A DNA stretch of 43,804 bases from Pseudomonas sp. GM78. GTDB taxonomy: Bacteria > Pseudomonadota > Gammaproteobacteria > Pseudomonadales > Pseudomonadaceae. The position numbers were made by a program, and so were the translations under genes. The stretch is from positions 1-43,804 of the forward strand of contig NZ_AKJF01000142.1 in NCBI RefSeq assembly GCF_000282475.1. The letters are read 5' to 3'. The notes under the pieces were generated by a model. That model did no database searches, was not told where the DNA came from, and saw only the letters and a program-made list of their open reading frames with translations. This document shows positions 1 through 43,804 of the stretch, in pieces (position 1 is the stretch's first letter; every line of letters starts with the position of its first letter).

Positions 1-131
1 CGGCCGAGTTGCAGGCCGCCACTGTCGACGGGGCGGTTAGCTGGTGCATCTTCGACAACACCGCCAGCGGCGCGGCATTGGGCAATGCCTTGACGCTGGC
101 GCAATGCCTGGCCGCTAAACCCCTTTGGTAG
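1..131 (+). CDS. DUF72 (YecE-like) protein, C-terminal fragment
   Basis: The window opens inside a plus-strand reading frame (codons in phase with base 3) that runs to TAG at 129-131. The 42 visible residues contain CIFDNTASGAALGNALTLA, which matches the usual end of DUF72/YecE TIM-barrel proteins (a W/Y-C-I-F-D-N-T-A-x-G block followed by an N-A-L-x-L helix). The function of DUF72 proteins is not established. The 3' end overlaps the convergent MFS gene by 17 bases. The 5' part lies outside the window, so nothing can be said about its start or regulation. Confidence 0.75.
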   Translation, partial: AELQAATVDGAVSWCIFDNTASGAALGNALTLAQCLAAKPLW

Positions 132-1332
132 ACGGCAACAGGATCGTCAGGATGCCCAACAGTGGCAGGAACGAGCACAGCGTATACACGTACTCGATGC
201 CGTGGATGTCCGCCAGGTGTCCGAGCAGCGCGGCGCCGATGCCGCCGAAGCCGAACATCAGGCCGAAAAACACCCCGGCGATCATGCCGACGTTGCCGGG
301 CACCAGTTCCTGGGCGAAGACCACGATGGCAGAGAAGGCCGAGGCGAGGATAAAGCCGATGATCATGCTCAACACGCCCGTCCAGAACAGGTCGACATAG
401 GGCAGGGCGAGGGTGAAGGGTGCGGCGCCGAGGATCGAGAACCAGATCACCTGCTTGCGCCCGATCCGGTCACCGATCGGCCCGCCGAAGAAGGTGCCGG
501 CCGCCACGGCGCCGAGAAACAGGAACAGGTACAGCTGCGAGCTGGCCACCGACAGGTCGAATTTTTCGATCAGGTAGAAGGTGAAGTAGCTGGTGAAGCT
601 GGCCATGTAGAAATACTTGGAGAACACCAGCAATGCGAGGACCATCAGGGCAAAACTCACGCGTTTTTTCGACAGACCGTGGGTCGCCTGGGTGCCTTGC
701 TTGAGCTTGAACAGGTTCAGGTGGTTGCGGTACCAGCGGCTCAGGCCGTATTGCACGAGGATGGCGAACACCGCGAACAGGCCGAACCAGGCGACGTTAC
801 CCTGGCCGTAGGGAATGACGATGGCCGCGGCCAGCAGCGGACCGAAGGCACTGCCGGCATTCCCCCCTACCTGAAAGGTCGACTGGGCCAGGCCGTAGCG
901 ACCGCCCGAGGCCAGGCGCGCGACGCGGGAAGTCTCCGGGTGGAAGGTCGACGAGCCAATGCCCACCAGGGCCGAGGCCACGAGAATCGCCCCGAAGCTG
1001 CCGACCATTGCCAGCATCAGGATGCCGACCAGGGTGCAGACCATACCGGCCGGCAACAGCCACGGCTTGGGGTGGCGATCGGTGTAGTAACCGACCCAGG
1101 GTTGCAGCAGCGAAGCGGTCAGTTGAAAGGTCAGGGTGATCAGGCCGACCTGGGTGAAGGTCAGGCCGTACGTGGCCTTGAGCATCGGGTAGATCGACGG
1201 CAGCACGGCCTGGATCAGGTCGTTGATCAGGTGTGCCAGGGCGCAGGCACCGATGACGCGCATCACCAGCGGGCTGGCCTGTCTGGCCGCCGAAGGGGAG
1301 GTTGAGAGGGGAGCAGTGGTACTGATGGACAT
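115..1332 (-). CDS. fsr: MFS exporter, fosmidomycin-resistance type
   Basis: This is a 405-residue inner-membrane major facilitator with about 12 hydrophobic segments, related to E. coli Fsr (proton-driven efflux of fosmidomycin). Visible hallmarks are HLINDLIQAVLPSIYPML in the first helix, the D-R-H-P-K-P loop after helix 2 (the MFS motif A region) and GGPIGDRIGRKQV between helices 8 and 9. The ATG at 1330-1332 was chosen because GGAAGG lies just upstream; the frame extends another 38 codons upstream but that stretch does not look like protein. The AraC-type gene at 1478 is divergent, with 145 bases between the starts, so it is the obvious candidate regulator. The true drug substrate is unknown. 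Confidence 0.85.
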   Translation of the reverse strand: MSISTTAPLSTSPSAARQASPLVMRVIGACALAHLINDLIQAVLPSIYPMLKATYGLTFTQVGLITLTFQLTASLLQPWVGYYTDRHPKPWLLPAGMVCTLVGILMLAMVGSFGAILVASALVGIGSSTFHPETSRVARLASGGRYGLAQSTFQVGGNAGSAFGPLLAAAIVIPYGQGNVAWFGLFAVFAILVQYGLSRWYRNHLNLFKLKQGTQATHGLSKKRVSFALMVLALLVFSKYFYMASFTSYFTFYLIEKFDLSVASSQLYLFLFLGAVAAGTFFGGPIGDRIGRKQVIWFSILGAAPFTLALPYVDLFWTGVLSMIIGFILASAFSAIVVFAQELVPGNVGMIAGVFFGLMFGFGGIGAALLGHLADIHGIEYVYTLCSFLPLLGILTILLPSTKGV

Positions 1333-1477
1333 GGGATCCTTCCAGAGAAAAATGTACGTCGAGGCGCTCGGTGGCAGGCACAAAGCGCTGGCCATTTCAG
1401 GGTTCAGCGCTATCCTAAGTGCCGTCCGATTGCCTGTCTCGCGCAATTCGGGAATCGACTATCGCAAAAAGGGCATC

Positions 1478-2251
1478 ATGATCAAGTCGCTGGATGAATT
1501 CCTTCGGGAGATCGACGGACGAGCCTGCGCCGTGAGCAGCAGCGCCACCGACTACCCGGAAAACTGGGTGATCGAAGCGCATTCCCATCAAGCCCACCAA
1601 CTGATCTACGCCATCGAAGGCGTGATGGTGGTGCACTCGGGATTGAGCCAATGGACGGTACCGCCGAGTCGCGGGATATGGATGCCGAGCCGGCACATTC
1701 ACTCGATTCGCTGCGTCGGTCCGTTGAAGATGCGCAGCCTGTTCGTGCGCCCCGACGCGTTTGCGGACATGCCGAGCGAACCCAGGGCGGTGAGTATTTC
1801 GGCGTTGCTCAGTGAGTTGATCAAGGTCTCGGTGGATATCACCGCACCTTATGACGCGGATTCTCGCGAAGGCCGGGTCATGCGCCTGATCCTCGATGAA
1901 CTGAGGATTTTGCCCACCTTGCCATTGCACCTGCCCCAGCCCTCGGACCCACGGATCAAGGCGGTATGTTCAGCGTTGCAACGCGATCCCGGCGATGGCT
2001 CGACCCTGGCGCACTGGAGCGCACGCCTGGACCTCGACGAGAAAACCATCCAGCGCCTGTTCCGCAAGGAAACCGGAATGACCTTCGGCCAGTGGCGTCA
2101 GCAGGCGCGTTTGCTGCTGGCCCTGGAGCGCATCGCCGTCGGCGAGAAGATCATCGACATCGCCGGGGAGTTGGGATACGACAGCCCCAGTGCGTTTACC
2201 AGTATGTTCAAGAAGCAGTTCGGCAAGACACCCAGTCATTTTTTCCGGTAG
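1478..2251 (+). CDS. AraC-family transcriptional regulator with cupin-type N-terminus
   Basis: The 257-residue regulator has an N-terminal cupin-like sensing half (residues about 20-100, with histidines in EAHSHQAHQL and the P-S-R-G-I-W-M-P block) and a C-terminal AraC/XylS double helix-turn-helix (about 165-255). The second helix-turn-helix is I-I-D-I-A-G-E-L-G-Y-D-S-P-S-A-F. The ATG at 1478 has AAGGG eight bases upstream; an in-frame extension back to 1223 overlaps the divergent gene and was rejected. By position it probably controls the fsr-type exporter, or both divergent genes. The stop codon TAG at 2249-2251 is part of a REP sequence. Confidence 0.85.
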   Translation: MIKSLDEFLREIDGRACAVSSSATDYPENWVIEAHSHQAHQLIYAIEGVMVVHSGLSQWTVPPSRGIWMPSRHIHSIRCVGPLKMRSLFVRPDAFADMPSEPRAVSISALLSELIKVSVDITAPYDADSREGRVMRLILDELRILPTLPLHLPQPSDPRIKAVCSALQRDPGDGSTLAHWSARLDLDEKTIQRLFRKETGMTFGQWRQQARLLLALERIAVGEKIIDIAGELGYDSPSAFTSMFKKQFGKTPSHFFR

Positions 2252-2347
2252 GAGCGAGCATGCTCGCGATGGAGGCCAACGATAACGCGGGATACCTGAC
2301 ACCCCGTGGCGCGCTCTGGTTTTTCGCGAGCAGGCTCGCTCCTACAG
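2248..2347. repeat. Inverted pair of REP palindromes between convergent genes
   Basis: A GTAGGAGCGAGC-type REP at 2248-2270 and an inverted copy at 2324-2347 form a REP doublet of the common Pseudomonas type. It sits exactly between the convergent araC-type gene and soxG and could act as a bidirectional terminator or mRNA stabiliser. Both genes end with the TAG that belongs to the REP. Confidence 0.85.
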
Positions 2348-2899
2348 GGCATCCATCAGCGCCTCATGAAAATAGGCCTTCGATGCCCGGTCGCAGAGGA
2401 TGAACAGCCTCGGCTGTTGCGCGGTTGTGGCGTTGATCACGATCACGTTGATGCGCGCCGCCGAGGTTTGCGCCACGGCGCCGGGGCTGAAGGCCTGGGG
2501 GCTCAAGTCGACGCCGCAGAGTTTGGCCATGACCTCGGGAAAGTGCTGGCCACTGAGCTCGAACCAGGCATGGCTGTCCTGGCGCGGCAGCAGGTAATTG
2601 GCCTGCGGGTCCAACGCCCAGCGGGCCTCCTCTTCGGCAATACGTTGGCCCTGGTCCAGCGCACTGCCCAACAGCAGGTATTCGGTCTGGGACAGGCGCA
2701 CGGCGCAGCTGCCGTCAACCTGGGTGACGGCGCGGTTGGGTGCGTCCGGCAGCACGAAGTCCCGGCTCTGCAAATAGCGCGCACTGTCGGCGCCGCGAAA
2801 CCCGACCCGGGGCAGATCGGTCAGGTCGGTCAGCGCACAGGTGGGCAGGAGGGCGAGGGCCGGCTGCCCGGCGCTGTGTTGTTGTCTCAGGCTGGTCAT
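2342..2899 (-). CDS. soxG: Sarcosine oxidase-like, gamma subunit
   Basis: The 185-residue protein is the small gamma subunit of a heterotetrameric sarcosine-oxidase-type complex. Family features are the early DLPRVGFRGADSARYLQS block, an RLSQTEYLLLG strand, and DSHAWFELSGQHFPEVMAKL followed by C-G-V-D-L. It is the last gene of the purU-folD-soxBDAG operon, starting only three bases after the soxA stop. The gamma subunit is structural and carries no cofactor in characterised enzymes. The last codon before the stop runs directly into a REP sequence. Confidence 0.85.
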   Translation of the reverse strand: MTSLRQQHSAGQPALALLPTCALTDLTDLPRVGFRGADSARYLQSRDFVLPDAPNRAVTQVDGSCAVRLSQTEYLLLGSALDQGQRIAEEEARWALDPQANYLLPRQDSHAWFELSGQHFPEVMAKLCGVDLSPQAFSPGAVAQTSAARINVIVINATTAQQPRLFILCDRASKAYFHEALMDAL

Positions 2900-2902
2900 G
2901 GC

Positions 2903-5800
2903 TCAAAGCTCCTGGCGCAGGTTGGAGGGGTCGAAAAAGGGTAAGGGCACCACATCGGCGTGCACCACGCGGCCACCTTCGACGCGGATCGCAATCCGTT
3001 GCCCGGGTGTGCTCTGGTCGATGCCGGCGTAGGCCAGGCCAATGATCTTGCCCAAAGTCGCCGAGTACTCGCAGGACGTGACGTTGCCGCTGATGTCCGG
3101 GCCATTGAGCACCAGATGACCTTCCAGCGGTTGCGCGCTGTCCTTGGGCAAGGTGAAGCCCACCAGCTTGCGTGTTTGCGGCTGGGCTTCGAGGATGTCC
3201 ACCGAGCGCCGTCCGACGAAGAACGGCTTGTTGCGACTGACGGCCCAGCCCATGTCGATTTCCTGGGGATGGGTCATGCCATCAGTGTCCTGGCTGATGA
3301 TCACATGGCCTTTTTCCAGGCGCAGCAAACGCTGGGTTTCCACGCCGAACGGGCGGATGTCATGGGCCTTGCCGGCCTCCATCAGCGCGTCCCAGAGCTT
3401 GAGGCCATGGCGCGCCGGCACGTGGATTTCATAACCCAGTTCGCCGACAAAACCGACTCGCAACAGCCGGGCCTTGATCCCGGCCACGGTGCCTTGGCGC
3501 ACGCCCAGGTAGGGGAACGCTGCAGCGCTCAGGTCGAGGTCGCTACAGACCTGCTCCAGCACTTTGCGCGAGTCGGGCCCGGCGACATTGACCGCGCAGA
3601 TCGCCGCCGTGACGTTGGCGACGTCCACGTCCAGGCGCCATTGCGCGTTCCACTTGAGCATCTGCTGGTAGATGCGATCCACGCCGCTGGTGGTGGCGGT
3701 GACGTAGAAGTGGTTGTCGGCGAAACGCGCGCACACGCCGTCGTCGATCACCACCCCGTGCTCATTGGTCATCAGCGCATAACGGGAGCGACCGATCGGC
3801 TGCTTGAGGAAGGCGAAGGTGTACATCCGGTTGAGCAGTTCGGCGGCGTCCGGGCCGCGCACATCCAGGCCGCCCAAGGTCGAAACGTCGATGATCCCGA
3901 CCTTGTTGCGCACATGCAGGGCTTCGGCTTGCATGCACGCGTCGCGGTTGCTGGCGTCGCCGTAGTAGGCCGGACGCTGCCAGATGCCCGCCGGCATCAT
4001 CTTCGCGCCGGCTTGCAGGTGCCGGGCGTGCATGGGTGTTTGCCGATAGGGATCGAACGCTCTACCTGCGACGTGGGCCAGTTTTTCCGCGACAAAAGGC
4101 GGGCGCGCGGTGGTCACGCCGGTTTCGCTGATGTTGCGTTGGGTCGCCCAGGCCACCAGGCGCGCGGTCGGCAGCGCCGAGTGACGACCTTGCGAAGGGC
4201 CCATGCCCACCGTGGAATAGCGCTTGACCAGTTGCACGTCGCGATAGCCGATGCGCGTGGCATTGACGATGTCCGCCACTTGCAGGTCCTCGTCGAAATC
4301 GACGAAATCCTTGCCCTTGGGATGGGGGAAGATCGGCCAGTTGAAGTTGACCCGCACCTCGCTGCCCAGCGGCGCCCGGTGCACACCGACCTCCAGCCCC
4401 AGTGCAGAGGCGGCATCGGCACCGGCATTGACGCCGTCGGCGATCACGTTGTCGAGGCGGTGACGGCCATTGACCGAACCTGCGACCGTGAGGTTCCGGG
4501 GCAGCCCGCTGAGGGTGAATTCGGCGCGCTGATCATCGTAGGCCAGCTTGCCGCCGGCCTGGCACAGCAGTTGATAGACCGGCATGTAGCCGGCGGACAT
4601 GCACAGCAGGTCGCAGTCCAGGCGTTGCCCGCTCTCGGCGACCTGGCCCTGGGCGGTGATTTTGCGCACGTCGACACCGTTGACATGGCGCATACCTTTT
4701 TCGTGCAGGGCTTCATATACGGTGCTGTTGCGCTGGCAGGGAATCTTGCGTTGCGCCAGCGCGCCCAGCAGGGCCTCATCGCCAGGACCATGGCGCAGGT
4801 CCACCACCGCAGCGACTTCCACGCCCTGATCAAACAAGTCCAGGGCGGCGAGGTAACCGTCATCGTTGCCCGTCAGCACCACCGCGCGCTTGCCCGGCTT
4901 GACCGCGTACAGCTTCATCAGGCGCTGCGCGGCGCTGGTCAGCATCACGCCGGGCAGGTCGTTGTTGCGAAACACCACCGGCTGGTCGAACGCACCGCTG
5001 CACACCAGGCACTGTCGCGCGCGTACCTTGTACATGCGTTTACCCTGGATCACCGGCAGGTAATTGTCGGTGAACCAGGCGTTGCAGGTCGCCTCGGTGA
5101 GGATGCGGATGTTGGCGTGCTGCTGCACTGCCGCGAGCAGTTCGCTGCGCAAGGCGTCGGCGCGTTTGCCCGGGATATCAAAGCGGGCATAGGTCAGTGA
5201 ACCACCGAGGACCGGCTGTTGTTCGATGAGCAACACCTTGGCCCCGGCATTGGCCGCAGTCAGTGCCGCGTGCAGCCCGGCGGGACCGGCGCCGATCACG
5301 GCCAGGTCGGTGAACAGGTAGGCCTTGTCGTAATACTCGGGCTTGAACGTCAGGTCGAGTACGCCCAGGCCGGCCTTCTTGCGAATGATCGGTTCCCAGA
5401 CTTTCCACATGCCCTTGGGTTTGTAGAACGAGCGGTAGTAGAAACCCACCGGCATGAATTTGGAAAACTTGCCCAGATAAGCGTCGCGGTCGTTGTCCAG
5501 CGAGCCGTTGACGTTCTGCGCCGTCACCTGCAAACCGGCCGCCAGCGCGTGTGCATCGGCCAGTACGTTGGGCTCCTGGGGCAATTGCACCAGGCTGTTG
5601 GCATCCTGCCCGGCCATGGTCAACGGGCCACGGGGACGGTGGTATTTGAACGAGCGGGAAATCAGGAAACGTCCGTTGGCGAGCAGGGCACTGGCGATGC
5701 TGTCGCCTTGCAGGCCCTGGTAGGGAAGGCCTTCGAAACTGAAATCGAGCGGCTGGTCACGGTCGATCAGCAGGCCCATGGGGGCGGGTAGGCGATTCAT
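2903..5800 (-). CDS. soxA: Sarcosine oxidase-like, alpha subunit
   Basis: The 965-residue large subunit has an N-terminal ferredoxin-like fold (about 1-100), a dinucleotide-binding domain with I-G-A-G-P-A-G at residues 169-175, a second nucleotide-binding region around 300-350, and a C-terminal GcvT/aminomethyltransferase-like domain (about 590-965). In the characterised enzyme this subunit binds NAD+ and uses the GcvT-like domain to trap the oxidised methyl group on tetrahydrofolate as 5,10-methylene-THF. Known alpha subunits are about 970-1000 residues, so this one is complete. Its ATG overlaps the soxD stop (ATGA at 5797-5800), indicating translational coupling. Function is assigned by family; the methylated substrate could differ from sarcosine. 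Confidence 0.88.
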   Translation of the reverse strand: MNRLPAPMGLLIDRDQPLDFSFEGLPYQGLQGDSIASALLANGRFLISRSFKYHRPRGPLTMAGQDANSLVQLPQEPNVLADAHALAAGLQVTAQNVNGSLDNDRDAYLGKFSKFMPVGFYYRSFYKPKGMWKVWEPIIRKKAGLGVLDLTFKPEYYDKAYLFTDLAVIGAGPAGLHAALTAANAGAKVLLIEQQPVLGGSLTYARFDIPGKRADALRSELLAAVQQHANIRILTEATCNAWFTDNYLPVIQGKRMYKVRARQCLVCSGAFDQPVVFRNNDLPGVMLTSAAQRLMKLYAVKPGKRAVVLTGNDDGYLAALDLFDQGVEVAAVVDLRHGPGDEALLGALAQRKIPCQRNSTVYEALHEKGMRHVNGVDVRKITAQGQVAESGQRLDCDLLCMSAGYMPVYQLLCQAGGKLAYDDQRAEFTLSGLPRNLTVAGSVNGRHRLDNVIADGVNAGADAASALGLEVGVHRAPLGSEVRVNFNWPIFPHPKGKDFVDFDEDLQVADIVNATRIGYRDVQLVKRYSTVGMGPSQGRHSALPTARLVAWATQRNISETGVTTARPPFVAEKLAHVAGRAFDPYRQTPMHARHLQAGAKMMPAGIWQRPAYYGDASNRDACMQAEALHVRNKVGIIDVSTLGGLDVRGPDAAELLNRMYTFAFLKQPIGRSRYALMTNEHGVVIDDGVCARFADNHFYVTATTSGVDRIYQQMLKWNAQWRLDVDVANVTAAICAVNVAGPDSRKVLEQVCSDLDLSAAAFPYLGVRQGTVAGIKARLLRVGFVGELGYEIHVPARHGLKLWDALMEAGKAHDIRPFGVETQRLLRLEKGHVIISQDTDGMTHPQEIDMGWAVSRNKPFFVGRRSVDILEAQPQTRKLVGFTLPKDSAQPLEGHLVLNGPDISGNVTSCEYSATLGKIIGLAYAGIDQSTPGQRIAIRVEGGRVVHADVVPLPFFDPSNLRQEL

Positions 5801-6096
5801 CCGGCGATCTCCTGTGCGGCGTTGAAGTCGACGCGGGCAGTGAAAAGTTCTTTGGGGTCGAAGGTGCGCAGGATCTCATCGGTCACGGTGTGACGTTCGG
5901 CGAGAAACCAGTAGCTCGATGGCGTGTGCATCCACCATTCGCGCACTACACCGGCGAGGTTGTCGGTGTTGAATACGTAGTCGGCCCACTCGGCATCGCT
6001 GCAGCGCAGCGCGTCGGGCATGGGCTTGAACTCGCCGCCGTAGGTGAATTCGCTGATATTGCGCGGCCCGTTGAGCGGGCAAATGATGATTTTCAT
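5797..6096 (-). CDS. soxD: Sarcosine oxidase-like, delta subunit with degraded zinc site
   Basis: The 99-residue protein occupies the delta position of the sox operon. Family signals are I-I-C-P near the N-terminus, SDAEWADYVFNTDN, a W-W-M-H segment and T-V-T-D-E-I-L-R-T-F. In structurally known delta subunits a zinc ion is held by two cysteines of an N-terminal CPxCG, a histidine and a later cysteine. Here the motif reads C6-P-L-N9-G; the histidine (H57) remains, but serines stand where the later cysteine is expected (S60/S61). The start at 6096 has AGAGGGG upstream, and the stop overlaps soxA by four bases. The divergence suggests a distinct subfamily rather than a broken gene. Confidence 0.82.
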   Translation of the reverse strand: MKIIICPLNGPRNISEFTYGGEFKPMPDALRCSDAEWADYVFNTDNLAGVVREWWMHTPSSYWFLAERHTVTDEILRTFDPKELFTARVDFNAAQEIAG

Positions 6097-6110
6097 GGGT
6101 CCCCTCTGCC

Positions 6111-7352
6111 TCAGTGACTGGCCGCCGTAGCGCCCATTTCGTTGACTTGCCGGAAGGTCGAGAAGCGTTCCAGGCCAAAGGGCTTGATCAGCTCCGGCAC
6201 CTTGCCGCCGCTGGCCACGAGTTCCGCCATGGTCTTGCCGCAGATCGGCGTCGCCTTGAAGCCCCAGGTGCCCCAGCCGGCGTCCAGGTAGTAATTTTTG
6301 ACTGGTGACAGGCCCATGATCGGGCTGTAGTCCGGAGTCATGTCGGTGATCCCGGCCCATTGGCGCATCAGCTTGGCGTTGGCCAGGAACGGGAACATCT
6401 CGATGGCGTGGGCCAGCAGGCTTTCCTTGAGGTCCAGGGTCGATCGGGTGTTGAACAGCGGGTACGGATCGGAGCCACCACCGAACACCACTTCACCGCG
6501 GCTGGTCTGTTGCACGTAGCAATGCAGCGCCGACGAGCTCACCAGCGGATCGAGGAAGGGTTTGAAGGGCTGGGTGACCATGGCTTGCAGCGGGAAGGTC
6601 TGGATCGGCGAACGAATCCCGGCCTTGGCCATCAGCAGCGAACTGTGCCCGGCAATCGCCTGCACCGCGCAACCGCACTGGATGGTGCCGCGGTTGGTCT
6701 TCACGGCGGTGATTGCGCCGTTCTTGATGATCAGGTCCTGCACCTCGGTGAGCTGGTGGATTTCCACGCCGCGCTTGGCCGCCTGCTTGGCGTAGCCCCA
6801 GGCAACGGCGTCGTGGCGTGCGGTGGCGCCATCGATGTGCCAGAGGCCGGCGATCACCGGAAGATGGCCGGGGTCGAGGTTGAGGCTGGGCACCAGTTCG
6901 CGGATCTGCTGGCGGTCGATCATTTCGGTGCGGCCGCCAAAGTGCTTGTTGACCTCGGCCCGCTGGCGGAACGAACGCACGGTGGCATCGGTGTGGGCCA
7001 GGGTCAGTTGGCCACGCTCGGAGTACATGATGTTGAAGTCGAATTCGTTGGACAGGCCCTGGAACATCCGCACCGATTCGGCATAGAAACGTACGCCTTC
7101 GCTGGTGAGGTAGTTGGAGCGGATCACCGCGGTGTTGCGCGCGGTATTGCCGCCGCCCAGGTAGGACTTCTCCAGCACCGCGATGTTGCTGATGCCGTGG
7201 TATTTGGCGAGGTAATAGGCGGTGGCCAGGCCATGGCCACCGGCACCGATGATCACCACGTCATAGCTCGATTTCAGTTCACGCGGTGGTGGTAGATCCA
7301 CTTCGACCGGGTACTCGGAACTCAGCCCGTACTTCAAGAGATTGAATGGCAT
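6111..7352 (-). CDS. soxB: Sarcosine oxidase-like, beta subunit (FAD/FMN oxidoreductase)
   Basis: The 413-residue catalytic subunit is of the DAO/GlpO flavoprotein family. It has a Rossmann motif I-G-A-G-G-H-G at 35-41, [10 protein letters not shown] (about 61-70), and R-H-D-A-V-A-W-G with H180 at the place where the beta subunit of heterotetrameric sarcosine oxidase binds FMN covalently. Near the C-terminus it reads [10 protein letters not shown]; ordinary SoxB has WGTGGFKATP there, so the loop beside the flavin carries a tryptophan instead of glycine. The lysine of GFKATP is kept. ATG at 7352 follows GGAGG; the gene overlaps the end of folD by 19 bases. It would oxidise an N-methyl amine or amino acid. 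Confidence 0.87.
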
Positions 7353-8230
7353 ACGGCCTCCGATGGGCTGTGGTGTTGCATAAGGGCCGCGGTCACGGTG
7401 TTTTTCATCAGGAAGGCAATGGTCATCGGCCCGACGCCACCGGGCACCGGGGTGATCGCCGCGACCTGGGGCAGGGCGCTGTCGAAGTCGACATCGCCGA
7501 CCAGGCGGCTGCGACCGGCGTCGTCGATGCGATTGATGCCGACGTCGATCACCACCGCACCGGGCTTGAGCCAACTGGCGTCGATCAAGCGGGGGCGGCC
7601 CACGGCGGCAATCACGATGTCTGCCTGGCGGCAGAGGGCCTGGGGATCGGGGCTACGCGAATGCAACACCGTCACCGAGCAGTCGGCCTTGAGCAGCAGC
7701 GCCACCATGGGTTTGCCGACGATGTTGGAGCGGCCGATCACCACCGCGTGCTTGCCGCGCAGATCGCCGCAGGTTTGCTCCAGCAGGTACAGGCAGCCGC
7801 TGGGTGTGCAGGGCGCGAGTACCGTGCGGCCCTGGCTAAGGCCCCCGACGTTTTCACTGTGGAAACCGTCGACGTCCTTGCCCGGATCGATGGCTTGCAG
7901 CGCCCGCAGTTCATCGACATGAGCGGGTAACGGCAGTTGCAGGAGAATGCCGTGGATCGAGGGATCGGCATTGAGCCTGTCGATCAGGTCGAGCAGCTGT
8001 TCAGTGCTGGTGTCTGCAGGCAACCGATGTTCCAGGGAGCGGATGCCGACCTCGTCTGCGCGCAGGATCTTGTTGCGCACGTAGACCTGGCTGGCCGGGT
8101 CGCTGCCGACCAGGATCACCGCCAGGGCGGGCTGGATGTCTTGCGCGCGCAGGCGGTCGACGTCCTTGCGGACCTCGAGCAGCACCCGGGCGGCGGCGGC
8201 TTTGCCGTCAATCAGTCGGGGGGCGTTCAC
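7334..8230 (-). CDS. folD: Bifunctional methylene-THF dehydrogenase/methenyl-THF cyclohydrolase
   Basis: The 298-residue FolD family protein converts 5,10-methylene-THF to 10-formyl-THF with NADP+ in the cytosol. Visible motifs are YVRNK at 50-54 (catalytic tyrosine and lysine), the [10 protein letters not shown] nucleotide-binding segment and [11 protein letters not shown] near the C-terminus. It starts with GTG, overlapping the purU stop as GTGA (8227-8230), and its end overlaps the soxB start, so the three genes are translationally linked. In this operon it would process the one-carbon unit made by the sox complex. It is probably an extra paralogue dedicated to catabolism, but the housekeeping copy is outside the window, so this is inference. 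Confidence 0.92.
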
Positions 8231-9093
8231 CGGAAGATCACCGTTCTGTCCTGGTTGAGGAAAACCCGGTGCTCCAGGTGGTACTTGACCGCCTTGGACA
8301 GGGCCACGGTCTCGGTGTCGCGGCCGGTGGCCACGAGGTCGTCCGGCAAGTAGACGTGATCGACCCGCTGCACCTCCTGCTCGATGATCGGACCCTCATC
8401 GAGGTCGCTGGTGACGTAGTGGGCGGTGGCGCCGATCAGCTTCACGCCGCGCTGGTACGCCTGGTGATACGGCTTGGCGCCCTTGAAACCGGGCAGGAAC
8501 GAATGGTGAATGTTGATCGCCCGGCCGGAGAGTTGCTTGCACAGGTCGTCGGAGAGAATTTGCATGTAGCGCGCCAGCACCACCAGTTCGGTGCCGGTGT
8601 CGTCGACCACCTTCATCAGCTCGGCTTCCTGGCGGGCCTTGGTGTCCTTGGTGACCGGCAAGTAGATGAAGCGGATGCCCTCGCGCTCGGCCATGGGCCG
8701 CAGGTCGAGGTGGTTGGAGACAATGGCGGTGATGGTCATGTCCATCTCGCCCTTGTGGTAGCGGTAGAGCAGGTCGGTGAGGCAGTGGTCGAACTTGCTC
8801 ACCATGAGCAGCACGCGCATCGGTTCGCGGGTGTCATGCAGTTCCCAGTGCATGTCGAAGGCCTGGGCAACGTCGCTGAAACCGTCCTTGATCTGCTGGA
8901 TATCCCCCGCGTGGCCATCGTTGAAACGGAACACCGCGCGCATGAAAAAACGGCCGCTGAAATCGTCGTCGAATTGCGCCATCTCCCCGATGTAGCAACC
9001 GTTGTCCGCCAGGTAGGTAGTGACGGCCGCGACAATGCCGGACACCGCGGGACAGGTGATCTTGATGATGAAATGGTTTTTTTCGTGTTGCAT
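8227..9093 (-). CDS. purU: Formyltetrahydrofolate deformylase
   Basis: The 288-residue PurU hydrolyses 10-formyl-THF to formate and THF. It has an N-terminal ACT domain (about 8-85) and a C-terminal formyltransferase domain with the N-x-H-x-D signature: N194-I-H196-H-S-F-L-P-G-F-K and D232 in S-D-L-D-E-G-P. It is the first gene of the minus-strand operon; GAGGAC lies seven bases before its ATG. Together with FolD it would return the THF needed by the sox complex and release the former methyl group as formate. A 432-base divergent control region with an AT-rich palindrome separates it from the oxidase operon. Confidence 0.92.
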
Positions 9094-9185
9094 GACACGT
9101 CCTCGGGATGATGGCGGCAGCTCATCGCATAGCGAAAAAATGTCAGCGGACAGCGAGGCTCATTCCTTGAGCGCATTTTCTTGTT

Positions 9186-9202
9186 AGGAATAAAATATTC
9201 CT
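9186..9202. promoter_or_regulatory. Candidate operator palindrome upstream of purU
   Basis: AGGAATAAAATATTCCT is a perfect inverted repeat of seven bases (AGGAATA/TATTCCT) around AAA, lying 93 bases upstream of the purU start. It has the size and symmetry of an operator for a dimeric regulator. The nearby XRE-cupin protein is the only local candidate. Confidence 0.45.
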
Positions 9203-9295
9203 GTAGGTGGCTTTATAAGGGGAATGACGGCAGTGCGTCCAGAGGTTTTGTGAAAGTTTTTTAACTGGTGGGAATTTTTTGTGGTTGACCTACGA

Positions 9296-9438
9296 GGTTG
9301 ATCGTTCCCACGCGCCGCAAAGGAATGCCGCCAGGGACGCTCCGCGTTCCGCTGACGACGCATGACGAGAGCTTTGCGCAACGGTGACGCGGAGCGTCAC
9401 AGGATGCATTCCCACGCAGGGCGTGGGAACGATCAACC
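9296..9438. repeat. MITE-like element with 18-bp perfect terminal inverted repeats
   Basis: GGTTGATCGTTCCCACGC at 9296-9313 is repeated as its exact reverse complement at 9421-9438. The interior holds further partial dyads (GGGACGCTCCGCG against GACGCGGAGCGTC). The sequence resembles a GATCGTTCCCACGC repeat that I recall as common in fluorescent Pseudomonas intergenic regions. It contains no ORF and would depend on a transposase elsewhere if mobile. Confidence 0.65.
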
Positions 9439-9465
9439 CACCACCTTCACCACACCTCTTGCACG

Positions 9466-9517
9466 CATGAAATTAAACATGTATTTTTTCATGAAATTAA
9501 AACTATAAAATTTCATG
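9466..9517 (+). promoter_or_regulatory. Candidate promoter/operator of the oxidase operon with repeated CATGAAATT
   Basis: CATGAAATTAAA occurs at 9466-9477 and again at 9490-9501 (24-base spacing), and an inverted AATTTCATG at 9509-9517. A -10-like TATAAA lies at 9505-9510, just before the ribosome binding site (GGAGCGGG) and ATG at 9526. Repeated sites overlapping the likely promoter are typical of a repressor operator; the operon's own XRE-cupin protein is the natural candidate. Confidence 0.45.
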
Positions 9518-9525
9518 GAGCGGGT

Positions 9526-10815
9526 ATGTTTCAGCAATCCACCCAGCATGTCGCCAGCTACTACGCCCACACGTGCGCCGATCGCCTGGTCAATCGGGCG
9601 GCGTTGGAGGGCGAACAGGACACCGAGGTGCTGATCATCGGCGCCGGCTTCAGTGGTTTGCACACGGCGCTGCGCCTGGCCCTGGCCGGCAAGCGCGTGA
9701 CCTTGCTGGAGGCCAGCCGGGTCGCCTGGGCCGCGTCGGGACGTAATGGTGGCCAGGCCATTCTCGGTTGGTCCTGTGACATGCCGCCACTGGAAGCCGC
9801 GCTGGGTCATGAGCGCGCGCGGCGGTTGTGGGACGGCATGCGCTGGGCGGCCAGGGAGTTGCGCGAATTGCCGGTGCGCCATGGTTTCGATTGCGACTAC
9901 CGGCCCGGCCACCTCTGGACGTCGGTGATGCCACGGCGGGTCGGCCTGTTGACCGAATGGCAGCACGAGGCCAGCCACAAATGGGGGCATGACGGTTTGC
10001 GCTTCATCGAGCGCGCCGAGTTGCCCGAGTGGGTGGCCAGCGAGCGGTATCAGGCCGGTTTGTACGATCCCGAAGGCGGGCATTTGAACCCGCTGAAACT
10101 GGCGCTGGGACTGGCCGCCGCGATTGAGCGGGCCGGTGGTGTGATTCATGAACAAAGCAAGGCGTTGAATTATCGCGAGGACGACAATGGCTACGTAGTG
10201 ACGACTGAACGCGGGCGCATCCGTGCCGAGGTCCTGGTACTGGCCTGCAATGCCTACCTTGACCGGCTCGACCCGCAGCTATCGAGTTGCGTATTGCCCG
10301 TTGGCACTTATCAGGTGGCCACGGCGCCGATGTCCGAGGCCCAGGCGACCGCGCTGCTACCCGGCAACGTCTGCGTCACGGACAACCAGTTTGTGCTCGA
10401 TTATTTCCGCCGCACCCCGGACAACCGGCTTCTGTTTGGCGGCGGCTGCACCTATCTGGGGGGCATGCCCAAAGACATCGCCGGCGCCACCCGGCCGTGC
10501 CTGGAAAGGGTGTTTCCGCAATTGAAAGGCATCGAATTGGAGTTCGCCTGGGGCGGTCATATCGACCTGACGCTCAAGCGCACGCCCGACATCGGTCGGC
10601 GCCGCGACCTGTACTGGTTGCAGGGCTACTCCGGGCACGGCGTGCTCCCAACCTTGGCCGGGGCACGGGCGGTGTCCGACGCCATTCTCGGCCAGCCGGA
10701 CGAGCTGGCGTTGTATCAGGGGTTGAGCAACGGCAGCTTCCCCGGCGGCAAATACATGGCAGCGCCGCTGGAAGCCATCGGCAAAGCCTGGTACCGGCTG
10801 CGCGACAGCATTTGA
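9526..10815 (+). CDS. FAD-dependent oxidoreductase, gamma-glutamylputrescine oxidase (PuuB/PauB) family
   Basis: The 429-residue DAO-family flavoprotein has the FAD motif LIIGAGFSGLHTAL (glycines at 39-44), E-A-S-R-V-A-W-A-A-S-G-R-N-G-G-Q (about 64-80), and a C-terminal FAD-contact segment G-Y-S-G-H-G-V. This layout and length (usual about 425) match PuuB-type oxidases, which oxidise a gamma-glutamylated amine to an aldehyde with release of H2O2. It is first in a plus-strand operon with an XRE-cupin regulator 25 bases and a PuuA-like synthetase downstream, the same trio as in polyamine catabolism. The substrate cannot be read from sequence; a methylated amine is possible given the adjacent sox operon. 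Confidence 0.82.
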   Translation: MFQQSTQHVASYYAHTCADRLVNRAALEGEQDTEVLIIGAGFSGLHTALRLALAGKRVTLLEASRVAWAASGRNGGQAILGWSCDMPPLEAALGHERARRLWDGMRWAARELRELPVRHGFDCDYRPGHLWTSVMPRRVGLLTEWQHEASHKWGHDGLRFIERAELPEWVASERYQAGLYDPEGGHLNPLKLALGLAAAIERAGGVIHEQSKALNYREDDNGYVVTTERGRIRAEVLVLACNAYLDRLDPQLSSCVLPVGTYQVATAPMSEAQATALLPGNVCVTDNQFVLDYFRRTPDNRLLFGGGCTYLGGMPKDIAGATRPCLERVFPQLKGIELEFAWGGHIDLTLKRTPDIGRRRDLYWLQGYSGHGVLPTLAGARAVSDAILGQPDELALYQGLSNGSFPGGKYMAAPLEAIGKAWYRLRDSI

Positions 10816-10840
10816 ATCGGCCATTTCTGGAAGCCTTTAG

Positions 10841-11395
10841 ATGGACATGCAAGAAGAGATTTCGGCGCTGGCGATCCTGATCCAGGACCTGCGCAAGCAC
10901 AAGAAGTACACCTTGAAGGATCTGGCCGACAAGATCGGCCGCTCCGTGGGTTTTCTTTCCCAGGTCGAGCGCGGCTTGTCCCGCCCCACGGTGGCGGACT
11001 TGACCGCCATCAGCGAGACCCTCGGCGTGCCCACCACCTATTTCTACAGCCTGCCCAAACCCATGGCCCTGCCCTGGGTGACCCGGCCGGATGAGCGCCG
11101 CACGTTGTATTACGCCGATGGCATCACCGACATTCTGGTTTCGCCAAAAATGCGCGCCTCCTTTTCCATGCTCGAAAGCCAGCTGGAGCCCGGCGCCAGC
11201 AGCGGCGACCGGCACATGAAGGACAGCTCGGAGCAGGGCGGCTATGTGCTGGAAGGGGAACTGACCCTGTGGCTCGACCAGGACGAACCGGTGACCCTGC
11301 GCGCCGGCGACAGCTTTCAGCTGGCCAGCCATGCCCACTGCCGCTACGGCAACCTCTCGGACCAACTGACCCGCGTACTTTGGGTCTACACCTGA
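10841..11395 (+). CDS. XRE-cupin transcriptional regulator (PuuR/PauR-like)
   Basis: The 184-residue regulator has an N-terminal XRE helix-turn-helix (about 12-67; LKDLADKIGRSVGFLSQVER) and a C-terminal cupin (about 105-180; LEGELTLWLDQDE and LRAGDSFQLAS). This is the PuuR/PauR/BauR type that senses amines or their gamma-glutamyl forms. GGAAG lies eight bases before the ATG. It is sandwiched between the oxidase and glutamine synthetase genes, so it probably autoregulates this operon. It may also control the divergent purU-folD-sox operon, since no other regulator is nearby. The last point is inference. Confidence 0.85.
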   Translation: MDMQEEISALAILIQDLRKHKKYTLKDLADKIGRSVGFLSQVERGLSRPTVADLTAISETLGVPTTYFYSLPKPMALPWVTRPDERRTLYYADGITDILVSPKMRASFSMLESQLEPGASSGDRHMKDSSEQGGYVLEGELTLWLDQDEPVTLRAGDSFQLASHAHCRYGNLSDQLTRVLWVYT

Positions 11396-11416
11396 TAAAA
11401 ACAAAGGAACAAAACG

Positions 11417-12763
11417 ATGGATGCTGTGTGCTCTGATCTGTTGGCCGAAGTGCGTGGGTTTCGTCAGCGCTACCCCGATGTGCGCCATGTCGACCTGATT
11501 TCCCTGGACATACCGGGGCATTTCTACGGCAAACGCTACCCGATCGAAATGCTCGAGAAAGTGGCCGCTGGCAGCGCCCTCAAGTTGCCGCAAAACTGCG
11601 TGTTGCTCGGCACCCAGGGCGGGCTGTTCAAGATCGGCGACTACTGCTTCAACGATGGCGATCCGGACGCGCTGCGTCGCCTGGTACCGGGCACGCTGAA
11701 GTTGGTGAGCTGGGAGAAGCAGGCGCTGGGGCAGATGTTGATCACCTCCGATGGCACGGAGAAACCGATCGTCTTCGAACCCCGTGAAGTCCTCGCGCAG
11801 GTGCTGGCGCGGCTTGGCCGCAAAGGCATTTTCCCGGTGGTGGCATTCGAGCTGGAGTTCTATCTGTTCGATAGCCGCTTGCGCGATGGATTACCGCAGT
11901 TTGCCCGCGACCCGCTGACCGGCGATGCGGACGACCAGCCAAACATGCACATCGAACGACTCTCGCGATTCGCCCCGGTGCTCGACGAAATGGTCGAGAC
12001 CGCGCGTGCCCAAGGCGTCGATGCCACGGTGATCACCGCCGAATTGGGCCCCGGCCAGTTCGAGATCAATTTCGGTCATCTGGACGACGGCCTGCGCGCC
12101 GCCGACTGGGCAGCGCTGTTCTGCCGCAGCACGCGAGGCGTGGCACTCAAGCACGACTACCGCGCCAGTTTCATGGCCAAGCCTTACTTGCAGCACCCCG
12201 GCAGTGGCATGCATGTGCACGTCAGCCTGTACGACGAGGCGGGCAACAACCTGCTGGCGGCGCACGGGCAACGAGCGTTGCGCCATGCGGTGGCCGGTTG
12301 CCTGGATGTGTTGCCGCACTGCATGCCGATCTTCGCGCCGAACCACAACGCGATGCGTCGCCTGAGCGCTACGGTGAACGTCGCCTCGCGCGCCAGTTGG
12401 GGCTTCGAGGATCGAGACGCGTGCCTGCGGGTGCCGGAGTCGGACGCCAGGAACCTGCGCATCGAACATCGTCTCGCTGGCGCCGATGCCAACCCGTACC
12501 TGGTGCTCGCCGCGATCCTGGTGGGGATGGAACAGGGCCTTGAACAGGGTCATGACCCCATCGCCCCGCTCAACGAAGACCGCAACAGTGGCATCGACTT
12601 CCCACTGGAAATGCTCGAGGCCGTGCGAGCCATGCAAGGCAATCAAAAACTGCGTGAGGGTCTGGGGGCGGAATTCGTCGATGTGTACTGCGAAAACAAG
12701 CGCCAGGACCACTTGGCATTCCTGAATGACATCAGTGCGCGGGAGTACCGCTGGTTCCTGTAG
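11417..12763 (+). CDS. Glutamine synthetase family ligase, gamma-glutamylpolyamine synthetase (PuuA/PauA) type
   Basis: The 448-residue type I glutamine synthetase fold has metal-binding glutamates in AFELEFYLFD (E145, E147) and ELGPGQFEINF, the H-V-H-V-S-L ATP/metal block, and N-x-N-A-x-R-R-L plus S-R-A-S-W-G-F-E in the C-terminal half. It lacks the conserved tyrosine adenylylation segment of housekeeping GlnA and resembles enzymes that attach glutamate to an amine using ATP. AAAGGAA precedes the ATG by seven bases. Being co-transcribed with a PuuB-like oxidase suggests an amine is gamma-glutamylated and then oxidised. A gamma-glutamylmethylamide synthetase role is an alternative because of the neighbouring sox/C1 genes; neither is proven. 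Confidence 0.83.
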   Translation: MDAVCSDLLAEVRGFRQRYPDVRHVDLISLDIPGHFYGKRYPIEMLEKVAAGSALKLPQNCVLLGTQGGLFKIGDYCFNDGDPDALRRLVPGTLKLVSWEKQALGQMLITSDGTEKPIVFEPREVLAQVLARLGRKGIFPVVAFELEFYLFDSRLRDGLPQFARDPLTGDADDQPNMHIERLSRFAPVLDEMVETARAQGVDATVITAELGPGQFEINFGHLDDGLRAADWAALFCRSTRGVALKHDYRASFMAKPYLQHPGSGMHVHVSLYDEAGNNLLAAHGQRALRHAVAGCLDVLPHCMPIFAPNHNAMRRLSATVNVASRASWGFEDRDACLRVPESDARNLRIEHRLAGADANPYLVLAAILVGMEQGLEQGHDPIAPLNEDRNSGIDFPLEMLEAVRAMQGNQKLREGLGAEFVDVYCENKRQDHLAFLNDISAREYRWFL

Positions 12764-12851
12764 TTAAGATGATTTCGAGGTTAACCGTAAAAAATGTCTG
12801 GATATATAACAGCTTAGAGATTTTAGTAACTGAACGGTTAATCAAAATATC

Positions 12852-12880
12852 TTGTTACAGGGCGAAACATTGCGTAATAT
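12852..12880 (+). promoter_or_regulatory. Sigma70-type promoter
   Basis: TTGTTA (12852-12857), a 17-base spacer and TAATAT (12875-12880) give a near-consensus promoter. The expected start of transcription is near 12887, only about 68 bases before the end of an intrinsic terminator. Confidence 0.55.
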
Positions 12881-12886
12881 CCGCCC

Positions 12887-12954
12887 CGCGTTCACCACCA
12901 CGGTTTATGCATTTTTAAGTCCCGGGCGTCCATCAGCTGCCCGGGATTTTTTTT
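12887..12954 (+). ncRNA. Possible small RNA of about 68 nt
   Basis: The interval is bounded by a good sigma70-like promoter and a terminator hairpin with eight T. It contains no start codon with a ribosome binding site and no ORF of note. An A/C-rich single-stranded stretch (TTCACCACCACGG) precedes the terminator. I do not recognise it as a named Pseudomonas small RNA; it could also be a short abortive leader. Confidence 0.35.
12921..12954 (+). terminator. Intrinsic terminator
   Basis: CCCGGGC (12921-12927) pairs with GCCCGGG (12939-12945) across an 11-base loop, followed by A and a run of eight T. It ends the possible small RNA and any readthrough from the glutamine synthetase operon. Confidence 0.8.
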
Positions 12955-13235
12955 GCCTGAAATTCGGTGTCATTTAGATCGATTATTTCCTTGGGCTATT
13001 TAGATAGGCCCAAACTGCATATCCATGACCGAAGAACCCACGCAGTGGCGTTGACCTTGTCCGCTATCGAGGACGCTTGTTCGTCATGGCAGAAAAATCT
13101 GTCCCGCCTGCTTCATTGAGGCTGCCCCAACGTCGACTTTGACTGTTCGACCGACAGCTTGATGCGCCTGGCTGAATCCATAGAATCCGCCCCATCAGCT
13201 TCGTCCAACTATCCAGTCCTTCAGGGAGCAACACC

Positions 13236-13739
13236 ATGATGAATGCCATGCAGATGCCAATGAACACCAACATGCCGATGATGCCGATGATGGGCATGCC
13301 GATGATGATGGCGACCATGACCTGCGACATGATGGACGACGGCATGATGTGCAAGATGATGCCGGCCGCTGGCATGGACATGGCGATGTTCAAGAACAGC
13401 GCTGAAATGATGCAGATGATGATGAACTGCGGCATGCCGATGATGATGCACTGCGGCAACATGAGCATGATGTGCATGTCCCAGGCGAGCATGAGCATGC
13501 CGATGGCGAATATGATGATGCCCATGCCGATGATGGGCATGCCGATGCCATCGATGAAGTGCGTGATGGAATGCACCATGATGGCCGACGGCATGATGTG
13601 CAAAATCATGCCGATGGCCGGCATGAACATGGACATGATGAAAAACTGCTGCGCCCTGATGATGAAGATGATGAACGACTGCAGCATGCCGATGATGATG
13701 AGCTGCAACGGCATGCCGCTGATGTGCTGCACCTGCTGA
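13236..13739 (+). CDS. Methionine- and cysteine-rich protein with internal duplication, unknown function
   Basis: The 167-residue protein contains 70 methionines (42%) and 15 cysteines. It is built from two similar halves: each has an M-G-M-P-M opening, a C-x-M-M-x-D-G-M-M-C-K-x-M-P block, a G-M-x-M helix-like stretch and an S/G-M-P-M-M-M-x-C-x-x-M/G ending. No signal peptide or transmembrane segment is evident. A GGGAG ribosome binding site lies 12 bases before ATGATG, and the frame is intact, so it appears expressed. Such Met/Cys spacing fits soft-metal (Cu(I), Ag) binding or an oxidant sink, but this is inference. I recall only unannotated Pseudomonas relatives. The stop codon lies in the first unit of a heptamer repeat. 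The minus-strand frames here are shadows. Confidence 0.72.
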   Translation: MMNAMQMPMNTNMPMMPMMGMPMMMATMTCDMMDDGMMCKMMPAAGMDMAMFKNSAEMMQMMMNCGMPMMMHCGNMSMMCMSQASMSMPMANMMMPMPMMGMPMPSMKCVMECTMMADGMMCKIMPMAGMNMDMMKNCCALMMKMMNDCSMPMMMSCNGMPLMCCTC

Positions 13740-13787
13740 TTGCTGATTGCTGATTGCTGATTGCTGATTGCTGATTGCTGATTGCTG
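13734..13787. repeat. Heptanucleotide tandem array (TGCTGAT, seven copies plus part)
   Basis: Seven perfect TGCTGAT units run from 13734 to 13782, followed by TGCTG. The first unit supplies the TGA stop of the Met-rich gene (13737-13739). Copy-number change would not alter the protein because the stop is in the first unit. Confidence 0.95.
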
Positions 13788-13790
13788 TAC

Positions 13791-13895
13791 CTGTAGGAGC
13801 TGCCGCAGGCTGCGATCTTTTGATCTTGATTTTGGCGGCTTCAAGACCGCTGGAGATCAAGATCAAAAGATCGCAGCCTGCGGCAGCTCCTACAG
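13791..13895. repeat. Perfect 40-bp inverted repeat (REP-like palindromic element)
   Basis: The arms 13791-13830 and 13856-13895 are exact reverse complements of 40 bases, separated by 25 bases that hold a smaller dyad. The outer ends read CTGTAGGAGCTGCCGCAGG. This is a different family from the GTAGGAGCGAGCC REPs in the window. As RNA it would form a very stable hairpin between convergent genes. Confidence 0.95.
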
Positions 13896-13900
13896 TTCGT

Positions 13901-13949
13901 CCGTTTCAGTCCGTTCAGTCCGTTCAGTTCGGTTCAGTTCGGTTCAGTC
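13901..13949. repeat. Tandem decamer-like array (CCGTTCAGT variants, five copies)
   Basis: Five imperfect 9-10-base units of the form C-C/G-G-T-T-C-A-G-T/TT follow each other. The array contains the last codons and the stop (TGA, reverse complement of 13944-13946) of the XRE-cupin gene. Confidence 0.8.
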
Positions 13950-14591
13950 CAGGCGTTCGGGGTAGGTCACTACCAGATAAGCCACCGCTTCGCTGTCAGC
14001 CGGGTTGCGATAGCGGTGAGGCTGGTCGGCATAAAACAGGATCGAGTCGCCTGTTGAAAGCAGGTAGCGTTCATCATTGACGCTGATTTCCAGCACGCCC
14101 TGGGACACCACCAGGTTTTCCTGGACTCCGGGGCCATGGCCTTCGCTCTGGTCCTCACCCAAGGGGCTCAGGCGCAATTCATAAAATTCCGATTGGCGCG
14201 CCACGTCGAACGGGAACAGCGCACGGCTGACAAACGCACCATTGGCACTGACCAGGCGCTTGCTCTGGCTTGCCGACAACAGCGCTACGCCTTCGAAGGC
14301 CCGATGCTCGAGAAACGCAGCCACCGAAACCTTCAAGCCTTTGGCGATTTTGCACAGCACCTTGATCGACGGCACGCTGCGCCCGGATTCGATCTGCGCC
14401 AGCATCGCCCGGCTCACGCCACACTGGCGGGCCAGCGCATCGAGAGACAGGTGACGCTTGCTGCGCAGGCGTTGAAGATTCTGTGCCACCCGTTCGCAGT
14501 TGGCGTCCTCCTCCTGATGCTCCAGTTGATTGAAGTCCAGCGCAGGTTCATCGGCGCTGACCAGATAGCGCGAGGGAGGGTGCACGTTCAC
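13944..14591 (-). CDS. XRE-cupin transcriptional regulator
   Basis: The 215-residue protein has an XRE helix-turn-helix (about 35-90; LSLDALARQCGVSRAMLAQIE, then SGRSVPSIKVL) and a C-terminal cupin (about 135-212; VVSQGVLEISVNDERY and LSTGDSILFYADQPHRYRN). This architecture senses small molecules and represses or activates amino-acid or amine genes. The GTG at 14589-14591 was chosen because it overlaps the TGA of an upstream 53-codon ORF as GTGA. The longer frame back to 14672 is possible but its extra residues look like a frame-shadow of that ORF. Its target is not evident. Confidence 0.78.
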   Translation of the reverse strand: MNVHPPSRYLVSADEPALDFNQLEHQEEDANCERVAQNLQRLRSKRHLSLDALARQCGVSRAMLAQIESGRSVPSIKVLCKIAKGLKVSVAAFLEHRAFEGVALLSASQSKRLVSANGAFVSRALFPFDVARQSEFYELRLSPLGEDQSEGHGPGVQENLVVSQGVLEISVNDERYLLSTGDSILFYADQPHRYRNPADSEAVAYLVVTYPERLD

Positions 14592-14749
14592 GCGTGACGA
14601 GTCTCGGTCGCCTTGGCCACTTGCGCCCATGGGAAGGCCTGGAGAGCGGCGTTTCGTGCGTACATTTCCCACATGGCCCGTGCCCGTTGCTGAGCCTGTT
14701 TGCGCTTGCGGTAGCTGGCGAAGTCGATGAGGTTGTCAGTCGGATTCAT
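14588..14749 (-). CDS. Small 53-residue protein coupled to the XRE-cupin gene
   Basis: The ORF begins at ATG 14747-14749 (MNPTDNLIDFASYRKRKQ) and ends with TGA overlapping the GTG start of the regulator by four bases. It is rich in R, K, Q and A with a predicted basic helix in the middle and has no signal peptide. The ribosome binding site is weak (GAAG). The four-base overlap and protein-like composition support a real coupled gene. I do not recognise a family. It could be a regulatory leader peptide or a small partner of the regulator. Confidence 0.5.
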   Translation of the reverse strand: MNPTDNLIDFASYRKRKQAQQRARAMWEMYARNAALQAFPWAQVAKATETRHA

Positions 14750-15009
14750 GGGGCACTTCACTGTGGTCGATGACGGGTGAGTGGAGGATACCTGCGTTTA
14801 GTTATAACCATAAATACTTATTAACTATTTATTAATTCGTTTTAGTTCTTATTGGTTGCGGCGCATCCGCGCATTGGCAGATAAGATTTATATTCCTAAA
14901 AGGTCTAAATAGATAATTATATATTCCTTTTAATATCATCAAGGGCAGTGCACCTTGGAGGCCTGCCCCTTCATTCGTAAGGGCAAGCCACCAGACAGGA
15001 AGCCTCAAC

Positions 15010-15225
15010 ATGACCATCAAAGCGATCAACGTCCGTAACCAGTTCAAGGGCGTCATCAAGGAAATACTGGAAGGCGAAGTGGTCTCGGAAATCGACGTGC
15101 AAACGGCGTCGGGCATCGTCACCTCGGTGATCACCACCCGTTCGGTTCGCGACCTTGAACTGAAGGTGGGGAGCGAGGTGATTGCCTTCGTGAAATCTAC
15201 CGAAGTCTCGATCGCCAAGCTGTGA
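15010..15225 (+). CDS. Molbindin-type TOBE domain protein (molybdate/pterin-binding)
   Basis: The 71-residue protein consists of a single TOBE/Mop domain: I-N-V-R-N-Q-F-K-G-V-I at the start, V-S-E-I-D-V in the middle and G-S-E-V-I-A-F-V-K-S-T-E-V-S-I at the end. Molbindins oligomerise and store or buffer molybdate or tungstate in the cytoplasm. GGAAG lies nine bases before the ATG, and a hairpin terminator follows at 15251. No other molybdenum gene is nearby, so it is a stand-alone gene. The region before it (14790-14940) is very AT-rich. Confidence 0.88.
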   Translation: MTIKAINVRNQFKGVIKEILEGEVVSEIDVQTASGIVTSVITTRSVRDLELKVGSEVIAFVKSTEVSIAKL

Positions 15226-15240
15226 GCCCAGGGTATGAAA

Positions 15241-15277
15241 TAAAAAAAGTCCTCGCCATTTACATGGCGGGGCTTTT
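15241..15277. terminator. Bidirectional intrinsic terminator
   Basis: A stem of nine pairs (15251-15259 with 15264-15272, one G-T pair) with a TTAC-type loop is followed by TTTT on the plus strand. It is preceded by seven A, which read as T on the minus strand. It separates the convergent molbindin and delta-60 repeat genes. Confidence 0.8.
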
Positions 15278-15283
15278 GTCAGG

Positions 15284-16675
15284 TCAGGGCATCAATCCTC
15301 TTACTATGCAGCGATTGCGTGCTTCGCCTTCTTTGACGATTACGGTAAAAACGACCTTGTTGTTTTTGATGGCGGATGAATAAAAACCAACACTCGTCGC
15401 TTCCTTATAGTCAAGCCAACCGACCCCATTATTATAGTCCTTGTCATGAACGCCATTGTAAAGAAAGCGCGTGATCGCGTAATGAGTTTTATCTCGATTT
15501 TCAATGTCGATAATTCCGGTACTCAAAAAACTTCCGTCAGGCAGGAAGTCGGTGTTGAACCAAATTGTGCTGGATGAATTTATGTTCGTGAATACCGGAT
15601 CCCCACCGTTGAATTGAATGTTTTTTGAGCCGTCTGCTTCCCTGCTGGTTAAAAGCCCGGAAATAGAGGTGTCGTGTCTTGAATGCCTTGTGCCTGTGCA
15701 CAGGATGCGATTGTTGGGTTGCTTTACGGCACCGAAAAGTTCCCAATAATAGAGTGGGTCTTCATCGTATATCAGCAGAGAACCGTTCTGCTGAAAGGTG
15801 GTATCCAGTCTGCCATCTTGGCTGTGTTTTACGAGAACAATGGCATCAGGGTGATGCAAAAAATCCAACTTGACTTCGCCTGCAGTGATGTAGTTGCCCG
15901 CATCGTCAACGGTCAGGCTTTTCAGTTTGATGTGGGTAAATCTGTCATGCCGGACACGGACAAATCCGGAGCCATTGAATGAAACATCAAGCTCCCCACT
16001 TTGGGTCAGGCGGATGATCCAAGCATCAGTTGACAACCAGTTGCCTGAATCGTGAAGCAATATGATGTGGTCGCCGTGTATTGGTGATGCTCCGAGCACA
16101 TAGGGTGTAAGCTCGTTTGGAGAGTTGGATGCAGCGCATCTGGAGTTGGCGATTTCCAGACATTTTTCGTTGTACTCAGATACAGCGCGTAAATCAGTAT
16201 TCGTATCAGGAGCGTGGAAAATGAATTTTCCTTCTACGGCAAATGTTTTATCAATGGTGCCATCGAGAAGAAAACGAACGGCAGCCTTGTCCTTCTGCAA
16301 AACACCGTTTACATAGTGAAAGAGCTCTCCTGTCAGCAGAATTCTGTTATTCACAAAGGCAATCTGTTCGGCGATGAATTTTGAACTATCTGATCCGTAA
16401 AAAATACCGCCGAAGAAACCTTGGTAACCAAAACTGGTGTCAACAGAGCCGTCTTCATTCAGGCATGCCAGCATGTAGAGGCTTTTGCTGATGATGACTG
16501 GATCACTCAGCAAGCCCGCGACGTAAATCTTATTGTCAGGGCCTACAGAGACAACATGTAATGACAATTGCGTGTAAGTGTTGGATGGAGAATGAAGATA
16601 GGCAAAGCCGTTTTCACCAAAAAGTGGATCATATTCAGTTGATAGGGGAGAGGAGTGTATGTGTTCTGTGGTCAT
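15284..16675 (-). CDS. Delta-60 repeat (beta-propeller-like) protein
   Basis: The 463-residue protein contains several delta-60 repeats, recognisable by L-N-E-D-G-S-V-D-T-S-F-G-Y-Q-G, L-L-D-G-T-I-D-K-T-F, L-T-Q-S-G-E-L-D-V-S-F-N-G-S-G and Q-D-G-R-L-D-T-T-F, each after a hydrophobic strand. Such proteins are found singly in Pseudomonas; their role is unknown and no signal peptide is apparent. The ATG at 16675 (MTTEHIH) has AAGGGA upstream; the frame extends 17 codons further without support. The gene is clearly more AT-rich than its neighbours and uses many A/T-ending codons, which suggests horizontal acquisition. Confidence 0.75.
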   Translation of the reverse strand: MTTEHIHSSPLSTEYDPLFGENGFAYLHSPSNTYTQLSLHVVSVGPDNKIYVAGLLSDPVIISKSLYMLACLNEDGSVDTSFGYQGFFGGIFYGSDSSKFIAEQIAFVNNRILLTGELFHYVNGVLQKDKAAVRFLLDGTIDKTFAVEGKFIFHAPDTNTDLRAVSEYNEKCLEIANSRCAASNSPNELTPYVLGASPIHGDHIILLHDSGNWLSTDAWIIRLTQSGELDVSFNGSGFVRVRHDRFTHIKLKSLTVDDAGNYITAGEVKLDFLHHPDAIVLVKHSQDGRLDTTFQQNGSLLIYDEDPLYYWELFGAVKQPNNRILCTGTRHSRHDTSISGLLTSREADGSKNIQFNGGDPVFTNINSSSTIWFNTDFLPDGSFLSTGIIDIENRDKTHYAITRFLYNGVHDKDYNNGVGWLDYKEATSVGFYSSAIKNNKVVFTVIVKEGEARNRCIVRGLMP

Positions 16676-16884
16676 TGTACTTTCCCTTGATGTAGTGGGC
16701 GAATACGTTTGCATTCGCATCCTCAACTCGTTAAGCCAAAGGCAGGATGGTGCTACTGCTCTCTATGAGACAAGGGGGTGGGGAAATGAACAACTGTCAG
16801 AATTAACAGGTTTGCCGATTAAATTGAAATAAAAAAGCTTTCTGGCGGTGATTTTCCGATAGGCCTCCAAAAAGCAGCAGTCAT

Positions 16885-16916
16885 AAAAAAGCCCGGCTGA
16901 TCAGGCCGGGCTTTTT
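16885..16916. terminator. Bidirectional terminator hairpin
   Basis: GCCCGGC (16891-16897) pairs with GCCGGGC (16905-16911), flanked by AAAAAA on the left and TTTTT on the right. It lies just downstream of the minus-strand 13-residue repeat gene and would end its transcript. Confidence 0.85.
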
Positions 16917-16940
16917 GTTCGTACGGTGCAGCGATGGGGG

Positions 16941-17381
16941 TCAGGCGACGGTGTTGCCTTGCAGGCGGTCGGAACCATCGGCAGCAATGGTCTTGCCTTG
17001 CAGGCGATCGGAGCCATCGGCAGCAATGGTGTTGCCTTGCAGGCGATCGGAACCATCGGCAGCGACGGTATTACCTTGCAGACGATCCGAGCCATCCGCA
17101 GCGACAGTGTTGCCTTGCAGGCGATCCGAGCCATCAGCCGCGACGGTGTTGCCTTGCAGACGATCCGAACCATCGGCAGCCACACGATTTTCGATCAGGC
17201 GATCCGAACCGCCTTCAGCCACACGATTCTCGATCAAACGATCCGAACCACCTTCAGCCACCCGGCTTTCAATCAGACGATCCGAGCTACCTTCAGCCAC
17301 GACAGGCTGAACAGAGGTAGCGGCAAAAGCGTTAACTGCAAAAACCGAGAAAGCGATGCTGAGGAGGATTTGGCGTTTCAT
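16941..17381 (-). CDS. Exported protein of nine 13-residue repeats
   Basis: The 146-residue protein has a clear Sec signal peptide (MKRQILLSIAFSVFAVNAFA, cleavage after residue 20) followed by nine tandem 13-residue units. Three are of the type V-A-E-G-G-S-D-R-L-I-E-N-R and six of the type V-A-A-D-G-S-D-R-L-Q-G-N-T. The ATG follows GGAGC. In other Pseudomonas I recall such proteins being named 'phage infection protein' without solid experimental backing; the function is unknown. The G-S-D-R-L core is invariant except for one unit. The DNA repeats are 39 bases and nearly identical, so copy number may vary between strains. It is probably periplasmic or secreted. Confidence 0.8.
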   Translation of the reverse strand: MKRQILLSIAFSVFAVNAFAATSVQPVVAEGSSDRLIESRVAEGGSDRLIENRVAEGGSDRLIENRVAADGSDRLQGNTVAADGSDRLQGNTVAADGSDRLQGNTVAADGSDRLQGNTIAADGSDRLQGKTIAADGSDRLQGNTVA

Positions 17382-17505
17382 GATCGTGTGCTCCGGGGTG
17401 TTGTTGGTTGGTATGGAGCTGATGTTACGCCCTGGAGTTTTTAAGAGAACTTCATTGAGTTAATGGTGACTATTGACGCAGTCAATGGTTGGATAGGAGC
17501 GGGCG

Positions 17506-18138
17506 TTAGCGCGAAATCAGCCCGTGATCGATCGCGTACTTGACCAGCGCCGCCGGCTTGTCGATGTTGAGCTTGCGCCGAATGCTCAAGCGGTGTGTCT
17601 CCACCGTGCGCACGCTGATATCCAGTTCCCGCGCCATTTCCTTGTTGTTCAGCCCTTGCGCCATCTTCGACAGCACCTGGCTTTCACGGGGGGTCAGCTC
17701 GTTGTCGGTGTTTTTGTCGGCGATCAGCCGCTGGGCGATTTCGGCGCTGTAGAAGGTCCCGCCGCTGGAGATGGCTTCGATGGCGGCGATGATTTCCCGT
17801 GACGGGGCATTCTTCAGCACATAGCCGCTGGCGCCCGAGCGCAGCGACTCGCTCACGTACTCATAGTTATCGTACATGCTCAACACCAGCACCTTGAGTG
17901 CCGGGTACTGGCTGCGCAACACGCGGGTCAGTTCCAGGCCGTTCATGTCCGGCAGGCTGATGTCGACCAGCAGCAGGTCCGGCTGGCAGCGCCCGACCAT
18001 CTCGATTGCCTGGGCGCCACTTTCGGCTTCGCCCACCACTTCCAGGGGGGCCATGACCGACAGCAGCGCCTTGATGCCGTCGCGGACCAGGGCGTGATCG
18101 TCGACCAGGGCGACGCGGATCGGGGAGGGCAGGTTCAT
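17506..18138 (-). CDS. Response regulator, NarL/LuxR family
   Basis: The 210-residue protein has a receiver domain (about 7-123) with D13/D14, phospho-acceptor D59 in LLLVDISLPDMNG and the conserved lysine in S-G-Y-V-L-K-N. A LuxR-type helix-turn-helix (about 145-208) contains L-T-P-R-E-S-Q-V-L, then N-N-K-E-M-A-R-E-L-D-I-S-V-R-T-V-E-T-H. ATG at 18138 was preferred over a GTG four codons upstream. It lies 28 bases after the cognate histidine kinase gene. It probably binds the repeated TACGTAG sites before the divergent cstA gene, but this is inference from position. Confidence 0.9.
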   Translation of the reverse strand: MNLPSPIRVALVDDHALVRDGIKALLSVMAPLEVVGEAESGAQAIEMVGRCQPDLLLVDISLPDMNGLELTRVLRSQYPALKVLVLSMYDNYEYVSESLRSGASGYVLKNAPSREIIAAIEAISSGGTFYSAEIAQRLIADKNTDNELTPRESQVLSKMAQGLNNKEMARELDISVRTVETHRLSIRRKLNIDKPAALVKYAIDHGLISR

Positions 18139-18166
18139 TGAAGGCTTCACTCTTGTTGTTGGGGCA

Positions 18167-19534
18167 TCAGCGTTTGCTGGTGGGCAATTTCATCGGCAGC
18201 AGAACATCCAGCTCACTGCGCCCGGGTGTCGAGATCAGTTCGAAGCGGCCACCAAAGTGTTCGACGCGTTCACGAATATTACGCAAGCCAATGCCGAGTT
18301 GACGACGTTCGACCTGGGCGACGTTGAATCCGACACCGTCGTCGACCACCGTCAACCGCACCGACTGTTCACAGCCGCGCAGGGTAATGGAGACATGCCT
18401 GGCCTGGGCGTGGCGTTCGATGTTGGTTAGGCCTTCCTGGACGATGCGAAACAACGAGACCGCTGCACCGTCGACCAATTGGCAGTCGAACTCATTGTCG
18501 TCATAGGTCACAGTAAGGCCGCTGCGCTGTTCGAACTCGGCCGCCAGTTGACCGATTGCCGCCGACAGGCCGAGGGTGTCGAGCAACGATGAGCGCAAGT
18601 CGTGGGAGAGGCTGCGCACTTCACCGATGGCATCACCGAGGCGCGCGGTGGCATCTTTCAACGTGCCCAGGCCCTTGTCGTGGTGTTGTCCGCTTTCCAG
18701 CAAGTGGCTGGCCAGTTCGAACTGGAACTTGATCGACACCAGCACCTGACTGATGCCGTCGTGCAGCTCGCGGGACACCCGCGAGCGTTCTTCCTCCTGC
18801 AGGCTGACGATACGCTGGGTCAGGCGCTGCAGTTTCTTGTCCGCCAGGCGATGCTCGCTGACATTGAGGGTCATGCCGGTGGCAAAGACAAACAGCACCG
18901 CCACCAATGCAACCACCGCAATCGCCATCATGGTCTTGCGGATGCCCTGGGCCACTTCGGCACGGGCTTGCTGGGTGGCGCGCTCGACGTCCTCAAGGTA
19001 GATGCCGGTGCCGAGCATCCAGCCCCAGCGATCGAGCATCACCACATAGGCCAGTTTGTCGGTCACCTGGCCGGAGGAAGGTTTGTTCCAGGCGTAGCGT
19101 TGAAACCCTTCGCCCGACTGCGCGCTTTTGAGCAGCGCCTGGATCACCGGCAGGCCGTGCGGGTCTTTCATGTCCCACAGGTATTTGCCCACCAGTTCCG
19201 ACTGGCGCGCATGCATCAGGCTGCGGCCTTCATGGTCGTAGACGAAGAAATAGCCGTTGATGCCAAAGCTGAGTTTGCGCAGCTCCTCCAGCACTTGTTG
19301 CTGGGCGCGTGCGTCACCCTGGCCGTTGTCGTAAAGCGGCTCGATCAGGCTCTTCGCCATTTCGACGTAGTTTTTCAACTCCGCGCGCTTGCTCATCAGG
19401 ATGCTGTCTTCGATCAGCTGCGCCTGTTGATCACCCAGTTGGCGATTGAGGGAAATCACCAGTGCGCAAATGACGGCAATGGCCAACACCAGCGGCAAAA
19501 TGCCGAGCGCGACAATCTTGTGTTTGAGCTGCAT
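18167..19534 (-). CDS. Sensor histidine kinase with extracytoplasmic Cache domain
   Basis: The 455-residue membrane kinase has TM1 at about 7-29, a single Cache (sCache_2-like) sensor at about 35-190 (GYFFVYDHEGRSLMH and W-G-W-M-L-G-T-G-I-Y), TM2 at about 200-222, HisKA_3 dimerisation with H258 in S-R-E-L-H-D-G-I-S-Q, and a C-terminal HATPase with an N-box (LTNIERHA) and D-D-G-V-G-F. Such Cache domains often sense small carboxylates. It is transcribed with the response regulator and lies divergent from the pyruvate/peptide transporter cstA, so a carboxylate-responsive circuit for cstA is plausible. Confidence 0.9.
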   Translation of the reverse strand: MQLKHKIVALGILPLVLAIAVICALVISLNRQLGDQQAQLIEDSILMSKRAELKNYVEMAKSLIEPLYDNGQGDARAQQQVLEELRKLSFGINGYFFVYDHEGRSLMHARQSELVGKYLWDMKDPHGLPVIQALLKSAQSGEGFQRYAWNKPSSGQVTDKLAYVVMLDRWGWMLGTGIYLEDVERATQQARAEVAQGIRKTMMAIAVVALVAVLFVFATGMTLNVSEHRLADKKLQRLTQRIVSLQEEERSRVSRELHDGISQVLVSIKFQFELASHLLESGQHHDKGLGTLKDATARLGDAIGEVRSLSHDLRSSLLDTLGLSAAIGQLAAEFEQRSGLTVTYDDNEFDCQLVDGAAVSLFRIVQEGLTNIERHAQARHVSITLRGCEQSVRLTVVDDGVGFNVAQVERRQLGIGLRNIRERVEHFGGRFELISTPGRSELDVLLPMKLPTSKR

Positions 19535-19582
19535 GGTTACTCCTGCCCGCGCGGGGGGCCGGCATCATATGCCAAAGATACG

Positions 19583-19678
19583 CCCTGTAGGAGCGAGCCT
19601 GCTCGCGATGGCGATGTATCAGACGAATCGATGTTGAATGACACACCGCTATCGCGAGCAGGCTCACTCCTACAGGGG
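19583..19678. repeat. Inverted pair of REP palindromes
   Basis: CTGTAGGAGCGAGCCTGCTC begins at about 19585 and a near-exact inverted copy ends at 19676. It sits in the divergent region between the kinase gene and cstA, on the kinase side of the TACGTAG repeats. Confidence 0.85.
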
Positions 19679-19687
19679 ATAGGGTTG

Positions 19688-19722
19688 TCTACGTAGAACT
19701 ACGTAGACGCCACGTACGTAGT
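19688..19722. promoter_or_regulatory. Cluster of TACGTAG motifs upstream of cstA
   Basis: CTACGTAG at 19689-19696 and 19699-19706 (10-base spacing, one helical turn) are followed by TACGTAG at 19715-19721. They lie about 115-145 bases before cstA. Repeated palindromes on one face of the helix suggest cooperative binding of a response regulator, most likely the adjacent NarL-type protein. Confidence 0.5.
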
Positions 19723-19833
19723 AACGCGGATTTATTTGTGGACGCCATGCGCGGATATTGGGCCAGCTCCGCACAGCGGACACAATTATAAAAATTACCG
19801 CCGCAGTCACGAGCTGTCGGCAGGAGACCCTCT

Positions 19834-21903
19834 ATGCCCCGTCTGGCTAAACACCTCGCCTGGTTTGCCGTGGCTGTCCTGGGAGCGATTGCGCTAAGTG
19901 TCGTGGCCTTGCGCCGCGGCGAAGCGATCAACGCCCTGTGGATCGTCGTCGCAGCCGTCGCCATCTACCTCGTTGCGTACCGCTACTACAGCCTGTTCAT
20001 CGCCAACAAAGTGATGCAACTGGACCCCAATCGCGCCACTCCCGCCGTACTGAACAACGATGGCCTGGACTTCGTGCCGACCAACAAGCACGTACTCTTC
20101 GGTCACCACTTCGCGGCCATTGCCGGCGCGGGGCCGCTTGTCGGTCCGGTACTGGCGGCGCAGATGGGCTACCTGCCCGGCACGCTGTGGCTGATTGCTG
20201 GCGTGGTGCTGGCCGGTGCCGTGCAGGACTTCATGGTCCTGTTCATGTCCACCCGCCGCAACGGTCGTTCGCTGGGCGACATGGTCCGCGAAGAAATGGG
20301 CCGCATCCCCGGCACCATCGCGCTGTTCGGCTGCTTCCTGATCATGATCATCATCCTCGCGGTGCTGGCGCTGATCGTGGTCAAGGCCCTGGCCGAGAGC
20401 CCGTGGGGCATGTTCACGGTCATGGCGACCATCCCGATCGCGATGTTCATGGGCATCTACATGCGCTACATCCGTCCGGGCCGCATCGGTGAAATCTCGA
20501 TCATCGGCGTGTTCCTGCTGTTGGGCTCGATCTGGCTGGGCGGGCAGATTGCCGCTGACCCGGTGTGGGCCAAGGCCTTTACCTTTACCGGTATCCAGAT
20601 CACCTGGATGCTGATCGGCTACGGTTTCGTGGCTGCCGTCCTGCCGGTTTGGCTGATCCTGGCACCCCGTGATTACCTCTCCACCTTCCTGAAAATCGGT
20701 ACCATCGTCGCCTTGGCCATCGGCATCCTGGTGACCATGCCCGAGCTGAGAATGCCGGCACTGACCCAGTTCGTCGACGGCACGGGCCCGGTGTGGAAGG
20801 GCGGTATGTTCCCGTTCCTGTTCATCACCATCGCCTGTGGCGCGGTATCGGGTTTCCACTCGCTGATCGCTTCCGGCACCACGCCGAAATTGCTGGCCAG
20901 CGAAGGTCATGCCCGTTACATCGGTTACGGCGGCATGCTGATGGAATCGTTCGTGGCGATCATGGCCATGGTCGCGGCCTCGGTGATCGATCCGGGCGTG
21001 TACTTCGCCATGAACAGCCCTGCGGCCATTGTGGGCTCTGATGCTGTTTCGGTTGCCCAGACGGTCAGCAGCTGGGGCTTTGCGATTACCCCGGAAGCGC
21101 TGCAAGCCGTGGCCAAGGACATCGGTGAAACCACCATCCTGGCCCGTGCCGGCGGTGCGCCGACCCTGGCCGTGGGTATCGCGCAGATCCTGCACCACGT
21201 CTTGCCGGGTGAAAACACCATGGCGTTCTGGTACCACTTCGCGATCCTGTTCGAAGCGTTGTTCATCCTGACCGCGGTGGACGCCGGTACCCGTGCCGGG
21301 CGTTTCATGCTGCAGGACCTGCTCGGCTCCTTCGTACCAGCGCTCAAGCGCACCGAATCCTGGACCGCCAACCTGATCGCCACCGCCGGTTGCGTGGCCA
21401 TGTGGGGTTACCTGCTGTACCAGGGCGTGATCGATCCGCTGGGTGGCATCAACACCCTGTGGCCGCTGTTCGGCATCTCCAACCAGATGTTGGCCGGTAT
21501 CGCGCTGATGCTCGGCACCGTGGTGCTGATCAAAATGAAGCGTCAACAGTATGTGTGGGTGACGCTGCTACCAGCGGTATGGCTGCTGATCTGCACCACC
21601 ACCGCCGGCTTCATCAAGCTGTTCGACGCCAACCCGGCGATCGGCTTCCTGGCCTTGGCGAAAAAATACAGCGACGCCCTGGCCAACGGTCAGGTACTGG
21701 CGCCGGCCAAGAGCATCGACCAGATGCAGCACGTGATCTTCAACGCCTACACCAATGCCACGTTGACCGCGCTGTTCCTGTTCGTGGTGTTCAGCATCCT
21801 GTTCTTTGCGCTCAAGGTCGGTATCGCCGCCTGGGGCACCAAGGAACGTACGGACAAGGAAGCGCCGTTCCAAGCGCTGCCGATGCCTGATCATGTTCAA
21901 TGA
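19834..21903 (+). CDS. cstA: CstA-family pyruvate/peptide transporter
   Basis: The 689-residue inner-membrane protein has about 16-18 hydrophobic segments and is typical of Cst[22 protein letters not shown] near residue 90, [18 protein letters not shown], and [12 protein letters not shown] in the middle. Members take up pyruvate and/or small peptides during carbon limitation. CAGGAGA is the ribosome binding site. The gene is followed by ybdD with an 11-base overlap and is divergent from a two-component system that probably controls it. Confidence 0.93.
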
Positions 21904-22090
21904 CCTGAGTCGCCTCGGTAAATACCTCGGTCAGGCCGCGCGCCTGATGGTGGGCATGCCCGATTACGACAACTACGTCGAGCACATGCAAAGCAAGCAC
22001 CCGGACAAACCGGTGATGGACTACGAGGCGTTCTTCCGCGAACGCCAGGAGGCCCGTTACGGTAGCAAGGCCGGACCGAAGTGTTGTTGA
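21893..22090 (+). CDS. ybdD: YbdD/DUF466 family small protein
   Basis: The 65-residue protein ([20 protein letters not shown] at the start, [10 protein letters not shown] and a R-Y-G-x-K-x-G-P-K-C-C ending) is the usual partner encoded after cstA. The family is small, cytoplasmic and of unknown mechanism; co-occurrence suggests it supports CstA-type uptake. Its ATG lies inside the 3' end of cstA (11-base overlap, different frame), so translation is coupled. The terminal double cysteine is conserved in the Pseudomonas members I recall. Confidence 0.88.
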
Positions 22091-22111
22091 TGCATCACGC
22101 CTGATCAACGC

Positions 22112-22157
22112 GCCGCTGGCTCCTACAGATCCCTGTGGGAGCCAGCCTGCTGGCGAT
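22112..22157. repeat. REP doublet, GGAGCCAGCCTGCTGGC family (left of RAYT)
   Basis: A partial inverted unit (CGCTGGCTCCTACAG) is followed by CTGTGGGAGCCAGCCTGCTG and GCGATG. The core differs from the GAGCGAGCCTGCTCGC REPs elsewhere in the window and matches the copy on the other side of the RAYT gene. Confidence 0.8.
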
Positions 22158-22177
22158 GGGGACGACGCCATTCTGGA

Positions 22178-22636
22178 TCAAACCCAGATCGCATCCCACA
22201 ACGGATAGTCGCCAAGACGCTCCACCAACCCGGCCCGCAATGGGTTAGCCACAACATACCGGGCGACTTTTACCAGGTCCTCTTCACGGCGCAGCGCTCG
22301 ATCATGAAAACCCCGCTGCCAAAGACTGACACCACGACCGGTAGACAAATTCACTGCCTTGGTAGTCAACGATTTAGTCCTTTGTACCAGTCCACCCAAC
22401 GACCCCTGTCGCAACTCAATCAACCAATGAAAGTGATCAGGCATGACAACCCAGGCCAGCGAATTGGCGAAGCCTTGATCCTGAGCGCAGCGAAATTGAT
22501 TGACCACCCCTCTACCCAAGGTGAAGTCTTGGAATATTGGCTCTCGGTCGCGTGTATTGATAGTCAGCAGGTAAATCCGGTTGGATTCGGCATAGCGGCC
22601 GATGCGCAAGCGATTTGAAGCGGGTAGATCAGGCAT
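22178..22636 (-). CDS. REP-associated tyrosine transposase (RAYT)
   Basis: The 152-residue Y1/HUH-type transposase has the metal-binding histidine pair H68-F-H70 in V-V-M-P-D-H-F-H-W-L and a catalytic tyrosine, Y127, in A-R-Y-V-V-A-N-P-L-R-A-G. RAYTs bind and cleave REP hairpins as single strands and are thought to have spread REPs in Pseudomonas. The gene is flanked on both sides by GGAGCCAGCCTGCTGGC REPs, the typical layout of a RAYT unit. The protein appears intact, at the usual length for the family. Confidence 0.9.
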   Translation of the reverse strand: MPDLPASNRLRIGRYAESNRIYLLTINTRDREPIFQDFTLGRGVVNQFRCAQDQGFANSLAWVVMPDHFHWLIELRQGSLGGLVQRTKSLTTKAVNLSTGRGVSLWQRGFHDRALRREEDLVKVARYVVANPLRAGLVERLGDYPLWDAIWV

Positions 22637-22733
22637 TCCTTTGCCCCTTGCATGATTAATTCATGAGGAAGGCTAGACCTGATGTTGCCCAAGGGCGGGA
22701 CAGACATTTAGATGGATGTGTCTGGTAGTTCGT

Positions 22734-22759
22734 CATCGCCAGCAGGCTGGCTCCCACAA
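22734..22759. repeat. REP, GGAGCCAGCCTGCTGGC family (right of RAYT, inverted)
   Basis: CATCGCCAGCAGGCTGGCTC followed by CCACAA is the reverse complement of the REP at 22132-22157, so the RAYT gene sits between two inverted copies of its likely cognate sequence. Confidence 0.85.
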
Positions 22760-22883
22760 TTGATCTCTGACACTCGGATGATGAAGTGAAGTGCGCCATC
22801 GGCCGCCTACGGTTTTTTTGCGACCCGGTGGGATAGCCGTTTGTCAGGCGTATCGGTATGCTCAGCGCACAGTCCGAATGCCA

Positions 22884-23978
22884 ATGATAAACAACCACAG
22901 TGACGCCATGAGCTCATCAGAAACGCGTGCGAATATCCTAGCGCTGTATCCGGAAGACTCCCGCGAGGCGGCGGCCCTGCTCAAGCAAGCCGTGCCCCTG
23001 ATGGTTCGCCATAACATCCCGCCCAATCCCGTGCACTATGCGCTCTGGTACACCTACAGCAAGGGCCAGGACCCGGAGCTCATTCGCCACCTGGACCGCG
23101 TGGTCAGAGACTTCGACGGTTGCCCGCCAGAGGCTGCGACCCGGCTGTTTCGCCAGTACATCATTCGTGACGAGCTGGAAGATGCCCGCGCCGAACAGCA
23201 TCAGGTCATCAACCTGGTCGATGGAATGGAGCGCGACGTCTCGCGCAGTGTGGAAGGCAGTGTCAATTTCCAGAACCGCCTGGGGCAGTGCCTGGAAATG
23301 CTCGACGAACCGGCCACTGATCGCCTGCCGGGCATCTTGAGCGAGCTGCAGCAGAGCACCCGGTTGATGCAGAGCCAGCAGGAGCACTTCCTCGCGCAGC
23401 TGCACTCGGCGCAGGACGAAATCAAGACCCTGCGCGACAAACTGCAACGTGCGCAACTGGCCGCGACCCTCGATGGCTTGACCGAACTGCTCAACCGCAC
23501 GGCGTTCACCCGCCTGCTGGAGCAGGCGCTGGGCAAGGCTTCCCGCGGGGTGGCCCTGGTGATCCTGGATATCGACCACTTCAAGCAATTCAATGACCAG
23601 TACGGTCACCCACTGGGCGACCGGGTCCTGCAGCATGTCGCCCAGGTGCTGCGCGGCGCGTTGCCAGACAATGCATTCGCCGCGCGTTACGGCGGCGAAG
23701 AGTTCTGCGTGGTCCTGCCCGATTGCGCCGACCTGGGCAGTGCCTGCGCCTTCGCCGAGCACCTGCGCCTGAAAGTCCAGTCCTTGCGCATCAAGGCGCG
23801 CGGCACCGACACGGTGCTGGACACCGTGACCGCGTCCTTCGGTGTCGCCCTCGCACAGCCGGGTGAAAACCTGGAAAGCCTGATGACCCGTGCCGATGAC
23901 GGGCTGTACCAGGCCAAGCGTAATGGGCGTAACCAGGTGTTTGCCTTGCAAATAGGGGCGGCGACCACCTTATCCTGA
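22884..23978 (+). CDS. Diguanylate cyclase (GGDEF)
   Basis: The roughly 364-residue cytoplasmic protein has an N-terminal helical sensor-like region with a coiled coil (about 95-195, Q/E-rich) and a C-terminal GGDEF domain (about 195-355). The active-site motif is G-G-E-E-F at 270-274, preceded by D-I-D-H-F-K-Q-F-N-D, so it should make c-di-GMP. The RxxD inhibitory site five residues before the motif is missing (P-D-N-A-F-A-A-R-Y), so product feedback is unlikely. No transmembrane segment is seen. The start is uncertain: ATGs at 22878, 22884 and 22908 all have poor ribosome binding sites. Confidence 0.88.
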   Translation: MINNHSDAMSSSETRANILALYPEDSREAAALLKQAVPLMVRHNIPPNPVHYALWYTYSKGQDPELIRHLDRVVRDFDGCPPEAATRLFRQYIIRDELEDARAEQHQVINLVDGMERDVSRSVEGSVNFQNRLGQCLEMLDEPATDRLPGILSELQQSTRLMQSQQEHFLAQLHSAQDEIKTLRDKLQRAQLAATLDGLTELLNRTAFTRLLEQALGKASRGVALVILDIDHFKQFNDQYGHPLGDRVLQHVAQVLRGALPDNAFAARYGGEEFCVVLPDCADLGSACAFAEHLRLKVQSLRIKARGTDTVLDTVTASFGVALAQPGENLESLMTRADDGLYQAKRNGRNQVFALQIGAATTLS

Positions 23979-24136
23979 CCGGACCCTGAGTACCTTGGAT
24001 TCGTTGTACGTCCTCAGGCCAAAATTACAATGTCCTAGTCCATTTCCTACAACTTTGTGGGATCGCGCCGGCTTGTGATAGTTGCCTTCCGTCTGTAATT
24101 TGCTAACTCGGCACAGGCAATGCGAAAGGGATTTTG

Positions 24137-24634
24137 ATGCTCGACATTTTGCGTGGTACACCACTGTGGGTTTACGCAGTTTTTTTAATCGTGACGTATT
24201 ACGGCGTCATGGCCTGCTTCAAGAATCATGAAACGAAAAAATCGTTATTACTGACACCGACGATATTCGTCGCTATTTCCATAGCCTCGCTGAAAATCTC
24301 CCAAGGATTCGTGGTTCCGCTTTCGGTTTATGCGCTGGGTTTGCTGGTTGGGTGGTTGCTGGCTTTGCGTTTTTACTCGTTCCACAACGTTAAGCATGAG
24401 GGTGAGAGGCTAGTGCTGGATGGCACGATCAGGTTGCTGATTGTTTATTGGTGCTTCTTCGCCTGGCGTTATTACAGCGGTTACCAGGAAGCGGTGCATC
24501 CGGAGTTGGCCAACGAAGTTTCGTTAGTGGCCTGGTCGTCACTGGGGTCTGGGCTTATCAATGGTTTGATCGTTGGACGGAGTCTCAGGTTATTGCGTTT
24601 TTTCAAGTCCGATAATGTTTCGCGCCTGGCATAA
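24137..24634 (+). CDS. Small integral membrane protein, unknown function
   Basis: The 165-residue protein has four or five hydrophobic segments (about 8-28, 37-53, 58-78, 95-112 and a shorter one near 130-150) and a basic C-terminal tail (R-S-L-R-L-L-R-F-F-K). AAAGGG precedes the ATG. I recall similar uncharacterised Pseudomonas membrane proteins (a DUF6622-like family), but I cannot assign a role. It is monocistronic, between a diguanylate cyclase and a convergent aldehyde dehydrogenase. Confidence 0.7.
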   Translation: MLDILRGTPLWVYAVFLIVTYYGVMACFKNHETKKSLLLTPTIFVAISIASLKISQGFVVPLSVYALGLLVGWLLALRFYSFHNVKHEGERLVLDGTIRLLIVYWCFFAWRYYSGYQEAVHPELANEVSLVAWSSLGSGLINGLIVGRSLRLLRFFKSDNVSRLA

Positions 24635-24680
24635 ATCCAATATGAGAGCGGAGCTTGCTCCGGGCGGCGTCCCGACGAAG

Positions 24681-24719
24681 AGGGAATGTCAGTCGACATC
24701 AATTAACCTGACACTCCCT
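24681..24719. terminator. Hairpin between convergent genes
   Basis: AGGGAATGTCAG (24681-24692) pairs with CTGACACTCCCT (24708-24719), 11 of 12 positions matching, around a 15-base loop. It lies between the small membrane protein and the aldehyde dehydrogenase gene and probably ends both transcripts. There is no long T run, so efficiency is uncertain. Confidence 0.5.
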
Positions 24720-24727
24720 TCAATCGC

Positions 24728-26305
24728 TTATTGACCATCCACGCTACGCGGCACGCCAAACGGGTTGCTGTCGCGCAGTGCCTCAGGCAGCAGCGCATCG
24801 GGGAAGCCCTGGTAGCACACCGGCCGCAGGAAACGCTCGATAGAAGTCATGCCCACCGAGGTGAAACGGCTGTCCGACGAGGCCGGAAACGGTCCGCCGT
24901 GCACGCTGGCGAAAGACACCTCCTGGGGATGGGCGAAGGCGTTGACGACAATCCGCCCGGTGCGTCGCTCCAGGATCGGCAGCAAACGACGGGCCAGTCC
25001 CAGGTCCTCTTCTTCAAGGTGCATGGCGGCGCTGAGCTGACCGCGAAGCGCACGGGCGACCGCGAGCATTTGCGCCTCATCCTCGACTTTCACCAGCAGG
25101 GCCGCCGGGCCGAAGACTTCCTGGGCCAGGGCTGTTTCGTCGAGAAAGCGCTGGCCGTCCACCTCAAGCAAGGCAGCCTGGCCGTCAAGCGCTGCCGTGG
25201 CGGCCAAGCCTTCGGCTGCTGGCCTGGCACCGGCGCCGTGCAGCTTGTCGAGACCGCTCAAGTAAGACCCATGGATGCCCGGTGTCAGCATCGGACGTGC
25301 CGGTGCCGTTGCCACGCGGCTGATCATGGCGGTGCGCAAGGGTTCGAAGCCGGCCCCGGCGATGGCGATCAGGATTGCCGGTTTCAGGCAGGCTTGCCCG
25401 ACGTTGACCAGCATGCGCTCAATGAAACCGTCGCCGATCTGCGCGCCACGCTCAGCCAGGGCCTGGGGCAGGATGAACGTGGGGTTGACGCTGGCCATCT
25501 CGGTGAACACCGGGATCGGCTCAGGGCGTTGCTGCGCCCGGCGATACAACGCCATGCCACCCTGTTCGGAGCCGGTGAAGGTCACCGCCTTGATCAACGG
25601 ATGATCGACCAGGGCTTCGCCGATCGCGTTGCCGGCGCCGCGCACCATCGAGAACACGCCTTCGGGCAAGCGGCTGTCCTGCACCGCCTGGCGGATGGCC
25701 CGTGCCTGGATTTCCGAGGCCCCCGGGTGAGCGTTGTGGGCCTTGACGATCACCGTCGCGCCCGCCGCCAGTGCCGACGCGGTGTCGCCTCCGGCCACCG
25801 AGTAGCTGATGGGGAAATTGCTCGCACCAAACACTGCCACCGGGCCGACGGCGATACTTTGCAGGCGGTGATCCATGCGCGGGCGCGGCTGGCGTTCAGG
25901 CTGGGCCGGATCGATCGCCACCTGGAGGAAGCGTCCCCGGCGTACGACCTCGGCGAATTGCCGGAACTGGGTGGCCGCCCTGGCCGCTTCGCCCTGCAAC
26001 TGTGCTTCGGGCAGTCCCGTTTCCAGTGCGGCCCGTGCGGCGAGCGGCTGGGCGACGGCATCAAGATTGTCGGCGATGCGCTCCAGCAATGCCGCACGCT
26101 CGGCGAGCGAGGTATGGCTGTAGTGGTCGAACGCGGCGTCGGCGAGCTTCGCCGCGATGTCCACTTCGGCGGCGCCACCGAAGGCGAAATCCGGCTCGAT
26201 CAGCTGATGGGTGGCGGGGTTGAGCGCTTTCATTGTCCCGGCGCTGGCGGGGACTTCGTTGGCGCCAAGTAACAGGTTTCCAGTCAATTTCATGGGTGTG
26301 CTCAT
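24728..26305 (-). CDS. NADP+-type aldehyde dehydrogenase, 2,5-dioxovalerate/alpha-ketoglutarate semialdehyde type
   Basis: The 525-residue aldehyde dehydrogenase has N163 (G-A-S-N-F-P), the F-T-G-S loop (243-246), catalytic E269 (F-T-E-M-A-S-V-N-P) and nucleophile C306 (N-V-G-Q-A-C-L-K-P-A). Its length and the S-V-N-P-x-F-x-L-P block match alpha-ketoglutarate semialdehyde dehydrogenases, which oxidise 2,5-dioxopentanoate from sugar acids or hydroxyproline to 2-oxoglutarate. Around the cysteine the usual G-Q-F-C-T-x-P-G reads G-Q-A-C-L-K-P-A, an unusual variation. The start overlaps the upstream hydrolase stop (ATGA). Its pairing with a cysteine hydrolase rather than dehydratases leaves the pathway open. 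Confidence 0.85.
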   Translation of the reverse strand: MSTPMKLTGNLLLGANEVPASAGTMKALNPATHQLIEPDFAFGGAAEVDIAAKLADAAFDHYSHTSLAERAALLERIADNLDAVAQPLAARAALETGLPEAQLQGEAARAATQFRQFAEVVRRGRFLQVAIDPAQPERQPRPRMDHRLQSIAVGPVAVFGASNFPISYSVAGGDTASALAAGATVIVKAHNAHPGASEIQARAIRQAVQDSRLPEGVFSMVRGAGNAIGEALVDHPLIKAVTFTGSEQGGMALYRRAQQRPEPIPVFTEMASVNPTFILPQALAERGAQIGDGFIERMLVNVGQACLKPAILIAIAGAGFEPLRTAMISRVATAPARPMLTPGIHGSYLSGLDKLHGAGARPAAEGLAATAALDGQAALLEVDGQRFLDETALAQEVFGPAALLVKVEDEAQMLAVARALRGQLSAAMHLEEEDLGLARRLLPILERRTGRIVVNAFAHPQEVSFASVHGGPFPASSDSRFTSVGMTSIERFLRPVCYQGFPDALLPEALRDSNPFGVPRSVDGQ

Positions 26306-26925
26306 GACTTGAGGGTGGCGATGAGTTGCTCGGTCGTCACGATCGAATGGGCGAAGGTCGGGCCGTTCAGTTCATGGGCGGCGTGCATCATTTCGGGCTT
26401 GAACGCAGCGGTGGCGTCGCGCACCAGGGTGACGTGGTAGCCCAGTTCCTGGGCGTAACGGGCGGTGGCCTCGATGCAGGTGTTGGCCAGCAGGCCGACG
26501 ATGATCACGTGGGTGATGCCTTTCTGCTTCAGGCGAAAATCCAGGTCGGTGTTGGCAAAGCCGCTCGATCCCCAATGCTCCTGGACGACGATGTCGCCTG
26601 GCTGGGGTGCGAAATCGGGGTGCCATTCACCGCCCCATTCGCCGCGCGCGAAGTGGTGCATGTGCTGGATCTTGCATTGGGTGGGGCTGGGGTGATCCCA
26701 GTTCTCGTAGTCGCCTTGCTCCCAGCGCCGGTGCGGTACGATGAACACCGGCAGGTCGAGGTCGCGGACCGTACGGTCGAGGGTGCGCAGGTTGTCGAGC
26801 AGGCCGACCTGCTGTGCGATCGGCTCGATCAGTGGGAAGATCTTGCCGCCTTCGGACAGAAAGTCATTGTAGGGATCGACCAGCAGGTAGGCGGTTCGAG
26901 CCAGAGGGTAGGGGGTGTTCGACAT
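26302..26925 (-). CDS. Isochorismatase-family cysteine hydrolase
   Basis: The 207-residue protein has the isochorismatase-like fold. The family triad is Asp-Lys-Cys: D17 (L-V-D-P-Y-N-D-F) and C150 (L-L-A-N-T-C-I-E-A-T-A) are present. The lysine segment reads V-V-Q-E-H-W-G-S-S-G-F at 113-123, with no lysine where K-x-x-x-S-A-F is expected. It may therefore be a variant hydrolase of amides, ureido compounds or N-carbamoyl substrates. It is first in an operon with the aldehyde dehydrogenase (four-base overlap), divergent from an HxlR regulator 99 bases away. Confidence 0.83.
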   Translation of the reverse strand: MSNTPYPLARTAYLLVDPYNDFLSEGGKIFPLIEPIAQQVGLLDNLRTLDRTVRDLDLPVFIVPHRRWEQGDYENWDHPSPTQCKIQHMHHFARGEWGGEWHPDFAPQPGDIVVQEHWGSSGFANTDLDFRLKQKGITHVIIVGLLANTCIEATARYAQELGYHVTLVRDATAAFKPEMMHAAHELNGPTFAHSIVTTEQLIATLKS

Positions 26926-26986
26926 GATCGATGCTCCAGGAAAATGGGCCGGGCGCTGCCATGGCCTTGCCTTGGCAGTGTGTAGA

Positions 26987-26999
26987 TATGATAATCATA
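26987..26999. promoter_or_regulatory. Candidate HxlR operator
   Basis: TATGATAATCATA is a perfect dyad (TATGA/TCATA around TAA) in the 99-base region between the hydrolase and the divergent HxlR gene, 26 bases before the HxlR start. Winged-helix dimers of this family commonly bind such short AT-rich dyads in their own divergent promoter. Confidence 0.45.
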
Positions 27000-27024
27000 G
27001 TTACTTGGAAAGAGACAAGCCCCT

Positions 27025-27543
27025 ATGGCGATAAAAAAGACTAGCCCTGAAACCTTGTGTCCGATTGCCCGGGCCGAAGACGTCGTCGGCGATCGCTGGA
27101 CCGTGCTGGTGTTGCGCGAGTTGTTCATGCGCAATCATCGTTACGATGAGATCCAGGCGCAGACGGGCGGTACCCCACAGATGGTCGCGGCACGCCTGAA
27201 AAGCCTGGAGGTTGACGGGATGGTCGAGCGCCGCGCCTACAGCGAGCGGCCACCACGCTACGAGTACCACCTCACGGCCAAGGGGCAGGCGTTCTATTCC
27301 GTGGTCCTGGCCTTGCGTGCCTGGGGTGAAACCTGGTGCAAGTCGCCGCAGGAGGGCCTGGCCGTGCGCTATACCCACCAGCGGTGCGGGCAGCCTGCCG
27401 GGCTGGGGCCGCTGTGCGAGCATTGCGGCGAACTGTTGCGCCGGAATGAACTGGCCGCCGAGCCGAGCGCGGCCTATGCCCTGGAGCGCCAGGAACGGCG
27501 CGAGGCCTTCAAGCGCGGGCCGGTCGCCAAATCCACGCCGTGA
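27025..27543 (+). CDS. HxlR-family transcriptional regulator
   Basis: The 172-residue protein has the HxlR winged helix at 10-100: C-P-I-A-R-A-E-D-V-V-G-D-R-W-T-V-L-V-L-R-E-L, then R-Y-D-E-I-Q and R-L-K-S-L-E-x-D-G-M-V-E-R. The longer C-terminal half carries four cysteines (R-C-G and C-E-H-C-G) that look like a possible metal- or thiol-sensing knuckle. The conserved early cysteine typical of redox-responsive HxlR proteins is present (C12). It is divergent from the cysteine hydrolase/aldehyde dehydrogenase operon and is its likely repressor or activator. Confidence 0.87.
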   Translation: MAIKKTSPETLCPIARAEDVVGDRWTVLVLRELFMRNHRYDEIQAQTGGTPQMVAARLKSLEVDGMVERRAYSERPPRYEYHLTAKGQAFYSVVLALRAWGETWCKSPQEGLAVRYTHQRCGQPAGLGPLCEHCGELLRRNELAAEPSAAYALERQERREAFKRGPVAKSTP

Positions 27544-27660
27544 AGGCGGCGTTTTTACTATTCGTTGCACTGATAGTGATCATCATCCATCACAAGTTCT
27601 GTTGTGGCCGGCAAACAAGGAACATGGCGTGCATTGAAAACGCTTATCCGGGACCCTGTG

Positions 27661-27999
27661 ATGAAGATGTTGACTCGACTGGCGCTGTTCGCGCCCTTGC
27701 TGCTGTCGGGGTGTGCCTCCGCCCCCAATGACCCGACGCTGACGCTACAGACGAAAAAGGCACCGGCGGACTACGCCCACTGTGTCTTGCCGAAACTGCA
27801 GGAAGACGCGCTGAGCGCAACGATCTCGCAAACCCAGCGCAGCTATCGAATCGTTGTTTCGAGCAAAGTCGCCGCCGACGATGTGCTCGAGGCCTACAAG
27901 GCCTCGAACGGCGGCAAGGTGTTCCTGTACGAACGCACGTTGCTGGCCTCGACGTTCGGGCCATCGAGCCTTGAACGTGCGGCCCAGGCGTGCCTTTAA
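27661..27999 (+). CDS. Small lipoprotein, unknown function
   Basis: The 112-residue protein has a lipoprotein signal peptide with lipobox L-L-S-G-C (C18) after MKMLTRLALFAPLL, followed by a short domain of about 90 residues containing two cysteines (A-H-C-V-L-P-K-L and A-A-Q-A-C-L at the end) that may form a disulfide. The ATG at 27661 was chosen for the signal peptide; upstream in-frame codons do not look coding. It resembles small Pseudomonas lipoproteins of unknown role. Outer-membrane location is likely (residue +2 is alanine). Confidence 0.75.
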   Translation: MKMLTRLALFAPLLLSGCASAPNDPTLTLQTKKAPADYAHCVLPKLQEDALSATISQTQRSYRIVVSSKVAADDVLEAYKASNGGKVFLYERTLLASTFGPSSLERAAQACL

Positions 28000-28234
28000 A
28001 CAACCCCCCGCATCTGGCCTCTTCCCCCCGCATCGGTGCGCTGCAATCGCGCGCCGAGGCTGTCTGGCATCGGCTTTTCCCCGTTTATTCTTCCCAGCTG
28101 ATCGAACGTTCAATTGTGTTGCGTCGGGCCCGTTCGTCTCGATATAGTGGCTAAATAATATCAATTTTAAACAAGCCGCCAGCAGAGCCGTGGCACGCTG
28201 TGCTGGCAGACGTATCGCTCATTCGAGAATGCTC

Positions 28235-30217
28235 ATGCCTAATCGCTCCCTGCACTTCAAGCTATTCTGGACCGCGTTGATCGGCACCGTCGTCGTCATG
28301 GCGCTGCTCCTGGGTTCCATCGCCTATATCGCCTATGGCTCCTCCGTCAAGGAAACCGCCGCCCTGGTCGATACCATCGTCAAGGCCAACGCCAAGGAAG
28401 TTGAAGTCGAACTCGGTGCCGGTTTTACCGTGGCCGAGTCGCTGGCCAGCGTCGCCACGGCGATGCAGCAGCAACAGGTCGATCGCAAAACCGCCGATGC
28501 CCTGACCCGGCAACTGTTCGAAGCCAACCCCAGGTTGGCGGGGCTTGGCCAGTATTGGGAAGCCAATGCTTTCGATGGCAAGGACAGTGAGTTTGCCAAC
28601 CAGCCGCACCACGACGCCACGGGCCGTTACCTGACCTACTGGAACCGTGCCGGTGGCACGATCAAAGCCGAGGCGTTGAGCGGCTACATTCCGGAAAATG
28701 CCGACAACCAGTATTACTACCGACCGCTGCACACGCGTCAGCCCTGGGCTTCCGAACCCTTTGCCTACAGCAGCGGCAGCGGTCAATCGGTGATGATGGT
28801 GTCGATCATGGTGCCGCTGTTGCAGGGCGGCAGGGCGTTGGGTGTGGCCGGGGTGGATATTCCACTGGAAAGCATCAACCGCCAGCTCTCGACCATCGAT
28901 GCCTTCAAGGGTTATGGCGCCCTGGTTTCCAGCGACGGCCTGTATGCCAGCCATCCCGACGCCAAGCGCCTGAGCCAGCCGGCCGACGAATTGCCGAGTG
29001 CCGCCAGGGACGCGATCAAGGCAGGCCGCTCCTACAGTTTCCAGCGCGATGGCTGGGGTTATGTGCTGCAACCGGTGCGCATCGGCAAGGCGCCGAACAA
29101 TTGGGCGTTGATGGTTGCCTATCCGCTGGCCGAAGCCATGGCCGGCATCAATCACTTCCTCTACACCGCGGTGGTCATCGGTCTGGTGGCGTTGCTGGTG
29201 CTGGCCATTGTGCTGTGGCATCTATTGGCGTGGCAGATTCGGCCGTTATCGGGCCTGACGGTCGGCATCCAGGCCTGGGGCGGCGAGCTGGGCTTGCGTT
29301 TCCAGCAGCGCAGCGGCGATGAAACCGGCAAGCTGGCGGGGGCGTTCAACCAGTTCATCCAGCGCCTGGGGGACCTGGTGGGATCGATCCGCCAGAGCAG
29401 CACCACCTTGATGCAGATCTCCAATCACCTGGGCGACACGACCCAGGCCGTTGCCGAACGGGCAACCTCGCAACACACCGCCACCGAGGAGATGGCCAGC
29501 GGCGTCACGGCGTTGGCGCACTCGGTGACCGAGATGTCCCAGCAAGCCGAAGACGTGGAGCAACTGGCGCGTAACACCGAAGTACTGACCACCAACATTT
29601 CCGGGGAGATGAGCCAGACCCTGGCCGGCATTACCCACATCGACCAGACCATGGACGTGGTGGCCGGCGCGGTGGGCGACCTGGAAAAACGCTCGCAACA
29701 GATTGCCGGGATCATCGCAGTGATTCGCAGCATCGCCGACCAGACCAACCTGTTGGCCCTGAACGCGGCGATTGAAGCGGCGCGGGCCGGGGAGCAGGGG
29801 CGCGGGTTCGCCGTGGTGGCGGACGAGGTGCGGCAACTGGCTGAACGTACCAGTCGCTCGACCGGTGAAATCGGCGAGATGATCGGCGCCATCGGTTCGG
29901 ACGTGCGCAACACCGTGGCCAATGTGCAACAGGTTGGCGAAGCGGTGCGCCAGGGCGTGGTGCAACTGACCACCTCGGCCCAGGGCGTCGACCAGATCCG
30001 CCAGCATGCCCAGGACATTCTCACGCGCATCAGCGAAGTGGCGCGCCAGACCCAAAGCCAGGCGGCGACGGGCGAGCAGCTGTCGGTGGCGATCCAGGGC
30101 GTCAGCCGGATCTCCGAGCAGAACGACCACGCGATCCGCAGCCTGCTCGAACAGTCGGTGCAATTGCGCGATCAGGCCGGGTCGCTGAGCCAGCAATTGA
30201 CGCAGTTCAGGGACTGA
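28235..30217 (+). CDS. Methyl-accepting chemotaxis protein with double Cache sensor
   Basis: The roughly 660-residue chemoreceptor has TM1 at about 8-30, a periplasmic dCache_1 domain (about 35-300, with G-Y-I-P-E-N-A-D-N-Q-Y-Y-Y and G-V-A-G-V-D-I-P-L), TM2 at about 307-330, a HAMP linker, and a signalling domain with the hairpin tip A-D-Q-T-N-L-L-A-L-N-A-A-I-E-A-A-R. The amino-acid-binding RxWY signature of dCache_1AA is not apparent, so a different ligand is likely. There is no C-terminal CheR pentapeptide. ATGs at 28229 and 28235 are both possible; it is monocistronic. Confidence 0.9.
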   Translation: MPNRSLHFKLFWTALIGTVVVMALLLGSIAYIAYGSSVKETAALVDTIVKANAKEVEVELGAGFTVAESLASVATAMQQQQVDRKTADALTRQLFEANPRLAGLGQYWEANAFDGKDSEFANQPHHDATGRYLTYWNRAGGTIKAEALSGYIPENADNQYYYRPLHTRQPWASEPFAYSSGSGQSVMMVSIMVPLLQGGRALGVAGVDIPLESINRQLSTIDAFKGYGALVSSDGLYASHPDAKRLSQPADELPSAARDAIKAGRSYSFQRDGWGYVLQPVRIGKAPNNWALMVAYPLAEAMAGINHFLYTAVVIGLVALLVLAIVLWHLLAWQIRPLSGLTVGIQAWGGELGLRFQQRSGDETGKLAGAFNQFIQRLGDLVGSIRQSSTTLMQISNHLGDTTQAVAERATSQHTATEEMASGVTALAHSVTEMSQQAEDVEQLARNTEVLTTNISGEMSQTLAGITHIDQTMDVVAGAVGDLEKRSQQIAGIIAVIRSIADQTNLLALNAAIEAARAGEQGRGFAVVADEVRQLAERTSRSTGEIGEMIGAIGSDVRNTVANVQQVGEAVRQGVVQLTTSAQGVDQIRQHAQDILTRISEVARQTQSQAATGEQLSVAIQGVSRISEQNDHAIRSLLEQSVQLRDQAGSLSQQLTQFRD

Positions 30218-30300
30218 AGCAGGGGGCCGGAGCCTGAGCCGATAATGGCTCGGGTCACTCCTCTTCAGTGAATACAAAAACAAGCCACAAAGCAGACCCA

Positions 30301-30392
30301 CTGTGGGAGCGAGCCTGCTCGCGAAGAGGGCGGCACATTCAGTATGGATGTTGACTGACCCACCGCCATCGCGAGCAGGCTCGCTCCCACAG
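30301..30392. repeat. Inverted pair of REP palindromes
   Basis: The 24-base unit at 30301-30324 (CTGTGGGAGCGAGCCTGCTC then GCGA) and its exact reverse complement at 30369-30392 flank a 44-base spacer. The doublet lies between the convergent chemoreceptor and LacI-family genes. Confidence 0.9.
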
Positions 30393-30431
30393 TTTTATCT
30401 TCAGTGAGCACGAAATATGTGGCCGGCACAT

Positions 30432-31442
30432 TCAGCATGACCGTCGGGGCGCCGTGCTGCTGCGCAGCGTCAGCTCGAACGGCAACACCACATGCCGCTG
30501 CGGCAGCGGTTTCTTTTCGATCAGCGCAATCAACATCTCGACGGCTTTCTGGCCGAAGACTTCGGCGGGTTGCGCGATGGTCGTCAGCGGCGGGTCGCAG
30601 TACGCTGCGAAGGGAATGTCGTCAAAACCCACCAGGGAAATGTCCTCGGGCACCCGCAAACCCTGTTCTTTGATGCGTTTCAACGCGCCAATGGCCATTT
30701 CATCGTTTTCGCAGAACAGTGCAGTGGCACGGTCGGGCAGGGCCAGCATGGCGGCTGCGCCGTCGTCACCGGCCTTCAGACTGAAATCACCGTGACATAT
30801 CAGCGCCGGGTCGCAATCAATCCCGGCCGCAAGCAAGGCATCCTGATAACCGGCCACGCGATCACGGGTCAGCGGGCTGCTTTTCGGGCCTTTGATCAAG
30901 CCGATGCGGCGATGGCCCAGTTCGATCAGGTGTTCGGTCATGGCCTTGGCGGCCGCGCGATTGTCCAGGCTGATGGTTGGATGACGGCCGCCTTGAATCA
31001 CCTCGCACGCGTTGACGATGGGCGGCAACTCGACATTGGGGAAAGGCGCTTCGAAGGGGTCGTAGGCGCGCAATTGAATCACGCCGTCGGCCTGATGGTT
31101 GTACACCAGTTCGGCGAATTCCCGTTCGATCTCCTCGCGGCCCTGGGTGTCGCACAGCAGCAGGCGATAGTTGGCCGCCTGGGCCGCCTGTTGCGCGCCG
31201 CTGATCACCCGAGCGAAGAACGTGTTGGCGATGGCCGGCACCAGAATCACCAGGTTGCCGGTGCGCCGGGAGCGAAACTGCACCGCCATCAGGTTCGGCC
31301 TGTAGCCGGCCTGTTCCACGGCTGCGTTGACCTTGTCCCGCGTCTCGGGCAGCACTCGCTCAGGCGATTTCAGGGTTCTGGACACCGTTGCCACAGAGAC
31401 GCCGGCCAGCCTGGCTACTTCACGGATATTGGACAAAATCAC
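30432..31442 (-). CDS. LacI-family transcriptional repressor
   Basis: The 336-residue regulator has an N-terminal LacI helix-turn-helix (I-R-E-V-A-R-L-A-G-V-S-V-A-T-V-S-R-T-L) with hinge, then a periplasmic-binding-protein-like sugar sensor (about 60-330; V-P-A-I-A-N-T-F-F, G-L-I-K-G-P and S-L-V-G-F-D-D-I-P). The start was taken as GTG at 31440-31442; TTG at 31434-31436 is also possible, while the longer frame to 31535 runs through the divergent promoter. It is divergent from the oxidoreductase-isomerase-transporter operon and surely acts on the 18-bp palindrome at 31559. The inducer is probably a sugar or polyol derivative. Confidence 0.88.
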   Translation of the reverse strand: MILSNIREVARLAGVSVATVSRTLKSPERVLPETRDKVNAAVEQAGYRPNLMAVQFRSRRTGNLVILVPAIANTFFARVISGAQQAAQAANYRLLLCDTQGREEIEREFAELVYNHQADGVIQLRAYDPFEAPFPNVELPPIVNACEVIQGGRHPTISLDNRAAAKAMTEHLIELGHRRIGLIKGPKSSPLTRDRVAGYQDALLAAGIDCDPALICHGDFSLKAGDDGAAAMLALPDRATALFCENDEMAIGALKRIKEQGLRVPEDISLVGFDDIPFAAYCDPPLTTIAQPAEVFGQKAVEMLIALIEKKPLPQRHVVLPFELTLRSSTAPRRSC

Positions 31443-31521
31443 CTCGTTATCGAACCGCGCGGCCGGCGAGCTTAACGCAGTTGGCCATGGGCCGGAATGT
31501 TCATCGATTTTAATTCCGGGT

Positions 31522-31550
31522 TTGACAGGCCTCAAAACTGAGCCTAAATT
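31522..31550 (+). promoter_or_regulatory. Sigma70 promoter of the sugar operon
   Basis: TTGACA (31522-31527), a 17-base spacer and TAAATT (31545-31550) give a near-consensus promoter. The expected start is near 31557, directly before the operator palindrome. Confidence 0.75.
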
Positions 31551-31558
31551 TCCGCCAC

Positions 31559-31576
31559 GATGTAACCGGTTACATC
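31559..31576. promoter_or_regulatory. LacI-family operator
   Basis: GATGTAACCGGTTACATC is a perfect 18-bp palindrome with a central CCGG, the usual form of a LacI/GalR-family operator. It begins two bases after the predicted transcription start, so binding would block transcription of the operon that starts at 31627. Confidence 0.85.
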
Positions 31577-31626
31577 ATGACCGGGATTCAAGTCTGAAAA
31601 GCCCGCTTCAAACAGAGAAAGTAGCG

Positions 31627-32793
31627 ATGAACACTGCAGTGCCAAAAACAAGAATGGGATTTGTCGGGGGCGGCGAGGGTGCATTCATCGCTCAAGCCCA
31701 CCGTCAGGCCGCCGGGCTCGATGGCCGGTTTGAACTGGTGTGCGGCGCTTTCAGCCGTGACGCCCAGAACAATCGGAACACCGGCGCGGCACTGGGTTTA
31801 CCGGCCTCGCGCTGCTACAGCGACTGGCAGCAGATGATCGAGGCCGAGCGTGCGTTACCTGCCGAGGAGCGCATGGAATTGCTCGTTATCGTCACGCCTA
31901 ACCACTTGCATGCCCCGGTTGCCAGCCAGGCGCTGAGCGCGGGCTTTCATGTGTTCAGTGAAAAACCGGCGGCATTGAACCTGGCCGAATTGCTCGCGCT
32001 CAAGGACGTGGTCGAGCGCAGCAACCGCCTGTACGGCCTGGCCCACACCTACCTGGGTTATCCGATGGTCTGGCAGGCGCGCGACATGGTGCGCAACGGC
32101 GTGATCGGTGCGGTGCGCAAGGTCATTGTCGAGTACCCCCAAGGCTGGCTCAGCCAGGATGTGGCCGGGCAGGGCAACAGGCAGGCGCAATGGCGGGACC
32201 GACCTGAGCAGTCCGGTTTGGGCGGCTGCATTGGAGACATCGGCACCCATGCCTTTTCCCTGGCCGAGTTTGTCGCCGATCAACCGATCCAGCAGCTGTG
32301 CGCGATGTTGGGTGTGCACATCGCGGGCCGTCAGCTGGACGATGACGCCTCGATGCTGTTCAAGATGGCTGGCGGCGCCAGCGGCGTGCTGATCGCCAGC
32401 CAGGTCTGTGCAGGCGAGGAAAACCCGCTGAAGATCCGCGTCTATGGCGACAAGGGGGGGCTGGAATGGCGGCAGGAAGAACCCGCGAGCCTGATCCACC
32501 GCGCCCTCGATCAACCCATGCGCGTCTTGCGTTCCGGCGTCGGCCAGCCCTGGCTGTGCCAGGCCGCCAGCCAGCGCATGCGCTTGCCGGCCGGGCATCC
32601 CGAAGGCTACCTCGAGGCCATGGCCAATCTCTACGGCGATCTTGCCTGCGCCATCCGCGGTGAGGTTGCGGGGCACGATGCTCCCGGGGTACCCGGGATC
32701 GACATCGGCCTGCGCGGCATGGCGTTCATCGAAACCGTGATCGCCAACCACCGTGGCGATGCCAAGTGGACCGAACTGGTCTGCACCCCATGA
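31627..32793 (+). CDS. Gfo/Idh/MocA-family NAD(P)-dependent oxidoreductase
   Basis: The 388-residue protein has the Rossmann motif F-V-G-G-G-E-G-A-F (12-20), the E-K-P signature (112-114) and the family's C-terminal beta-sheet domain with G-D-I-G-T-H-A. These enzymes oxidise or reduce sugars, inositols or sugar acids. A purine-rich GAGAAAG precedes the ATG. It is the first gene of a LacI-controlled operon, followed at once by a TIM-barrel isomerase and a permease, a combination common in uptake and oxidation of glycosides or polyols. The substrate is unknown. Confidence 0.87.
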   Translation: MNTAVPKTRMGFVGGGEGAFIAQAHRQAAGLDGRFELVCGAFSRDAQNNRNTGAALGLPASRCYSDWQQMIEAERALPAEERMELLVIVTPNHLHAPVASQALSAGFHVFSEKPAALNLAELLALKDVVERSNRLYGLAHTYLGYPMVWQARDMVRNGVIGAVRKVIVEYPQGWLSQDVAGQGNRQAQWRDRPEQSGLGGCIGDIGTHAFSLAEFVADQPIQQLCAMLGVHIAGRQLDDDASMLFKMAGGASGVLIASQVCAGEENPLKIRVYGDKGGLEWRQEEPASLIHRALDQPMRVLRSGVGQPWLCQAASQRMRLPAGHPEGYLEAMANLYGDLACAIRGEVAGHDAPGVPGIDIGLRGMAFIETVIANHRGDAKWTELVCTP

Positions 32794-32807
32794 CTCTGGA
32801 GACTGCC

Positions 32808-33884
32808 GTGACTGACACTGCCCCAATCGGCATGCGTGGCCCGGGGATTTTCCTCGCGCAATTCATGTCCACCGAAGCGCCCTTCGATACCTTGGCCAAC
32901 ATCGCCCGGTGGGCGGCATCCCAGGGTTACAAGGCCATTCAATTGCCGACGCTGGGCACACAATTCATTGACCTTGCGCGCGCCGCCGAAGACCAGGGCT
33001 ACTGCGACGAATTGCAGGCGGTGTGCGCCCAGGCAGGCGTCGAAATCAGCGAGCTATCGACGCACCTGCAAGGCCAGCTGGTAGCGGTGCATCCGACGTT
33101 CGACGCGCTGTTCGATGACTTCGCACCGGCACATTTGCGCGGCCAGCCCCAGGCGCGTACCGATTGGGCCATCGAGCAATTGAAGCTGGCGGCACGTGCC
33201 AGCCAGCGCCTGGGCCTGAAAGCCCACGCGACCTTTTCCGGCGCGCTGCTCTGGCCCTACATCTACCCATGGCCGCAGCGGCCGAGTGGCCTGGTCGAGC
33301 AAGGTTTTGCCGAATTGGCCAAGCGCTGGTTGCCGATCCTGGACTGTTTCGAAGAGGCCGGCGTCGACCTTTGCTACGAGATTCACCCCGGCGAAGACCT
33401 GCACGACGGCGCCTCATTCGAGCGCTTCCTGGAGGCGGTCGATCACCATCCCCGCGCGACGATCCTCTATGACCCGAGCCACCTGCTGCTGCAGCAAATG
33501 GATTACCTGGGCTTCATCGATCGCTACCACGAGCGCATCCGCATGTTCCACGTCAAGGACGCCGAATTCCGGCCGGATGCCCGTTCCGGTGTCTACGGCG
33601 GTTACCAGGGCTGGGTCGAGCGGCCGGGGCGTTTCCGCTCACTGGGCGATGGCCAGATCGACTTCAAGTCGATCTTCAGCAAGCTGACCCAATACGATTT
33701 TGCCGGGTGGGCCGTGCTGGAGTGGGAATGTTGCCTGAAGGACTCCGCGCAAGGCGCCGCAGAAGGGGCGGCGTTCATCGAGCGACACATGATCAGCAAG
33801 ACCCGCAAGGCCTTCGACGATTTCGCCAGTGTGTCCTCCGACGCGGCGTTCAATCGACGACTGTTGGGGCTGCCTGACGCCTGA
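32808..33884 (+). CDS. Sugar phosphate isomerase/epimerase (AP endonuclease 2-like TIM barrel)
   Basis: The roughly 358-residue TIM-barrel protein shows the expected metal ligands: glutamate in L-C-Y-E-I-H-P-G-E, aspartate in L-Y-D-P-S-H, histidine in M-F-H-V-K-D and glutamate in V-L-E-W-E-C. It would isomerise, epimerise or dehydrate the product of the upstream oxidoreductase. GTG at 32808 has GGAG six bases upstream. ATG at 32790, overlapping the previous stop (ATGA), is the alternative and would add six residues. It lies in the LacI-controlled operon before the MFS transporter. Confidence 0.86.
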   Translation: MTDTAPIGMRGPGIFLAQFMSTEAPFDTLANIARWAASQGYKAIQLPTLGTQFIDLARAAEDQGYCDELQAVCAQAGVEISELSTHLQGQLVAVHPTFDALFDDFAPAHLRGQPQARTDWAIEQLKLAARASQRLGLKAHATFSGALLWPYIYPWPQRPSGLVEQGFAELAKRWLPILDCFEEAGVDLCYEIHPGEDLHDGASFERFLEAVDHHPRATILYDPSHLLLQQMDYLGFIDRYHERIRMFHVKDAEFRPDARSGVYGGYQGWVERPGRFRSLGDGQIDFKSIFSKLTQYDFAGWAVLEWECCLKDSAQGAAEGAAFIERHMISKTRKAFDDFASVSSDAAFNRRLLGLPDA

Positions 33885-33928
33885 ACATTTTTCTCTCGCA
33901 CAAAAACAACAATAAGACGGTGACAGTC

Positions 33929-35161
33929 ATGACCACGATGAATGCGCGGCTAAGCGCAATGATGTTCCTGCAGTTCTTTATCTGGGGTGGCTGGTTCGTC
34001 ACCCTCGGGACCTTTCTCGCCAGTAACCTGGGCGCCACTGGCGGGCAGATCGGCATGGCGTTCTCGACCCAGTCATGGGGGGCGATCATTGCGCCGTTCG
34101 TGATCGGTTTGATCGCCGACCGCTTCTTCAACGCCGAGCGCATTCTTGCAGTGTTGCACCTGGTGGGCGCGGTGTTGCTGTATCAACTGTATCGAGCGCC
34201 GGATTTCAGCACCTTTTATCCGTTCGTGCTGGCCTACATGATGATCTACATGCCGACCCTGGCCCTGGTCAATTCCGTCGCATTCCGCCAGATGAGCGAC
34301 CCGGCGCTGGAGTTTTCGCGCATTCGCGTGTGGGGCACCGTCGGCTGGATCGTCGCCGGCGTGGTGATCAGCTTCGTGTTTGCCTGGGACTCACAGGCGG
34401 CGATATCGTCAGGCGGGTTGCGCAACACCTTCCTGATGTCGGCGACTGCGTCACTGCTGCTGGGCCTCTACAGCTTCACCCTGCCGCGCACCGCACCGCT
34501 CAAAGGCGAATCGGGCGGCGGTCTCAAGCAGATGCTCGGGCTCGACGCCCTGGGTTTGCTCAAGGATCGCAGTTATCTGGTGTTCTTCATCGCCTCCATC
34601 CTGATTTGCATTCCGCTGGCGTTCTACTACCAGAACGCCAACCCGTTCCTGGCGGAAATCGGCGTGACCAACCCTACGGCGAAAATGGCCATCGGGCAGG
34701 TTTCCGAAGTCCTGTTCATGCTGCTTCTGCCGCTGTTCATCCAGCGCTTCGGGATCAAGATTGCGCTGCTGGTGGGGATGCTGGCGTGGGCCTTGCGCTA
34801 CCTGTTGTTCGCCTACGGCAACAACGGCGACCTGGCTTTCATGCTGTTCACCGGTATCGCCTTGCACGGCATCTGCTATGACTTCTTCTTCGTCAGCGGC
34901 CAGATCTACACCGACGCCAAGGCTTCGCAACGCTTCAGGAGTTCCGCCCAGGGCTTGATTACCCTAGCGACCTACGGCCTGGGCATGCTGATCGGTTTCT
35001 GGGTGGCGGGGCAGGTGACCGACCACTACGCCGCGACGGCGGGTAGCCATGACTGGAAAAACATCTGGCTGTTCCCGGCCGGGTTTGCCCTGGCGATCTT
35101 TTTCTGTTTTTCCCTGGCGTTCAAGGGACGACAGGCGGTGGCGGTGCAAACCACGGTCTGA
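33929..35161 (+). CDS. MFS transporter of the nucleoside:H+ symporter (NupG-like) family
   Basis: The 410-residue permease has 12 hydrophobic segments and the family's opening (R-L-S-A-M-M-F-L-Q-F-F-I-W-G-G-W-F-V), R-V-W-G-T-V-G-W-I in helix 5 and an A-N-P-F-L-A-E-I-G loop. NHS-family transporters carry nucleosides in E. coli, but relatives next to Gfo/Idh and isomerase genes are thought to take up sugars or glycosides. ATG at 33929 was chosen; a GTG three codons earlier is possible. It is third and last in the LacI-controlled operon and would import the inducer. Confidence 0.85.
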   Translation: MTTMNARLSAMMFLQFFIWGGWFVTLGTFLASNLGATGGQIGMAFSTQSWGAIIAPFVIGLIADRFFNAERILAVLHLVGAVLLYQLYRAPDFSTFYPFVLAYMMIYMPTLALVNSVAFRQMSDPALEFSRIRVWGTVGWIVAGVVISFVFAWDSQAAISSGGLRNTFLMSATASLLLGLYSFTLPRTAPLKGESGGGLKQMLGLDALGLLKDRSYLVFFIASILICIPLAFYYQNANPFLAEIGVTNPTAKMAIGQVSEVLFMLLLPLFIQRFGIKIALLVGMLAWALRYLLFAYGNNGDLAFMLFTGIALHGICYDFFFVSGQIYTDAKASQRFRSSAQGLITLATYGLGMLIGFWVAGQVTDHYAATAGSHDWKNIWLFPAGFALAIFFCFSLAFKGRQAVAVQTTV

Positions 35162-35227
35162 ACCTTGCCTGCGATGGTGGTCCGGACAACGCGTCCAGTC
35201 AGGCAGCACGCGTTATCGTTAACGACC

Positions 35228-35251
35228 ATCGCGAGCAGGCCCGCTCCTACA
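35228..35251. repeat. Single REP palindrome
   Basis: ATCGCGAGCAGGCCCGCTCC followed by TACA is one REP unit between the convergent MFS and TetR genes. The TetR stop codon (TAG, reverse complement of 35247-35249) is part of it. Confidence 0.85.
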
Positions 35252-35804
35252 AGGGGGGCTGCCAGGTATTGATCACCGACGTCAGGAACTGCTGGGACAA
35301 CGCCGGTTTATCCAGCGCCCGGGCGATCAGCATGGCGCCGGCGATCGATGCAATGACCTGCAACGCCTGCTGATGTTTTTCCTCCTGGCTTTCGCCTTCC
35401 ACCAGTGGCATCAGTATTTCGATCAAGCGCTCGATGCCCTGGGTGAAGGACTGGCTGACCGTGCCGCCAGTGCGCGCGACATCGGTCGCCAGCGCGGGGA
35501 TCGGGCAGCCTTCGGTCCAGTTGTCCAGGTGTTGTTGGGTCAGGTAACCCTTGACCAGCTCAGGAATCGATTTGGCGGTTTGCCAGGTTTGTATGTTGGT
35601 TTCGAACGTCCTGCTGACGGCCTCGCAGGCCAGCTGTTCCTTGCCGCCCGGAAACTGCCCGTAAAACCCGCCGTGGGTCAGCCCGACCGAGCGGGACAGT
35701 TCGCCGATGCCGATGCCGTCGAGACCTTTCTCGCGGTACAGCCGCGAGGCGGCCGCAAGGATCGCTTCTTTGTTGGCCGCAGCCTTGTCTTTCGTCACTT
35801 TCAT
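35247..35804 (-). CDS. TetR-family transcriptional repressor
   Basis: The 185-residue regulator has an N-terminal TetR helix-turn-helix (about 12-58; K-E-A-I-L-A-A-A-S-R-L-Y-R-E-K-G, I-G-E-L-S-R-S-V-G-L-T-H-G-G-F-Y-G-Q-F) and a helical ligand-binding C-terminal half with a C-P-I-P-A-L-A motif typical of the AcrR-like group. AGGAG precedes the ATG. It is divergent from the tripartite efflux operon with two operator-like repeats between them, so it probably represses the pump. Its last codon and stop run into a REP sequence. Confidence 0.9.
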   Translation of the reverse strand: MKVTKDKAAANKEAILAAASRLYREKGLDGIGIGELSRSVGLTHGGFYGQFPGGKEQLACEAVSRTFETNIQTWQTAKSIPELVKGYLTQQHLDNWTEGCPIPALATDVARTGGTVSQSFTQGIERLIEILMPLVEGESQEEKHQQALQVIASIAGAMLIARALDKPALSQQFLTSVINTWQPPL

Positions 35805-35866
35805 GAGGGGCTCCTGTGGCCAGTGCGCAAAGCCCGTGGCAGATCGTCGCCGCGAGGGTAGTAATT

Positions 35867-35949
35867 ATGATAGTCATCATATATTGTTTGCGCAAATGGC
35901 TGGGCAGGGTAATTCCCTTTTTTTTGCCCTTATATATGACAGCCATCAT
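35867..35949. promoter_or_regulatory. Two operator-like repeats between tetR and the efflux operon
   Basis: ATGATAGTCATCAT (35867-35880) and ATGACAGCCATCAT (35936-35949) share 12 of 14 bases, 69 bases apart. The first is a dyad (ATGAT/ATCAT around AGTC). One copy is near each divergent start. They are good candidates for the TetR operator. Confidence 0.55.
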
Positions 35950-36044
35950 CAATAGTGATACCCAAGTTCATTGCGTTCGATTCGTCGCGGCCCCGCGCTA
36001 AGCCGAGACTGCGCAAAAAACCATAACCGTCAGGCGGACCCCCC

Positions 36045-37304
36045 ATGGAACAGTCACTCAAACCTCTGCGTTATCCACTTGCCGCCCTGGCACTGACGAT
36101 GCTTGCCGCTTGCGATCGTGCGCCGGTCGCCGCCAATGCCCCGGGGGCGCCGCGCGTCACTGTCGCCAAGGTCATCGAGCAGCCCATCACCGAATGGGAT
36201 GAAGTGACCGCACGGCTGGAGGCACCGGAAACCGTCGAGGTCCGTCCACGGGTATCAGGGCAGATCGAACGGGTGGCCTTTACCGACGGTGCGCTGGTGA
36301 AGAAGGGGGATCTGTTGTTCCAGATCGATCCGCGGCCGTTCGAACATGAAGTGCATCGCCTCGAAGCGCAGTTGCAACAGGCCCGCGCCACCCTGGTTCG
36401 TACCGGCAATGAAGCGCAGCGCGGTCAGCGTCTGCTCGGCAGCAACGCGATTTCCGCGGAATTGGCCGACACCCGCAACACCACCGCCCAGGAAGCCAGG
36501 GCCGGTGTCGACGCAGTGCAGGCGCAGCTGGATCTCGCCCGGCTGAACCTGAGTTTCACCCGCGTCACCGCGCCGATCAGCGGCCGTGTCAGCCGCGCGG
36601 AAATCACCGCCGGCAACCTCGTCACCGCCGAAACCAGCGCAATGACCCGCGTGGTGTCCACCGACAGGGTGTACGCCTACTTCGACGCCGACGAACGCCT
36701 GTTCCTCAAGTACGCTCAGCTCTCCCGCCAGGGCCAGCGCGGCCAGGCCACGCCGGTGTACATGGGGCTGTCGGACGAGGAGGGCAACAGTCACCTGGGG
36801 CAGATGGATTTCGTCGATAACCAGGTCAATCCCAAGACGGGCACCATCCGCGGTCGCGCGGTGTTCGACAACGCCGCCGGCCAATACACCCCGGGTTTGT
36901 ACGCGCGGCTGAAACTGGTGGGTAGCGCCGCCTATGCCGGCCTGCTGATCAAGGACGAGGCGGTGGGTACCGACCTGGGCAAGAAGTTCGTGCTGGTGAT
37001 CGATCAGGACAACAAGGCCGTGTACCGCAATGTCGACCTGGGGCCCAAGCTTGAAGGCCTGCGCATCGTGCGCAGCGGCTTGCACAAAGACGATCGCATC
37101 GTCATCAACGGCCTGCAGCGGGTCCGTCCCGGCGCCGTGGTCGCCCCGCAGGACGCACCCATGGCCGACCCGGAAACGGTCGCGACCCTGACCCGCCAAC
37201 GCCAGGCCATCGAGGCGGGTAATCAGCCTGCAAGCCCATCCTCCACCTCCGTCAAATCACCGGCCCTGGTGAAGACGGATGCGGCGCCCAGCCCTCGCGG
37301 ATAA
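36045..37304 (+). CDS. mexE: RND efflux periplasmic adaptor (MexE-like)
   Basis: The 419-residue membrane-fusion lipoprotein has a lipobox L-A-A-C (C23), a lipoyl/hairpin region (about 60-180; V-R-P-R-V-S-G-Q-I and P-I-S-G-R-V-S-R-A) and beta-barrel and membrane-proximal domains. It links the inner-membrane pump to the outer-membrane channel. Sequence and operon order match MexE of the MexEF-OprN system (414 residues in P. aeruginosa). The upstream ribosome binding site is weak. It is regulated here by a divergent TetR gene rather than a LysR-type MexT; whether mexT exists elsewhere cannot be seen. Confidence 0.9.
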   Translation: MEQSLKPLRYPLAALALTMLAACDRAPVAANAPGAPRVTVAKVIEQPITEWDEVTARLEAPETVEVRPRVSGQIERVAFTDGALVKKGDLLFQIDPRPFEHEVHRLEAQLQQARATLVRTGNEAQRGQRLLGSNAISAELADTRNTTAQEARAGVDAVQAQLDLARLNLSFTRVTAPISGRVSRAEITAGNLVTAETSAMTRVVSTDRVYAYFDADERLFLKYAQLSRQGQRGQATPVYMGLSDEEGNSHLGQMDFVDNQVNPKTGTIRGRAVFDNAAGQYTPGLYARLKLVGSAAYAGLLIKDEAVGTDLGKKFVLVIDQDNKAVYRNVDLGPKLEGLRIVRSGLHKDDRIVINGLQRVRPGAVVAPQDAPMADPETVATLTRQRQAIEAGNQPASPSSTSVKSPALVKTDAAPSPRG

Positions 37305-37316
37305 GGAAGCACTGAC

Positions 37317-40300
37317 ATGAAATTCTCCCAGTTCTTCATCATTCGGCCGATCTTCGCCGCCGTGCTGTCGCTGTTGATCCTGATTGCCGGCGCCATCTCG
37401 CTGTTCCAGCTGCCGATCAGCGAATACCCCGAAGTGGTACCGCCGACCGTGGTGGTTCACGCCAACTACCCGGGGGCCAACCCCAAGGTCATCGGCGAAA
37501 CCGTGGCGGCCCCGTTGGAGCAGGCGATCACCGGCGTCGAGAACATGCTGTACATGTCCTCGCAATCCACGGCGGACGGGCGCTTGACCCTCACCGTGAC
37601 TTTCGCCTTGGGTACCGACCTGGATAACGCCCAGGTCCAGGTGCAGAACCGCGTGACCCGCACCGAGCCGAAATTGCCCGAAGAAGTGACGCGCATCGGC
37701 ATCACCGTGGACAAGGCCTCACCGGAATTGACCCTGCTGGTGCACCTGGTGTCGCCGGACAAACGCTACGACATGCTGTACCTGTCCAACTACGCGATCC
37801 TCAACGTCAAGGACGAGCTGTCGCGTCTGAACGGCATCGGTGATGTGAAGATGTTTGGTATCGGCGACTACTCGCTGCGCATCTGGCTCGATCCGGATAA
37901 AACCGCCTCGCGCAATTTCACCGCCACCGATGTGGTCAACGCAGTGCGCGAACAGAACCGTCAGGTCGCCGCCGGGCAACTGGGTTCGCCACCTGCACCG
38001 AATGCCACCAGCTTCCAGATGTCGATCAACTCCCAGGGGCGGCTGGTCACTGAAGAAGAGTTCGAGAACGTGATCATCCGCAGTGGCCCGGATGGCGAAA
38101 TCACTCGCTTGAAGGACATCGCCCGCATCGAGCTGGGTTCCAACCAATACGCCTTGCGCGCCTTGCTCAACAACCAGGAAGCGGTGGCCATGCCGATCTT
38201 CCAGCGCCCCGGTTCCAACGCGATCGACGTCTCCGACCAGGTGCGGGCGAAGATGGCCGAACTGAAGAAGAGTTTTCCTGAGGGCATGGACTACGAGATC
38301 GTCTACGACCCGACCATTTTCGTGCGCAGCTCGATTGAAGCGGTGGTGCACACGCTGTTCGAAGCACTGATCCTGGTGGTGCTGGTGGTGATCCTGTTCC
38401 TGCAAACCTGGCGCGCCTCGATCATTCCGCTGGTGGCGGTGCCGGTGTCGCTGATCGGTACGTTTGCGGTGATGCACCTGCTCGGGTTTTCACTCAATGC
38501 GCTATCGCTGTTCGGCCTGGTGTTGGCCATCGGCATCGTGGTCGATGATGCGATCGTGGTGGTGGAGAACGTCGAACGGAACATTGAATCCGGGCTGGAA
38601 CCGGTTGAAGCCACCAAGAAAGCCATGGGCGAAGTGACAGGGCCCATCATCGCCACCGCGCTGGTGTTGTGCGCGGTGTTCGTGCCGGCCGCTTTCATCT
38701 CCGGCCTGACAGGCCAGTTCTATAAACAGTTCGCCCTGACCATCGCCATCTCGACGGTGATCTCGGCGTTCAACTCCCTGACCCTGTCGCCAGCGCTGGC
38801 CGCTGTGCTGCTCAAGGCTCACGGCGCACCGAAAGACCGCTTCTCCAAAGTGCTGGATCGATTGCTGGGCGGTTGGCTGTTCAAACCCTTCAACCGCTTT
38901 TTCGACAAGGCCAGCCATGGCTACGTGATTGCCGTGGCCAAGATCATTCGTGGCAGCAGCGTGGCCTTGCTGGTCTACGCCGGCCTGATCGCCATGACCT
39001 ACATGGGCTTCAGCACCACGCCGACCGGTTTCGTGCCGACCCAGGACAAGAAGTACCTGGTGACCTTCGCGCAACTGCCGGATGCCGCGAGCCTGGATCG
39101 CACCGAATCGGTGATCCGGCGCATGAGCACCATCGCCATGAACGAGCCGGGCTTCGACAGCGCCGTGGCGTTCCCGGGCCTGTCGATCAACGGCTTCACC
39201 AACAGCCCCAACGCCGGCATCGCCTTCATCGGCCTGAGCCCGTTCGACGAGCGCAAGGACCCAAGCCTGTCGGCCAAGGCGATTTCCGCCTCGCTCAACG
39301 GCAAGTTCGGTGAGATCCAGGACGCCTACATCGCCGTGTTCCCGCCACCCCCGGTGCAAGGCCTGGGCACCATCGGCGGCTTCCGCCTGCAGATCGAAGA
39401 CCGCGGCAACCTGGGGTACGACGAGCTGTACAAAGAAACCATGAACATCATCGCCAAGAGCCACAGCGTTCCGCAGCTGGCTAACCTGTTCACCAGCTAT
39501 ACGGTCAACGTGCCGCAAGTCGAAGCCGCCATCGATCGGGAAAAGGCCAAGACCCACGGCGTGAAGATCAACGACATCTTCGACACCTTGCAGGTGTACC
39601 TGGGCTCACTGTACGCCAACGACTTCAACCGTTTTGGTCGCACCTACCAGGTCAACGTGCAGGCCGAGCAACAGTTCCGCCAGGAGCCGGAGCAGATCGG
39701 CCAGTTGAAGGTGCGCAATGATCGCGGCGAGATGATCCCGCTGGCGACCTTCGTCAAGGTCAGCCCGACCTCGGGCCCTGACCGGGTCTCGCACTACAAC
39801 GGTTTCCTCACCGCGGAAATCAACGGCAGCGCAGCCCCCGGCTACAGCTCCGGCCAGGCCCAGGCCGCGATTGAAAAACTGCTCAGGGAGGAACTGCCCA
39901 ATGGCATGACCTACGAGTGGACCGACCTGACCTACCAACAGATCCTGTCCGGCAACACCGCGTTGCTGGTGTTCCCGCTCTGTGTGCTGCTGGCGTTCCT
40001 GGTGCTGGCGGCGTTGTACGAAAGCTGGAGCCTGCCGTTGGCGGTGATCCTGATCGTGCCGATGACCCTGTTGTCGGCGATCGCCGGGGTGATCATCTCC
40101 AGGGGTGACAACAACATCTTCACCCAGATCGGCCTGATCGTGCTGGTGGGCCTGGCGTGCAAGAACGCGATCCTGATCGTCGAGTTCGCCAAGGACAAAC
40201 AGGAGCAGGGCCTGTCGCCGCTGGACGCCGTGCTCGACGCTTGCCGCATGCGTCTGCGGCCGATCCTGATGACCTCGTTCGCGTTCATCATGGGCGTGGT

Positions 40301-40496
40301 GCCGCTGGTGACGTCCAGCGGTGCCGGTTCGGAAATGCGCCGGGCCATGGGGGTGGCGGTGTTCTCCGGGATGCTCGGGGTGACCTTCTTCGGCCTGCTG
40401 CTGACACCGGTGTTCTTTGTGCTGATTCGCCGTTACATCGAACGCAAGCATGTGCGCAAGCAAGCCCATGCGCTGAACCTGGAGGTGCAACCATGA
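37317..40496 (+). CDS. mexF: RND efflux pump inner-membrane transporter (MexF-like)
   Basis: The 1059-residue HAE-1 RND transporter starts with M-K-F-S-Q-F-F-I-I-R-P-I-F-A-A-V and has the usual two halves of six transmembrane helices with large periplasmic loops. TM4 carries the proton-relay aspartates in G-I-V-V-D-D-A-I-V-V-V-E-N, and TM10 the lysine in G-L-A-C-K-N-A-I-L-I. P. aeruginosa MexF is 1062 residues, and much of the sequence is recognisably the same family. It would export chloramphenicol, quinolone and trimethoprim-type compounds if it acts like MexF. AAGGA lies ten bases before the ATG, 12 bases after mexE. Confidence 0.95.
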   Translation: MKFSQFFIIRPIFAAVLSLLILIAGAISLFQLPISEYPEVVPPTVVVHANYPGANPKVIGETVAAPLEQAITGVENMLYMSSQSTADGRLTLTVTFALGTDLDNAQVQVQNRVTRTEPKLPEEVTRIGITVDKASPELTLLVHLVSPDKRYDMLYLSNYAILNVKDELSRLNGIGDVKMFGIGDYSLRIWLDPDKTASRNFTATDVVNAVREQNRQVAAGQLGSPPAPNATSFQMSINSQGRLVTEEEFENVIIRSGPDGEITRLKDIARIELGSNQYALRALLNNQEAVAMPIFQRPGSNAIDVSDQVRAKMAELKKSFPEGMDYEIVYDPTIFVRSSIEAVVHTLFEALILVVLVVILFLQTWRASIIPLVAVPVSLIGTFAVMHLLGFSLNALSLFGLVLAIGIVVDDAIVVVENVERNIESGLEPVEATKKAMGEVTGPIIATALVLCAVFVPAAFISGLTGQFYKQFALTIAISTVISAFNSLTLSPALAAVLLKAHGAPKDRFSKVLDRLLGGWLFKPFNRFFDKASHGYVIAVAKIIRGSSVALLVYAGLIAMTYMGFSTTPTGFVPTQDKKYLVTFAQLPDAASLDRTESVIRRMSTIAMNEPGFDSAVAFPGLSINGFTNSPNAGIAFIGLSPFDERKDPSLSAKAISASLNGKFGEIQDAYIAVFPPPPVQGLGTIGGFRLQIEDRGNLGYDELYKETMNIIAKSHSVPQLANLFTSYTVNVPQVEAAIDREKAKTHGVKINDIFDTLQVYLGSLYANDFNRFGRTYQVNVQAEQQFRQEPEQIGQLKVRNDRGEMIPLATFVKVSPTSGPDRVSHYNGFLTAEINGSAAPGYSSGQAQAAIEKLLREELPNGMTYEWTDLTYQQILSGNTALLVFPLCVLLAFLVLAALYESWSLPLAVILIVPMTLLSAIAGVIISRGDNNIFTQIGLIVLVGLACKNAILIVEFAKDKQEQGLSPLDAVLDACRMRLRPILMTSFAFIMGVVPLVTSSGAGSEMRRAMGVAVFSGMLGVTFFGLLLTPVFFVLIRRYIERKHVRKQAHALNLEVQP

Positions 40497-41911
40497 AAGC
40501 CTTGAAGTTCTTTTTACCCAGCCTCCTGGTCACGGCACTGGCGGCGTGCACGGTCGGGCCGGACTACAAGACCCCGGATACGCCGCCGGCTAACAGCGTG
40601 CATGCCCGGGCGGCCAACTACGATCAGTCGCGTTTTGAACGCCAGTGGTGGCAGCAGTTCGACGATCCCACGCTGAACCAGCTGGTGGGCAAGTCGCTGG
40701 AAGGCAACCGCGACCTGCGCGTGGCGTTCGCGCGCTGGAAAGCGGCCCGGGCGATCCGTGACGACATCAGCAACGACAACCTGCCGGTGGTCACCAGTCG
40801 CATCAGCAGCGTGCAAGGCAAATCACAAGTACCGGGCCTGACTGAAAGCCGGGTCAATACTGAGCGCTACGACCTGGGCCTGGACATGGCCTGGGAAATC
40901 GATTTGTTCGGGCGCATTCAGCGTGCGCTGGAGTCGAGTGATGCCCGGGAAGACGCGGCTGCGGCAGACCTGTATCAACTGCGGGTAACGATGATCGCTG
41001 AACTGGTCGACGCCTACGGGCAATTGCGTGGCGCGCAATTGCGGGAAAAAATCGCCCTGGCCAACCTGAAGAACCAGAACGATTCGCGCAGCGTCACCGT
41101 CAGCCTGCGCGATGCCGGCGTCGGCAACGAACTCGATGTAGTGCGTGCCGACGCGCGTCTGGCGGCGGTGGAGGCGAGTGTGCCGCAACTGCAGGCGGAA
41201 CAGGTCCGGCAGAAAAATCGCATCGCCACTTTGCTCGGTGAACGCCCGGACCAGCTGAGCGTGTCATTGAACCCGGCAAACCTGCCAGCCATCGCCAAGG
41301 CGCTGCCGATCGGCGATCCCGGCGAGTTGTTGCAGCGTCGTCCCGATGTGCTGGCGGCCGAGCGCAGGCTGGCTTCGGCGACCGCGGATGTCGGCGTGGC
41401 GACTGCCGACCTGTTTCCTCGGGTCAGCCTCAGCGGTTTCCTTGGCTTCACCGCCGGGCGCGGTTCGCAAATCGGTTCCAGCGCCGCCCGCGCCTGGAGC
41501 CTGGGTCCGAGCATCACCTGGGCCGCCTTTGACCTGGGCAGCGTGCGTGCCCGCATCCGCGGCGCCAACGCCGACGCCGAAGGCGCCCTGGCCACCTACG
41601 AACAGCAAGTGTTGCTGGCGCTGGAAGAATCGGAGAACGCCTTCAGCGACTATGGCAAACGCCAACAGCGGCTGCTGTCGTTGATCAAGCAGAGCGAGTC
41701 GAGCCGCGCGGCAGCCAGCCTGGCGGCAATCCAGTACAAGGAAGGCTCTGTCGATTACCTGGTGTTGCTCGATGCCGAGCGCGAACGCTTGAATGCAGAG
41801 GATGCACAGGCACAGGGTGAGGTCGACCAGTACCGGGGGATCGTCGCCATCTACAAGGCGCTGGGAGGCGGGTGGGACAGTGGCGGCGGCAAGGTAGCCT
41901 CGATCAACTGA
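40493..41911 (+). CDS. oprN: RND efflux outer-membrane channel (OprN-like)
   Basis: The 472-residue outer-membrane factor of the NodT/OprM family has a lipobox A-L-A-A-C (C19), then T-V-G-P-D-Y, W-W-Q-Q-F-D-D-P-T-L-N and the second-repeat motif R-R-P-D-V-L-A-A-E-R-R-L. It forms the trimeric exit duct for the MexEF-type pump. Its ATG overlaps the mexF stop (ATGA), preceded by GGAGG inside mexF. The long frame upstream of 40493 is a shadow of mexF. A strong hairpin follows at 41925. Confidence 0.92.
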   Translation: MKALKFFLPSLLVTALAACTVGPDYKTPDTPPANSVHARAANYDQSRFERQWWQQFDDPTLNQLVGKSLEGNRDLRVAFARWKAARAIRDDISNDNLPVVTSRISSVQGKSQVPGLTESRVNTERYDLGLDMAWEIDLFGRIQRALESSDAREDAAAADLYQLRVTMIAELVDAYGQLRGAQLREKIALANLKNQNDSRSVTVSLRDAGVGNELDVVRADARLAAVEASVPQLQAEQVRQKNRIATLLGERPDQLSVSLNPANLPAIAKALPIGDPGELLQRRPDVLAAERRLASATADVGVATADLFPRVSLSGFLGFTAGRGSQIGSSAARAWSLGPSITWAAFDLGSVRARIRGANADAEGALATYEQQVLLALEESENAFSDYGKRQQRLLSLIKQSESSRAAASLAAIQYKEGSVDYLVLLDAERERLNAEDAQAQGEVDQYRGIVAIYKALGGGWDSGGGKVASIN

Positions 41912-41924
41912 TGCCAATACCGGC

Positions 41925-41954
41925 CCCGCCAACCACCCAAGGGTGATTGGCGGG
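41925..41954. terminator. Hairpin between convergent oprN and sulfatase genes
   Basis: CCCGCCAA (41925-41932) pairs with TTGGCGGG (41947-41954) and CACCC with GGGTG inside, giving a stem of 13 pairs with one mismatch. No T run follows on either strand, so it may be a processing or attenuating hairpin rather than a full intrinsic terminator. Confidence 0.5.
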
Positions 41955-41960
41955 CGCAGC

Positions 41961-43541
41961 TCAGGGAAGGGGCTGGGTTTTCATTTCTTCGATTTTCGCG
42001 TCCACCGCCGTGCGGATCTGATCGATGCTGAAACTCGCGGGTTTCTGGCTGGGGGGGTATTCGACGAAGGTTTGCAGGAAGCGGGCGGCCTTGCCCACAC
42101 CCTGGGCCAGCAGGTAGGAGTTCTTCACTGTCCAGTCGTAATACTGGTTCGAGACGCTGTCTGCCCGCTCATACGGATCCATGCGCAGATTGAACAGCTT
42201 GGGTACGCGCAGCGGAACGAACGGGCTGCTCCAGACCGCGAAACCGCCGGGCTCGCGTTGTTCGGCGAAGACCACTTTCCAGTTGCCGAAACGCATCGAC
42301 ACCAGCACGCCGTCGTCGTTGAAGTAATAGAACTCCTTGCGCTCACCTTTAGGCTGCTGGCCGGTCAGGTAGGGCAATTGGTTGTAGCCGTCCAGGTGCA
42401 CCTTGAAGCTGGCGCCCGACGTGGGCGCCCAGCCCTTGAGCAGTTTGTTTTTTACGTCCGTTTCACCCGCCGCCGCGAGCAGGGTCGGGAACCAGTCCAT
42501 GCCCGAGAACATTTCGTTGGACACCTCGCCGGGCTTGATCTTGCCCGGCCAACGGACGATCGCCGGTACGCGGTAAGCGCCTTCCCAGTTGGAGTTCTTT
42601 TCGTTGCGGAACGGCGTGGTCGCCGCGTCCGGCCAGGAGAACTGGTTCGGGCCGTTGTCGGTGGTGTAGACGACGATGGTGTTGTCGGTGATTTTCAGGT
42701 CATCGAGGGTTTTCAGCAGTTTGCCGACGTCGCCGTCATGTTCGAGCATGCCGTCTGCATAATCGTTGCCGGGCATGCCGCTCTGGCCCTTCATCGACTC
42801 GCGCACGTGGGTGAACAGGTGCATGCGGGTGGTGTTCATCCAGACGAAGAATGGTTTGTCCGCCTTGGCCTGTTTTTCCATGAACACCTGCGCCGCCGCC
42901 GTGGTTTCGTCGTCGATGGTTTCCATGCGCCTGGCGGTCAGCGCGCCGGTGTCTTCGATCTTGCCATCGGCGTAGCTGTGGATCACGCCACGGGGCGTGC
43001 GGGATTTGACGAACTCCGGGTCTTCCTTGGGCCAGTAGGGGCGCTCTGGCTCCTCTTCGGCGTTGAGGTGGTAAAGGTTGCCGAAGAACTCGTCGAAACC
43101 GTGGTTGGTCGGCAGGTATTCGTCGCGGTCGCCCAAGTGGTTCTTGCCGAACTGGCCGGTGGCGTAACCCTGGGACTTGAGCGCCTGGGCGAGGGTGATG
43201 TCACGCTTTTGAATGCCGATCGGCGCCCCCGGCACGCCGACCTTGGTCAGGCCGGTGCGCAGTGGTGACTGGCCGGTGATGAACGACGAGCGTCCGGCGG
43301 TGCAGCTGTTCTCGGCGTAATAGTCGGTGAACAGCATGCCTTCGTGGGCAATGCGGTCGATGTTGGGTGTCTTGTAGCCGACCACACCCATGGAGTAGGC
43401 GCTGATGTTGGTCTGGCCGATGTCGTCGCCGAAGATCACCAGGATGTTGGGTTTTTCGGCGGCCCCGGCGGTTGCCGATAGCGCCATGTACGTAGCCGCC
43501 GTCAGGACGAGTTTCGGCAGCCACTTTGTTATGCGAGTCAT
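41961..43541 (-). CDS. Exported sulfatase (arylsulfatase family)
   Basis: The 526-residue type I sulfatase has a Sec signal peptide (about 1-28, cleaved after A-G-A). D39 and D40 (F-G-D-D) are metal ligands, and C80 in S-C-T-A-G-R-S is the cysteine converted to formylglycine, the catalytic residue. Later ligands are in T-T-D-N-G-P-N. The C-x-A-x-R form is accepted by formylglycine-generating enzymes, although C-x-P-x-R is commoner. It would release sulfate from sulfate esters in the periplasm, serving sulfur scavenging. No transporter or formylglycine-generating gene lies in view. The gene is monocistronic in the window. Confidence 0.9.
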   Translation of the reverse strand: MTRITKWLPKLVLTAATYMALSATAGAAEKPNILVIFGDDIGQTNISAYSMGVVGYKTPNIDRIAHEGMLFTDYYAENSCTAGRSSFITGQSPLRTGLTKVGVPGAPIGIQKRDITLAQALKSQGYATGQFGKNHLGDRDEYLPTNHGFDEFFGNLYHLNAEEEPERPYWPKEDPEFVKSRTPRGVIHSYADGKIEDTGALTARRMETIDDETTAAAQVFMEKQAKADKPFFVWMNTTRMHLFTHVRESMKGQSGMPGNDYADGMLEHDGDVGKLLKTLDDLKITDNTIVVYTTDNGPNQFSWPDAATTPFRNEKNSNWEGAYRVPAIVRWPGKIKPGEVSNEMFSGMDWFPTLLAAAGETDVKNKLLKGWAPTSGASFKVHLDGYNQLPYLTGQQPKGERKEFYYFNDDGVLVSMRFGNWKVVFAEQREPGGFAVWSSPFVPLRVPKLFNLRMDPYERADSVSNQYYDWTVKNSYLLAQGVGKAARFLQTFVEYPPSQKPASFSIDQIRTAVDAKIEEMKTQPLP

Positions 43542-43735
43542 TTGACTGGCTCCTTGTTGACGGGTGTCGCGAAGAGCGACCAGGGGGCATGTTCAAACCT
43601 CGTCAATAAGACTGCGCCACCCATATCAGGTGGCTGTGACCGGTAGAGATCGTCTTGATCCTTAAGGTGGGTGAAAACCCTATGTCTTGTCGGAACGCCG
43701 CATCGCAGCGATGGCGGCCTGACAGCCGACCTGGA

Positions 43736-43804
43736 TTTTGTTGACTGAGTACATATCCATTCCTGCGGTAACGGCCGCCTATGGTTTCGCTCTTATGTAT
43801 GGAC
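43736..43804. repeat. Partial intergenic repeat at the right edge
   Basis: The sequence from TTTTGTTGACTGAGTACATA onward, with TGCGGTAACGGC and CGCTCTTA, resembles a longer element that I recall as recurring in intergenic regions of fluorescent Pseudomonas. It is cut by the window edge and holds no gene. The region 43542-43735 before it shows nothing I can name beyond the sulfatase leader. Confidence 0.4.

Follow-up and report, generated by a model that had tools for sequence, protein, structure and literature searches.

A three-gene module of Pseudomonas encoding a methionine- and cysteine-rich protein and a convergent XRE-cupin regulator

The Met/Cys-rich gene and its predicted product

The stretch of DNA analysed here (the window, 43,804 nucleotides of a Pseudomonas sp. 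GM78 contig) encodes a small protein in which Met and Cys make up half of all residues, and a convergent regulator gene preceded by a small ORF. The features of the locus are as follows.

12974..13026 (+): conserved upstream block TTAGATCGATTATTTC...CATATCCAT, ~210-260 bp before the ATG
13159..13186 (+): sigma-70-type promoter TTGATG-N16-TAGAAT
13224..13228 (+): Shine-Dalgarno sequence GGGAG
13236..13739 (+): gene of the Met/Cys-rich protein, ATG to TGA
13236..13307 (+): N-terminal Met-Pro tail, residues 1-24, without Cys
13308..13478 (+): repeat 1, residues 25-81, with Cys 30, 39, 65, 73 and 80; predicted beta-beta-alpha-beta-beta
13479..13550 (+): linker, residues 82-105
13551..13736 (+): repeat 2, residues 106-167, with 10 Cys; predicted topology as in repeat 1
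13944..14591 (-): convergent XRE-cupin regulator gene, 215 aa from a GTG whose position is taken from the overlap with the small ORF's stop
14588..14749 (-): conserved 53-aa ORF ahead of the XRE-cupin gene, its TGA overlapping the regulator's likely GTG
14810..14832 (no strand assigned): palindrome ATAAATA-N9-TATTTAT in a conserved AT-rich stretch before the small ORF; candidate operator of the XRE-cupin protein
15010..15225 (+): 71-aa TOBE/Mop protein, SsuF-like

The initial annotation of this DNA had described a duplicated protein of 167 aa with 70 Met (42%) and 15 Cys, and our analysis agreed with it at 13236-13739 (+). The calculated mass is 18.8 kDa and the pI 4.7, sulfur accounts for ~14.5% of the mass, and a chain holds between 73 and 90 sulfur atoms (mean 84.5) across 80 sequences. 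With regard to the duplication, residues 25-86 aligned to residues 104-167 with a BLOSUM62 score of 176, compared with a mean of 57 and a maximum of 94 in 1000 composition shuffles.

A contig scan returned 190 matches to the pattern and 130 relatives, the best 80 of which were kept; by record these are all Pseudomonas except L081 (gamma proteobacterium L18). The ORF is encoded in 81/81 loci (the window, L001, plus the best 80 of 130 relatives), with a full-length start in 80. L062, a shortened copy on a contig from the same strain as L027, was left out of the alignments. The median dN/dS was 0.19 over 3154 usable of 3160 pairs, with 2 pairs at 0.5 or more, and codon position 3 was the most variable (69 of 166 columns vs. 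38 and 45 at the other positions). Upstream, TTGNNN-N16-TAGAAT-like boxes, each with a 16-bp spacer, were found in 79/80 regions and a Shine-Dalgarno-like motif in 80/80, and the initial annotation was right about a good ribosome binding site and promoter. Because of the low dN/dS and the shared promoter geometry, we consider the ORF to be a real gene, and it is under purifying selection; a chance or antisense ORF is ruled out by dN/dS, the codon-position pattern, and the conserved promoter. In its own genome, the conserved upstream block was unique at fewer than 3 mismatches, and allowing up to 3 gave 4 matches vs. 8 for a control pattern.

Among 298 Pseudomonas genomes, 63 (about a fifth) carried the protein, with a single match each, and an internal stop occurred in 0/63 of these matches. 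No match was found in the plasmid or phage collections, and carriage by such elements was rejected. The protein had no Pfam, NCBIfam, or PHROG family match and no PDB sequence match up to E 10, and by its sequence it appears to stand outside every family library searched. As the initial annotation had supposed, no described function was found in the literature searched, which had few subscription journals.

Cys positions are kept in place more strictly than Met positions. In the alignment of 80 sequences, 13 of the 15 Cys columns reach a conservation of 98% or more, and on average the Cys residues of the window are matched at an identity of 0.99, compared with 0.93 for its Met residues; in Met-majority columns, Leu is the commonest substitute (113 cells). 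The linker varies in length from 16 to 28 residues while Met makes up 35-56% of it throughout (79 sequences; L033 unparsed). Met accounts for 52% of the first 28 residues, and both the N-terminal tail and the linker drift in sequence but keep their high content of sulfur amino acids. Residues 1-24 lack Cys, Lys, and Arg in 80/80 sequences. Without Lys or Arg there is no n-region of the Sec or Tat type; the earlier statement that a signal peptide is missing thus holds, and the protein is most simply read as cytoplasmic.

AlphaFold2 gave a mean pLDDT of 59 with 30 alignment rows and of 66.9 (moderate confidence; pTM 0.62) with 80 rows, and the latter model predicts a strand-strand-helix-strand-strand arrangement in each half. 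Model confidence is low at residues 1-22 and 89-105, which fall in the tail and the linker. Fold searches against PDB and BFVD gave nothing at E<=0.001.

Two repetitive features lie directly downstream. Seven tandem TGATTGC copies run from the Met-rich stop codon (13737-13785) and are absent in 11 other downstream stretches compared. A long inverted repeat, TGTAGGAGCTGCCGCAGGCTGCGATC ... GATCGCAGCCTGCGGCAGCTCCTACA (13792-13894), sits between the convergent genes and is presumably a Pseudomonas REP-type element.

A module with an XRE-cupin regulator and a small ORF

The convergent gene encodes an N-terminal HTH and a C-terminal cupin domain (HTH_3 and Cupin_2, both above gathering scores). It was present in 76/80 other loci (from the best 80 of 130 relatives), in most cases at a distance of 0.5-0.9 kb from the Met-rich start; the rest of the flanks varies from clade to clade. 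Two of the four loci without it (L033 and L043) end no more than 0.3 kb past the Met-rich gene; the other two (L005 and L060) have no regulator in the 6 kb read. At the genome level, the regulator reached our presence threshold (E<=1e-30) in 68 of the 298 Pseudomonas genomes: 62 had both genes, 1 the protein only, and 6 the regulator only (Fisher p 8e-56). The gene of the protein-only genome (G206) lies at a contig edge. As for the regulator-only genomes, G178 and G279 have partial or broken copies, G273 is at a contig edge, the G183 regulator is 96% identical from residue 58 on and interrupted before, and those of G198 and G244 are distant homologues (53 and 49% identity).

The 53-aa ORF probably forms a two-gene operon with the XRE-cupin gene. 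Its homologue was found in 75/81 module loci and in 0/51 background regions, these being regions of 12.5 kb taken at 15, 40, and 65% of 17 single-contig module-bearing genomes (two of them were shifted away from the module). Most of the translations compared contain the pattern V-I-D-F/L-x-x-Y-R-K-R-K-x-A-Q, and the 53-aa protein has a single match in the genome and no Pfam or PHROG family. The Met/Cys-rich protein, the XRE-cupin regulator, and the small ORF are a three-gene module, so far restricted to Pseudomonas among the genomes sampled. The initial annotation was sound on the Met-rich gene itself (real, duplicated, and cytoplasmic as far as its sequence tells) but had missed its module partner, the small ORF, and the sulfonate neighbourhood described below.

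Several similarities suggest that the regulator is an XRE-cupin protein of the SutR/1Y9Q type. It is 32% identical over 177 residues to Escherichia coli SutR (YdcN), which reportedly has a role in sulfur utilization. The best solved relative is 1y9q, at E 2.4e-24 (residues 11-182 of 192, against residues 61-240), and a DQPHxY stretch is common to our regulator and this Vibrio cholerae XRE-cupin protein, whose cupin pocket is described with D-methionine in the excerpted text of PMC7901475. Six distant regulator homologues in the class (E 3e-30 to 5e-24) have other neighbours, with a BenE/YdcO-like transporter in 3 of them by translation inspection (~1.5 kb each side). The Met-rich profile matched no genome but the window's own among 274 class genomes from 222 genera. 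Three sister regulators (L082, L083, and L141, in G198, G244, and G256) adjoin an aldo-keto-reductase-like gene in 3/3 cases and genes for an ABC transporter and an NtaA/DmoA-type flavin monooxygenase in 2/3, and L082 also adjoins a TauD-family dioxygenase; family scans of this group were made mainly on L082, and the genes of the other loci are named by likeness. The window holds a second XRE-cupin-like gene (10841-11395, +; 184 aa, SutR-similar) between an amine-oxidase-like and a glutamine-synthetase-family gene, which we place outside the module because its three-gene set recurs in only 4/80 loci.

Local control by such regulators has precedents in the genus. According to excerpts of PMC7901475, P. 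aeruginosa regulators of the XRE-cupin type inhibit genes in their vicinity, all of the factors studied bind beside their own gene, and 6/7 regulate the adjacent gene. Our module resembles the PauR, PsdR, ErfA, and PA0535 units in those excerpts (PMC7901475): an XRE-HTH plus cupin regulator adjoins a conserved gene, the pair stays together across the genus, and a candidate operator palindrome precedes the regulator's own operon. It differs in that the neighbours in the excerpted units are mostly enzymes or transporters, whereas the Met/Cys-rich partner belongs to no known family and would be controlled by analogy with them.

The palindrome is the only perfect match in its own genome, and 16 sites have two or fewer mismatches, compared with 9 for a control pattern. 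An operator common to the promoters of the regulator operon and of the Met-rich gene gained no significant support: a PWM scan beat all 60 shuffles in 1/19 loci (L002). In 11/19 loci the best-scoring position shared its final TCTAA, the complement of the conserved TTAGA; this hint was not significant. A consensus alignment gave p 0.15, with 10/76 loci below 0.05. Since the palindrome has no significant counterpart before the Met-rich gene, the regulator's proposed control of that gene rests on linkage and precedent.

Sulfonate genes in the wider region

Recurrent neighbours of the module carried NCBIfam names of the SsuA-family, SsuC-like, alkanesulfonate-monooxygenase-like, and MetQ-like kinds, as well as NtaA/DmoA names. 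We therefore searched the module loci (mean 12.0 kb) and the background regions with E. coli SsuA/C/D and TauA/C/D queries at E<=1e-10; this test was chosen after such names had appeared among the neighbours and was not blind. Homologues were found in 29/81 module loci vs. 2/51 background regions (p 7.7e-6), and they were absent from 52/81 module loci. The difference persisted when loci were collapsed at 97, 92, and 88% protein identity, where 21/56, 9/28, and 7/18 first members were positive (p 1.3e-5, 0.001, and 0.0008, respectively). No module locus (0/81) had an SsuE or TauD homologue. SsuB-type ATPases (27/81 vs. 9/51 at E<=1e-5) were not counted as sulfonate genes, as ABC ATPases are general, and a count of 36/80 loci with sulfur-like neighbour clusters was set aside, the clusters having been picked after reading. 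The TOBE/Mop protein of the window had homologues in 17/81 module loci (window included) vs. 0/51 background regions, a count that is biased because the query was the window's own protein. The ssu locus of fluorescent pseudomonads includes a molybdopterin-binding SsuF, according to the excerpted text of PMC8079746.

To what extent this enrichment belongs to the module was addressed with a matched control, in which the module region of 20 module-bearing genomes was compared with 40 regions 30 kb to either side. Sulfonate genes occurred in 7/20 module regions vs. 8/40 flanks (p 0.17) and 2/51 background regions (p 0.0014); with MetQ, MetI, and NtaA added, the counts were 8/20 vs. 8/40 (p 0.09) and 3/51. 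TOBE homologues were found in 2/20 module regions, 0/40 flanks, and 0/51 background regions. Sulfonate genes are thus enriched in the wider region around the module, and because the flanks 30 kb away also carry them (8/40 vs. 7/20), the association is with a broader stretch and not demonstrably with the module. It is possible that an accessory-region effect lies behind the enrichment.

Copper genes (CopA, CueR, CusCFBA, and CueO queries) were found in 3/81 module loci vs. 5/51 background regions (p 0.96), and in 0/20 module regions, 4/40 flanks, and 5/51 background regions of the matched control. The initial annotation had seen no copper gene adjacent, which is right for the window and fits these counts. 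Msr genes were found in 5/81 module loci vs. 2/51 background regions (p 0.45), and in 2/20 module regions vs. 0/40 flanks (p 0.11; 2/51 background regions). Linkage to copper or Msr genes was accordingly rejected as an explanation, as neither set was enriched across module loci. Taken together, the surroundings point to sulfur nutrition, not to copper or bleach defence.

In 14 loci, including L054, L057, L058, L059, L065, L066, L068, L069, L071, L072, L075, and L078, a TonB-dependent-receptor-like gene lies ~1.5 kb after the Met-rich start, and beyond it are sigma-70-like (10 loci) and FecR-like (15 loci) genes, all named by translation inspection. The substrate of this receptor-like gene might be informative.

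Possible functions of the Met/Cys-rich protein

Our preferred reading, which we put forward tentatively and at somewhat less than an even chance, is that the protein is a cytoplasmic reserve or sink of sulfur amino acids under the control of a sulfur metabolite. Through its cupin domain, the XRE-cupin regulator would sense such a metabolite, methionine or a related compound, and would control the Met/Cys-rich gene. The protein could then be made when sulfur amino acids are plentiful, hold ~85 sulfur atoms per chain, and be degraded when sulfur is scarce. We favour sulfur economy because of the composition, the kinship of the regulator, and the genomic setting. The near-invariant Cys and the two folded repeats, as predicted, would nonetheless be more than a mere reserve needs, and fixed Cys positions together with folded repeats speak for binding, for example of Cu(I)/Ag(I).

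The initial annotation had offered Cu(I)/Ag(I) binding or an oxidant sink, and this proposal fared unevenly: copper and Msr genes are not enriched, while the near-invariant Cys and the Met-Pro tails do suit Cu(I)/Ag(I). A cytoplasmic soft-metal buffer resembling a metallothionein, with Cu(I)/Ag(I) held by the Cys of the folded repeats and the Met-Pro tails adding weaker sites, seems to us unlikely. The Cys conservation described above, the confinement of Cys to the part after residue 24, the Met-x-Met and Met-Pro-Met-Met tails, and the predicted folded repeats all agree with it. The copper-gene counts argue against it, and a loose CueR/MerR-like pattern, the one that was tried, occurred in 0/80 upstream regions. 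MerR-type promoters have a spacer of 19-20 bp, compared with 16 bp here. Cupins can hold metal, but the partner regulator belongs to no metal-sensor family. Cytosolic Cu(I) storage does exist in bacteria, namely in Csp3, a Cys-lined four-helix bundle that stores copper in the cytosol, according to excerpts of PMC5171941. The Met/Cys-rich protein is like Csp3 in being cytosolic by prediction and rich in sulfur ligands, and unlike it in its two predicted beta-beta-alpha-beta-beta repeats and great excess of Met.

A sacrificial oxidant sink, in which Met would take up HOCl or other oxidants and be restored by cytoplasmic MsrA/MsrB, is in our judgement quite improbable. The Met content of 42%, maintained in the tails and linker despite sequence drift, would suit this role; on the other hand, Cys positions are kept more strictly than Met, and the Msr counts given above show no enrichment. 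The parallel would be MrpX of Azospira, reportedly a periplasmic Met-rich peptide. Both are small and Met-rich, but our protein has no signal peptide, contains 15 Cys and two predicted folded repeats, and does not lie near an excess of Msr genes. Least likely, and in our opinion improbable to a high degree, is that the protein acts as a regulatory partner, i.e., an accessory of the XRE-cupin protein and the small ORF that responds to redox state or methionine, such as a condensing Met-rich modulator. Its near-obligate co-occurrence with the regulator, the conservation of all three genes, and the pairing of low-confidence Met-rich tails with predicted folded repeats are consistent with this, whereas the convergent, non-operonic arrangement argues against it.

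The sulfur reserve or sink that we prefer also has a bolder form, which we consider doubtful: a dedicated bacterial sulfur reserve, half Met and Cys and a counterpart of cyanophycin for sulfur, switched by a methionine-type XRE-cupin repressor and placed in chromosome regions rich in organosulfur uptake. Bacterial reserves of nitrogen, carbon, and phosphorus are textbook knowledge, and to the best of our knowledge no protein reserve for reduced sulfur has been described in bacteria. In the literature searched, no bacterial protein-bound sulfur reserve turned up among the matches listed, which concerned plants. Plant seeds store Met-rich proteins such as 2S albumins and zeins, and the Met/Cys-rich protein would have the same role as a protein-bound sulfur reserve. 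Pseudomonads of soil and plants are exposed to organic sulfur, and the module may offer a handle on how they bank or buffer it. Should its role instead be to bind Cu(I) or to take up oxidants, the protein would nevertheless represent a Met-based cytoplasmic family outside the libraries searched, with an unusual regulator.

Two further genes lie on the opposite strand beyond the TOBE/Mop gene. At 16941-17381 (-) is a gene for a 146-aa secreted-looking repeat protein (A-A-D-G-S-D-R-L-Q-G-N-T type) with no Pfam or NCBIfam match, whose cluster occurs in 6/80 loci, window included. The gene at 15284-16726 (-) encodes a 480-aa protein with delta-60/DUF5122 beta-propeller repeats.
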